From Polytrichum commune (lineage: Eukaryota; Streptophyta; Polytrichopsida; Polytrichales; Polytrichaceae), in the NCBI GenBank assembly GCA_950295325.1, contig OX485805.1, positions 31,669,501 to 31,733,500 of the forward strand: 64,000 nt of DNA, in the 5' to 3' direction. Positions 1 through 64,000 of the stretch are shown here, piece after piece (the first letter of the stretch is position 1; each line of letters opens with the position of its first letter). The notes under the pieces were generated by a model that saw nothing but the letters and a program-made list of their open reading frames with translations, was not told where the DNA came from and did no database searches. Both the position numbers and the translations under genes were made by a program.

Positions 1-1924
1 TTTTAAGCTAATCATGTCAAAGTGACCTGATCTAAAATCAACTCGTTCTTCAAGTGCATTATTTGAATAAGTTGAACACTTTGATTTTATTGAAGATTCA
101 AGTTCATATACATAGCATGGGTGCTCTTGGATACATATGTTGTATTTTGATCATCAATGTCTAGTATGAATATATTTTTGTTTTCTCCTTGACATAAGGC
201 AATGTACATTTTCAAGTTCTAAACACATAAAAAACAAAATATGAGACATGAACTTGTTGGAGCTGTATAAATGGTGTAGAGAGTAGAGGCGTCCATAACC
301 GATCACTTATGAGATCTTGCGCTACGTCTAGAGTGCAAAATTTTCCCATGTAGGAAGATAGAATCATGACGATTGCAAATTTTTTTATAATTTGTTTTCT
401 TAAATTGAATTTACTTACTGATCGAAATCGAGTCACATCCTGATCAAAATTGAGTCTCAACCTGATTGAAATTATGAAACCCTATAGATTGCCAAAGGGG
501 TCTTGATCGGGAATAGGTGCCTCTACTATACTATGGCCGTATATTGAGACTCTGCATCCTTCAAGGGTTAAGCCCTTTAGCCTTTAATAAGGAACTAGAA
601 GGTCCAAGATGGTCCTTGGTACTTTTTCAAAGTCATGTAAGTTAGTACACTGATGATTCCAATTAATCCTCGTTGTTATTGAGAATTACACATTACTATT
701 ACGATTTAATGAGAATGTAATATTTTACCAAGCAAAGTCACTTATATTCTATAATGTCTAAACAACATATTGAACTTTTATTAGTAAAAATTGAACTCCT
801 AAATGAGACGTAAATTACACTGCGTAACTTCGAATAGTAACACGCAAAAATTGGGATAATCACTGTAGTACCTTAGCCTCATTATTCCATTAGCCTCATT
901 AATAGGGCAAGGGTTGTACAAATATTGTATTGCCTACTTGAGCACATTGCACTCGTCTACTTTTGCTTGAGAATCTTACATGGTCAATGGATGACAATTG
1001 ACACGGACCCTTTTTCATCCATTTTCCAATCCAAGCCCAAGCCATGCCTATGTGGACGTCTAAATGCTTCATATGAAATTGCTTCAAATTTCATACATAA
1101 TCTTGTGAATAATGTACATATTCACTAGAGATATATTCATAAAAAATCATAGAACATGATGACACCACTTGTTTGTTTTCACAAGAATGCCATAAAACTC
1201 CTCGCAACCGGTCTGCAACATCAACCCCTCTCATCCAAGTTGTATACACCATTCAGACTGAATGTGGGGAATATATGGGAATATTTTGTGGAACACTGTC
1301 ACTCCCACATAACAATGTCATGGATATGAATAATGTTGTGTGTCAAGCCAATATGGTTTGTGAATTTTATTGAATTATTTGTCAAACATCTACAGTTGGG
1401 ATTTAGAATTCGGTGCCTTGAAGTACATGCACTACAATCAATGGAGAGCTAATCTCCCACAATGAAGAGCCAACTTGCACGACAAGGCTTCTCTAAAATT
1501 GACATTGTGGTCTTTTGAGAAGATACAAGTTGCATGTGATAGAAAATTTCAATAACATTCCAATGATACAAGACTTATTGTTATTAAAGGCCTTGAGGTA
1601 AGGAATTTCATTTGAAAACAAATGTGCATAATGTTTCCATTTTGAGACACCTAGGCACTTGTTTGCTATTATATCCCAAATGAAGAAGCATGGACAATTG
1701 AATTTGTTTAAGCTTGAAGCCACTTACAAGGTCTACAAATCTATGCAGTCGGATTCCTTGGTGGCTTAATGGATATGGAGAAATAAATACCCAAAGTTTA
1801 TTGTGTCAAAGGGAGGTCAACGGGTAGGCGTTTAGGGGATGTAAATTTTTACTAAGTAAAGTTGTTAATGTTCTATAATGTCCAAACAACCAATTTGACA
1901 TTTTCTAGTAAAATATGAGAAATA
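1..1924. other. intergenic, no gene seen
   Basis: No reading frame here looks coding. A diverged direct repeat of about 85 bp is visible at roughly 715-800 and 1836-1915 (shared words TATTCTATAATGTC, AAACAAC and TAGTAAAA). It could be the ends of an old short element of about 1.2 kb. Confidence 0.5.
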
Positions 1925-2398
1925 TACACTTTAAATTCCGTAGTATCACACTTGTGGCAACCACAATGCACATGATATTATGGAGTTTTGTAGTGTTAAC
2001 ATGGATGCATGATACTATAGAATTAGTGTAGCATGTGACATTATAGAATAACATAAAGGAGACGTGAGGACAATTTGAATTCATTCTCCCGTCACCTACG
2101 CTCGCGTGGTCCACTCCACTTGACCTACCCCGGGCCATTTTCCAGACGCATGCACCAACATTCAACAAGTGGCATAAGAAGAAGAAAAAGACACTCCACA
2201 TGCTGACACATGGCGCAATGCACGGGCATGAGTTGACTTCTTTGGTGGTTTGCCTTGATGACAAATTTCGTGATATAAAGGAGAGAAATATGACAATAAG
2301 GAGTGAGATTTGAATTACAAACATATATTCCCTCAGGTTTCAAGATATTAGAGAGTGTGTGACATTATAAGGGTAGACGTTACAGAGTTTAGGGTGTA
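1925..2398. mobile_element. MITE family C, copy 1
   Basis: The ends are inverted: TACACTTTAAATTCCGTAGT at the left and the reverse complement of TACACCCTAAACTCTGTAAC at the right. Inside are TGTTAACATGGATGCATGAT and GTAGCATGTGACATTATAGA, shared with the copies at 13349-13674 and 13769-14124. It is non-coding; the open frames on the minus strand here are incidental. Confidence 0.65.
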
Positions 2399-3108
2399 GT
2401 AAATAGATATAACATTGCGTAATTCCAGATACTAAGTGACACTAAATATCACATTTAGAGTAGTTTTCCCATTAGTAGATAGAAAATTTCACGGCCAAGA
2501 ATCAATTGCCAACCACTCAATTCAGTTGTGGGTACCTCTCCACTATCCTCCAGTAGTTTAGAGTCATCTCGCACCATAATTTTTTTTCTTAGATTAAACA
2601 CAAGCATATCTAACAACATTCTGAATTCTCAAATTTATTGATATCCATTCATGAAATTGTGCCCATCAGTGTGGAAGATGGGAATTGGTACGAAGACATA
2701 CAACCACTTCCAAGATAGCACTTCAAGATTCGCAACTTATCAGAGCTCAAGATGTAATGGCCACAATTCTATAACCAGTCTCTTCTCACAAATTTCTTTC
2801 TCCAAACCCTTTGACGGCTGTGCATTTGAGAAAGCCATCAGTGACATGTGAAAAGTTGAGGCAGTCATGTTTTTAAGTTTCAGGGACATACAAACTATAA
2901 TCTTCAGCGAAGACCTCAAGTTCAATTTTTAAACCTGCTCTTCTTCATTCCTAAATGACAAAAGGCCATACTACGAACTCCACTTGGTACATCAAAATTG
3001 CTCTCCAGAACTATGTTCAATGGAGCCCTTACTGATATTTACGCCTATCACAAAAGCTTACACACCCAGTTCCAATCTAGACCCATAGTGGAAGCTTCTG
3101 AACCAAAT
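2399..3108. other. intergenic between MITE and catalase 3' end
   Basis: No gene is visible. Near 2437-2465 there is a diverged copy of the ACACTAAATATCA-type palindrome found at the ends of MITE family A. The part next to 3109 should contain the catalase 3' UTR; no clear polyadenylation signal stands out. Confidence 0.4.
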
Positions 3109-6100
3109 CTACATTGATGCCTTCATGTTCAAAAGAGAAGCCATTCTCTGTCCCAATGTCTTGTCCGCCTGCAACAACAAGGTAGTCAAACAAGAATGCT
3201 GTGAGGAGAGTCCAAACTGATCCTTTGTTAGCAGTCTCTCTTTGAGAATATTCATAGTGAAATTAAATTACAAAAAACATCTTTCACAACATGCAAATCA
3301 ACAAAACAAAGTCCTCGAAGTCCACTTACCTGGCTCCAGTAAGAAAGCCACACACTGCGGATTTCATGGGTCACTCTCGGATCAGACAAAGCTTCGACAA
3401 ACCGTTTAATGAACCGATCTTGCCTGCAAGACAGCAATTGTAAAATGAGTATTTGAAATTTATTTATTTAGCCGTTCATACTTCCAAGAGGGGATTATGT
3501 GGTAGTGACTATTTTCAGTACATGGCCAACACTACAGTACCAGTACACTAAACATCTGATTTAGTGTGGCATTAAAATTGGTATGTTTTGTGAATCAGAG
3601 TGATTCCCATGGCTCGTCATGTAGCAACATGCGACACTCTCTTAGTTGTCACACAGTGATTGCAAGACAATTAGTGTGGGCCACATTACATCAGATATTG
3701 AGTGTACTTGATTTTGCACAGTATACATCTGATTTAGTGTGTAGTATGCTAATTAGAGTAGTTCTCGGGACTTGTCATGTAGCATCAAAGTGTCATGTGA
3801 CATCCTCTCTAGTTGCCACCCAGTGATTGCAAGATTATTAATGTGGGTCAATGATGAGTAGTGTGGGCCACTCTAAAGCAAATGACGTTTAGTGTAGTCA
3901 ACACTACGGTATATCTGAAACCAGCTGAAACCAGCTTATGTCAAAAGGAAACAAGGACTCGCTTTAGCCCCACAAAAATGCTGAGAAGAGAAAAGGTTCA
4001 CACCTAGCAGGATCCCATGAGCGGAACCTCACTCCAGGCTGTTGAAAGTTGTTCTCCTTTGCAATTGTGACCTGATCAATACAAAGAGTAAATAACCACC
4101 AAAGGCAAAAAATGTAGCTATTTAGATAACCTATCTAACATGGTGCATGATTTGTGACTTAACCAATGCTGTTCAACCAGCCTGTACATCTGTTTCAAAT
4201 AATCCAAGCACCCAACAATACATGGGACAGTGAATCACCTTATCTCTCACTCCTGAGATTCTGTTCTGAGGTAATGGGGTACGCTCAGCATGACGAACTG
4301 GGTCAAAGCGTGAAGGAAAATAGTTAACCTGCACATTGATGTACAAATATACAGCCTTAGAGCAAAGCTATCGTGCCCTGGCTGAGATGGCCAGATTCAT
4401 TACTGCCAAATCCAATTTCTTATAGCATCACTACAAGGACACATAGCACATCAGCACTCACATTCAACTCAGGTAGAGACTGCCATGTGAATGACAACAC
4501 ATGTCTACATTCATTTCCACAATGTTTTATAACTTTACTAGGAAAAATGATAGCCACTTATATTCATCACACTTTTTACAGCTTCTTACTGCCATCTACA
4601 TTCTACATTCTGATTAAGGAGCAAAACCCAGGTAAACAAATATGGCATTTGGAAAAAAACAATGAGTCTTGTTGGATTTTACAATTCAAAATACTACATA
4701 CTGCAATGCAATAAAATACCTCTTCATCACGATGCATAAAATTCATGAAACCTTCATGGTGATTGTTGTGATGTGCACATTTGGGTGCATTGACAGGTAG
4801 CATTAGATAGTTGGGACCAAGACGATGGCGCTGGGAGTCTGAGTATGAGAAAACCCTTGTTTGAAACATCTTGTCATCAGTGTAGTAAATGCCAGGCACA
4901 ATGACACCAGGGCAGAATGCCAACTGCTCATTCTCGGCAAAGAAGTTATCAATGTTTTTGTTGAGCACCATCCTTCCAACAGGCTGCATATCACAGGTCC
5001 CCAATCAGACAAACATCAGATTAGCTCACTAAGACCCAGTCCATCCAAAGGACATAAGATCAATTACTAATACTGTACTGGATACAAACAATGCAATTGT
5101 CCATAAACACAATTCACTACAACCTTCATTAAAAAGACACATGCAGCACCAAAATCCACACAAATGAAGTGTTGAAATATGATCTCCGAAAGTCACGAAT
5201 ATATCAACCTTAGACACCACAGAAAGCTCTGAAACTATACTATCCTCATTTGAGAGGATGCGAGGCAGAATCTTCTTCTCAGCAGGAACAGCTACTATAT
5301 TGTCCACTATTGCATATACACCATAGAAAGAAGAGAGGGGCTAACCTGGAGAGGGAACATATCTTCAGGCCAGATCTTGGTATCATCCAGAGGGTCAAAA
5401 TCAAATTTGTTCTCATCTGCTGGATTCATAGTCTGGATCATTAGTTTCCACTCAGGATAGTTCCCGGATGCAATAGAATCATACAAGTCCTTGGTGGCAT
5501 GGCTGTGATTAGAACCCCCCACCATTACAGCTTCCTCCTCCAGTAAACTCTTCACACCACAGGTTGGTTTCCAATGGAATTTGACATAGGTTTCCTTCCC
5601 AACCTTGTTGATCAACTGCAAAACCAGAGCAATGTGAGCAATTTACCATTCATTTGATGGACACATACCTATAGCAAGAATAGGAGGACACCAGCCAAAG
5701 CTGGGAAGAAAAAGAAAAAAATCCTCCCAATTGATCCTAATAAAAAAAAGAACACAGATCCAATTTTCCCAGACATTGCTTTTCGGTGGAGAATGATGCC
5801 AGAAAATGCACCTTAAAGGTGTGAACACCAAATCCTTCCATATGGCGGTAGTCAGTGGGTATGCCGATGTCGTCAAAAAGGAAAGTAAACATGCTACATG
5901 ATTCAGGGATGTTTGAGAAGAAGTCCATAATCCTCCAATTCTCTTGGATGTGATTTTTGGGGTTTGGCTTCAACGCATGAATCATGTCAGGAAACTGCAC
6001 ACATTCCAAGAGCCCTTCAGTCCACAGTGTACTAATTACATGACAGAATAGGAAACATACACCACATACAAATTGCAACTCATCAAGAAGTAAACACCTA

Positions 6101-8769
6101 AGACAACATGGTCTTGGTTTTAACATCTCCATCCATGCATTTGTAATACTGCCCCAATTTATAATATCATGTTGCTCTCTTCTGACTATGCAATGATGCA
6201 AGATTTTTTTTTAAGAAATAAAACCTCTGATTTGGTACACAGAAACGCACTGCACGTTTCTGCAAGGAAGTAGGGAGCTTCGAGGGAATCCAGAACTTTG
6301 ACTCTTGGTTTAGCATATTGATCCTCACATTTACACTATGGCCTCAGTCTTGAATAGCCTATCACTCTCTTCTGACTATAAATTGATGCAAGAAGAATTT
6401 GAAGAAAGACCAGCTTCTGGTTTGATAAACAAGAACGCATTCTGCAAATATACTCCGTAGTCTTGGTTGTAGCATCTCAATCATCAACTTTGCTCAGTTT
6501 ATAGTGTCCTGTCACTCTCTTCTGACTATTCAATGATGTTTTTAGAAGGAATACAACCTTCTGATTTGGAAAACAACAACACAAAATCTGCAAGGAAGCA
6601 GAGAGCTTCAGGTAAGGCTAGAGAGGAAATCTGAAGAGGACAACAAGCTATTAAAATTGAATGCTGGTCATAGATTTTAGTGGAGATGGAAACTGCTTCA
6701 TAGACCAGTTAAAGCGTCTTTGTGTCAACTGGATACAAGAAACAATCAAGAAATGCAACATTTTGATTTGGTAAACATCGACACCAAACCCTCTGCAATG
6801 AAGCAGATAACTACGTGGTAAAACTCTATGGGCTTGGTTTTTATCATCCCAATCCTCACATTTGGTGTTTCGGTCTCATCTGACTATGCAATAATGCAAG
6901 ATAACATTAGAGAAACACACCCTTCTGATGTAGTAAACACCAACACACTGCAGCCCTCTGCAAGGAAGTTGCAGTGAGCGAGGTTCGTGAGGAAACAGAA
7001 GAGATTTTACCTTGATGCCATCTCGGATAAAGAAGACAGGGAAGTTGTTGCCAACCATGTCAAAATTGCCCTCCCGGGTGTAGAATTTGACAGCAAACCC
7101 ACGTGGGTCACGCAAGGTCTCAGGGCTCCCCCTCTCATGTATCACAGTCGAGAAGCGGACAATCAAAGGGGTCTGCACACCAGGTGCCCTCAAGAAATCA
7201 GCACATGTAAGATGCGAAATATCATGAGTTACTTCGAAAAAGCCCTTGGCACTCATTCCCCGGGCGTGGACCACACGCTCAGGAATTCGCTCCCGATCAA
7301 ACTGTGCCAGCTTCTCCACCAAGTGATAGTCCTCCAGCAACACCGGACCTACAATCAATCACATACCAAACAATTTAATTTTCTCTTTCACCACCATTAT
7401 CATGCAAAACACCATCTCACAACTCTTGAAAATCTTGAGAACCACATCGAAATGTATGGGAAGAAAAATGCCTTGTAAGTCTCGATGGTCATATCCAACT
7501 TACAGACAGATAGAGGTAACCCGTAAATCAGGAAATGTGAGTCAAGAGAGTGTTGATCCAAGGCTTTTGAAGTTACATACCCAATGCAACGCAATCAGGG
7601 ATTGGAATGAAACGGAGAATAACATCACACATGCTGCAATAGCCAAATGGTGGCAAGCCATTTGACTAGAGGCCAATCTATCCACAACAATAATCTGCAT
7701 GGAAGAAGTCGCATTCCACGAAACCCCCACTAACTTCATTAATTCGCAACAGTGAATGCATCCTTGTCTTGATGAGTTTCTGCTCCTCATCTCCAGAGGT
7801 AACCAGAAGACTCAAGCAAATTGTTGCATAGCATGTGTACCAAGATCTCAATTCTAACACAAGAAAACCGGGAAAGGTTTAACCAACGCCCTAAAGTAGG
7901 AAAACAGAGGGCAGAAGATTAGTTCATAATAGAAGGGAAAAGTATTCACCTCTGGCGCCGACGGTGAGAGACGAATTGTTGTTCCAAACTGGGGCTCCTT
8001 GGTTGGTAGTCCAGAAAGGTGTATCATACTGGCTAGACGGCCGATACTGCAGCAACACGAACTTATTTCATTCGAGTTTCATAACACATGCACATTCTGT
8101 ACAGCTCATGTCCCCAGCCTTTCACACCGAAGGACACTACGAAGAGAGAAAATTAAGAGGAGACAACGAGACGTCAAATTGCTCAGACAAGCTCCAGCTG
8201 ATGAGGGCAACGCAACTAAACAGAACTAGGTGTTGCAATTTCTTTCCTCCGAGAAGGAAGACCAGCGTAATTGCACAAGGAGAGTAGTTTCGAAGTAGGT
8301 TGAGAAAGTGAATTGGCCTCGCGCGTCAGCAAACCCTGAATCCAGACTACCAAGGAGTAGCCATGATGGATCGAGAAAGGTGATACAGACCTCCGAGGTA
8401 ATCTGGTTCTTCTCTCACTCTCTATCTCTCTGCCTCTGTCTCTCTCACACATCATGCCACTAAAGTTCTCTTGCCAAGAAGAGAAGAAGAACGGCTGGTA
8501 GTTCAGTAAATTTTTGCTGCTCCAGTTGCGATCGCACACAGCGAAAGAACGGCTGCCAATTTGGATCACGAAAGACGACGGGGACCCGAGAGAAAAAACA
8601 TACATCCAAAAATGTGGAGGACTGATTCCATGTCCGACCAGACCTCCACAAGCGATTTGCTCGTTCGATCGCCTCAGACGGCAAGAAGAAGGACAACATT
8701 CCAACAAGGCGATTACAACTTACTTCCCAAAAGAAAAATACCGAGAATTCAAACCTTGTATGGATCCAT
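3109..8769 (-). CDS. CAT: catalase, 10 exons, complete
   Basis: Heme catalase that splits hydrogen peroxide into water and oxygen, normally in peroxisomes. Coding exons, 5' to 3' on the minus strand: 8755-8769, 7950-8046, 7011-7348, 5812-5994, 5346-5615, 4720-4983, 4239-4328, 4004-4071, 3330-3423, 3109-3168. All junctions are GT-AG and in phase, giving 1479 nt and 492 aa, the usual plant length. Seen directly: distal His65 in RVVHARG, Asn138 in [12 protein letters not shown], proximal Tyr348 in [17 protein letters not shown] with Arg344, and the core motif [15 protein letters not shown]. The first exon codes only for MDPYK, and [11 protein letters not shown] follows directly after the next acceptor, which fixes the start. 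The C-terminus is ...NMKASM; plant catalases carry an internal PTS1-like import signal near this end. Nothing is broken. Introns 2, 3 and 8 hold repeats. The family assignment is secure; the isoform is not assignable. Confidence 0.97.
3541..3850. repeat. degenerate tandem pair in catalase intron 8
   Basis: Two diverged copies of a ~140-bp segment lie at about 3541-3684 and 3719-3849. Each starts near CATCTGATTTAGTGTG, passes through TCATGTAGCA and ends in CAGTGATTGCAAGA. The edge words ACTAAACATCTGATTTAGTG resemble the palindromic ends of the MITE at 11950-12267, so this may be an old insertion of a related element. Confidence 0.6.
6100..6990. repeat. degenerate tandem repeat filling catalase intron 3
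   Basis: Intron 3 (5995-7010) is largely built of four to five diverged units. Each has TCTGACTATNCAATGATGCAA, then TTCTGATTTGGTAAACA, then a GCAAGGAAG word. Unit heads lie near 6180, 6366, 6520 and 6880. The unit is not similar to the other repeats in the window that I checked. Confidence 0.6.
7680..7850. repeat. intronic repeat shared with MSI1 (catalase copy)
   Basis: Lies in catalase intron 2. It shares an ordered series of words with 49383-49545 in MSI1 intron 4, in the same orientation: AATCTGCATGGAAGAAGTC, TCGCAACAGTG, AGAAGACTCA and TGTGTACCA. About 160 bp long with several indels between copies. It may be a SINE or short MITE; no internal Pol III boxes were recognised. Confidence 0.65.
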
Positions 8770-9600
8770 TGCGAGACCTGTCTACCTCGAGTCCTCCTCT
8801 TCTCTTCTCTTTTCCCTGTCCCACACACAGCCACCTCAACACATGAGAAACTCCGTGCACCCCTATCGCATGCATGCATGCATCTCTCCCGCTCCAGCAA
8901 TTGGAACCAGTCTGTCCATTCTCAGTTTCACGCCAAATTTTCTGTCCTCCTCTCCCTCCGACCAACACACCTCCCGCCACAACATGCAAACAATCTCTAC
9001 TAAACAAGAAAGCAAAACACAAAAGAAGCAAAACCGAGTAGAACAAAGAAGCGAAGGAACGAACAAGGACGGGAGCCCTGTCTGCCAACTCGAAGGAGAA
9101 ACTAACTTACTTACCCCACCCCGGCAGCTTTGCTTTGTCACTTGCAACCGAAATCACGACGACAACAGAAGAGACAAGGAGCCTGACCAACCAACTGACT
9201 GGCTGCACAAGCAGACCTAAGCTTAGGCTGCAACCTTCAAAGAAAAAGGAAGAGCCTCTAAGAAGCTCTCTTTCTATTTTGTTTAAACCTCTACGAAGGG
9301 AGAAAGGATTGTAATTCACCTTGATTGCTTGCAGCTCACACAACTAAACTTATAATTAGCTCTGAGTGACGCAAGAAACAACCAGACTTAGATAAGTGAG
9401 AACCATCATAATGACCATGAGCACATGAAAAGGGAGGTAAGTTTCAAAAAGGTCGAAATGGATGTGCACTTACTCACTGAAAATTGACCACCGAAGTTCG
9501 AATTGCACAAAACCCCTGAGGTTGTTTGTCACTGCTCCGCTTTCTCTCGTCTCTTCTTCTTCGTCTTCGATGGTGCTGATGATGATTGCACTGCTCACAA
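8770..9600 (-). promoter_or_regulatory. catalase leader region (5' UTR, inferred)
   Basis: This lies directly upstream of the catalase start codon. It holds no convincing protein: the open frames here overlap on both strands and reflect skewed composition. On the minus strand the stretch around 8790-8830 is GA-rich and 9540-9575 is a run of AAG/GAAGA, typical of plant leaders. An intron in the leader is possible but no pair of sites stands out. Leader extent is an inference. Confidence 0.35.
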
Positions 9601-9610
9601 TTGTGTGTAA

Positions 9611-9620
9611 CTTATAAAAA
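9611..9620 (-). promoter_or_regulatory. CAT: candidate TATA box for catalase
   Basis: On the minus strand this reads TTTTTATAAG, the only TATA-like word in the first 900 bp upstream of the catalase start codon. It is followed about 30 bp later by a purine-rich stretch that could be the leader. The position fits a transcription start near 9580 and a leader of about 800 nt, which is long unless it contains an intron. Confidence 0.28.
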
Positions 9621-9639
9621 GACAGTGAGCATCATGAGT

Positions 9640-10489
9640 GATCATCGCAATGATGCCAAATTGGTAAGTCGATGCGACCTTGAGCGGGCGAGGGAGGGAG
9701 GGCGGTGGCATGGTTTCACGCTACTTAGCTTTAGCTTAGCTTAGGGTGATCGTCGTCACGGGCTTCGTAAAGGTCGGAGGTTCTTCATCAGATATTCCTT
9801 CTTCCAAATTCAACCATTTGAGTTCCAATCTCATCATCATCATCATCATCTCTCTCTATATATAAATATGAATGTTTTGTTTTGTTTTGTTTTGTTTTTG
9901 CACTAGTTTGGAGTTGTGCATATGAATCATGACTCGTGAAGGATAGTCGATATCACTTGTCTACATAGATTGTTAAAGGTGGGAATGTTGGATTTTTTTC
10001 ATGATTGGTTTGGGGTTGTATCTTGGCTATGTGGCATTCTCTCAGGCATGGCTCTGTGGAGACCAATTGTGTGATGATTATCACTACTCGATGGCGTGTC
10101 AGGTAGGTAGGGAGAACGTGGCAAGCAATCGCTGGCTCGATATAGCCATGCCATTCATTGTGTGCAACATTGGTTTCTGTGAGGACGGGTATTGTGTGTA
10201 TTGGGGATCCTCATAGGCTCGGGTTGTATACATATGTATTATGCTTCCAATGGTATTCATTTGTCATTATGATCTTTTGTGTGTTGTTCATCATACAAAA
10301 ACTAATGTGATTGTATTGAGTTAGGTACCTATGTGGGCTTTATTATGTGATCAATCTTCTTAATCAAACACCTCAATTTTGGAAAATTGAGGTACCATTT
10401 ATTGAATGGTGTCTTTTATTCAAGCACGTTTGATAAATCACGCCTTCTTTTCCATTGGCAAGGTGTGTACAGTCATGATATATACTATA
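9640..10489. other. intergenic, microsatellites
   Basis: Contains ATC repeats at about 9832-9850 followed by a TTTTG run at about 9873-9899. No coding signal. A 9-bp inverted word, CCTCAATTT/AAATTGAGG, lies near 10371-10393. Confidence 0.5.
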
Positions 10490-10672
10490 GTACCTTTACC
10501 ACTTTGGCTATTTATAGGATAACAAATATAGTTATTCAAAATATAGATTTGAAATCCCGGATTCTAAAGGAAACCCCCTTTTCCATATTAGTTTTTGAGA
10601 TTTTCAAAATGCAATTTCCAAAAGTTTTGGTTCTTAAAAATAGTTTCATTAGTGTTGAAGTGGTAAAGGTAC
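10490..10672. mobile_element. MITE family E, copy 1 (Stowaway-like, TA flanks)
   Basis: A 183-bp element with ends GTACCTTTACCACTT and its inverse AAGTGGTAAAGGTAC, flanked on both sides by TA (10488-10489 and 10673-10674). It is non-coding. A second copy lies at 63224-63405. A TA target with short TIRs is the signature of Tc1/mariner-type MITEs. Confidence 0.75.
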
Positions 10673-10674
10673 TA

Positions 10675-11949
10675 CAATGTATACCAAAAAGCATGTGTCA
10701 TGATGAGATTGGACGGTGTGCTCATAATATGAACATCATTCTAACTTCAATCGTCAACATCACAATTGGAAGGGTCATTATGATCACTCATAGGATTAAA
10801 AATACAAAAAAAACTTTGACCTCTCATGACATTTGCATTTGAACTCTAATGATTCCAAAGTTTGAAATGATATTCTTCATGATGATGATTCATCGCAATT
10901 GCTACTGAATGAGGCGATTCTTGGGCCATTGATCCTAAATACAAATTGATTATATTGTCTATGGAGTTGGAAATGCCTTGTAGTTGGGTCACATACCTTG
11001 GTAGGGAGGAGAGAGGGAGTTATCATATACAAGCATATGTACCTCTCATTAATCCAACACAATAGCCCTGAAGTAGCATTCAACCCCGAGGCTACCCTTT
11101 TTTCCTAGTTGATCTGACACCAAAATTACTCCTTTGGTAAGTTGACTTCATAAAAGTGCAAACTCGATTTCATGAAGGTTCTAAGCTAGTTCATGAACCT
11201 TTCAACCAATGTTACCAAAGTGTTATCCTAGTTTCATGAACCTTCTAAATTAATTCACGATTCTTCTAAACCGTCTTGACATGTGGGACACCTCAATTTT
11301 ATAATAACAAATTTTTTTTTCTAGCGGCTTCATGAATCTTCCAAATTAATTCATAGATCTTTTTGCATTTTGTGTTTTTCATATTCTCAACTTCTCATAT
11401 TCTCACCTCCTCATTTCGCATTCTTTGTTTCATTGGTCCCTCTTTGATTTGTGTTTACATGGAAGTCTTTACCCTTGATGTTGATTTTTCTTTGGTCTTT
11501 CATTACAATGTCTCAAAGCCGGAATCAAGCAATGTCGGTTCTCCTCTAGTCCCTGATTACTATACATCAAAGCAAGCAACACAACCTCAATATAATTGGA
11601 CTGCGGAATCTCATGGATTTGAGAGTGTAGTGTGGTTGTGGACTTGATTGTGGGAAGAGTATTGGCCACATGAGCAGAGTGCTCCTTTTTTAATAAGGTT
11701 ATACAATTCATGAAAGTGATTTTGTGAAGTTGTGAATAGGGGTACCAAATCATGAAAATTGTTTACAATATGTAGTGAAATTAGTTGAAAGTTCAAGTTC
11801 AATTGGTCTTTTATATAGTGAACTTGGTTCGTGATTCCTATGGAATCGGTAGAACCTATTTGCTAAATTAAAAATTAAAATCATGAAATTGAGTTTGCAC
11901 TTCCATGAATTCATCTTACCAAATGAGTAACTTTAAAGACCCCAAAGTA
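10675..11949. other. intergenic, no gene seen
   Basis: AT-rich. The text around 11150-11350 repeats short phrases such as TCATGAACCTTC and TTCATGAATCTTCC, so it may be a decayed tandem array. Open frames near 10387-10842 and 11363-11647 have no recognisable domain and run through repeat sequence. Confidence 0.4.
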
Positions 11950-12267
11950 CACAAAATATGATATCTAGTATTTGATACACTAAATACGAACACATACACT
12001 AAATGGCAATGACCCTATGAAAGTAAGTAACATTAAATGTAATCTCAAACACTAAATATCAACTATGGTAATATGTGGAAGTTACATGTTTGAATTTAGT
12101 GTTAGTAAGGATATGGGAAAAAGGATATAATAAGGGAGGTGGCAGTAAGGAAGGTAGCAACACATTTATGTCTAACACTAATTGTCAAAGAATTGAAAAT
12201 TAGTGTTGAGCATGGTAGGGTGGTAACAACACTAAATATAATCAAACACTAAATATCATATTTTGTG
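11950..12267 (+). mobile_element. MITE family A, copy 1
   Basis: About 318 bp with inverted ends CACAAAATATGATATCTAGT (left) and the inverse of CACAAAATATGATATTTAGT (right), bounded by TA on both sides. The inside contains several ACACTAAAT words. It matches 15883-16194 over its whole length in the opposite orientation. Non-coding. Confidence 0.8.
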
Positions 12268-12278
12268 TAGTGCACTCG

Positions 12279-12360
12279 AGGTCATTTGAGATGAATCGGC
12301 AACAAACCTACAGGGGATCAAATTAGTTCTTTTATGTTGGATGGATGAGGGATATTTACT
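12279..12360. repeat. partial copy of fold-back MITE family B
   Basis: Matches one arm of the element at 15321-15561: GAGGTCATTTGAGAT, then TCGGCAACAAAC, then ACAGGGGA, then ATGTTGGATGGATGAG. It lies directly beside MITE A copy 1. Only one arm is present here. Confidence 0.65.
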
Positions 12361-12409
12361 ACACTTGTATACTCTCTCTGGCATCGTACACTTGTGTAAC
12401 TTAACTTAG

Positions 12410-12803
12410 GGCTCGTTCACACAGGGTTCCAAGTCCTAAGTCCCAAGTCACTTGTGCTCAATCCATGCAAACTTAGCCGTTGAGAGCATGGAAGCTGGGA
12501 CTTACCACTTCACACGGGGTCCCCAAGTCCCAAGTATGACATGGACGCCTACATGGCAACACTTTTTCGGGGGTGAGGCTCGGGACTTGTGTTGAGAGTT
12601 GGATTCGAGCAAGAAACTAGACTCAACTCTCAACACAAGTCCCGTGAATAATTTTACGTAAAACAATCAACATCCACCTTCAACCATAATCAACCATATT
12701 TCAATGGTTTCGTGAGGCTCAAAAGTCAGGACTTTGCCTCTATGTTGGGACTTGCTAACATGAGTGGGACTTGGAACTTGGGACCCATTGTGAACCGACC
12801 TCT
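12410..12803. mobile_element. MITE with GGGCTCGTTCACAC-type ends
   Basis: About 390 bp. The left end GGCTCGTTCACACAGGGTTC pairs with the inverse of GGTCGGTTCACAATGGGTCC at the right. Inner words such as CCAAGTCCCAAGT occur in both orientations. It is non-coding. End style (GGGCYNGTTCACA) resembles hAT- or Mutator-derived plant MITEs; the superfamily is unsure. Confidence 0.6.
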
Positions 12804-12959
12804 TCACTTCAATGATCGGGGAAAACCGGCAGTTAGTTATAAATGAACCGGTTGAGTTTGAGACAAAACCGGCTGACGTTCAAGACTTCAGGCAAATTAC
12901 CGATCATTTTGGAGGAATTCATCAAATATACCCTAATCTAATATAGGAAAACCGGAGGA

Positions 12960-13045
12960 TGTGAACATGTGACCGGTTGGACTTGCAAACACTAGGATCT
13001 CAACCAATTATGCCCAAAAAAATCTCCCCCAATCAATGCTTCACT
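12960..13045 (+). repeat. dispersed repeat, copy 1
   Basis: Shares GGTTGGACTTG, ATCTCAACCA, TTATGCCCAAAAA and ATCTCCCC with 27428-27490, in the same order. It is a fragment of a dispersed repeat of unknown type. Confidence 0.5.
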
Positions 13046-13348
13046 TAGGTCTCCCTCAAACAAATAGATAACTTAGAGATAGATAAATAGATAAATAGAT
13101 ACTTTCGATGAAGGGTTGAGGTGGTCCCCGGCCTAGGTAGCGGGCCCTTGGAAGGCGGCGTCATAGCGGTGGAGGGCCACGTGGCATGATTTCATAGGCC
13201 GGATCTACGTGGCAGGAGGAATCATCTCATCCGTCCTCCACTACTGTGGCTCTCCCACTTGTGAACAGGCAGCTAGGGCTTGGTCTAGATTGAAGGACAC
13301 CAAGACTGTTACAAAACACGCCCAAATCTTTCTAAAAACTGATATCTT

Positions 13349-13674
13349 TACACTCCACCCTCCCTAATATCACGCCTTTTGCTCCCCCCCCTCCCCCCCC
13401 CCCAAGTGCACGTGATATTAAGGAGGTCTGCAGTGTTAACATGGGTGCGTTGATAATAGAGTACTAGTGCAGCATGTGACGTTATGGAATAACACAAACT
13501 CAACACTACAATAATGACAACTTGATGGGTGAAGACTAGATTCCTTTAATGTCAAAATTTAGGGTATATGAGAGGGGAATGTGACAACAAGGAGGGAGAG
13601 TTACGTTGAGCACATCCGTTCCCTAGGGTTTGGGGATAGAACAGAGGGAGTGATGTTATGGAGGTTGGGGTGTA
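13349..13674 (+). mobile_element. MITE family C, copy 2
   Basis: The ends are TACACTCCACCCTCCCTAAT and the inverse of TACACCCCAACCTCCATAAC. Inside it carries GTGCACGTGATATTAAGGAG, TGTTAACATGGGTGCGT and GCAGCATGTGACGTTATGGA, as in copies 1 and 3. It contains a C-rich run at about 13384-13403. Non-coding. Confidence 0.7.
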
Positions 13675-13768
13675 TCTAGATCAAAGTTCAGCTTGAGATG
13701 AGAGAGGGGGTTTTTATTGTATATGTATGAGTTGCATCTCTCGTTCATCTAGCGTAAAAGCCTTGAAA

Positions 13769-14124
13769 TACACTCTAAACTTTGTAATATCAACCTCCTT
13801 AATGTCACTCCTTCTCTTATATCCCGAAACTCTAGGGAACGGATGTTCGTAGTTTGAATCTCACTCCTTGTTATCATGGTTCCCTCCCATATATCATGGG
13901 TTTTGACATTGAAATAAACCCACAAAGAGTGTAGACCACACGCTCGCACACATCACATTGTCATGTAATTATTATCATTATTGCATGGTTGGTTGTGTTC
14001 TTCCATAGTGTCCCATACTACATTAATTATCGTTTATCATGCATCCATGTTAACACTATGGACATCCTTAATATCACGTGCACTTGGGTTGTCACAAGCA
14101 TGATATTACAGAGTTTAGAGTGTA
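13769..14124 (-). mobile_element. MITE family C, copy 3 (inverted)
   Basis: Ends TACACTCTAAACTTTGTAAT and the inverse of TACACTCTAAACTCTGTAAT are nearly perfect. Read on the minus strand it has the same internal order as copy 2, so copies 2 and 3 form a back-to-back inverted pair about 95 bp apart. Non-coding. Confidence 0.75.
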
Positions 14125-15320
14125 ATATGTAGCCTAGAGATTTTTTTTCAAGTTGATTTGACACGAAAATTAGTTTTTACTACCCCAAAGTAGATTGCTC
14201 AAGGTCATTTGAGATGGGTCCACAACAAAACCTATAGGTAGTCAAGTTTTGATGTTGGATAAATGAGAAGTACTCTCTCTCTCTCTACTTTGTTCTTACT
14301 GTGCCATAGATGAACATATTTGGTAAAAAAACATAACCCTAATGAACTCAGTTTTCTAGGGCTAAGGATGGTTTACCTAACTATTTTCAACCATAGATCT
14401 CACACTAAGGATCTACGGAGGAGGGCATTTACCTAATCATAAATGAAGGGTGGGGAAGCTTTGAGACCTCCTTTCAAAGGTTAAAACCGCTTATGCAGTT
14501 TTACCCTAAGTAACTTCTCGGATTAGTGTAAGTTAGTGAGGACTTGTGGAAGGTGTACACTACCGGCCTCAGTATTGTTACACACTGAGCTCAAATGGCC
14601 AAAGAACAAGTAGATTACTTAATATTTTAAAGTATTCTTAGATACAAACCATATTAATTTACCGTATTCATTTGTGTGACATAGATAACAACTGGGTTAT
14701 GATGTTATGCACCTCGTGTACGTTACTAACCCTCTCTTTGGATTTGATTGGTGACATGGGCACAGGTGAGGCATACCCTTCACATTTTGGACGGCCATCT
14801 TAGGTTTTGTATTTCATCTTCATGCAAAAATATTGTGTGTGCAAGGCTTGTTACAAAGCCTCTTTTACTTGTGTATGAAACTTGAAGTATATATATTTTT
14901 TGAATAAGAGGCACCTACTCGTTTGATAGTGACTTGATATGTATCGGAGATGTTATGCATTATTTCACTTAAGGGTAGAAAAGCTTACAACCTTAGTGGT
15001 GTGAATACTCAAAGGTTTTAGTAATGCTTTAGACACATACCAAGTAGAGACATTTTGAAAATACTTAGAAGTAATCTTGCAATGTTGTGATCAAGAGGGA
15101 TGGTCCCACCCACCCTCCCGGGTTTTGGAAGGTTTATAGATATGTAATAGAATGATATGGCCTCTAAACAAGAGGATGTACTAAGAAGGAACTATGCTGG
15201 AAAGTAAGCATAGAATCTATTCAAGCAATGCCTAGCTCTCTCTCTCTCTCATCCAACATAAAATCTCTAAAATAACATGCAACGTTTGTAATGGATTGAC
15301 ATTAGAAAGAGTTTTTAAAG
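14125..15320. other. intergenic with a fold-back repeat fragment
   Basis: At about 14192-14275 a single arm of MITE family B is present (CTCAAGGTCATTTGAGAT ... GATGTTGGATAAATGAGA), followed by a CT microsatellite at 14276-14284. The rest shows no coding signal. Another CT microsatellite lies at 15236-15249. Confidence 0.5.
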
Positions 15321-15561
15321 CCTTGAATTAGGTTGCTTGAGGTCATTTGAGATCAATTGGCAACAGACGTACAGGGGAACATGTGTGTATGTTGGATGGA
15401 TGAGAGGTACGCTCTTATACGATAATTTCACTCTCTCTCATCAACCATATACAATATTATTGTATAAGAACGTACCTCTCATCCATCCAACATACACACC
15501 TGCCTCCCTATATGTTTGTTGCCGATTCATCTCAAATGACCTCAAGCAATCTAATTTGAGG
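15321..15561. mobile_element. fold-back MITE family B with ~100-bp arms
   Basis: Left arm about 15321-15424 and right arm about 15458-15561 are reverse complements with few mismatches. Both contain GCTTGAGGTCATTTGAGAT, then GTGTGTATGTTGGATGGATG, then AGAGGTACG. Only about 35 bp separate the arms, so a transcript would form a long hairpin. Non-coding. Single-arm relatives lie at 12279-12360, 14192-14275 and about 15588-15620. Confidence 0.8.
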
Positions 15562-15882
15562 GGTTGCAAATTATTTTAGAGCTTCCATGTTGCATGGATG
15601 AGAGGTACGCTTGTATGTGATAAAATCCCTCTCTTCGTAGCTCGAGATCACATGATCTGATGCAGAAAATGATGCAGTGAGGAATAATAACCTTATCCCT
15701 GGAATTCCTCACTGGATAAGATAAACAACGTATGGCATGCCTCATCACTTCCCCGCCTAATTAGGGTTTGACTTCCATGTGTTAGGGAAATATATTTGGA
15801 CTTTACAACATATGATAGGTTAACATTGTTGTTTAACCCCTATATGCTCAAGCGTTCACATTCCATTTTCGGGCAAGTCCAG

Positions 15883-16194
15883 CACTAGTGTTTGATTATA
15901 TTTAGTGTTGTTACCACCCTATCTTGCTCAACACTAATTTTTAGTTCCTTGACAATTAGTGTTAGACATAAATGTGCCGCTACCTTCCCTACTGCCACTT
16001 CCCTTATTATATCCTTTTTTTCTTTTCATATCCTTACTAACACGAATTTCAAACATGTAACTTCCACATATTACCATAGTTGATATTTAGTGTTTGAGTT
16101 TACATTTAATGTTACCTACTTTCATAGGGTCATTGATATTTAGTGTATGCATTCGTATTTAGTGTATCAAACACTAAATATCCTATTTAGTGTA
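15883..16194 (-). mobile_element. MITE family A, copy 2 (inverted)
   Basis: This is the reverse complement of the element at 11950-12267 along nearly its whole length. Shared order on the minus strand: ACACTAAATAC, ATGACCCTATGAAAGTA, ACTATGGTAATATGTGGAAG, AAGGATATAATAAGGGA and TGTCTAACACTAATTGTCAA. The two copies differ by scattered substitutions and small indels. Non-coding. Confidence 0.8.
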
Positions 16195-17390
16195 GTGCTT
16201 AAACTTTCAACCTTGGAGAAAAATAGGAATTGTTTTTTCTCGATTCCAATTGTACGGATGTGAACTATATTTTCTTGATATGAAAAATTGGAATCGATCA
16301 AATTACATCCATAAGGTTAAATTGACATGTGAATAGGCCCTTCATCAGGGGGCAACTCCCAAAAAATCTAAAGTTTTTCGTTTGTGTGCCGACTTGGGTG
16401 AGAGCATAGTTTTTTTGTAGGTTAGATTTTGGCCATAATATAGTCTATGGTTGTCAAGTGAGCCCCTCCCAAATTTTGGAGTTTTTGATGAAATTTATAT
16501 CGAAGCCATCACCCTCAAAGTTCAAGAGCCAAATCATGCATTTTTGGAGATTTACCCTTGATTGAGGTGTTCGACTTGTACACTCGAAGTTTAACAAATA
16601 TGTCCGATGGAATCACTCACAACCATGATCTTGTCTAGTGGGGAAAAAACCTCACCCAATTTGGACATGCTACATTAATTGTGATTTTTAGTGTCACCAA
16701 TTCTAACCGTTTTGCTCAATACTAATTGTAAACCATGGTATAATGTCACTAACACTAAATGTTAACCCAACATTATTTGTCATTCCTTGTAATTTTATTT
16801 ATTTTTGGGTGGGGGGGGGGGACAATAGTTAAAAAAAAGCGTTGCAATTACTGTCACTTACCAAGTGATTTTTCATCCAAATTTCAATCAACCGTGACAA
16901 TATTTCATCACAAGTTGCTGACAAGAGAAGGTAGGGTTTTAGCCAATGGATGAACTCATCCATCATCCATGACAATATTTGCAAAACTTATTCATAACAA
17001 GTGTCATCCAAAAAGTTACCATAGTGACATAAAACACCATATGACACTAAATATCATATTTAGTGTAGCCACCAAGAGAAGGTAGGGTTCTGGCCAATGG
17101 ATGAATTTATCCATCGTCCATGACAATATTTGTTCACTTATTCATAAGAAGTGTCATCCACAAAGTTACCATAGTACACTGAATAACATATTTAGTATAG
17201 TTCCAAACCCTCAAAAAATCCTACATGCTTGGAATATGGCTTTTATTTAGGTTTTGGCCCACATGATAGTGGGCAACACCCTAAACTAGTATATACCTTC
17301 CATCCACGTGAATTGCCACCTAGTGGATCGCAAACCCCATGACACCTAGTGCGTCAACTCAGGGAGACTCTTGGGGCATGTGGTATGCAA
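16195..17390. repeat. repeat-rich intergenic, ~150-bp tandem pair
   Basis: Two tandem copies of a ~150-bp unit lie at about 16920-17072 and 17073-17210. Each runs AGAGAAGGTAGGGTT, CCAATGGATGAA, CATGACAATATTTG, AAGTGTCATCCA, AGTTACCATAGT and ends in an ATCATATTTAGTGTAG-like word. At 16675-16790 is a fragment also present at 53625-53735 (TTTAGTGTCACCAAT ... ATACTAATTGTAAA). A G-run lies at 16807-16821. No gene seen. Confidence 0.6.
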
Positions 17391-17998
17391 GGAACCCTAA
17401 CATTACCCAGCCCAAAGGAGGTAAATGCTGTGCTGAAATCGAGGCATGGCAGTGGGTCAGCCCCTCGGGGGTCGGGTCCTGGTCTGCCTGCAATAGAGCC
17501 TTTGCTGGCATGGGCTGTAACGACACTGTGGCACGCCAAGCTGCCCGCGCCAGGCTGGCACGTCAAGCTGCCCATGCCCAACTTCACATCACATCACCTT
17601 CCAGCATGGCATTCCCATGCCATGAGGACCATGTGGCCCATGGCCGACATCCATCCACCCAGGTAACCTAATCACCCTCGGGGACTGTGTTTTGGGTTTA
17701 GGGTTTGGAAGACCTCCATCCAACCATGGTTTAGGGAATCATTGTAACCTGCACACTCCGGATTTCTACCGCAATGGATTGTCTTGCATGAAGTGATGTG
17801 ATTGCAACAATGAAGCGCTGAAGGGATCGTAACCATGCCTCTCATTGATCGTAACGTAGGCATTTACCAAAGACTGTAGATTTATGCCAAAATGGACTGT
17901 CTTCTATGTATTAGTTGTGCTGCCATTTGTAGTGTTACTAAAGTTACTAAATGTAAATCCAACTTTGCATGGAAAATAAGTAGTCACAACAAGCATGC
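17391..17998 (+). repeat. ~600-bp dispersed repeat, copy 1
   Basis: Matches the reverse complement of 29109-29742 over its full length at high identity. Shared marks include CCCTAACATTACCCAGCCCA, CAGTGGGTCAGCCCC, TAACGACACTGTGGCACGCC and AAATAAGTAGTCACA. Overlapping open frames on both strands come from its high GC content; the frames differ between the two copies, so coding is not supported. Confidence 0.8.
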
Positions 17999-18350
17999 TG
18001 GTTTAGGGTTGCTGGTTAGCTGAAGTTTCTGTGTAAGGGTAAAGAAGAGCATCGTAGAGAAGAGCATTGTAGAGAAGATGATTGAACATCGGTGTTTATG
18101 GTTTAGGGTTTAGAGGTTTTTTTTTTAATGCTGAGTGCGGCCGCACTATATCACATTGTTGTGGCTTGTTCTTTCATCAGAGATCCCATCAGAAATGTCA
18201 ACGCCGTTCTACCAATGTCATTGGCAGTTGTTGTGCCATAAGCCGCTGTCCAGGAATTCTTTTGTTGAGTAGGGTTGAAGGTTGCTTAGCTCCTCTTTAG
18301 GGTTTTGAAAGTCGGATGTGGGTGTTCCAGAGCATGTCACTGACTCATCC

Positions 18351-18846
18351 TAATTTTTTAGGTGTTTTTGGTTCGGATGTGTCTGTATGTCCTCTTTTGA
18401 ATCAGTTGTTCATTGTAATCATCATTGATGCAGGTGTGAGCAGCTCTAGGCGCAAGTTACGGAAGGCGCATTTCAGTGCGCCCTCAAGCGTGAGGCGCAT
18501 TCTTGTCAATGCTGCCCAATTTTTTAGGTGTTTTCGGTTCAGATGTGTCTGTATGTCCTCTTTTGAATCAGTTGTTCATTGTAATCACCATTGATGCAGG
18601 TGTGAGCAGCTCTAGGCGCAAGTTACGGAAGGCGCATTTCAGTGCGCCCTCAAGCGTGAGGCGCATTCTTGTCAATGCTGCCCAAATTTTCAAGTGTTTT
18701 CGGTTCAGATGTGTCTGTATGTCCTCTTTTGAATCAGTTATTCATTGTAATCACCATTGATGCAGGTGTGAGCAGCTCTAGGTGCAAATTACGGAAGGCG
18801 CATTTCAGTGCGCCCTCAAGCGTGAGGCGCATTCTTGTCAATGCAA
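18351..18846 (+). repeat. 166-bp tandem repeat, three copies
   Basis: Three units start at 18351, about 18517 and about 18683, with a period of 166 bp and very few differences, so the expansion is recent. Each unit contains GATGCAGGTGTGAGCAGCTC and a short hairpin, GGCGCATTTCAGTGCGCC, followed by GTGAGGCGCATTC. The overlapping open frames are a by-product; 166 is not a multiple of three, so one protein frame cannot run through the array. Confidence 0.9.
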
Positions 18847-18905
18847 ATTTGTTTTTGTACTTCGAGAAAAGTGGACGCACCTTTGCTATCATGAGATGCT
18901 GTCAA

Positions 18906-18932
18906 TGACAGGATGTTCAAGACATCCTGTCA
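18906..18932. repeat. perfect 11-bp hairpin
   Basis: TGACAGGATGT, a 5-base loop TCAAG, then ACATCCTGTCA. The arms are exact inverses. It sits 60 bp after the 166-bp tandem array. No T-run follows, and in a plant nuclear genome it is not expected to be a terminator. Confidence 0.6.
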
Positions 18933-18939
18933 ATGCTTG

Positions 18940-21900
18940 CAGATAGTGGTCAATGCAACTCGTTTGGTCTTCTGCTTTGTATATGAAATAAGCGAATTAC
19001 GATCGATGTAAATTTCCTCAACACTCAAGGGGAACAATATTGTGTGCAACATGTTACATTGGAGAATTCGAGTTGGTCGATGACCACATGGCCGGCAAGA
19101 TTGTCGTACAGTTGAACGACAGATTGAACAATTGTGGCGTGATCAGCCCTCGTTACAATAACTTTATGAAAGGTGCCCTTGACTTCTCTTTGTGAAGGGT
19201 ATCATTTGAGGTATTCTCAAATATATTATCTAGTGAATGCCAATTTTGTGTCTTCCAAAGCTTTCATTTATCTGAATTCTATTGTGCATGTTGTCATGTT
19301 ACACATTTAAAAAATAAACGTCACTACATATATATGACTTGTGCATGTTACAAACAGTAACTGTCGTCCAAATTTTTTGGTTTTCCATAGTCATTTCAGA
19401 TTTAAGTGTGAATAGGGTAGGACAATAGCCTGATTATATCAAACTAGAATGCAAATGTTAGGCTATTATCTCGAGATATCAGAAACTCTTGATATGAAGG
19501 GCTATGGTCTGATTCGGGGGAGGGAGTCCCTGGATTCTCGTAGTAAAAGTATATAGCCTGAACTTCACTCGAGAGAACTACCACTCTCTTCTTTGATGAT
19601 TTTGATATGCTATTGTCTTTGATGAATATAATTCTATTCGGCCATCGAGCCATTGACTATTATCTGGAGTGAGCATTGTGGTCTAGAGTTAATTGGATTT
19701 GTTTTGTAATGTCTATAATCTGATGTTTGAGTGAACAGAACCTTTTAAGGTTTCTTTGAATTTGTAATGCATGGTCAATTGTCTGATGAGAGATCAGCGT
19801 TGGTTGAGGTACATTGAAGCTTTGTGTTCTCGTCTGATAATCTAATCCAGTCTATGAAGTAAGCGAATTTGAGAATCCCCTTGACTGAGTGTGTAACTAG
19901 TCAAGGAGGAGATTACCCAGTTTGGTCAGGAGTGATTCCAGAGACCCTTGGCTTCGAAGTAATTGTTGGTCTATCGTCTGTCGCAAGTTGTTGGAGTTTG
20001 TATCGTGTTAACAGAAGTAATAACAAGTTTGAGAGTGGTCGCGAGGGAGAAGAATCAGAAACTTTACTGTCCCTGCAATCATCGCATTAAGTTTACCCTG
20101 GATAAACACTATTGTCTGCACGAGAGAATAAGTCGTGAGAGGTCGTCGTCTTCTGAGTCATGGCATGAATCCTGAGAATGTTATATTGAGCAGGAATTAA
20201 TCAGAGAATTTGGGCTGATTAGAGGGCGAGTTGTTTGAAGTGATCAACCGACCCGTAGAAGGATTGAGAGCGTAAAATCAGGGGTGAAAAATTGCAGTGA
20301 CTCGAAGCAGAATCTAAAAGTTCAGTCTTTTCTCCCACTTTCGCACTTGGAATTTCTCTGTTATAAAATTACTCTTCACAGAATAGGAGGAATTGTGAAC
20401 AATTGTTGTCGCGTTCGTCATAGCCTGGAGAGGATAAGCAGTGGAGGAAGCGTAAAGTTGTTCCATAGCCGGAGTGCTGGTGCCGGTAGTGATGGAGTTA
20501 CAGGGCCATAGTCGAGCAGTTTGATTGGACGATAGATTTGGCCGTAGTTGTTATGATGGCCTACCCCTTTGAAGACGAAGCAGTTTTACTGTTCGCCAAC
20601 TGGTGACTGTCAATAGACTTCGGTGAAGCTGAGGGGTCGTGTGACGAAGTCCATGGTCTGTGAAGAGACTGTGGAGTTACCACTTGGAGCAGGCTGAGAA
20701 CCCTTGGACCAAAATTCGTGGTACCCTGTATTGATTTCTACACGTATAATAGAAATCTTATTTGCATTGGCTTAATCAATTGGTGTAAGACCACTGATAA
20801 TCTTGCAAGTTAAATGAATATATTCTATGGAAGGAGAGTGATATCCGAGAGTGATGTTGCAAGCAACAGGGCAATGAGCTTGATTGTAGCGGTGGCAAGG
20901 TATGTATCGAAAAGACAATTGTCGGACTGCCACATTAAAATAATGATTTAATTAAGGAAAACTGGAAAACCTTGTAAGGATTACTGACGGACATTTCAAT
21001 TTACACTAAAAGGATTAATGAAGGAAAAGACCATGGGTTCCTCCAGAGGGCCTTTGCCTCTGGAATTAGACAACAAATTGGTACTACAAATACATGACAA
21101 TTGACTATGGTTGTGCCTATGCTTGTGCACCGCACTAATGTCTACATTAAATGAACCCACTGCCAGACTATGGTGTGGGGAATTAGAGTGAGGTGAGTGA
21201 CTGTTGTCATTGCATGTACTGCTATTGAGAGATACATTAACTTTTATTACACATTTCTCATCTAAATGTTAATTCTAAATCTGAAATGAAGTGTAATAAA
21301 CCAATCATTTACCTAATCAATCATATTTGAGACACCTAGATATCATTACAATCACCTTTTAAGTCTTCCCTGAGTGATTCCCTGGGTTTTATTTGTAGCC
21401 AGAAAACTAACTACAGTAACATAGCGTACAACCACTGCACGTACCACCATACCAGCGATCCATTAGGGTGTATAGCCCAAGTTGGGCACCTTAGTAATTT
21501 CAGGGACTCTTCGCTGTTAAGGTGCAAACAATGCGATAAAAAAATGCTTCATTTTCCCAATTATTAGTATAGTGTGTGTAATGACAAGTTACCTTCATTC
21601 GTTGGTTATATGGCACTAATTCATTTTTTTACGGGAATTTAAATTTGCACCTAAACGATTCTGTCCAAATCTGCATTAATTCAAACAACTGCAACCAAAA
21701 ATCCATTTACAAACCAACCATTCAAGGCCACAGTAATTCCACAAGCAAATGCACTGAAGTCCCATGTTACACTTATTATACACGTTACATGTCAAAGTTC
21801 ATCCTTCGGTATACGTAGAAGTCATAAAAACAACTTCTTAGCTACCTTCAAATGTTTCCTTTCCTACGTAACATGCATCCAACTAGCAGTTCCGGATTTC
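18940..21900. other. noncoding stretch with CTATAG/CTATTG words, possible LTR-type remnant
   Basis: No protein domain is visible. Between about 19400 and 20560 variants of one word recur: GACAATAGCCTGATT (19421), GGGCTATGGTCTGATT (19500), TATATAGCCTGA (19551), GCTATTGTCTTTG (19609), CTATCGTCTGT (19971), CTATTGTCTGC (20109) and GCCATAGTC (20505). The same style of word is clustered at 34.9-36.6 kb downstream of the Ty3 integrase, which suggests a related LTR or leader remnant. From 20900 to 21900 nothing is recognised. Confidence 0.35.
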
Positions 21901-21916
21901 TAACTTAGGCGGTTGT

Positions 21917-22953
21917 CTAGTGAGTGGCATCCATGACGGCCTCCTCTGCAATTTGGGATACCTCAACAAATGTGTCGACGGCCATGACCACGGGCGCCTC
22001 GGCAGTTTGGGATTTGCCAACCACGTCAAGGTCTTTGGCGAAATTTTGGGCTGCATTGAGTGAAGAACTAGGTGTAGGAGACACCGAATCTTCCCAGTCT
22101 AAATCAACTTGAGTAATGAGATTGTGGCATTCGGGTCCAACATGCACGTTTCCATGCGTGGAGACCGTGTCTTCGGCATACTTATTGGAGTGTGGTTCCA
22201 CCGGGGGCTGCACATCCGCAAGAACATCTGCATTGCTCAAATTTTTGGTGTTGTCGACATTGGTGGCCCACCTCACAGCGAAGCACATCCACTTCGTGTT
22301 GATTGGGTGCTGGCGGATGGACTTCCGATGTCTCATAACGCTCTCTGACAACATTATCTGCAAGGGCTTGAAGCTCGTACAAGTACTTAGCCGGTTCCTG
22401 CGGTGGATTCATAACACCTGCAAACAAGTATGGCCATCAACAACGTGGCGTTCGTAACATCAGAAAGATATGTAAATATGAAAACACCATGTTACAACTT
22501 ACCTGGATTAGCAAGGACATATCCGATGTCCATGTCCTCTCTATATCGTAGCCACCGTTCGTAACATGCAAGGGGCACGGAATGTTCAGAGGGTTTATCG
22601 CGAATCACCCAAGCTTTGAGCCACATGTCCTTGTTGTGGAACGCCATGTCGAGAACTGCTCTCAATTGCGTCAAGCTGCACCACATCCGCAACTCCGCCC
22701 ACCATTGAACGCCGGGGTTCCTTAAATCATTCCACGCCCCCTCCACGTCTGCAACCCATTGTTTATGTGAATCCACCGGCCTAGCTCCTGCAAATAAGAT
22801 GAAACCTTCTTCTTTCAAATATGTCGTTGTCACCTGCCAAGCATGTGAGCTGAATCCACTGACTATTTCCGCGAGCTTGAGCCACTTCGTAACGTTTGCA
22901 TCAGTGAGGCCGTCCCAAGGATGCGATAGCAGAGGGGACAATAAGTTGTAAAA
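21917..22953 (-). CDS. unidentified two-exon gene, tryptophan-rich
   Basis: I do not recognise the family. The upstream exon is about 22503-22953 and reads in one frame: HPWDGLTDANVTKWLKLAEI near its start, then GAWNDLRNPGVQWWAELRMW, then DMAFHNKDMWLKAWVIRDKP, ending GYVLANPG. Its donor is CCAG|GTAAGTT. After an 85-nt intron the acceptor GTTTGCAG leads in phase into 22417 (VMNPPQEPAKYLYELQALAD). Further on, a second frame carries a plausible C-terminus ending at 21917 (EVSQIAEEAVMDATH), so either a frameshift or an unseen intron lies within the second exon. The start codon is not certain; the frame stays open to 23016. It follows the zinc-finger gene on the same strand by about 225 bp, so the two may be one transcript unit or one mobile cassette. 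Confidence 0.55.
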
Positions 22954-23178
22954 CTTCAGAAAACAACGAAAAAGAAGAACGGACCAATGTACAAGATAGA
23001 CCCTTCTCACATGCAAATGTTACAAAAGCTGAGCATGTACATCCCAACCCTCCGCAATTGGATGTGATAAAGGGTATGCAGGTCTGAAAGAGGCGCAGAT
23101 AAGATTGGCCACGAAGGAAGGATAAAAAGGGTGCCAACTCCAAATAGCTCGTAACATGCGTGGGTAATTATTGTCATT

Positions 23179-24751
23179 CTATTGCTTCATGGCCCTTACA
23201 ATGGTTTCGCCAATTTTTTTTTGGCGGTCGTCCTCCCATTGCTTCCATTGTTTCACCACCTCCCGCCTCACAAATATGTCCTGGACGTAACCAACTAGAG
23301 CAATAATCTTTGTGGCCACAGCAAGTGCGTCATGAATCTTGCTTACAACACCCGCGACTGTCTGCGTGATTGCCGTTGTTACTTCTGGTTTGGCCTACAT
23401 TAACATTGGCATGTTACAGGGATATTAGCTTCTCTAAACACATGCTACAGGGACATTAGCATCCATAAACACATATTACATGGACATTAGCATCCATAAC
23501 CACATGTTACAGGGACATTAGCAAGTACCTAATGCGAAGGAGAATGAAATCGGCCATAGGCCGCAAACATTCTGTCCGTGAAAGCAGGGTCATTGTTCCA
23601 TTTCTGCACCTCTTCCTCAAAGCCTTGAAAATCACCACGCTCAAGATTAAAGGTCAGCAACCCACATGCCATTAAATGAAATAATTCCGGGGGTTGTACT
23701 GATGGCCTCAATGCTGGTTTCGGATTGTCCATCTTTACGTTACAACGCGCTACGTTTGCGGCTCGCATATGAAAATTATGACGATCCTTTCGAAGCGCCA
23801 AAACCATATCGTCTGATGGGGTAGCGGACGGTGGAGGTGCATCTGGCGGCACAGTTACTGAAGGAGACCGAGCAGGCAAAAAAACATCCCTATCTGGCGA
23901 AGGACTACGAGTTGCAATTGGTGTTATGGAAATGGGGTGGGGAGGAGGTCCATCGCGGCGAACATTCGGAGGATGAGTAGGTCGTATAGACTTTGGAGCG
24001 GCCCAATCTCCACCAACATTCTGCCGCCCGTGTTCAGGGTGTCGTTTCTCATGAAAACTTGGTGCTCCTCCACCAACTCGGCATGAGTACGCTTATTGGT
24101 TCGGGGAGGGGTTGCTACATGCTCGTCATCGTCGTTGTCGTCGTCTTGTAGGTCGACGAAGGTTGGTGGCGCGGGCGCGGCGATATTAGGCCTACGGGGG
24201 ACTGACGTCCTTGGTTTAGGGTGCGGCCAAGGTTCTGTTGGTATGGCTGGGCAAGCCTTTAAGGTCTCGAGGGTGGACTCCATAAAGCGGCGCTCATGCA
24301 ATCTCGCTCCGGGGGGCGGGTAAACGGCATCTCTCAATTCGGGGTTGAGATCCAACCACACGTCATTATCGTGGAGGTTGTCCCACACTTCACCATTAGC
24401 ACGTTGCAAAGTAGCCTTCAGATCCTTACCTTGTTTCGCGGTCTTTAAATTGGGGTAGACAGGGAGCTCCAACCTTGATCCGTTTGAATCAACAGGTCCA
24501 CATGCGCAACCTGTAACGCAGTGATCGGTGAGCCGTAACTTGCTAGGAAAAGTTCCTCTGCAGTACAAACACAACCAATCATCCCTCGCCTTTCCGGCAT
24601 CCCGTGTGCGGTTGCGGGTGCACTCCAGCTTCAACTTGATATACACACGCCTCCTCACGTGTTGCTCCACCCACCCGGCGGAATCCTTGTTGACGTAGTA
24701 TGTCACCTCGTCCTCTTTCGGTGCGGGCGCTCGTGGCCGGCGGTCTATATT
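23179..24751 (-). pseudogene. unidentified spliced gene with a zinc-finger-like motif (probably damaged)
   Basis: I do not recognise the family. A long open block starts at 24751 after the acceptor TTTGCAG and runs to about 24040. It has a C2HC-type finger, WLCLYCRGTFPSKLRLTDHC, near residue 75 of the block, then an acidic stretch DLQDDDNDDDEH. Coding character continues in a different frame from about 24070 to 23529, proline-rich (GPPPHPISITP), ending WNNDPAFTDRMFAAYG. A last exon, 23179-23394, follows the acceptor TTAATGTAG; it encodes 71 aa, including KQWKQWEDDRQKK, and ends in TAG. Two defects are visible. The frame changes within the first block with no obvious intron. A TAG forms the final codon before the donor GTACTT, where CAG would give a perfect donor and keep phase with the next exon. 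G+C is well above the surroundings. The start codon is not found. Confidence 0.6.
23405..23525. repeat. short tandem repeat in an intron of the unidentified gene
   Basis: About three units of roughly 35 bp built on ACATGTTACAGGGACATTAG and CATCCATAAACACAT. It lies between the last two exons of the zinc-finger gene. Words of the type CATGTTAC/GTAACATG recur across 21.7-24.9 kb, mainly in introns. Confidence 0.7.
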
Positions 24752-25521
24752 CTGCAAACGGCAATGCAAGTCAATGGCCATGCCCACCATAGGCCACAAA
24801 GCGATTACACACAAATGCACTCTGCCATGTCACAACTAAAGAGAAAATAGAATAAAGATGTAGCAAGAAGATTGTAATATGCGACATGTTACACTAAACA
24901 TTATATATTTCAAACAAAGACTGAATTTGCCCGTGTCCACATGGCCCTGAATCAATATGTGGCCCTACTTTGTATCCATCCAAGGTACACAATTCAACCA
25001 TAACATCAGGTTGTTGGATCTAATCACAATTGTTGTAGAAGCAACTTCACATAACTGAGGTGGACAATGGTAAATTAATGATCCAGAATTTGTTCTGTTT
25101 TCTAAAAATTCCCTCAAATGCACATCGCTAGAATGCTTGATGAAATCAAAGGGTTGTTGCATTTTCTGCACTCCAATGTACCAGATAGTTTAATTCAACC
25201 CGTAACTTAAGAAGGAAAAAAAAAACATCGTCTTCATCAACCCTCTCTGCAAAACTATGATAAATTTTAACACCAACCACCACAAACCTCCACACATAAC
25301 GGGAAACTTCAATCAACATTTTCTGCCGCAAGTGTCCTGAAATGTCGATTTGTACAAAACTCCTGGCTGCAGGTTGAGATTCACATTCTAACCAAGTGAT
25401 AGCTCTGATCACCCTACAACTCTTCATTAAAAGTTTCATTAAAAGCTCCTCCTACAAAGATCAGAAGTAGCCTTACCTGGGTCAGATGACACTTGCAAGC
25501 TCCTCCCCTCTGCTTGAGCCC

Positions 25522-28252
25522 TTATTGCTTGAAACAAGTGAATTCTGAAGAACGGTTAGCTTTGACGATGTTGCTGAATTTGAAGTTCTCAAACCTTACA
25601 CCAAACAGAGAGCATTCTACCCTGTACAACCATGACCAATTATAATCAAATTGCTACCTTCATAGAAGGAATAGCTTATATGGACGAGTGTTAGTCTATG
25701 TATTGCAAATGCAAGCCTCATGCCAACAGCAAGGGAAGAAAAACATACTCGCGGCGTAGGCTTCTGTGGAAGGAGAGATATGTGCGCACATCAGGTGTAT
25801 CTTCTGCAGCGGCTTCCAAAAGGTCAGCAATCTTTTGTGTGTATGAAGGAACTCCAAGGCTGCAGATCACAATAATCATCAGCAATGATGAAACATCTTA
25901 AACCAGAGGACATAAATTACTATTCAAAAAGCTCACATCAACTCTCTGCTATCACTGGCTCCTCCATCACCAACATGATTAGAGAATATAAATATGGACT
26001 AGTCTGAGGGAACAAGAGCACTAAGCCATTCTGCAGCCAGCCACAAAGATTGTCACTAATCAGTTCTGGTAACCCTACAGATGAGAACCAGATAGGCTCT
26101 GAAGGTCTTTTGTTGCCTCACAAATACCGCCTTCACAACATCATCTTCATAGCCACAAAAGGAGACACAAATCTTTCTGCAAATTGTAAAACTGAATTCA
26201 CATTACTCAGTTTCTGCAATGCACCACTCAACTTCACAAGTGACACACTGATGGCATTCATGTTTTTTTCTGAGGAAATTACCAAAATGATTGCACAACA
26301 CATAATCTACTAGGTTACATGAGGCAATGGGACGTAGGAGCTCATACCTCCAGCTTCAGCACCAAGCTTCCCAGCGACAGCACTCAATGAGCGGCAAAAT
26401 GATGAGCCCTCAGCACTCACAACTCTCACCTACATCATATAACAGCACTCCAGCTAAGGATTCACCCTCAACATTCTTTTAAAAAATGGAAGTGCATCAA
26501 TCATACATAGGAAAATAAAATATAAATGACTCAAACAATGCCATGGGCATGAAATATGGTGTTTGCTTCATCTTCAGGTTAGTCACAATCTAAATGTAAT
26601 CCCGAAACGGGCAGGGTTTAGGGGTTTGGGGTTTAGGTTTTAAGAGGTTTCCTGGGATCCAGGTTAAGATTCTTGTGCAATCACAAACCTGCTATCATCA
26701 TACTTCTAAAACTACTACTCTCGAATTTGTCCCTTCTCAACTCAGTGACTCAAGCTAGAATGAAGAGACACTGTTATGAAATAATCATTAGAGTAAGTCG
26801 AGGCATGGCCAATAAAACCAAATAGCCCGCCCATACATCTTATTCCTCTACACATAGCCATACCATGAACAAACAAGCAGATCAAAAATTGCACCCAATG
26901 ACATATATCTTTGAAATATGCAAGTCAAGGCTAAACCTGCGCCCATGTAACAAGCAAGGCAATGAGGACAATAAAAGAATGTAAATACAAGAGAGCTATG
27001 AGAGGAAGATGTCCATACTCAAAGAAAGCTTGGCTGTGCCGGATGCTCTGCAGCTCTAGAAGATGTCGTGGGTTGGGTCCTAACACATTATGACAATGAG
27101 TCAAAACTTGTTTGAAACTGGAGTAACAAAGCTAATTCAAATCAATCAAAAATGTTTTCCCAACATTTACTTACTTTCTTTGCTGTTGTATATGCTAAAA
27201 AGGCAATTTTTAGATCTTGCGAGCAAATGCATGCAACTGATACTACTTCTATTGCATCTTATTCCCAAGGGACTTGGGACCACACTTGAGTCGTAGTAAT
27301 AATATTGTTGGTTTCCAGGACAGGGTTGTAAACCACTTATGAGAAAGATACTCCCAAGAATTGGTTCAATCTCACCACCAATGTAACCTCAACCTATAAC
27401 CTAAACCTGTAACCTGAACCTGTAAGCGGTTGGACTTGAAAATGCTCTGATCTCAACCACTTATGCCCAAAAATCTCCCCGATCACTGGCCTGGCGTACC
27501 TGAGGGGAGGACCACCCTGCCCAATGGTGTTTCCCAAATTTCTGTCACTATTAACTGATGTCAAAAATCCAATTAACAGGAGATATGTATAAGGTGGGTG
27601 TTTTTTTTAATACCTTCCATATTGCTGTAGAAGCACAGCTACAAAGGTACCGTTAAATTTGCAAGAACTTGGCGCAGATGTGGAATGCCACCTCCAATCT
27701 GTGAGCTGACCATTACCTGCTCAAATGGATGGAGACAAATTGAGGAATCAGAAGTATTAACTGTTTGCAAAATGACGGCTTGCCCTTTTTGTGGAAATCG
27801 TCTATATTGAAATGTAACTTTGTCACCAGGGGGAATATAGCACTGATTGGAACTCTTCATCTGCCTCATTTTCTCTAGAAAAATGGGCAGAGAGCAAACA
27901 TCCATGAACTAGAATGTGCCATTCTATCTCTATACAATCTATACTTTACATAAGGTCGCATCTGAGCTGCAACAAAAACATCTAACAAGAACTGCAAAAG
28001 CGCACGGTACTTACCTGCAGGAAGGGCATGCATTATTCATATTGGGCAACAATCTTATTTGCAAATACATATAAAGTCATCCAGAATGAACTCAAATTAC
28101 AAAAAAGAAAAAAAAGAAAAACCTTCAGACATACCACTGGAAGGACTGCGTAGTTGTTGTGCTTGAGAGTCGTCGATGCATGGTAGATCGAATAACAGAT
28201 GGGTATGGCGATGGTGTTCACAACTGCAACACCCTCCCAGTAGTCGTCGATC
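25522..28252 (-). CDS. exon-like blocks of an unidentified minus-strand gene (uncertain model)
   Basis: Family not recognised. Blocks with plant-like splice sites, 5' to 3': 28135-28252 (DDYWEGVAVVNTIAIPICYS), 27651-27874 (NQCYIPPGDKVTFQYRRFPQ), 27019-27079 (HLLELQSIRHSQAFF), 26348-26429 (VRVVSAEGSSFCRSLSAVAG), 25749-25859 (LGVPSYTQKIADLLEAAAED) and 25522-25594 (FENFKFSNIVKANRSSEF, then TAA). The last two join exactly in phase across GAG. The earlier blocks do not all chain in phase as I read them, so exons are missing from this model or the gene has decayed. A further open stretch lies at 25146-25439 and may be 3' UTR or another exon. Each block alone has protein-like composition and good GT/AG borders, which is why I list it. 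The start codon is unknown. Confidence 0.4.
27428..27490 (+). repeat. dispersed repeat, copy 2
   Basis: Partner of 12960-13045 (GGTTGGACTTG ... CTTATGCCCAAAAATCTCCC). It lies between exon-like blocks of the unidentified minus-strand gene, so if that gene is real this is an intronic insertion. Confidence 0.5.
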
Positions 28253-28261
28253 CTTGAAAGC

Positions 28262-28640
28262 CTTCATTCCACAACACAAAACAAATCCAATCAGACTCCT
28301 TTCTTCCTTTCCTTCTGTCTTCCACTTAGGCGATTTTTTCAATCACTGCAGCACCACGGAAGACCGTTGCCAGCATTTAAGCGGGGAAGGTGGCTTGAGC
28401 ACTACACTCACGGGAACATAACTTCATATCAGATCCGCAAGAATCTTCGCTCCCAAAAACAGGACAAAAACTGAAGAAAAAAAGATGTTTCCAATTACAA
28501 TCCTCGCCACGCATGAGGGAGTGAGAGCAGTGAAGGTTTCACTTTTCGCCTCAAGAATCGCCTGAAATAAAAGAGTACTCTACTCAAAGACTAGAATAGT
28601 GGATCACAAATAAATATACTGAGGATTACTGATTGCCTGT
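28262..28640. other. upstream region of the unidentified gene
   Basis: This should hold the first exon and promoter of the 25.5-28.3 kb gene. Open frames on both strands overlap and none has a recognisable motif. No TATA box stands out. Confidence 0.3.
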
Positions 28641-28674
28641 ACCATTCACTTCCTCTACAACCTCTGAATGTGCG

Positions 28675-28850
28675 AAGAAGAGAGGTTAACTTAATCTTCC
28701 TCCGAACCAACAACCTCAGAGTTGGGTCAAGCGGATCACTTGTACACACTTGCAAAGGAAGAAGAGAGGTTAACTTAATCCTCCTCCGAACCAACAACCT
28801 CAGAGTTGGGTCAAGCAGATCACTCGGACACACCTGCAGAGGTTGCACAT
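28675..28850 (+). repeat. 84-bp tandem repeat, about two copies
   Basis: Units begin at 28681 and 28765 (AGAGGTTAACTTAATC), exactly 84 bp apart, with a partial third. The unit contains CAACAACCTCAGAGTTGGGT. The unit length is a multiple of three, so frames stay open through it; no splice or start evidence supports a protein. Confidence 0.85.
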
Positions 28851-28859
28851 CATATTCAC

Positions 28860-29075
28860 AGGATCGCCTTCTCCGACTCCGAAGGAGTGAAAGCTGAAGA
28901 GGAGTGTAGCCCTAGGATTGCCTTCTCCGACTCCGAAGGAGTCAAAGCCGAAGAGGAGTGTAGCCCTAGGATCGCCTTCTCCGACTCCGAAGGAGTCAAA
29001 GCCGAAGAGGAGTGTAGCCCTAGGATCGCCTTCTCCGACTCCAAAGGAGTCAAAGCCGAAGAGGACTGTAGCCCT
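28860..29075 (+). repeat. 54-bp tandem repeat, four copies
   Basis: Units start at 28860, 28914, 28968 and 29022 and are almost identical, so the expansion is recent. The core is ACTCCGAAGGAGT, a short palindrome. As 54 is a multiple of three, three frames remain open; the plus-strand frame reads IAFSDSEGVKAEEECSP per unit. No gene context supports translation, though an expressed repeat protein cannot be excluded. Confidence 0.9.
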
Positions 29076-29108
29076 AACCCTGGGCGGCATTTCGGGGAAG
29101 CACCTCGC

Positions 29109-29742
29109 ACGCTTGCTGTGACTACTTATTTTCCATGTGAAGTTGGATTTACAATTAGTAACTTTAGTAACATTACAAATGGCAGCACAACTTATTACAT
29201 AGAAGACAATCCATTTTGGCAAAAATCTACAGTCTTTGCTAAATGCCTACGTTACGATCAATGAGAGGCATGGTTACGATCCCTTCAGCGCTTCATTGTT
29301 GCAATCGCATCACTTCATGCAAGACAGTCCATTGCGGCAGAAATCCGGAGTGTGCAGGTTACAATGATTCAGCAACCATGGCTGGATGGAGGCAGAAATC
29401 CGGAGTGTGCAGGTTACAATGATTCCCTGGATGGAGGTCTTCCAAACCCTAAACCCAAAACACAGTCCCCGAGGGTGATTAGGTTACCTGGGTGGATGGA
29501 TGTCAGCCATGGGCCACATGGTCCTCATGGCATAGGGATGCCATGATGGAAGGTGATGTGATGTGAAGTTGGGCACGGGCAGCTTGACGTGCCAGCCTGG
29601 CGTGCCACAGTGTCGTTACAGCCCAGGCCAGCAGAGGCTCTGCTGCAGGCAGACCAGGACCCGACCCCCGAGGGGCTGACCCACTGCCATGCCTCGATTT
29701 CAGCACAGCATTTACCTCCTTTGGGCTGGGTAATGTTAGGGT
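29109..29742 (-). repeat. ~600-bp dispersed repeat, copy 2 (inverted, abuts the Ty3-type element)
   Basis: Reverse-complement partner of 17391-17998. It carries an extra internal duplication near 29337-29430, where the word GGCAGAAATCCGGAGTGTGC occurs twice. Its edge at about 29742 coincides with the point where readable pol sequence of the Ty3-type element begins, so this repeat probably replaced or interrupted the 5' part of that element. Confidence 0.75.
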
Positions 29743-29747
29743 GCAAG

Positions 29748-30400
29748 GAAGGGTTGTTGGTGGACCCTAAAAAGGTGGACGTCATAAAAGGATTACCCCC
29801 ACCAACCACAGTACGGGGAATCCGGAGTTTCTTAGGACAAACTACTTACCATCGTAAATTCATATGGATGTATGCTGAGATCACACGGCCTTCGTATTTA
29901 TTACTTAAGAAAGGAGAGAAGTACATTTGGACCAAATCTTGCCAGGAGGCCATCGAGGAAGTAAAGAAAAGACTTACAACCACACCTATTTTGATAACTC
30001 CCAACTGGGCAATGGAGTTCCACGTGCATTGTGACGCCTTTAACATAGCCATTGGGGTTGTTTTGGCCCAAAATATACATGGCGACAAAGATTCTCCAAT
30101 CCATTACGCAAGCCGACCTTTGAACAATGCAGAGAAAAACTACAGCACCACTGAACGAGAAGCTCTGGCAATGATCTATTCAGTGGGCAAATTTAGACAC
30201 TATCTATTAGCCAACCATTTTGTCTTCTACGTAACCATCAAGCCTTGATATACTTGGTCAACCGACCAGTAATATCTGGACAAATTGCGAGATGGATGCT
30301 TTTACTTCAAGAAAATGAATTTGAATTTGTATACAAACCCGGTAGAAGACATGTCATGGCTGACCACCTATCAAGAATTGAAAGTGGAGAAGGACCCTCA
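29748..30400 (+). mobile_element. Ty3-type reverse transcriptase end and RNase H (fossil part)
   Basis: Recognised by the RT-to-RNase H junction LPPPTTVRGIRSFLGQTTYH, the RNase H start VHCDAFNIAIGVVLAQ, the YASRPLNNAEKNYSTTEREA block and the tail FVYKPGRRHVMADHLSRI. These match the standard plant Ty3/gypsy pattern in order and spacing. The catalytic palm of reverse transcriptase is not included because the sequence is replaced upstream by the ~600-bp repeat ending at about 29742. Confidence 0.9.
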
Positions 30401-30460
30401 GGGGTACAAGACCAATTCCTGGATGCAAGTTTATTCATGGTTCATGTGCAACCCTTTGAG

Positions 30461-33400
30461 GATTGGCGAGCACCTTTCATCGAATATCTTACTCACGGAA
30501 GATTGTTGCCAGTTCTAGCTACCCCACGAGAGCAAAACATGATTAGACAACTGAGTGAACCACTTGTTTTAGACAACGAAAAACTCAAGCGGGTAAGCAT
30601 CACCGGCAAAGTACTTAGTGCGTAGCCGGTGACATTATTGAAGAAATTATAGGCGAAGCCCACGAACACGAGGGTACCCATTTCAACCTGACTACCATAT
30701 GGAAGTACATACTACACACACCATATTGGTGGCCTACCCGTCAGGGGATGTTTTGGAATATTGCCAAGAATGCCCGATGTGTACGATTGCAAACAAGAGA
30801 GAGACAAATGATACCTTTACCCCACAAGATTCCGAAGACGACGACAACTCCCTACCTGTAGATGCTTTGAAAGCTCAAGAGAATCTAACAGGTGAAACAA
30901 AACCAGATTGGACGACACCATATGTCCAATACCTAACACACGGTATCCAATGGGAGAGTGACTTACTTGAAGAGGAAAAAAGATTGATAGTCAGTTTTTC
31001 ATACTGAAGGAAGGGGAATTACACCGCATCTTCCACAACAACATCATCAAAAGATGCATGCCTGGAAAATATGTGAGAAGTTACATAAAAACTCTTCATA
31101 TACAAGGGAATCGGCACTATTCAATTAATGCCATTAAGCAACTTATCTTACAGGAGCCATATTGGTGGGCCACTATAGCGGAAAACCTCTCGTTGTTCAT
31201 TACGTTGTGTACGGGATGCCATGGAAAAGGGGACGAGCTACCCACCGTAGAAGACTCCCCCATACCTAGTATCCCGGAAGAGGTAATACCCTATAAGGAA
31301 ACCTCCCATGATTGGAGGACGCCTTTAATTGAGTATATGACCCATGGGGAATTCAAAATTGGGACAAAAACACAGAGGGAGCATAGATAAATAATACGAG
31401 AAAGTGAGAAGCTCATATTGGAAGAAGGAAAACTTAGAAGATTGGAGAGAAGTGGAATAACCATGGTATGCATTGCAGGGTCCCAAATAAAGCATTGGAT
31501 TTGGGAAATGCACATTTATTAACAAAGACACTTAAACATCGACCAAACCTGGTATCGGGTTTCTAAAGGAAATCGATGGTGGCCTACAATGAGTGTATGC
31601 AACATACAAAACTATCTCATTTACGATTGCCCTACATGTTGGGGTAATTTCCAAAGAAAACCCCGTAACATAATTTGCGGGACAATTACAACACAATCAA
31701 ACAACAAAGATTGGAGGAATTCATTGATAGAGTACCTCACTTATGGGTACCTAAAAGGGCCCCACATCTCAAAAAGGCAACACAAGAGGATGGCTCGACA
31801 AAGTAGGGAATACTTCATTGAAGAAGGGAAATTGAAAAGAATATTGTCGAATGGGGACATTAAGATATGTATTGCCGGACATGAAGTCAACGAATACCTG
31901 CAAGAATTACATGTCATTGAATCATGAGAACATCTTAGCATAGAGATGATGTGGCACCTGGTCATGTTTGGACCACACTGGTGGCCCACATGCCAAGTTG
32001 ACATTAAAAACCTATGCAATTGGAAATGTTCGGTTTGCAACAACCAAATAGAGCTTTCAAAAGACAAGCAAACACAATCACTCCTAAGCGGGAAAGACCT
32101 ACGGAAAATAATTACTACGGATTGGAGACACCCTTACATGGAATACCTAACCTGTAAGAGAATCTTCACCCATAACTTAACACCAGAAGATAAAAAGGTT
32201 GTTGAACAAAGCCATAAGTATTTTGTGTTTATCAATGGTACTTTACAAAGAATACGTAAAGGAGGGAATAGTAACCAACTTTGTATTCCAGAGACTCAAG
32301 TACCCATGTACCTAGCCAACATTCATGGCGAAAGCAAACCCTATTTGGCAGCCATAGAGACGTGGAAGGCAGTGGCCACATGAGCATATTGGTGGCTGAC
32401 ATGGGGAAACGACGTGTGCAACCATCTAAGACATTGCAGGACTTGCAAGGTAACGGAAACCCAGGAAAGTCACCTAGAAGCCCGTCAAAATTTGTTTCAA
32501 CAAGAAACAACACATGGACCGGATTGGAGGCTCCCAATTAGACAACAACTAAAGAACATTGAAAAGTTGCACCATATTGGCACACATGAAGATTTGGGGT
32601 TACTCAGCCTCGACACCGAGACTTATTTCATAATCGAAGATGGTTTGAAATATCGATTACTGAATGAGGAAGTCAAAATGTGCGAAACAAAAGAGGACGC
32701 CATTGACTGGGTCAAAAGGATACATGAATATCAAGTACCTCACTCGACAAGAATAGAGATACTCACCCAAGTGCACAAAGGCCCATATTGGTGGCCAACC
32801 ATTTATCCCGACATAGGGCAAATAATCGACGAATGCAAAACATGCCAAATCACCACAAAATCAGGACCCAAAATCAATAATTATGGGACCATCGTCTTCC
32901 AAGATAAGAACATACATGATTGGAGAGAACCAATCATCCAACACCTCAAAAACCCAATGGAACTAAGTGACTTTACCTTCCACGAAGAATTGGAGGTATT
33001 ATGAGAAGAATTACCCAACTATTTCCTAAAAGAAAGGGATTGAAATGGAGGTTTGCAAATGGAGACATTAAACTTTGCATATCCCAAGAAAAGGGAATTG
33101 AATGGTTGACAATCATTCACCGTCAAAGGTCCCCACATCTCTCAATGGATGAGATGATTTCACAGGTCACCTTAGGGCCTTATTGGTGGCCTACGATTCC
33201 TCCGGACATTGATCATCTCTGCAGGGAATGTAAGAGTTGTTGGCCCAATAACTCTCCAGAGCATGTTGTGGATTGCAAAACGATCACCATTAAGGAGAAG
33301 CAAGAACACGATTGGAGGACACCCTTCATCGACTACTTAAAACATGGGAGGTTAACCACAGAAGCATCAACCACACAACGACAACAAATAGCCATACGCA

Positions 33401-33690
33401 GCCGGCCGTACATGCTAAACCATAATGGGACATTGATCAAGGAAGGGCTAGATGGTATACGACAAACATGCGTAGCCGGACCGATAACGATGGCCATTAT
33501 TGCGGAAGCCCATGAAAGAATAGTTGGAGGACACTTTTTCAGCCAATATCACCTTACATTGGTGGCCCAATATGAAGAAAGATGTCTATCTTTATTACAC
33601 TCAATGCGATATTTGTCAAAGGGTTGGCCCCAAAATCTCGACAAACCTCCAACCTCTACACCCTACCATGCCCACCGAGGTGTTTCAAAA
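30461..33690 (+). repeat. eight tandem, diverged integrase zinc-binding (HHCC) modules (fossil part)
   Basis: In plant Ty3 elements one linker (DWR-P-I-YL-HG ...) and one HHCC zinc-binding domain (H...H...YWWPT...C-C) lie between RNase H and the integrase core. Here that unit occurs eight times. The linker head (DWR or DWT) starts at 30461, 30905, 31310, 31709, 32120, 32522, 32918 and 33310, a spacing of 392-444 bp. Each unit then carries a WW word (mostly TATTGGTGGCC in DNA) and a C-x2-C pair such as CKTCQ, CKSCW or CDICQ. Example heads: DWRAPFIEYLTHGRL, DWRTPLIEYMTHGEF, DWRHPYMEYLTCKRI and DWRTPFIDYLKHGRL. Units are highly diverged from one another, yet the period and key residues persist. 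The last unit leads straight into the integrase core. Confidence 0.85.
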
Positions 33691-34670
33691 AATGGGGTTT
33701 GGACTTCATTGGACCAGTCAATCCACTGGCTAAAACCACCAAAAATCGGTACATTATCATCGCTACTGACTACACCACCAAGTGGGTGGAAGCTAGAGCT
33801 TTAAAAGACAACACAAATAAGTCAACAACCAAATTTCTTTTTGAAGAAATAATTACAAAGTTTGGATGTCCGTTGGAGTTTGTGAGTGACCAAGGAAGCC
33901 ACTCTATCAATGACACCATCAAAGTGCTCACTCAAGAATTTATGATTTTACACTGGAAGTCAACAACGTACTACCCACAGGCTAACGGCCAGGCTGAAAG
34001 TACCAACAAAGTAATTAAGATTGCCTTGACCAAAATGGTTAACGCCAATCAAACCGATTGGGACACCAAATTACACGCAACACTTTGGGCCTATAGAACA
34101 GCCTATAAAGTTACAACCAAGCACACTCCATTTGCATTAGTTTTTGGAACGGAAGCCTTATTACCAATGGCTTATCTTCACCCCGATGTCTACCAAAAAC
34201 GAAGTCAGGAGATTCATCCCATTCTAGAAAAGAGAATGGAACAACTCAAGGTAATAGATTTAACTCGGCATGAAGCTGAGGAAAATATGAAACATATGCA
34301 ATTATTACACAAGGAAAGACATGACAAGCCACGGACAAAGACACAATGTAAGCATTGTAACCATGGGATAACCAAACCACCACGAAAGGAGGCCAAGAAA
34401 CATGACACCTTGAAGGAAGAAACTATGCAAGCTATTGAGGAAATTAAACACTCTCTAGTTAATGAAGATAATGAGCAAAACCCTACACATAAAACATGTT
34501 TTTATCCCGGCCAACGAATCTTATGGCATCTACGCCATAAGATACCTGGGCCAAGAAAATTCAAAATACAATGGGCCGGACCTTACCTAATTAAACAAGT
34601 ATACGACAATGGATCTGTGGATGTTACTATCCTACAAGGAGAAAGTGTAGTGAGTTTTTGCTATGATTGA
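33690..34670 (+). mobile_element. Ty3-type integrase core and C-terminal region (fossil part)
   Basis: The DDE core is recognisable: the first D in IIIATDYTTKWVEA, the second in EFVSDQGSHSI, and the glutamate in PQANGQAESTNK. The downstream ALWAYRTAYK-like and TPFALVFGTEALLP blocks are typical of plant Ty3 integrases. The C-terminal GPF-like stretch reads FKIQWAGPYLIKQVYDNGSV near 34560-34620. A lysine-rich spacer separates the two. No chromodomain is seen. Confidence 0.9.
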
Positions 34671-34689
34671 AAACAACAAAACCCAGGGA

Positions 34690-36640
34690 ACTATGTCTCC
34701 AGGAAGACTGAGATAGTGTCTATAAGGGTTAATGTCACATTGGATTAAGGATTATAATAACAACTTGAGGTCTTTCTTACTTCATTCCTTCTTAATTCCA
34801 CTTATTCCCCACTCTTATGGTTCCTTGGTGCTTTCTCTGTCATGAGTGATTCCGTCCTATCTTCAGGGTATTTTCTATCACTCTATGTTTTGACCTACTG
34901 CAGTCATGAAGCTCAATAGCTTTGGCAATAGTCTTCCAATGGATTTTCATCCTATTGGGGTTAGTCTCTTCTTTCTTCATTCATTAATCATTTAATTCCA
35001 TCAATCATAATTCAAATTGTATTGCTCAAAGAATCGGTTCCTTCACTTTATCTCATTTATCATTTATTAATTATAATTGCAATTCACTTATCTCGTGCTC
35101 TTCATTGTCACACACAACACACAAGGGTTTGCTTTGATTCCTGCAATATCCTTACATAATCACACAACTCATAGGCTATAGCCATTAGATTCCAATACAA
35201 TCTACTCGACGGCTAGCCTAATTCCTCTCACATCAAACCATATCACTCTCATTCCTAATCATATCAAAGCACGCTCTTTGTTACTTAGATTACTTATCGA
35301 CTCGACACCATCATGATTCTCCAATTCTCATCATATCTCGGTAATCCCTCTAAACTTCTTGTCTTTCCTAGCAATAATCATTATGAACTACCTCATCACT
35401 TCAGTTCAGGTGGTTACTTAAGACATCTCTCTATCTTGTTCCTTCTGGCAGTTTCTACTTCGCCTTCATCAGTTTCCTCTCTCACAGGCAATAGTCTATT
35501 AGGTTACTCTCGACCCTCGGCCATGGTCGCACCAAACTCTCGGTGTTCGGCTCTCTGTTTCTGTCTCTCGGCTCTCTGTAGAATTTCTCTCTCTGTTGTG
35601 CATTAGTGTGACTTAGCCGTCTCTGAAGATCACTCATCTTTGTATTGATTCTCCTATCTTTACAATATTGGGCACATTATGACATTCTTGGCAATGTTCT
35701 GACGCTCTTGGCTATGGCCCTTATCTTACTTCGCTATCAGGCAATAGTCCACTACTCTTGGAAACTCTTCTTCAATTTCTAACAACAATGCTCACGGCAT
35801 CAAACCCGTGCTACAGACTATGGCCCTTGCAATGATTTCTACTTAGGCTATAGTCCATCTCAGTCACCGTAAACTCTTCTTCTCATTTTGACTTAGGTTA
35901 AGACTCTTCAAGTTCTTGCGGTTATCTCTCTCTCTCTTTCTTCGGCCAATAGCTCTCAAGTTCGTGTTAACCCTGGCTATAGCCTATGCCTTCTCTGAAA
36001 CAATTTACTCTCTTTGAATCAACCTAGGGTGGCTTCTTAACTTCGACTCACCCTGTTTCTTTCACAATATAGACTATAGCCTTTTTCTCAGTTTTGATCT
36101 ATCTCACTCTTCCGATGCCACTACTCTGATTCGCTAAACATATTCTCTCATCTTCAATCAACAGTTCTCCATATTTTACTCACTTGCTTTACTCACATTG
36201 GTTTCTCCTCACTCCATTTCTCTAATACAACTTTATCATGCACGGATTCAACTTACAAATACCATGCACATAATATTGCCATACTTGCATAACTCAAATG
36301 ATCCTCTTTACTCAATTGATTCAAAATCAAATTTGTTTAGCCGCATCCCCCTATCACAGGTGGTGATGCTCCTATGCTGATCTAACCTTAAAGATGCTAC
36401 ATTCAACTAGCTCTATAGTCTATAGCCTGATTCTCTACGGCTATGGCCTTAGCAGATTTAACAAGAAGTATCTTCTCCTTGGCGATAGCCCGCTTATCAA
36501 GCTCGGAGCTCCCGGCGGTTGCAACTCCCAAAACTACTTTCCTCGGGCTATAGCCTTCTGATTTCATCCTAAACTAACTTTCATCTATCATTTTAGTTAC
36601 TTTATTACTACCAGGCTATGGCCAGAAAAATGGTATTACA
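34690..36640. repeat. noncoding stretch with recurrent GGCTATAGCC-type words (inside the Ty3 element)
   Basis: About fifteen variants of a near-palindromic 10-mer occur in 1.7 kb. Examples are GGCAATAGTC (34923, 35488, 35738), GGCTATAGCC (35173, 35971, 36547), GGCTATGGCC (35703, 36441, 36610), GACTATAGCC (36069) and GGCTATAGTC (35851). Between them the sequence is C/T-rich with many TCTC and TTCATT words and no long frame of protein character. It lies between integrase and the extra ORFs. Confidence 0.6.
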
Positions 36641-36661
36641 GAGAGCTTAGGACGAGTCAAC

Positions 36662-37045
36662 ATGAACAAACTAAAACCATATCAAGAGCCAGAAACCACC
36701 CAAGCCTACGCATTACAAATTCTAGCATGCCACATTCTGGAATCAAAGCTTAGGGCAAAACGACTTCAATTACACAAAGAGAATAATAATCCTCCAACCC
36801 CGATGACTACATTTACCCAATCAAGTACGGAAACCCTCTCCCACACCGAAACTACCCCTTACCTAGATCAAGAAACCTTGGAAGCAAAAGATTTGGAAGT
36901 ACATAGAGTCATGTGTGAGGCCAAACCCACCACCCTTAAGCGTCATAGTCCGGGTGATGGTTTTGAGACTCGCATGTGTCACACCAAAAGTAGTAACATA
37001 AGATATAAGTCTCATCTCAATGAACCCCCAACTTCTCTTAAGTTA
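36662..37045 (+). mobile_element. extra ORF region of the Ty3 element, first block (fossil part)
   Basis: A 128-codon hydrophilic frame, rich in T, E, K and Q, begins MNKLKPYQEPETTQAYALQI. No known domain is recognised. Sequence of similar composition resumes after 38330, on the far side of a putative inserted solo LTR, which suggests one accessory region was split by that insertion. Confidence 0.4.
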
Positions 37046-38310
37046 TGATGTTTTATTAATGCAATTTTCTTGAGTGGGTATAGCATTGGCCGCCTCAAGG
37101 GTCCATCCCACGGCCTTAGCTACACATGCTCTTAAGGACTTTCCTCTTGAAACCTTAGTTCTGGCCGTTAATTCTTCACTAGTGCTCGTCACCTCGCTGA
37201 AGTTGTGACTTGTTGACTCCATGTGATGAGTACACAAGTGTTAAAAAACACTTATTACTCTCATCACTTAGCGTTACATCATCTTCTGTAATTCTTCGCC
37301 ATTCACTCCCAAGTTCGTTCATTCTTCGCCATGGCACCCTTAAGTGCTTGATTACAATCCCAACAACTTAACTACAAGTTCCCCCCCTTGATATCACTTT
37401 ATGATGCCTTGTAGTCAACTCCCTAGCTAAATGTTCATTACCTAATTAACATTAGGTAATATTCTTATTAATTAACTATGACCCAATCTAGTGTCCCAGC
37501 TGTCTAACTTCTGAACCCAATATTGTATTTCCAGCAATTAACCCTCTGACTAAATACTGTAGTTCCAGCAACTAAATACTGTATTTCCCAAAGCTATAAG
37601 AGTTCAACTCCTTAGAAGAAAGAGAGCTTTAAATTCAACATGAATGTGGATGCTACAATTCTAAATGCCATGATTCCAAACATTATAAATCTAAATATTA
37701 TGAATCTAAATTCTATAAGTCACATACAACAAGCTAAGCTTTAAATGTCTCAACTAAAGACTACTCCTAACAAATGTCAAACTAACTTTAAGGTGAATTA
37801 GTCTTGGTTCTTCACCTTGAGACCTTGTACACACATGTGCTCCGTTCTTGCTTCCCACACCCACACTTATAACACGTGGGGTGCCAAGGAGCACGAAGGA
37901 GAAGAGGATGATAGAGGGAAGAGTGAGAGTTTATATAGTGAGTTGAGAGGGAGTAGGTGAGCACCCCCAAGGCTCAAGATAAGACTTTTGATCATTTGCT
38001 ACTTTGTAGGTTCTCATCCTATCCTCTAAGACTTCAACTCTTAAACCAACAACTTAGGTCTTAATTCAAACATTTAAATCAAGGAGTTACCCTTGGTTCA
38101 CCATACACTACGCTCACCTAACTAAGGAATTTTCTTTACACCTCTAAATTTTTAATCAACTACTCCACACGAGCCTAAGGTCTAAACATAACTTCATTCA
38201 AGCTTCACTCTTTTTATATTTTTGTGAATAATCATAAAACATCAAAACATAACTTCTAATGGTTTCGAAGAGTTAAGAACACATGTGAGCACCATTTTGG
38301 GCTCACATCA
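37046..38310 (-). mobile_element. putative solo LTR inserted in the Ty3 element (fossil)
   Basis: A 1265-bp block bounded by TGATG and CATCA. Read on the minus strand it has TGATGTGAGC at its start, a TATA-like word CTATATAAAC at about 37930-37940 followed by a CT-rich stretch, and an AATAAAACATCA end. That is the layout of an LTR (U3, TATA, R/U5). The flanking five bases (AGTTA and TGCTA) do not match well, so the call is tentative. Confidence 0.4.
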
Positions 38311-39373
38311 TGCTAGAATGATACTACATACAACCCTCAAAACAAGAAAGTGTTGTTATTAAACATCCAAGAAATGACAAGGTTGAACCATCAAAGAAAG
38401 ATTTTAATCCCATGGACCTCCAAGAGAGAACCTTGACCTTAGAAAACCCAAAACTAATCATTAAAGAGAGTCTTCAATTAGAACTCCCCACGGAAGGTAC
38501 AAATTTCATATACCCCACCCTACCACCCTTAGAGCAGGGTAAAAGAAACCAAACTTCCAGATAAGTTTCTATGAACAACTTCCTAGGAAAAGACTCACTC
38601 GGGATAACCAACTAGAATAGTAAACCAGTGAAAGCCCTTTCATCACCACTAATAGATGAAAGGAATATTGTGATGTCACAAATACCTAAAACTTACACAG
38701 AGTAAATGTACTAATAAGGATTGTTATCACCAAGGATCACCCAAAAGTGGAGGAAATGATGTAAAGGATCGGCCAAAATCTCAGGAAGTTCTGACACATG
38801 GATGAATTATAAAATTCAGATTCCGCTTCCATAAAGGAAGTCTCAACTGAGATGGAAGACAATTTTATGGACAGTCTTAACAAAGTAAAAACCGAAAAAA
38901 AAGAAAAAATGATGTGGATTTCCGAGTATCTGGATGAAAGATTAATCTTGCATGAATAAGAAGGGGCTCATCCTCTCGAATCTTTTTCAAAACAATGAGG
39001 CATTGTTGTCCCCATGGCAGTCGGATGAATCAGTCATTCAATATAGACTTGCTGGAAAGCTTGCAAATATGATAAATCTTGGAAAGAATCATTGAAGCAG
39101 CCATGGATGAAAGTTATGTTCATAAACGTAATGACCAATTGAGAGCCACAAGAGAGAAATGCCATTATGAGGGATTTGTTTATCTCCTACAATCAGTTTG
39201 TAGACTATTGTGAAACCCAGACGAGGAATAAAGCCTTTGCGACTTGAGAAATCTATTTCTTTTCGTTTTTTTGAATTTTATTTATTTAGTTAATTTTTAG
39301 TGCTTAAATTCCTTTGATAAGGAAGAGTGTGCAAATTACCATGATACAATAGAAATAGACGAAGACACAACCA
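38311..39373. other. unassigned interior of the Ty3 element
   Basis: Coding-like composition (lysine- and glutamate-rich in the plus direction) is visible around 38340-38560 without a recognisable domain. From about 38580 to 39370 nothing specific is seen. Confidence 0.35.
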
Positions 39374-42300
39374 TTGCAAATCCAACAATTAAGAGCAAAC
39401 ACATTAGAGAGAGCTCACACAATAATTAATTCGAGTCCAATAAAGAGAAAAGTCACTACAAACAACTGTGTCAAAGTGAAGAAGTTAAAATCCAATTTGT
39501 TTTTGTTTGGAGGGGTCCAACAAGTGGACCCCAAAGAAATGGGGATTCCAACCACCGAAGTAGGGAATCCCACAGAAGGGGAGGACTTACAGTACCTGCA
39601 CAAGAACCACTCACTCACACACAGTCAGTAAGTGAATTAAAACCAAACTTTGACAGAAAAATTAGGTTGAAAGGTGATAATTGAGGTAAAAGGAAAGACT
39701 AGCAGGGACTGGGTCCCACCCTCCAGTTGTTAAGGTAGAGCTAGCTGGAGCTCATCAGACCCTAATCAAGAAACCTCAACAGCCAAGTTCAGTTGAACCC
39801 CAAGGGAGCGGTGAGAGAGAAACCGAGCTCCCACACTCACGCGCAACAATTGCCACAGGAACACCTGAATCAAGGAAGTTAGAGCAAAATACCATATTTC
39901 CCCTGAAACTAAGAGGAGGATCAGGATGGAAAGCCCATATGAGGTTAAGCCGCGGCTGGATGAGCAGGGAATATTCTAGAAAAATTTGCAAGCCATTTGT
40001 CTGCAAGGATTCACCTCGGTACGCTGGAGCACGAGTGAGTTCCAGTGGTATCCCCAGTTATGCAAGTTTCACATTTACCAAAGTTTATTGTGCAAAGTTG
40101 TGACAAGGATTAAAGAATCATATTTCGTTGAGAAAAATGAAGAGGAGGCAAGGAGAGGAAGAGCCTGAGAGGTATTTGTTTGTTGTGGACGCCCTCCTCA
40201 GGAACCATGAGTTTTCTTTGGAGGAAGTCAAGTTCCTCCGACATATCAACTTAGAAGGTTTCGTGATTAGAATCACGTGGGGTGTGTTACATGAAACCTT
40301 GATTCGTGAGGCGTTAGCCAACCTGTAGGAAGAAACTATGCTGACTACATGCAGGAGAAGGCAATCCCTTTAATTGCAGTAGATTGGAGAACCCAATTCT
40401 GGGAGATCTTTGAGCTTACCAATCGAAAAGGAAAGGCGAGCACTCAGTGGAAACTTTCCGAACTATTTCCATCGCTCAAGACAGCAACCGAAGGACACGA
40501 GACAGTAAAAATCACTGATTGTGCATATCCAGGTGCCAAGAAACCTCTCAAAATCCCGAGTTCTTTATTTTGTCTCAATACATCTGGTCAAAATCACATT
40601 TCTATATTATTTGCGGAACTGATTCTAGCAGCTCTGAATGGCCAAGCAGTTGACTGGCCTAAAGAGTTCTACCATGAACTACGAGAAGAGCTTGTAAAGC
40701 TCCACAAAAAACATTCCCAAAATCCGGTAAAGGTAGAGCGAACCACTATAAGCCCTCACCTCACCCTAATGATCAAAGCCGCGGGAGTCATGAACTTGCA
40801 ACATGAAATTGAAGCAGGTTTCCATATGGCCAAACCATTCACCACAGCTGAAACCAAGAGTCAGCCCAAGAAGAGAAGATACACCAAGGCACCAATGCCA
40901 CCACCAACCTTACACAACACAGTGAGGGTGGTGCAACCCAACCCGGATCGTCAGCAGGGCCCATCCACATCAGCACCCCCACGAGTTTCGGAAACTTCTC
41001 GCTCTGTGGTGATCGAAACAGAGGAGCCATGGCAGGTTCCAGAGGCCATACCCAACAGTATAGAACATGTGAAACAGGTGCACAGGAGGCTGGAGAATTT
41101 ACTCACGACCCTTGCAAGCAAAGCACCAGCTCTACAAAATCCAACAGGACATAGCTCTGCATGAGGACGCAAAGCTCCTAAATAGTAACACCAACACATT
41201 AAGGTCATAGATTTTTAAATCTCAGAACGCTCACATGGAACAACTAGAGAAAAGGGTCCGCGACACAGAAGAATTAAACGACCTATACATCGAAGACTCC
41301 TTTGACTTGCATGACCAACTTTCTGAAATGCAAAAAGAAAGTGAAGGGTTGAAAAAAGAAGTCCAGGCTTTCACCTACAGAGAGCAGGAAAACCTGATCA
41401 AGATTCTGGATCTGGAAAGAGCCAACTTACAACAAACCAGGGCTAAGGAGACAGAACTGGCGGCAATGCGAACCCAACTTCAAAAACTTAGAGAAGAAGC
41501 AATAACTCGCAACCTACATGCAAGTCAAGCAGCCGAATCACTCTGAACCCAACAACATGAAAGGATGGATCTCACTTGATTGCATGCGGAGAACCGAGAA
41601 TTGAGAGTAGCCATGGCAGCAAAAAAACCGATCCCCGCCTTCATAATGGATTCCGAGTTCGGCCAGCATTGGCAACGCCCCATAGATCGGACAGAACGAC
41701 AAGCACTGGCAGAGGGAGCAGCGGATCAATTACTTAGCGATCTGCAACATGAGCTCTAGGTCATCAAACAAGAAAATGATGAGTTACAACACCAACTTCA
41801 ACAAGGGACCCCAGTTGGCCGAATGGGATTACCCCAGTCCAACATTCACCCGAAATCAGAAGTCTACCAGCGAGTCCTCCACCGTACGGAACCCCTCATA
41901 TCAATAATGCAATGTCACCATGCGTATGGAACTAGCAACCTACCCATACTAAAAGAAGGTACCACATTAAACCATGAGCAATTCAGAGAGTTGTGGCAAC
42001 AAACCAACCCTAGAGCCAAGGATACTTTAGCCTTCATGTGGGTTGTGGGTGACATCAAACTACCACTGGGAAGCATAGAAGTGATTACCGGATCTCCCCC
42101 TTTCTTTATCAGGAGATACGTACTACGGAACATAGCATTTTTGGGACAACACCAAGCTATTCAAGTTAAGGAACACCCCACCAGCCATGCACTACCCTCA
42201 TTGTGCCCTTACACTCATAGTCAGAAGATTGAAATCGCAAAGCTCCAACACCAGCATAAGACAACTTTCCACAATGCGATCAATGCCCTGCGAAGAAAAG

Positions 42301-42500
42301 ACATGGCAATTTGCTTCGAAGCAGCAAGGCGACACCGATGGCTTTTGGAACATTTCCCAAATCACTCAACCCCCGTGACATTGTTTCAACTTAAGGAATA
42401 TGTAACTCAAACATTGGAGGAGCAACAAATCACAATCACAACAAGGCGATTCGGCACCATCAACCATGGAACCATCCTTCGAATAGGACTACCGGATTGA
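39374..42500 (+). mobile_element. accessory ORF region of the Ty3 element with coiled coil (fossil part)
   Basis: A series of frames on the element's strand, downstream of integrase and ending 50 bp before the polypurine tract. The first large block (40349-41164) has VDWRTQFWEIFELTNRKGKA and AALNGQAVDWPKEFYHEL, then a basic, proline-rich tail. The second (41235-41546) is a predicted coiled coil (heptad-like, from MEQLEKRVRDTEELNDLYIE on). The third (41823-42500) contains DTLAFMWVVGDIKLPLGSIE. Accessory ORFs 3' of pol occur in several plant Ty3 lineages; function is unknown. The region is broken in several places. Confidence 0.55.
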
Positions 42501-42552
42501 CCAGGACAACCCATGCAGGAGCTATTGGAAGCATGAGGACATGCTTCATTCT

Positions 42553-42569
42553 GGAGGAAGGGGATAAAA
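42553..42569 (+). mobile_element. polypurine tract of the Ty3 element
   Basis: GGAGGAAGGGGATAAAA directly precedes TGTACAACC at 42570. A purine tract ending at a TG is the normal plus-strand primer site that borders a 3' LTR. Confidence 0.75.
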
Positions 42570-44370
42570 TGTACAACCACCAAAGGGCATTAAAGACCGC
42601 CGGGAAGCAGCAGAGAGCGAGAGGGACGAGGACCGCGAAGGCGAGCAGGCGAAAATGGAGCCGAAGACCGTGAGACGAGCAGCAGAGAGAGAGTGGACGA
42701 GTGCCGAACAAGGAGCATAGGACCGCGAAGGCAAGCGGCGGGTGTCTGGAGCAACCCAGGCAACTGAGCCGGCGGGACCGGGACGAGGAAGAAGGAAAGC
42801 AACCCGAATACCCTGGCCAGAGGACCGGCCGACCGGACATAAGTAGGCAAGGAGTGGGTACGGGCTTAGGATAGCAGGACAACCCTTAAGTAGTGGGAAT
42901 AGGGTTAAACCGGGAACCGAAGAGGCACCATTTAATTAGAGCATGTGCACAAAATAAATGGATGAATGAGGACAAGATGAATACATAACTAATAAATACC
43001 AAGAGTTATGTAACCCATGGAGACATCTTAAGGTAATAGATATAGAAAATTAGAAGCGAAGACCCTAAACACAGGTTTAAAATAGATGATGTACTATATT
43101 TAGTCGCAGCTGATATTTAAGGAATTTTGAAGGAAACTAGATGTTAAAAACTATATAAGAGGCCAAAGTTAAGGGCCCTAATACACTTCATTCACCCCGA
43201 GGACCCTACATGAGTGTCGGGAGTCTCCTAGCTCTCTCTCAAAGCTAGTGTGGTTATCCAAGGCATATTCGAACCCTAACTCGGGGGTATTAGAAATACT
43301 ATCATATGTAATTGCGCCAAGGTAAATTAAAAGGGGTATAAAGGATTTCGGATTGCTATGCTTACCCCGGAATTAAGATTCTTCAAGGGGAATGTGAAGC
43401 ATGAAAGTATCAAGGTAAATTATAGAATGACTCACATAGGTGATGAGATTCACCTTGATGGAAGGTAAAGGATGCATAATTACTCAATGGTACACTCAAG
43501 TAGATTTCCAAACCATGGACTCAAGCCGGCCGAACAAAGACATGAAATCATTACGGTGAACGTAGCCGCTCATAATTAGGAAGGGAGGTTTTGAGCATGC
43601 CATCGATCGGGCAAGTCACACTTGTCGTAATTAGATTCTTTAATCATCACGCAATGCCGAAGCCAAGCTAAGGTAAATTAAGGGCATAAAAGGGGAACAC
43701 TTGATTCCAAATGAAAGCTTCGACCAAGTGCATATTCTTTGAGACATCCCTTTTGAATGAAGAAGGCAATTACTCTAAATCCTTATAATTGGAGAGTTCC
43801 TAGGAATGGATTTGCAATGTAGGTACCGGAGAGAGAGAGAATATTTCTTATACCCGGAATTCTTCTAGTCAAATTTAATTGGATTTGATTAGAAGAGGAC
43901 TTGTTAGGTTAACCCCACTTCATACATGTGCAAAGTTATTGGGCATTAAAAGTTGGATTTCATAAGGATAGTTTGAAATTCATAAGAAACCAAGGATGTT
44001 ATTACAAAATAACATGGTATCGAATTCTTAATGAATGATGGAGAAACTAGGTAATTCTCATGATTTCCATTTAGTGAGAGAGTATGCTTGAAACTATAGC
44101 CAAAACTTAGAACTCTCTTAATGGAACATTCTTGGAATATTAAAGGGAATAAGAAAAGTTAATAATCCAAACCATGAAAGATATTGTATACAAGAATGGG
44201 GTTTTCTTCTTAAACACTTAACATTAGGATTTAGGGGAACATAAGCTTGAAAACCTAAGATACCTTCTCCTTAGAGATTCACTAAGAGAAAGCCATCATG
44301 TTAACTATTAAGAATAATATGCATTAGACCACCTTCAAGATTGGGAGTTTATAAACAAGCTAATTTGGAT
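42570..44370 (+). mobile_element. 3' LTR of the Ty3 element (end uncertain)
   Basis: Begins TGTACAACCACC right after the polypurine tract. A TATA box, CTATATAAG, lies at 43151-43159 and is followed about 35 bp later by a candidate transcript start region (CACTTCATTCACCCC), typical of the U3/R border. GC is high in the first 300 bp and low after. The right end is not seen clearly because a MITE begins at about 44371; the LTR could end there or continue beyond it. No matching 5' LTR is present in the window. Confidence 0.55.
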
Positions 44371-44838
44371 AGGAGTAATGTCTGTGTAAACCGGTCAGCA
44401 ACCACGGGGAGGTCACTTCATTGTCAAGTTGACACCACGTGCGGACAAAGTTTGCTACCCCCATATTACATGCCATATATAATTTTAAAATTTATGATAT
44501 TTTTTCTACATATACATAACCATTGATAGTATCTTTTGTATATTTTTTTGAAATTTTTAGTCATCTTTTATTTTTTTTAGTAATTTTTTTAGTTCAATTT
44601 TGTGTCATTCTAGTTAGAAACGGTATGTTTTATGAAAAAAACAAATCATCAAAATTAGTTACCACTTTTAACTATGTCATAGGTACTGTGTATATCTACT
44701 CATGAAAAAAAATTGATAAAATTTTGACCCATTTTGGTGGTGCAACTTACCAAAAGAAGATTTTTTTTGGTCGCACGTGGTGTTCAACTTGACAATGGAG
44801 TGACCCCCCCGTGTCAGCAATGGGTTACTCCGTCTAAG
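44371..44838. mobile_element. MITE with ~70-bp inverted ends
   Basis: The left arm (about 44371-44450) carries CACGGGGAGGTCACTTCATT, TGTCAAGTTGACACCACGTG. The right arm (about 44762-44838) carries the inverse of CACGGGGGGGTCACTCCATT, TGTCAAGTTGAACACCACGT. The middle is AT-rich. It sits at the presumed right edge of the Ty3 LTR. No coding capacity. Confidence 0.7.
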
Positions 44839-44839
44839 G

Positions 44840-47800
44840 CTGGGGGTTGAAGGTGACCTCAACATGTGTCACATCCACTAATTGGCTATATGATACTATT
44901 TGTCAACATAAGTAACTTTCTTAAGTGAAACCGTATTTACATTATAATATTTAGCATAGCACATTGGAATACTTGAGATGATAGTATTGCATTTTTAATT
45001 TGCAAAGAGAAGTTATTATTAAGCATACTAGTGGTAAGTGTCAAGTGTTTGAATTTTAGTATGCAAGAGGAAGATATTCTTGAGCATACCCATGCTTAGA
45101 TATTAGTAAGTGTAATTGAACAACAAGTGTCATGAGGTAACACTAATGACGAAGTTGTTGATCATTAGCTTAACTTAACGTACACCTTAAAATAGGGTAA
45201 GTGACACTATTACACTTGTGACACTAAATACCATAAGTGTTGTAGAGCTTGAGTTGAGACTTCTAACCTATAAGTTTTTGGAGTCCAATATTGGAGGTGA
45301 CAAGCTTTTATCCAACATTGACATTATTTCAATTGTGATGAGGGGTTCATAACATCACACAACCTACTACCCTTGTGCCCTTTCTAAAAGGAGCGGGGAG
45401 GGCAAAAGTATGGAGATAGGTTAAACATTCTTGTTGACACATGGCTAGCAAGCTAGCTACTACACCTTTTACACTTGTTGCTATGGGTTGAAAGTTTGCG
45501 TGGGTAGAAAATATTGTGGCCCATTGTATTTATGCGTGGGTGGAGAATCAGGGTGGCTAATAATTGATTTAAAAGATTTACAATCAAACTTAAAATGATG
45601 AAATATTACCAAATCATGATATTTCAATATTATAATGATGTTATATTTCTCGACCCACAATAATTCATGTACGTGTAGAAAATTTGACTTCTATAATCTT
45701 AGTTTTGAACATACAATAATGTGCACTCAAAAATGGTGAGTCAAGAAAAGTTACATTGGTCAAAATCACTATGGTTTGAAAAAATTACAGTGGGACACAA
45801 TAATAGATGTAGAAAGTGTAGTTGCTAAACATGGCTAGCTAGTTGGCAACACATGTTGGTCTTACCCTTTTAGTTTTTGCAACAAACCTTATTTCAATGT
45901 GCTTGCCAAGTTTTCCAATGTGCCGATTTTTGCAATCCATTAGGCAGCTACCAATTTAAACGTCACATTGTGAGCAATATTCAAGCACAGTTATGCTCAT
46001 ATTGTAAAGAAGAAGACCAAGAATAAAAAGGGGAATAATGCCCGGCAAAGTCCCATTCCCATGGTGCATTGACCTACAACTGAGTAATGTATTGCCCTAT
46101 AACAATACATTACTCAGTTGTGTGCCCCGAATAAATATGGCTTCACGTTTGCATCACTCCAAGAATATGCCAGAACCATCTCAAAGTCAACCTGAAACAA
46201 TTTGTCAAAGATGTAAATTGTGCAACCGATCTAGACTCAACAATTGTGATGGAGACCTGACTTTGTGCAAATCCCAGAGTCCTTCTCCATCACTACTTCG
46301 AGCAACATCCTGCATTTTAAAAATAGTCCTACCAAAAAACCGAAGACCTTCAAAGGTTTGCAGATTTGACTATCAGAAGGAAACTTCAAAAGCTCCAGTT
46401 GCTTTGAAGATCTTCTGAGATGCAGATTCTTCCTCTTGTGGGCTCTTGATGTTCAAGGTAAATCTGTCCACAAGGCAAAAGCATGCAATGTGCACCTACA
46501 CAGAGTTGTGTGCATTAAGTAATCAAATCTGATTGTATCAAGTAAACAAACCTCTGCACACACAAATTTTACAATGTGTGTCATTCACCAAGTATTGGTG
46601 GATTCTTAGACTTAGAGAATCATAGGCTATCATATTTTGTTCATCAAAATTCCCCCAAGCCTCCTGTAGATAAGATTTTTTCTTACCCATCTTCAACACA
46701 TTGCCTGTTGTTTTTCTTACCCCAGAAGCTGAGGTGAAATGCCAGGTGCCTCAGGAATCATCTGAACCAGGATTCGACTCGAGCCACAGATTTAATTACT
46801 TGGTACACACAACTCTACACACACAAATCTTACACTCTCATTCTTTGTGTGCATCATTGACCTCAAAATTTCTACCACTATGATTGTATGGAAACATGCA
46901 AACAATCATTGCATCCCGTGAATATCAAACAAGCCTTTGAAGCAGTGGGTATTATTCCTTGTGAACCATATCTTTGCTCAAGTTTTGGTAGTGTATGCAG
47001 CAGACCCTGGCCATCCCTCTGCTGGTGACATGGGTGACCCCAGAAACCATGCCCAAAGTGGCCGAGCTGAAAAGTGGCCGAGTGGCCGAGCTGAAAATGA
47101 GATAGCAGGGGGAAAAATACTCAACAAAGAATTGTTCTTGACAAGCCACAAAACAAGAGCTCAAGGATTTTGACTACATGTTTGTTGTAGTGATTCCACA
47201 TGGGATCCATTAAGGCAACATCTAGGAGTTGTTGACTAATAAGTTTAAGCTCCCAAGTTGAGAGCTCTAGTGTAAAGTGGATTGGAGTGAACAAATATGT
47301 GCAAGGGATCCCCCGCCAATGCCAAGTCTTCTTCATTCAAGGTCTCAACCTCAAGTGTAAAGGGGGCCTAAATTCAACCAATACCATGAAACCATGACCA
47401 ATGAGGAATACACTACAAATGTAATACACTACAATTTTCAGTGCCACCTTTTATCTTTAACACTAAGATCGAATTCACACACAATACAAGAGATTGAGAC
47501 CTTGAATTCACGGAATAAGAACAAATGTTGCGGGTACAAGCTTGTGGGTTCTTGAATGGGTGTCACCTTAAAGAAGCATATTCTTCAACATCTGAAACAT
47601 GTGGCTGCTTGCTGCATGCTGTATATCGTTCTGGTGGGAGGCCACTTCCAGAGTTGCAAATTGAATTTAACAAAATAGTATTTGACTTGCAGTCTACAAC
47701 AGAGTCTGATTCTTGAGCCTCCTACATCTCTGAAAACCAGTAACATCACAAGAGATTTTACATTAGGGGCTCTAGCAATTTGGGGGAATTCATTTTTACT

Positions 47801-48060
47801 TGTAGGGCAACATCCATGATGATAATTGACACTTGGAAAAGCTCAGACTACTGTTGGAAGTGGGTACTTGTGGTAAGATGGGAGGTGGCTCCTCCAACTT
47901 TGCTGGGATATGATGGAAACACTGAGATGTTGGAGAAGGTGAACCTACTGTCAGTCAAGTTTCCCAAATAACATATTCCAACGGTCACCTTGGACCACTT
48001 TGGCCTGTTGTTGAGTGTTCATGTCTGCAAAAGCAGATGATTTCATTGGGAAAGGTTCTG
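44840..48060. other. intergenic, no gene recognised
   Basis: The 46038-46418 and 46937-47173 open frames have no recognisable domain and lack splice partners. Relatives of family A words (ACACTAAATACCATAAGTGT) occur at about 45222. The last few hundred bases before 48066 should include the MSI1 3' UTR; the terminator cannot be placed. Confidence 0.4.
46076..46121. repeat. perfect 19-bp hairpin
   Basis: ACAACTGAGTAATGTATTG, an 8-base spacer CCCTATAA, then the exact inverse CAATACATTACTCAGTTGT. A chance perfect 19-bp stem with so short a loop is unlikely. It may be a tiny palindromic insertion or a small-RNA hairpin, but the arms are shorter than a typical plant miRNA precursor. Confidence 0.7.
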
Positions 48061-48065
48061 GGCCA

Positions 48066-52262
<4,197 letters not shown>

Positions 52263-52416
52263 TTACCTTTAAAAAAAAAAAAACCCTAACTAATAAACTA
52301 CCCCCCCGCAATGCAATACAATTCACGCTTGACTCAACTCAACTCCCGTCACCAACAAAGTAAGGCAATCCTCTCCGAAGCTCCCAGACTGCCAGAGCGC
52401 GAGATGGAGAGCAATC

Positions 52417-52462
52417 GAGAGAGAGAAAGAGAGCGAGAGATAGAGCGAGAAAGCGAGGGAAA
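52417..52462. repeat. GA/CT microsatellite in the MSI1 leader
   Basis: An imperfect GAGA run (CT-rich on the gene strand) about 155 bp upstream of the MSI1 start codon. Such CT-rich tracts are common in plant 5' leaders. No TATA box is evident nearby; the transcription start cannot be placed from the sequence. Confidence 0.5.
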
Positions 52463-52589
52463 CAAGTCCACATCCGTTTGCTTCCTTCCCGCCACCGCAG
52501 GTTCCTTTGCCGCGAGTTCAAATGGAGCTCTCCCTTTCTTCTTCACCCGCTTTTCCCTCTACATCAGGTTAAGTAACGGAACGGCACGA

Positions 52590-52735
52590 TGGTGTCAACT
52601 AAGATAAGTTGGTAGGTGCACTAATAGTTCACCTAAGTATTATGTGTGGAACTTAGCATGAGTTGGAGTCACAAGTGGCTATAACTTTGTATTGAGAACA
52701 TGAGTTTTTAGTTGCATATTGTGACTACACTAAGG
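52590..52735. repeat. fragment of the ~500-bp dispersed repeat
   Basis: Shares ATGATGTCAACTAAG-type words, GGTAGGTGCACNAATA, AAGTATTA, GGAACTTA and GAGTTGGAGT...GGCTATAA with units at 55.8, 57.2, 57.75 and 62.9 kb, in the same order. Non-coding. Confidence 0.6.
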
Positions 52736-52737
52736 GC

Positions 52738-53345
52738 CGCTTCACACTATGGCCGTCCAAGTCCATAGTGTTGTGGGGTTGAATGGCCAAACTTTGTTGA
52801 GAGTCCAAAGAAGTGGGCTGAAAATAGCCAATGAAATATAGGAATTGGAGCCTTCGGATGGCCATAGTGTGAAGCCTTCAAAGGCCAAGCCCAAAGTCCA
52901 AACTTATTCCAAGCATCCCACTTTATTCCCTGTCCAAAACAACCCCTCCAATCTAACAGCCAAGAGTTTTTAGTCACAAATGGCTATATCCTTATAATGA
53001 GAACATGAGTTTTTAGTTACATATCGTAACTACACTGAAGGTCACTTCACACTATGGCCATCCAAGTCAAGAGGCCATCGGATTGAATGCTCAAATTTTG
53101 TTGAGAGTCCAAAGAAATGGATTGAAAATAGCCAATGAAATATAGGAATTGGAGCCTTTAGGCGGGTATGGTGTGAAGCCTCCAACGGCCAAGCACAAAG
53201 TCGAAACCTTTAGCCATGAACTCCTACGGCCTCTTGACTTGGACGGCCATAGTGTGAAGCTTCCGATGGCCAAGCCCAAAGTCCAAACTTATTCCAAACA
53301 TCCCGCTTTATTCCCTGCCTAAAACAATCCCTTTGATCTAACACC
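52738..53345. mobile_element. MITE family D, two copies with TTCACACTATGGCC ends
   Basis: One copy spans about 52740-52876: GCTTCACACTATGGCC at the left and the inverse of GGCTTCACACTATGGCCATC at the right. A second spans about 53047-53263, with ends CTTCACACTATGGCCATCCA and, inverted, CTTCACACTATGGCCGTCCA, extending about 32 bp into CAAGTCAAGAGGCC. Both share the interior GAAAATAGCCAATGAAATAT and the same flank (CCAAGCCCAAAGTCCAAACT). Open frames on the minus strand here only reflect the repeat. Confidence 0.75.
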
Positions 53346-56057
53346 CAAGATCTTGTCAGATTTTTATTTGTTATAAAAAATAAAAGATCGACGGCCTCTT
53401 GATCATAGTTTGGGTTTCCATTCCTGTCCGACCCAAACTTCCTTTGAGAGTTCGTCGCCTTCTTAAAAAAGTATTGCCATGTACACATTTTGAAGGGTGA
53501 TGACCTTTGGACTCTAGCCTCTAGTGTGAAGGGTCGAGAGGCCAAATTCTTGGTTTCTTGCAATCTAATTGGTGGAAATCGACAACCTTTTGACCTTCGG
53601 CCATAATGTGAAGCAACCCTAATTGTATTTAGTGTCACCAATACTATTTGTCTCACTTGATACTAATTGTAAATTGCAGGTGTAGTGTCACCAACACTAA
53701 ATGTAAACCTAACATTATTTCTTATTCCTTGTTGGGCATTATAGATTTATAGTGTTGGCATTAGAGTCATTCTTCAACCAAATTTCTACCATGACAGTAA
53801 TTTATTACATGAATGTTATTATGCATAATGCACCAAAAGTGGATGAATTGAAAGCAAATTGGGATGATAATATTTGTAGACTGGTTCACAAATTTAGATT
53901 CTGGATATGACCAAAAATTAGGGAAACAATCAAGGAAGGCTTAAAAGGTGATTCATATATCATCTAGGTGTCTCATATAAGTTTTATCGGGACAATCACG
54001 TGATCATTTCAAGGTAGTTCAAGATTAATAGTAACAAATTGTTCTTTTTAACATTAAAAAATCAAAATCACTCAATCACAATACATGCAATTTGCGATAG
54101 TCACTTTACCTCATACTATTTGCCCTAGCAATAATTTGGCACTAAGTTCATTTTGAATGGACCAAGTACAATGCATGAGCATAAGCACAACCCATCAGTA
54201 ATAGTCTTGCATTAATATCTTATTTGAGTCTTGTTACCAAACCCAAGGGCACTTTGGTGTAGTTAAAAGTCTTGTGTTGATTAAATCTTTTAGTTATAAC
54301 TTGAAAAGGCAGTGTGATCATCCTTCCAAGATTCTCCGTTTTACTTCATGAGTTTTTAATTCAACTACACGGTTTGGCAATGGTCTCTACCAAATCTCAG
54401 TCATTTTATTTCTCTTGGATATAGTCTTCTAAGTCTCTTGAGTTCTTTAGTGAAATTTTCATAGTCCATGGTCTTTACAAGTTAATTTTTCTATTGTCGT
54501 AGACTATTGATGTTCCAACTTTTTTCTTCTCCAAACAATCTTGTGGTAACAATCAAGTTCAAATTTGTTAATGCAACAATGACATCCACTATTATTTAAG
54601 AATGAGTCCTATGAATCCTATCCAGTTTAAAATTATTGCAAGACAATTGTCTCCACTAGGACTACTCATTGGCTCATTCGATATCGTCCTTCCATGACAT
54701 TGATGAAGCATTCATGTTAAATTTTGAAACCAACTATTTTATGATGACATTGAAGTTTGGATACTTGAATTAATCTTGTGTTTGTAATCAATTACTCACT
54801 CCATATCAAACAACTGCCTCTCTTCATGGGTCAATGTAATTTCACATCAAGTTAATAGTTTCAGACCATCATAGTTTAGAATTCTCACAACTATTTTGAA
54901 TCGAACTTTGCACAAACAATTGTTTGTGTATTCAATTGTACACACTGTGTATTTCCCTTTCAGATTGCTAACACAATGACTCAATCACAAAACCATTCAA
55001 CTTTACATATTATTCGTTGTGACTTACTTACCTTGATTATGAGATGATGATTTGGCCAATATACCATTCTAGTTGCTAGCAATTACATACAATCATTCAC
55101 ATACAATTGGTTGAACGATTCCAATTAAACATAGCCAATTTAATCATCACACCGACACAAACATTATGAAGTTCCTCTCTCAAGATTGCAAACGCATGAT
55201 TTAACCAAATCGTACACATACCATAGTCTCACATATAGAATTTGATCAACATAAAGTCATTGCAAATTAATCTTATAATCACATACACAAAGTGTTATGC
55301 AGTTAATGGCCCAATGAATCACTCTTCATCAAAATTATTTATAAATATTCATTAGTTCCCACAACTAGAATAAGACCAAAGTAATAGAATCAATCTTTGA
55401 TCCTTCACGTTCTTGACAAGATATTGGCCCTCCTAGCCAAAAAAAGAATAGAAAAAACAAACAAACAAACAAACAAATAAAACTATAGAAAAGATGGTGA
55501 GAGTTGCTCTCCAAAATAATCCTTTTTTTCTCAACATTTTTTCAATCCCTTTACATATGTTTTTTTAGGGTGATAATTCCTCCTATTCGACCATAGTCCC
55601 GTGAGATCTCTCTTTCTCTATCTCTTGGGCTATGGCCCAAATTTGGCACATGTTAATTAAATGTTGAGTTTCTTTTAACATATTTTCATATTTTTTTCTT
55701 ATTGGAGCAAAATCCCAAAAAATTGACTCCACAAGAACTTTCTTCCATCTTCGCATGCTATGTACTCTGCATTAATCTTGACAAACACAAACATAACGAT
55801 GATGCCACCTAAGTTGGAAGGTGCACCCAATATCACATAAGTATTACCATGGAACTTATCATAAGTTGGAGTTACCATTGCTATTATAACATTATAATGA
55901 GAATGGCAATTTCTAGTTAGTAATCATAATGAATGATCTAAGAGCACAAGGGTTGTCATAAATTGGTTTTTTTTTCACCCATCAAGGCAAATCATCATTC
56001 ATCATTTCCATAATTTTGTTTATGAGTTTATTGATTATGATTGATAACCTACTTGAG
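53346..56057. other. intergenic, repeats; no gene
   Basis: 53625-53735 matches 16675-16790 (TTTAGTGTCACCAAT ... AATTGTAAA). From about 54200 to 55640 the sequence has scattered words such as ATAGTCTTC, CCATGGTCT, CCATAGTCC and GGCTATGGCC, in the style of 19.4-20.6 and 34.9-36.6 kb, and may be a third remnant of the same kind. An AAAC microsatellite lies at about 55455-55475. A fragment of the ~500-bp repeat lies at about 55700-55950. Confidence 0.4.
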
Positions 56058-56059
56058 TA

Positions 56060-57001
56060 CCGTACGTTAAGGGCAGCTTCGGCACAAAATAATTCTAAAA
56101 ATAGACGCCGAAAAATTTGGAATATTATTGGCATTTTTTGCCGAATATAAAATTAATTATTTTTCAAAATTGCCGAAAAGTAAGAAATTTTTACTTCTCA
56201 CTAGAGTTTTACTTACAGTGGAAGCATATGTGAATTTTGAAAGAGAGAAGGTGCTCCTTTTGTAATCAAGCTCACTTACATTAGTCCACAAAGAATATGG
56301 GTTAAGAAGTAGCAAGACTCTAGGTGAGGCTTTTCAAATGTGTTGTACACAAATTTTTGGAGTCCAATTGAGCATAGAAGATGAAGTTTTATAGAATTTT
56401 GTCCAACTAACAAAAGTTGAGAAATCAATCCTTCTTCCACCTCCAATAAGTTTTGTGTCAAAATAAGTCTTTATGCAAAAGATATGGACAAAACATTGCA
56501 GCCGTGTAAAGATCAAAAAATTAAAATGCGTTCATAACAGTTTTTCGGAGCTCATTTGTGCATAGAAGATCAACTTTTTTGGAATTTTGTTGGTCTAAGA
56601 AAAGTTTACAAATCAAGTAATCTTTCACCTCCAACAAATTTTATGTCATTTGAAGACTCTATGCAAATGTTATGCGAGTTATAAAAATGAAGTCTAACTC
56701 GGTGCTTCACCTCAAAGTTTACATATCCCATATACATTGTTGAACACAACTCCACTCTACTTGCATAAAGCACAGAGCATTCTCTACTCTTCACTCACAT
56801 CTTACTTGTCATTCAATGCAAGAGAGATGTACAAGATATAAGCTTAAATAGAAAATTAAAAATGAATTTAAGCTGAATTTTTAAAATTAAAAGAGAAAAT
56901 TGCCGAAAACATTAATATATTATTTCTAGGTGCTGAACACTGTTTTTTTACTTTTAATAATTATTCGGCAAGAGAGCGCCGAAGCTGCCCTTAACGTACG
57001 G
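56060..57001. mobile_element. 942-bp non-autonomous inverted-repeat element, TA target
   Basis: The ends are perfect inverses for at least 24 bp (CCGTACGTTAAGGGCAGCTT and CGGC inward). TA flanks both sides (56058-56059, 57002-57003). The host sequence, a ~500-bp repeat, exists without the insertion at about 58010, with a single TA. Inside, two diverged tandem copies of a ~185-bp segment lie near 56340-56500 and 56530-56690 (GCATAGAAGAT ... CACCTCCAA). It has no transposase frame, so it depends on another element, probably Tc1/mariner-like by target choice. Confidence 0.85.
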
Positions 57002-57045
57002 TAGTGAATGAAGAGATGCAAGAGTGGCGATACTCTCCTCTTGTT

Positions 57046-58300
57046 GGTTATCTAGTTTGTAAATAATTGCACAATGTTGTCTTATTGGCGTTGGTGAAAA
57101 TTTAATGCATAAATAATCAATGTGAATTGTGCTCTAATTGCGAGTTCAAATGCAATTTTCTTCCATCTTCACGTGCTTTCGCTTTATATTAACCTTGAAA
57201 AAGCATAAATGGAATGATGATGTCAACTAAGCTAGTAGGTGGAGTTGGTAGTCACTCATCCAATCGTATAAAGGTTATCAATACTCATCACACTTTACAT
57301 CAATGAAGACAAATGTCATCCACAATTCTCATAAGAAGAAGAAGAAAAAAAACTTCGGTCTCCGGAGGAGACCGACGTGAATTAAGTGTCTGTTCGATCC
57401 ACCCCCAATCCGATGCCCACAGGACAAAGGTATGGAAGTACAGATCTACTCCTCCCTTTCGAGAGTAGACACTACAATTCTCATATATTATCCATGAGCC
57501 GATTGGCTATATTAATAACCAACAAGAGAGAGTGGAAGATGATTTGCAAGAGCAACAAGTCATCCACTATCTCTCTTGTTGGTTATCTAGTTCATAAACA
57601 ATTGCACTAGTGTATTTGACCTAGTGGTGTGGGTGGGAAATTAATGTGGAAATCATCAATGTGAATCATGATCTAATTGTGAGTTCAAATGCAATTTTCT
57701 TCCATCTTCACTAGCCTTTTGCTATGCATTATCCCTGACAAGCACAAATATAATGATGATATTACCTAAGATGGTAGGTGCACCAATATCACCGAAGTAT
57801 TAGTATGGAACATATTTACAACTTGGAGTTACAGTTGGCTACAAATTTATAATGATGCAAATGTTACTTAAATATCAAAGGTAACCACTCATCTAAGAGC
57901 ATTAAGGTTATCAAAACTCATCATTTTCCTACCATTGAGATCAAATATTATCCATAATTCCCACATTATGTCAATGAGCCGATCAATTATGGATGTTAAC
58001 CTAGTTGAGTAGGTGGATCACAAGTTGCAAGAGTGGTGAGTCATCCACTCTCCCCTCTTTGGTTATCTAGTGCATAAATGATTCCACTATGTTGTCTTGT
58101 TGGCGTGGGTGGAAAATTGACGTGAAATAATCAATGTGACTTACGCTCTAATTGTGAGTTTGAATGTAGTTTTCTACTACCTTCAGGCGTTTCCTCCCTT
58201 TGCATCACCCTTGACAAGCATAAACAAAACGACAATGTCACCTTGATAGGTACACCAATATCACCTATTAGTGTGAAGAATTAGATGGAAATAATCAAAG
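57046..58300 (+). repeat. tandem copies of a ~500-bp repeat
   Basis: Units start with GGTTATCTAG at 57046, 57581 and 58061. Each continues through TTGCAC, CAATGTGAAT, GAGTTCAAATGCAATTTTCT, CCATCTTCA and a TGACAAGCA word, then AATGATGAT and GGTAGGTGCACCAATA. The units differ by indels. Single fragments occur at 52.6, 55.7 and 62.9 kb. Non-coding. Confidence 0.7.
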
Positions 58301-59125
58301 TGCCATTCTAATAGGCTATTGCTCATTGTTTAATGGTAAATAACGGTTGGGTTTTTACCTAAACCTAATCCTCTTACTTAGGAACCAAAGGGCATATCTC
58401 TTCCATATTGGATATTCCCATTTGGACGTACCAAATCATGCAATAATATGCCCTTATTGGATGCCTCCACGTGGCTCACTTCTTAAGTGTTTTTAGGGTT
58501 TGCATGAACGGGCCTTAAGTATGGCCCTCTCCTTTTCCTATATACTATGTAGGTATTTGTCAAGTCTATTGGTATAGCTGGCATTAGGTGTATTGTATGG
58601 TTATCAATCATTTCAATTGTACTCAAACCATTTTGAACTTCTATACTTGTATGTCTTGCACATATATAAGGTAATATGAAGAGAGCTGGGCTTTTCTTGA
58701 GCCGTTCTATGCTTACTATCAAGCTTAGTCCGTTCTTATAACATCCTCTTATTCAGAGGCCAAATCATTCTTCAACATATCAATGTACCTTTTTTGAAAA
58801 CCTAGGAGGGTGGGTGGGAGCAAGCTCCATGACCCAACTATTTGCAAAGCTACCCTCTTACCATAGTCATTGTCTCTACACTGCTTGCATCTAAGAAAGT
58901 GTTACGATATGAAAGTAGTCTATACAACTCACAATGTAACTTTTCATTTCACTCTTGTAGAAAAACTTCTTTACACATCCATATCAAGTTCAGAAAGGTA
59001 AGAGACAAGCTCAACAAATACTTCAAAGTTCTACCAAAAATCAGATTATGTTATGCGTTCCTCATACCATTGGAATACATACGCATAAGTATAATCATAA
59101 TGCACATACTATTTTTGATCAAAGA
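58301..59125. other. intergenic, no gene seen
   Basis: No reading frame here has recognisable features; the 58483-58722 and 58842-59144 frames are AT-rich and without domain. No repeat boundary is obvious until the TA at 59126. Confidence 0.4.
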
Positions 59126-59127
59126 TA

Positions 59128-62100
59128 CAGTCCTACCTCTTTAATATGACACGTTTGGGAAACGAGAAAAGGTCGTATTATCGAGGTATCACATATTCAA
59201 TAATATGACAAATTGGACCTGGTTGTCACAATAACGAGGTACTTCATAAAAACACACTTGAGATATTTTGCCATATATAAAAATGAGTATTCTTTCAAAT
59301 GTATTACAAATATGCAAATTCTCCTCACTAAACCTATGTGGACTTGAAGAAGGAATCAATAGTCCGCTGATGTTGCCACTTCAAGTTAGCAACATATATC
59401 TTATTGAGCTTCTCTATTATGCCCTGCAATTTCATCAGATTTGCGGGAGTGAAGTCTAATGAATTGTCCATAAAAAATGTAGCTAATAGCTCAACATGTT
59501 GTTGAGCATCCGTTAGTTTCACAATAGGTGTAGGTCTCTCATCAACATCTAAAGGGTTTACGGTCTCAGCAGTAAGGTCCAAACTAGCTGGCTCTATTCT
59601 CTGTCTTAAGGCCATATCAACCAGCTCTGACATGCAATATTCAACCTTAATGATGTCTTCACCTTCCATTACCACATACTCTTCAAATGACATCTCATTT
59701 GATCCAAACTGCAGTTTTGATATAAGAAGGGCTAGGACTTCGGACTCCTTGATCAGTCTCGATTTTTCTCTTTGGTCCTCATTAGCAAAGTGTACACTCC
59801 AATCAGGTGGAAAATTTCTTGATTTTCTCCAACAGTTTCGAATAATCTGAGGATCTATATCTGTCCAAACTTTATAGCTCCAGAGAATTGCTTGTTTAAC
59901 GTTGGGTACAACTTTTCTCAAATCTTGTTGCTGATCTAAATCAAACTGCGATAAAACCCATTCAAGCAACTTGGACTTGTATCGCAATTTGAAAGCATCA
60001 ATTATGCCTTGGTCCAACGGTTGCACTACACTTGTGCAATTAGGAGGCAAAAAAATAATTGTCACATTTGTCATGGGTAATGCCGTAAAACCTGACAAAT
60101 GTTTCTGTTGCATACCAGACAAGGAATGACATGAAGCATTGTCCATAATCAGCAGGATATTACGATCTTGTCCTTTGAAATGGTTGTTAAGCTTTTGCAT
60201 CCAAGTCTCAAAAATATCTGACCTCATCCATGCAGTAGTATTTGCATGCCAATACACAATGTCGGAAGGACTCCATCGACCAAAGCATCTCGGTCGTTGT
60301 GACTTGTGAATTACCAAGAGTTTCAATTCGTCTATACCTGTGGAATTCACTGCAAATGCTAAAGTAAACCGATCCTTTTGTATCTTCATGCCCTTCACCT
60401 TTCCTTATGCAAGAATTTTGGCTAGTTGTGCACGAAAATACAAGCCTGTCTCATCCAGATTATAAACATCTTCAGGTTTGTATGTTGCTAACAATACATG
60501 CATTTGACTCATTGCTTGAGCAACAACTTCTGCATTAGCTTCACCACTCTCTCCATGAAAGTTGACCCTACAAATCAAAGCAAAGGGTTAATTTATTCAC
60601 TCAAAACAACACCTAAAATCTTATGACTTTTTATGCAACAACTTCTGAAACTTACTTCTGAATTTGGTGCCTATTCTTAAACTTCTCGAGCCACCCATTT
60701 GAAAACTTGAATGATTCATATATGCTCACAAATTATGCAATGACTCCAATTTGCTCTAGACATGCTTCTTTGAATTTCTTGGCCTTGCTAACCAAATGCT
60801 CATCTGAAACCGATCCATCTTTACTACGAATCTGCAAATTTATCATAACAATTCAGAGGTTGACCCCAAGCAACATCAAACTCAAAAGCATAGAGTCATA
60901 AGAGATAACAACATTAATATCAAATTGAGATTCAGATAAAAATGTGGACCTGTTTGAACCATGTTAATAGAACGCTCTCAAGCTCTGGATACACTGATGT
61001 CTTCTCTCGCTTCATATCTTTGAGGTTGTCACCAGCCTCCAAGATCCTTGTAGAGTTCTTAAGAATCCGAGAGATAATGTTTCTCTTAACTTCCTTCCCC
61101 TTGTGCCTCTTATTAAAATCAACTCCTATCATTTCTTGAGTCCGATTGGGATTTGATTGGTGAATTTGTACTAGCTCTCTCTTCTCAAATAGAGTTAAAT
61201 ATGTTATCGTTCTCTTCCCATCTAGTTCCATCCTGAAAGGGACAACAATATACCACAATGAAATTATGAAACTGCAATTCAGACATCACCCTTTAAACTA
61301 TTGTAACTCAGTTGATATACATTGAAATCGAGCGAGACTACAACCAAAAGAAGCACAGTGAAAACAACTTTCCAACAATATCCAAAATAGAGTAATCGGA
61401 TTAAAACTCACCTCACAAATTGCAAAACCAAATGGTTGTCTTGAAATCAATATATGGAACTTGAGCAGTTTTCAAATCCACACATCTTTGCCAATACACA
61501 TCTGAAATTGAGCAAAAAAAACCACCAAAAGAAGCGAAATTCTCATAGCTTTCCAAAAATGTAAAGAAGGGTGTAATCGGATAAGAACTGACCTCACAAA
61601 TTGCAAAACCAAATCGATTAATTTCTAGAACTAGGCAACCTTCATATGCTCATAACTTTGTCTATACAACTCGGAATTAAGCAAGACTACCACCAAAAGA
61701 AGCGAAATTTCAATAGCTTTCCAACAATATGCAAAACACATCAATCAGATAAAAATTGATCTAAAATCCTCGAATCCATATTGTGGATGTCAATTTAGGG
61801 TTTAGGGTAAGAGCTGCTGCGAAAAAGACACCAGCTGATGAGTGATGTGAGTGTGAGTAGGGTTTTAGAAAGAGAACCTAGTTCCCATGGTTCTCATGTT
61901 TATTTCATCATTTTACATTTAAACTTTCTTAATCCAAACTTCATATGTATAAGATTTATGAATTTAAAATAAATTATGTATTTATGTATATATAAGTGTG
62001 TGGGGCCCACCATATAAATGCATTTATTAGCTCTATAATATGACATTTGGGGGGGTCTAGGAGTGTCGTATTAACATTGTCATAGTCGTAGTATAGAGGT

Positions 62101-62191
62101 AGATTTGAACTAGGAAGTTTGGTTTACGAAATTTGTGTCATAATATCGAGGTTGTCGTATTATCGAGTGTCGTATTAAAGAGGTAGGACTA
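59128..62191 (-). mobile_element. Tigger/pogo-type DNA transposon, both ends present
   Basis: The element is 3064 bp, flanked by TA at 59126-59127 and 62192-62193. The left end is CAGTCCTACCTCTTTAATAT and the right end, inverted, TAGTCCTACCTCTTTAATAC, followed by GACAC in both. Subterminal copies of CGTATTATCGAG occur at both ends. The TA target and CAGT-type ends fit the pogo/Tigger branch of Tc1/mariner. It encodes a minus-strand transposase (59334-61231). The ends are well kept, but the gene has at least two in-frame stops, so this copy is probably not autonomous. Confidence 0.92.
59334..61231 (-). pseudogene. Tigger/pogo transposase (CENP-B-like), damaged
   Basis: DNA transposase of the CENP-B/Tigger type. 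The N-terminal block (60952-61231) begins MELDGKRTITYLTLFEKREL and is the CENP-B-N-like helix-turn-helix. The second DNA-binding domain (about 60656-60840) has SFKFSNGWLEKFKNRHQIQ. The catalytic domain runs from about 60569 down: first Asp in YNLDETGLYF, second in ILLIMDNASCHS, third in SVVQPLDQGIIDAFK, a DDD set as in pogo elements. The C-terminus QRTIDSFFKST is typical of the family. Introns appear likely near 60570-60655 (donor GTAAGT, acceptor TTTGTAG) and 60841-60951 (donor after WFKQ). Damage: a TAA at 60405-60407 between ILA and GKVKGMK, and another TAA in the second block after LEQIGVIA. The rest of the catalytic domain is open. Confidence 0.85.
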
Positions 62192-62193
62192 TA

Positions 62194-64000
62194 CTATGCA
62201 AAACCTAAATATGTCGTCAAGTTTGTGAAGGGTCCGCCTCACCTGTGCCCATGCCACCAACCAAATCCAAAGAGAGGGTTAGTAACGTACATGAGGTGAA
62301 TAGCAACGGAAACCCAATTGTTATCTATGTCACACAATTTTGTACAACATGAAAATACATTTTGCATCATTGAATACACATATTGTCATAGAGTATTCTA
62401 CATGCTCCTTAGCCATTTGAACCTTGTGCAGTCGAAAAAGAGAGGTAAATTACACACCCTCTCCACAAGACTAAGTTTGCACAACTTGCACTAATCCTGT
62501 AAGTTACTAAGGGTAAACTGCCATATGCGGTTTAACCTGCGAAAGGAGGCTCTCTTGGCCTCTTACTCTTAATATAGGATTAGGTAAATGTTTGTGTCCA
62601 TTGATGTGAAACCCACGATCTATGGTTGATATTCGTTAGGTAACACTGGCTTAACCCTAAAAGGTTCTTACCCTGGGGTTAGATAAAGTTACCAAGCAGG
62701 TTCATTTGTGGGCAAGGAATAATCAAAGTAGAGAGAGAGCGAGAGAGAGAGAGATCATAGCCACGAGCTCATATGTGAACCCAAAGCGGGTTTTCAAGGC
62801 TTGTGAACAAACACCTACCCATTCCTTGCGTATTAGTTTAAGGACATACGTAGCACATCCCCCACCTTTGCATTATCCTCGACAAACACAAATGGAAACA
62901 ATGATTGACACCTTTGTATGTACTCCAATATCATCTATTAGTGTGGAGCTTATCATTTGGAGTTATATATAGCTATAAATTTACAAAGACATTATCAATT
63001 TTACCTAGATAGCATAATGGCTACACTAAATTTGTGGGTGAAAAAATTATTGCGGAAATGATTAAATGTGGGCCGGGTCACTCTAACTGTCAATTAAGGG
63101 TGGAAATCTTTTGGGTTCGAGACCCCATGTTTGTCCATAAGTCTTCATGGATACTTCCAACCAACACCTTACCTTAACAAAAGTTTCATTGACAAAATGC
63201 ATCCATGTAAATCAACTACCACAATACCTTTACCACTTTGGAACTAATTAAACTATTTTGAGATTAGTTTTGAAAATTGTAAAATTAAAAAATCTCTAAA
63301 ATTAATATAGGAAAAAGAGTTTTCATTTAAATTCGGGATTGCCGAACCTAAAAATATAAAATCCAATATTTATTCTCCTATAAATACCCAAAGTGGTAGA
63401 GGTACTATGGTGTTGTCCAACAAAGTCTCATTCCGAGAGATGGTATAAGCCCCCCCCCCCCCAAGAAAGAAGAAGAAGAAGAAGAAGAATATAAAATAAC
63501 TCATTCGACAACTTCGCATGTACATATCATTATTGAAAATGTCCTTCTTAGATGCTATTGATCCACATATAGACATATTATGGACTACATGAAGATTATG
63601 ATATCATGGTAGTGAGCATGCATGCGATGAGGAGAGAGTCCAACATTACAAAGAAAATTTGGTGTTTTTATAGTGGAACATGTTTGATCGGTTTATTATT
63701 TTGCATATTGCATTGTCTAATGTGATAGACACTAAAAACATGTTGTACCACCAAGTTGATTGTTAAATGTGGATGTTTACGATTGGCATGATCTAAATTA
63801 TTTGAAATGAAGAGCACATTGCAATCTAATCATTTTTATGAATTACATAGGATGCAAAACTTTTAAATTATATATTAAAAACATCCACATTTTAGTAGAG
63901 TGAAATTATATATGATAAATATGCACATGTATTTATGCTAAGCTTTTCAATTTGATGTGATAAATGCTTCCACTACATGTACAAAATAAAAACCATAAAC
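62194..64000. other. intergenic, repeats; no gene
   Basis: Holds a GA microsatellite at about 62731-62753, a fragment of the ~500-bp repeat at about 62870-63000, MITE E copy 2 (63224-63405), and a C-run followed by AAG repeats at 63451-63488. The remaining sequence shows no coding signal. Confidence 0.5.
63224..63405. mobile_element. MITE family E, copy 2
   Basis: 182 bp with ends ATACCTTTACCACTTTGG and CCAAAGTGGTAGAGGTAC, matching the ends of 10490-10672. TA follows on the right (63406-63407); the left flank reads CA, so the left target base has mutated or the boundary is off by a base. Non-coding. Confidence 0.65.

Follow-up and report, generated by a model that had tools for sequence, protein, structure and literature searches.

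An eightfold array of NED+NTD-like modules ahead of the integrase core in a Ty3/gypsy element and its relatives

The 64-kb window (the whole stretch of DNA analysed here) contains a Ty3/gypsy pol in which eight related units stand in tandem between RNase H and the integrase catalytic core (30461-33690, plus strand). To our knowledge, one NTD is taken as the rule for the integrases of retroviruses and LTR elements. The reading that we favor, and judge to be slightly likelier right than wrong, is that the window contains a dead member of a family probably belonging to a land plant, and that the front of its integrase has been amplified from one to eight NED+NTD-like modules, the extra seven of which form an arm for multivalent contacts. 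Comparison with related sequences suggests that the array is a kept, working part of the element and not an accident of a dead copy.

The array and the element in the window

In plant Ty3/gypsy elements the HHCC domain is preceded by a DWR-type linker. Eight GATTGG (Asp-Trp) heads, which are the first positions of U1 to U8 in Table 1, follow each other in the window at intervals of 445, 404, 399, 411, 402, 396 and 392 bp, in close agreement with the eight copies at a 392-444 bp period that the initial annotation had described. The head, described there as DWR-type in every copy, reads DWR in seven of the eight units and DWT in U2. The WW core, likewise placed in every copy, and the C-x2-C pair, called usual, both occur in all eight, the latter in some frame, and both histidines of the H-x5/6-H motif are found in seven, the exception being U5, in which the second is lost. 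As had also been said, the copies are strongly diverged: pairwise identity among the window units is 22-48% (aligned stretches of at least 26 residues), and the array is therefore not a product of recent slippage.

The main unit profile was built from relatives only, with the window left out, and covers the part after the DWR-type head. Against the 64 kb it gives 12 matches with E no higher than 0.013. They all lie on the plus strand within 30619-33673 and together touch all eight units (U8 in two pieces). One further row in this region is worthless (E 96), and there are no matches elsewhere in the window. As controls, the reversed window gave no match at E<1, and 20 mononucleotide shuffles gave none at E<0.01. 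A second profile, drawn from 16 single-unit relatives only, yields seven matches below 0.01, which fall on U1, U2, U4, U6, U7 and U8 (six of the eight), with U3 (0.07) and U5 (0.025) weaker and a stray match elsewhere in the window at E 0.64. The initial annotation had staked its case on a profile search finding no fewer than three HHCC-like units, and both profiles find more than three. The Pfam HHCC model PF17921, run on ten window pieces, passes its gathering score in one, the ORF 32384-33001 (U6), and gives sub-threshold matches in three.

Table 1. Parts of the element in the window and the evidence for each
Feature	Position	Strand	Evidence
RT end and RNase H	29730..30454	+	tblastn with P0030, P0035, P0025; Pfam RT_RNaseH_2, RT_RNaseH
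U1, NED+NTD-like, frame broken	30461..30905	+	profile 1.1e-10; matches U1 of P0025 and P0018
U2, head DWT, H-x5-H and C-x2-C present, internal frame change	30906..31309	+	profile 1.1e-24
U3, two in-frame stops	31310..31708	+	profile 2.8e-06 and 7.2e-13 (two pieces)
U4, one in-frame stop	31709..32119	+	profile 6.4e-10 and 3.7e-16
U5, one in-frame stop, second histidine lost in window copy	32120..32521	+	profile 2.6e-12 and 4.7e-09
U6, open in window copy	32522..32917	+	profile 5.1e-32
U7, internal frame change	32918..33309	+	profile 1.5e-35
U8, core-adjacent ordinary HHCC unit, internal frame change	33310..33690	+	profile 0.013 and 1.3e-07
Integrase catalytic core and C-terminal domain	33672..34649	+	Pfam rve 3.6e-07, just below gathering score
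pol C-terminal tail, resumed after ~2 kb interruption	36641..36961	+	tblastn P0024, P0026, P0028, 57-64% identity
pol C-terminal tail, further piece	38307..38558	+	tblastn P0026, P0028, 39-47% identity
Downstream open frame, tentative extra ORF of element	41760..42500	+	P0007 tail matches 41769-41888, 55%

The order RT-RNase H-integrase, with the units in between, is confirmed on one strand (Table 1). By tblastn, the window is 89% identical to P0025 in RNase H (30012-30233), 68% to P0018 over 30989-32983 and 86% to P0021 in the core region (33672-34415). The remainder of RT and everything upstream, including gag and protease, were not found in the window, and none of the family proteins retrieved covers that part either. 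The RT match starts only at ~29730, at the edge of the second of two inverted arms (17394-17998 and 29107-29742) that are 92-97% complementary in four pieces. In the window copy the reading frame changes at least seven times within 30206-33706, and the frame-2 stretch 30989-33034 contains no fewer than four in-frame stops; on its sequence, this is a dead element. No LTR-like direct pair of at least 60 bp flanks it within the window, the copy being truncated and interrupted, and the C-terminal tail of pol is itself broken by ~2 kb at 34650-36640. Downstream of pol lies a second open frame, 40310-41164, in addition to the one in Table 1, and neither has a Pfam family above cut-off. In P0007, the tail that matches the latter frame is joined to the end of U7; because of this match, both frames may be extra ORFs of the element.

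Elsewhere in the window there are short tandem arrays at 28860-29076 (54 bp x 4) and 18352-18844 (166 bp x 3), with 96-97% matches, and, on the minus strand, exon-like pieces of host genes for a catalase, a WD40 protein and an RBBP4/CAF1C-type protein (6879-7358, 50459-50881 and 51852-52262). A 356-residue open frame at 59337-60404, also on the minus strand, matches the DDE_1 transposase (1.3e-32) and is possibly a recent DNA transposon.

Relatives and the history of the modules

Relatives were gathered with three queries: the 206-residue ORF 32384-33001 retrieved 16 proteins at 36-70% identity, a longer window piece retrieved ten proteins of 534-956 residues at 60-68%, and the U8-core part of P0021 (best 120 of 122 matches used) added P0028, P0033 and many single-unit proteins. 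The resulting family set numbers 27 (P0001-P0016 and P0018-P0028), from sources that include ENA and JGI contigs. At least two units are present in 22 of the 27, a single unit in the other five, and the objection foreseen in the initial annotation, that all other members would have one module, is answered by these 22. In every one of them neighboring units bear consecutive numbers, with no change of order. In P0025, RNase H is followed by U1, U2 and most of U3. P0018 starts at the end of U1 and reaches the head of U7, P0019 spans U3 to U8 and enters the core, and P0021 covers U4 to U8 and the core and continues into the C-terminal part. No single protein shows all eight units, and the figure of eight for the relatives is pieced together from such overlapping fragments. 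Open frames of 787-956 residues are found in P0018, P0019, P0021 and P0024. The same units in the same order in the open frames of P0018, P0019 and P0025 lend sequence support to the earlier claim of an array that was present and maintained in the living family.

The Tat/Ogre lineage is defined by an additional RNase H, of archaeal type, that lies after the first and before integrase; none was found here (Pfam, E<0.01), the RNase H of P0025 running directly into U1, and membership in that lineage was rejected. No chromodomain was found in P0021 or P0024 at E<0.01, a level at which divergent ones could be missed, and the ends of these proteins may be cut.

Among the 115 further proteins listed (P0028-P0142), two tandem units occur in P0029, P0031, P0032, P0035, P0037 and P0056, at least four in P0033, whose start is cut, and two units more than 700 residues apart in P0093. 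The remainder have one or no unit at E<0.01; many of these ORFs are cut, and one unit is therefore a lower bound for them. The core-adjacent unit of P0033 is 70-82% identical to U8, its other three only 34-39% to reference U1-U7 and without colinearity. Apart from P0033, the nearest outside-family proteins among the matches listed are ~45-56% identical over U8-core, and those named come from ferns, liverworts and gymnosperms.

In a tree of the core, for which only four family members retain enough sequence, these four form one clade (100/100), while the two-unit lineage forms a separate clade (100/99) that adjoins Adiantum elements (92/78). In the Adiantum protein P0054 the end of RNase H leads into a single unit. 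Separate core clades and this single-unit neighbor favor independent duplications, and the two-unit lineage probably arose by a duplication independent of that in the eight-unit family; AU tests of independent duplication on the unit trees (p 0.342 and 0.343) do not settle the question. P0032 has an aspartic-protease-like domain after integrase instead of before RT (Pfam), and the same domain was read by eye in P0029, P0035, P0056, P0061 and P0070; this placement is that of the two-unit lineage and its Adiantum neighbor.

The tree of the units themselves (71 rows, 97 columns; units under ~60 profile positions left out) is limited by long branches and few columns. A 100/100 branch nonetheless splits U1-U7 and the three outer P0033 units from all others, namely U8, the inner P0033 unit, both units of the two-unit lineage and 16 single units. 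The copies of U3, U5, U6, U7 and U8 cluster unit by unit, those of U2 and U4 do not resolve, and U1 is represented by a single row. Since U8 groups with single-unit relatives, it is an ordinary domain; judged by sequence, the modules are of two kinds, U8 on the one hand and U1-U7 as a separate set on the other.

Fold, zinc sites and divergence of the modules

Structural models of U4-U8 have a common fold, and that of U7 aligns to the NED+NTD of PFV, MLV and Ty3, so that on modeling grounds the unit looks like a NED+NTD module, more than a zinc finger, with the NED half less certain. The pitch of the units is steady at 131-152 residues; the inter-unit linkers are modeled at low confidence and are probably flexible. 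All four zinc ligands are invariant in U2, U3, U4, U5 and U8 (n=4, 4, 6, 13 and 6 sequences; units under ~60 profile positions left out), and U7 (n=13) keeps its histidines at 92% each and its cysteines at 100%. Chance tests on the ligands give p 0.128, 0.061, 0.012 and 0.0017 for U2 to U5, 1 for U6, 0.11 for U7 and 0.29 for U8. A complete U1 comes from a single relative, P0025, which has Y at the first histidine position. At the second histidine position of U6, 14 of 20 sequences have H and six have P (P0005, P0006, P0008, P0009, P0020 and P0021), several of the latter also being without other ligands while keeping the WW core; the window U6 has all four. By alignment, then, some members of the family have lost a portion of the zinc site of U6. 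Mean charge is basic for U2-U5 and U8 and acidic for U6-U7, a difference between modules that argues for specialised modules and against a uniform nucleic-acid coat.

Among family members (units under ~75 profile positions left out), mean identity from U2 to U7 is 77, 64, 64, 68, 60 and 62%, as against 88% for U8 and 93% for the core. In the six family pairs that hold core and units, the difference relative to the core is 4.4x for U4-U7 and 1.5x for U8. The corresponding ratio is 1.4 in 28 single-unit pairs (of at least 61 in all, 33 Chara pairs, in which unit and core are about equally alike, being left out) and 1.9 in the ten single-unit pairs with core identity of at least 86%, individual values going as high as 5.0; for the two-unit lineage the outer unit gives 2.8 and the inner unit 2.1. 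On average, therefore, the outer modules vary to an unusual degree, with some single-unit pairs reaching the same range. Between P0021 and P0024 the core is 98% alike and U5-U7 only 58-63%, a contrast that could also reflect exchange between elements.

Possible roles and comparison with known integrases

In the mechanism that we propose, the integrase front end went from one NED+NTD-like module to eight, and the seven extra modules would form a beads-on-a-string arm on integrase or its precursor. Such an arm could make multivalent contacts, most probably with host factors or chromatin that direct where the element inserts and also with the LTR ends of the element itself; both roles have been reported for the one NED of yeast Ty3. 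The variation of the arm next to a stable U8 and core makes a host-facing or target-facing role our best guess.

Some retroviruses obtain additional NTD contacts from extra flanking integrase subunits in multi-subunit intasomes. By analogy the extra NTDs here might lie inside the assembly as an intasome scaffold, their in-cis contacts stabilising or caging the LTR ends, which we consider unlikely, if the least so of the alternatives: the alignment of the U7 model to PFV and Ty3, the likeness of U4-U8 in the models and the stabilization of LTR contacts by the NED of Ty3 (PMC8632968) all fit, but U4-U7 diverge faster than U8 and the core, unlike an internal structural part, and U6 and U7 are acidic. 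A shade less probable is a sharper form of the proposal, in which the seven outer modules would be a fast-evolving, modular recognition arm whose beads are individually tuned to different host or chromatin partners; by the divergence of its beads the element would shift its targeting or evade a host restriction factor, with the catalytic end left unchanged.

Fast divergence, the partial loss of the U6 zinc site in a subclade and the varying number of units between lineages would also suit modules that arose by duplication and are tolerated as a lengthy spacer, of little function, that separates RNase H from integrase. The unchanged order in all 22 multi-unit family proteins, the kept pitch, the long open frames of P0018, P0019, P0021 and P0024, and the invariant ligands of U2-U5, beyond chance for U4 and U5 though not for U2, U3 or U7 singly, make such a passive array improbable. 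We are more doubtful again that a protease frees the array as a separate, nucleocapsid-like multi-zinc protein binding RNA or cDNA; the probably flexible linkers and the basic average charge of U2-U5 are in keeping with this, the acidic U6-U7 are not. To one-off slippage or an assembly artefact we assign almost no probability: only the window copy being dead speaks for it, and it is refuted by the relatives from ENA and JGI contigs with the same unit order. The strong divergence between units also counts against it, as the initial annotation had argued from the window.

The integrases of PFV and MLV have one N-terminal module, and their N-terminal region shows 14-21% identity over the aligned part. 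As modeled, a NED+NTD ahead of the core would be common to retroviral and Ty3-type integrases and the present element; in place of their single HHCC domain there are eight in the window and two or more in 22 of the 27 relatives. Yeast Ty3 integrase (7q5b; PMC8632968) has one module per integrase as compared with eight, and its single NED stabilises LTR contacts and is reported to bind TFIIIC. A survey of plant Ty3/gypsy elements places RT, RNase H and integrase in one polyprotein, as here, and the portion of it consulted does not mention a repeated HHCC unit (Neumann et al., 2019; PMC6317226). Among titles and abstract openings, with subscription papers and preprints outside the scope, we found no literature on repeated integrase HHCC modules. 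Closer to hand, the two-unit lineage also has more than one NTD-like unit, the outer diverging faster than the inner, but it has two and belongs to a separate core clade, and P0033 shares a U8-like core-adjacent unit and has at least four units, the other three of which differ from U1-U7.

Eight ordered modules with open frames amount to a natural experiment on the roles of NED and NTD. Since lineages with one, two, at least four and eight units are at hand, targeting, intasome size and host conflict could be compared within one group, and the pairing of a stable core and U8 with fast-diverging outer units predicts which part of the integrase faces the host.
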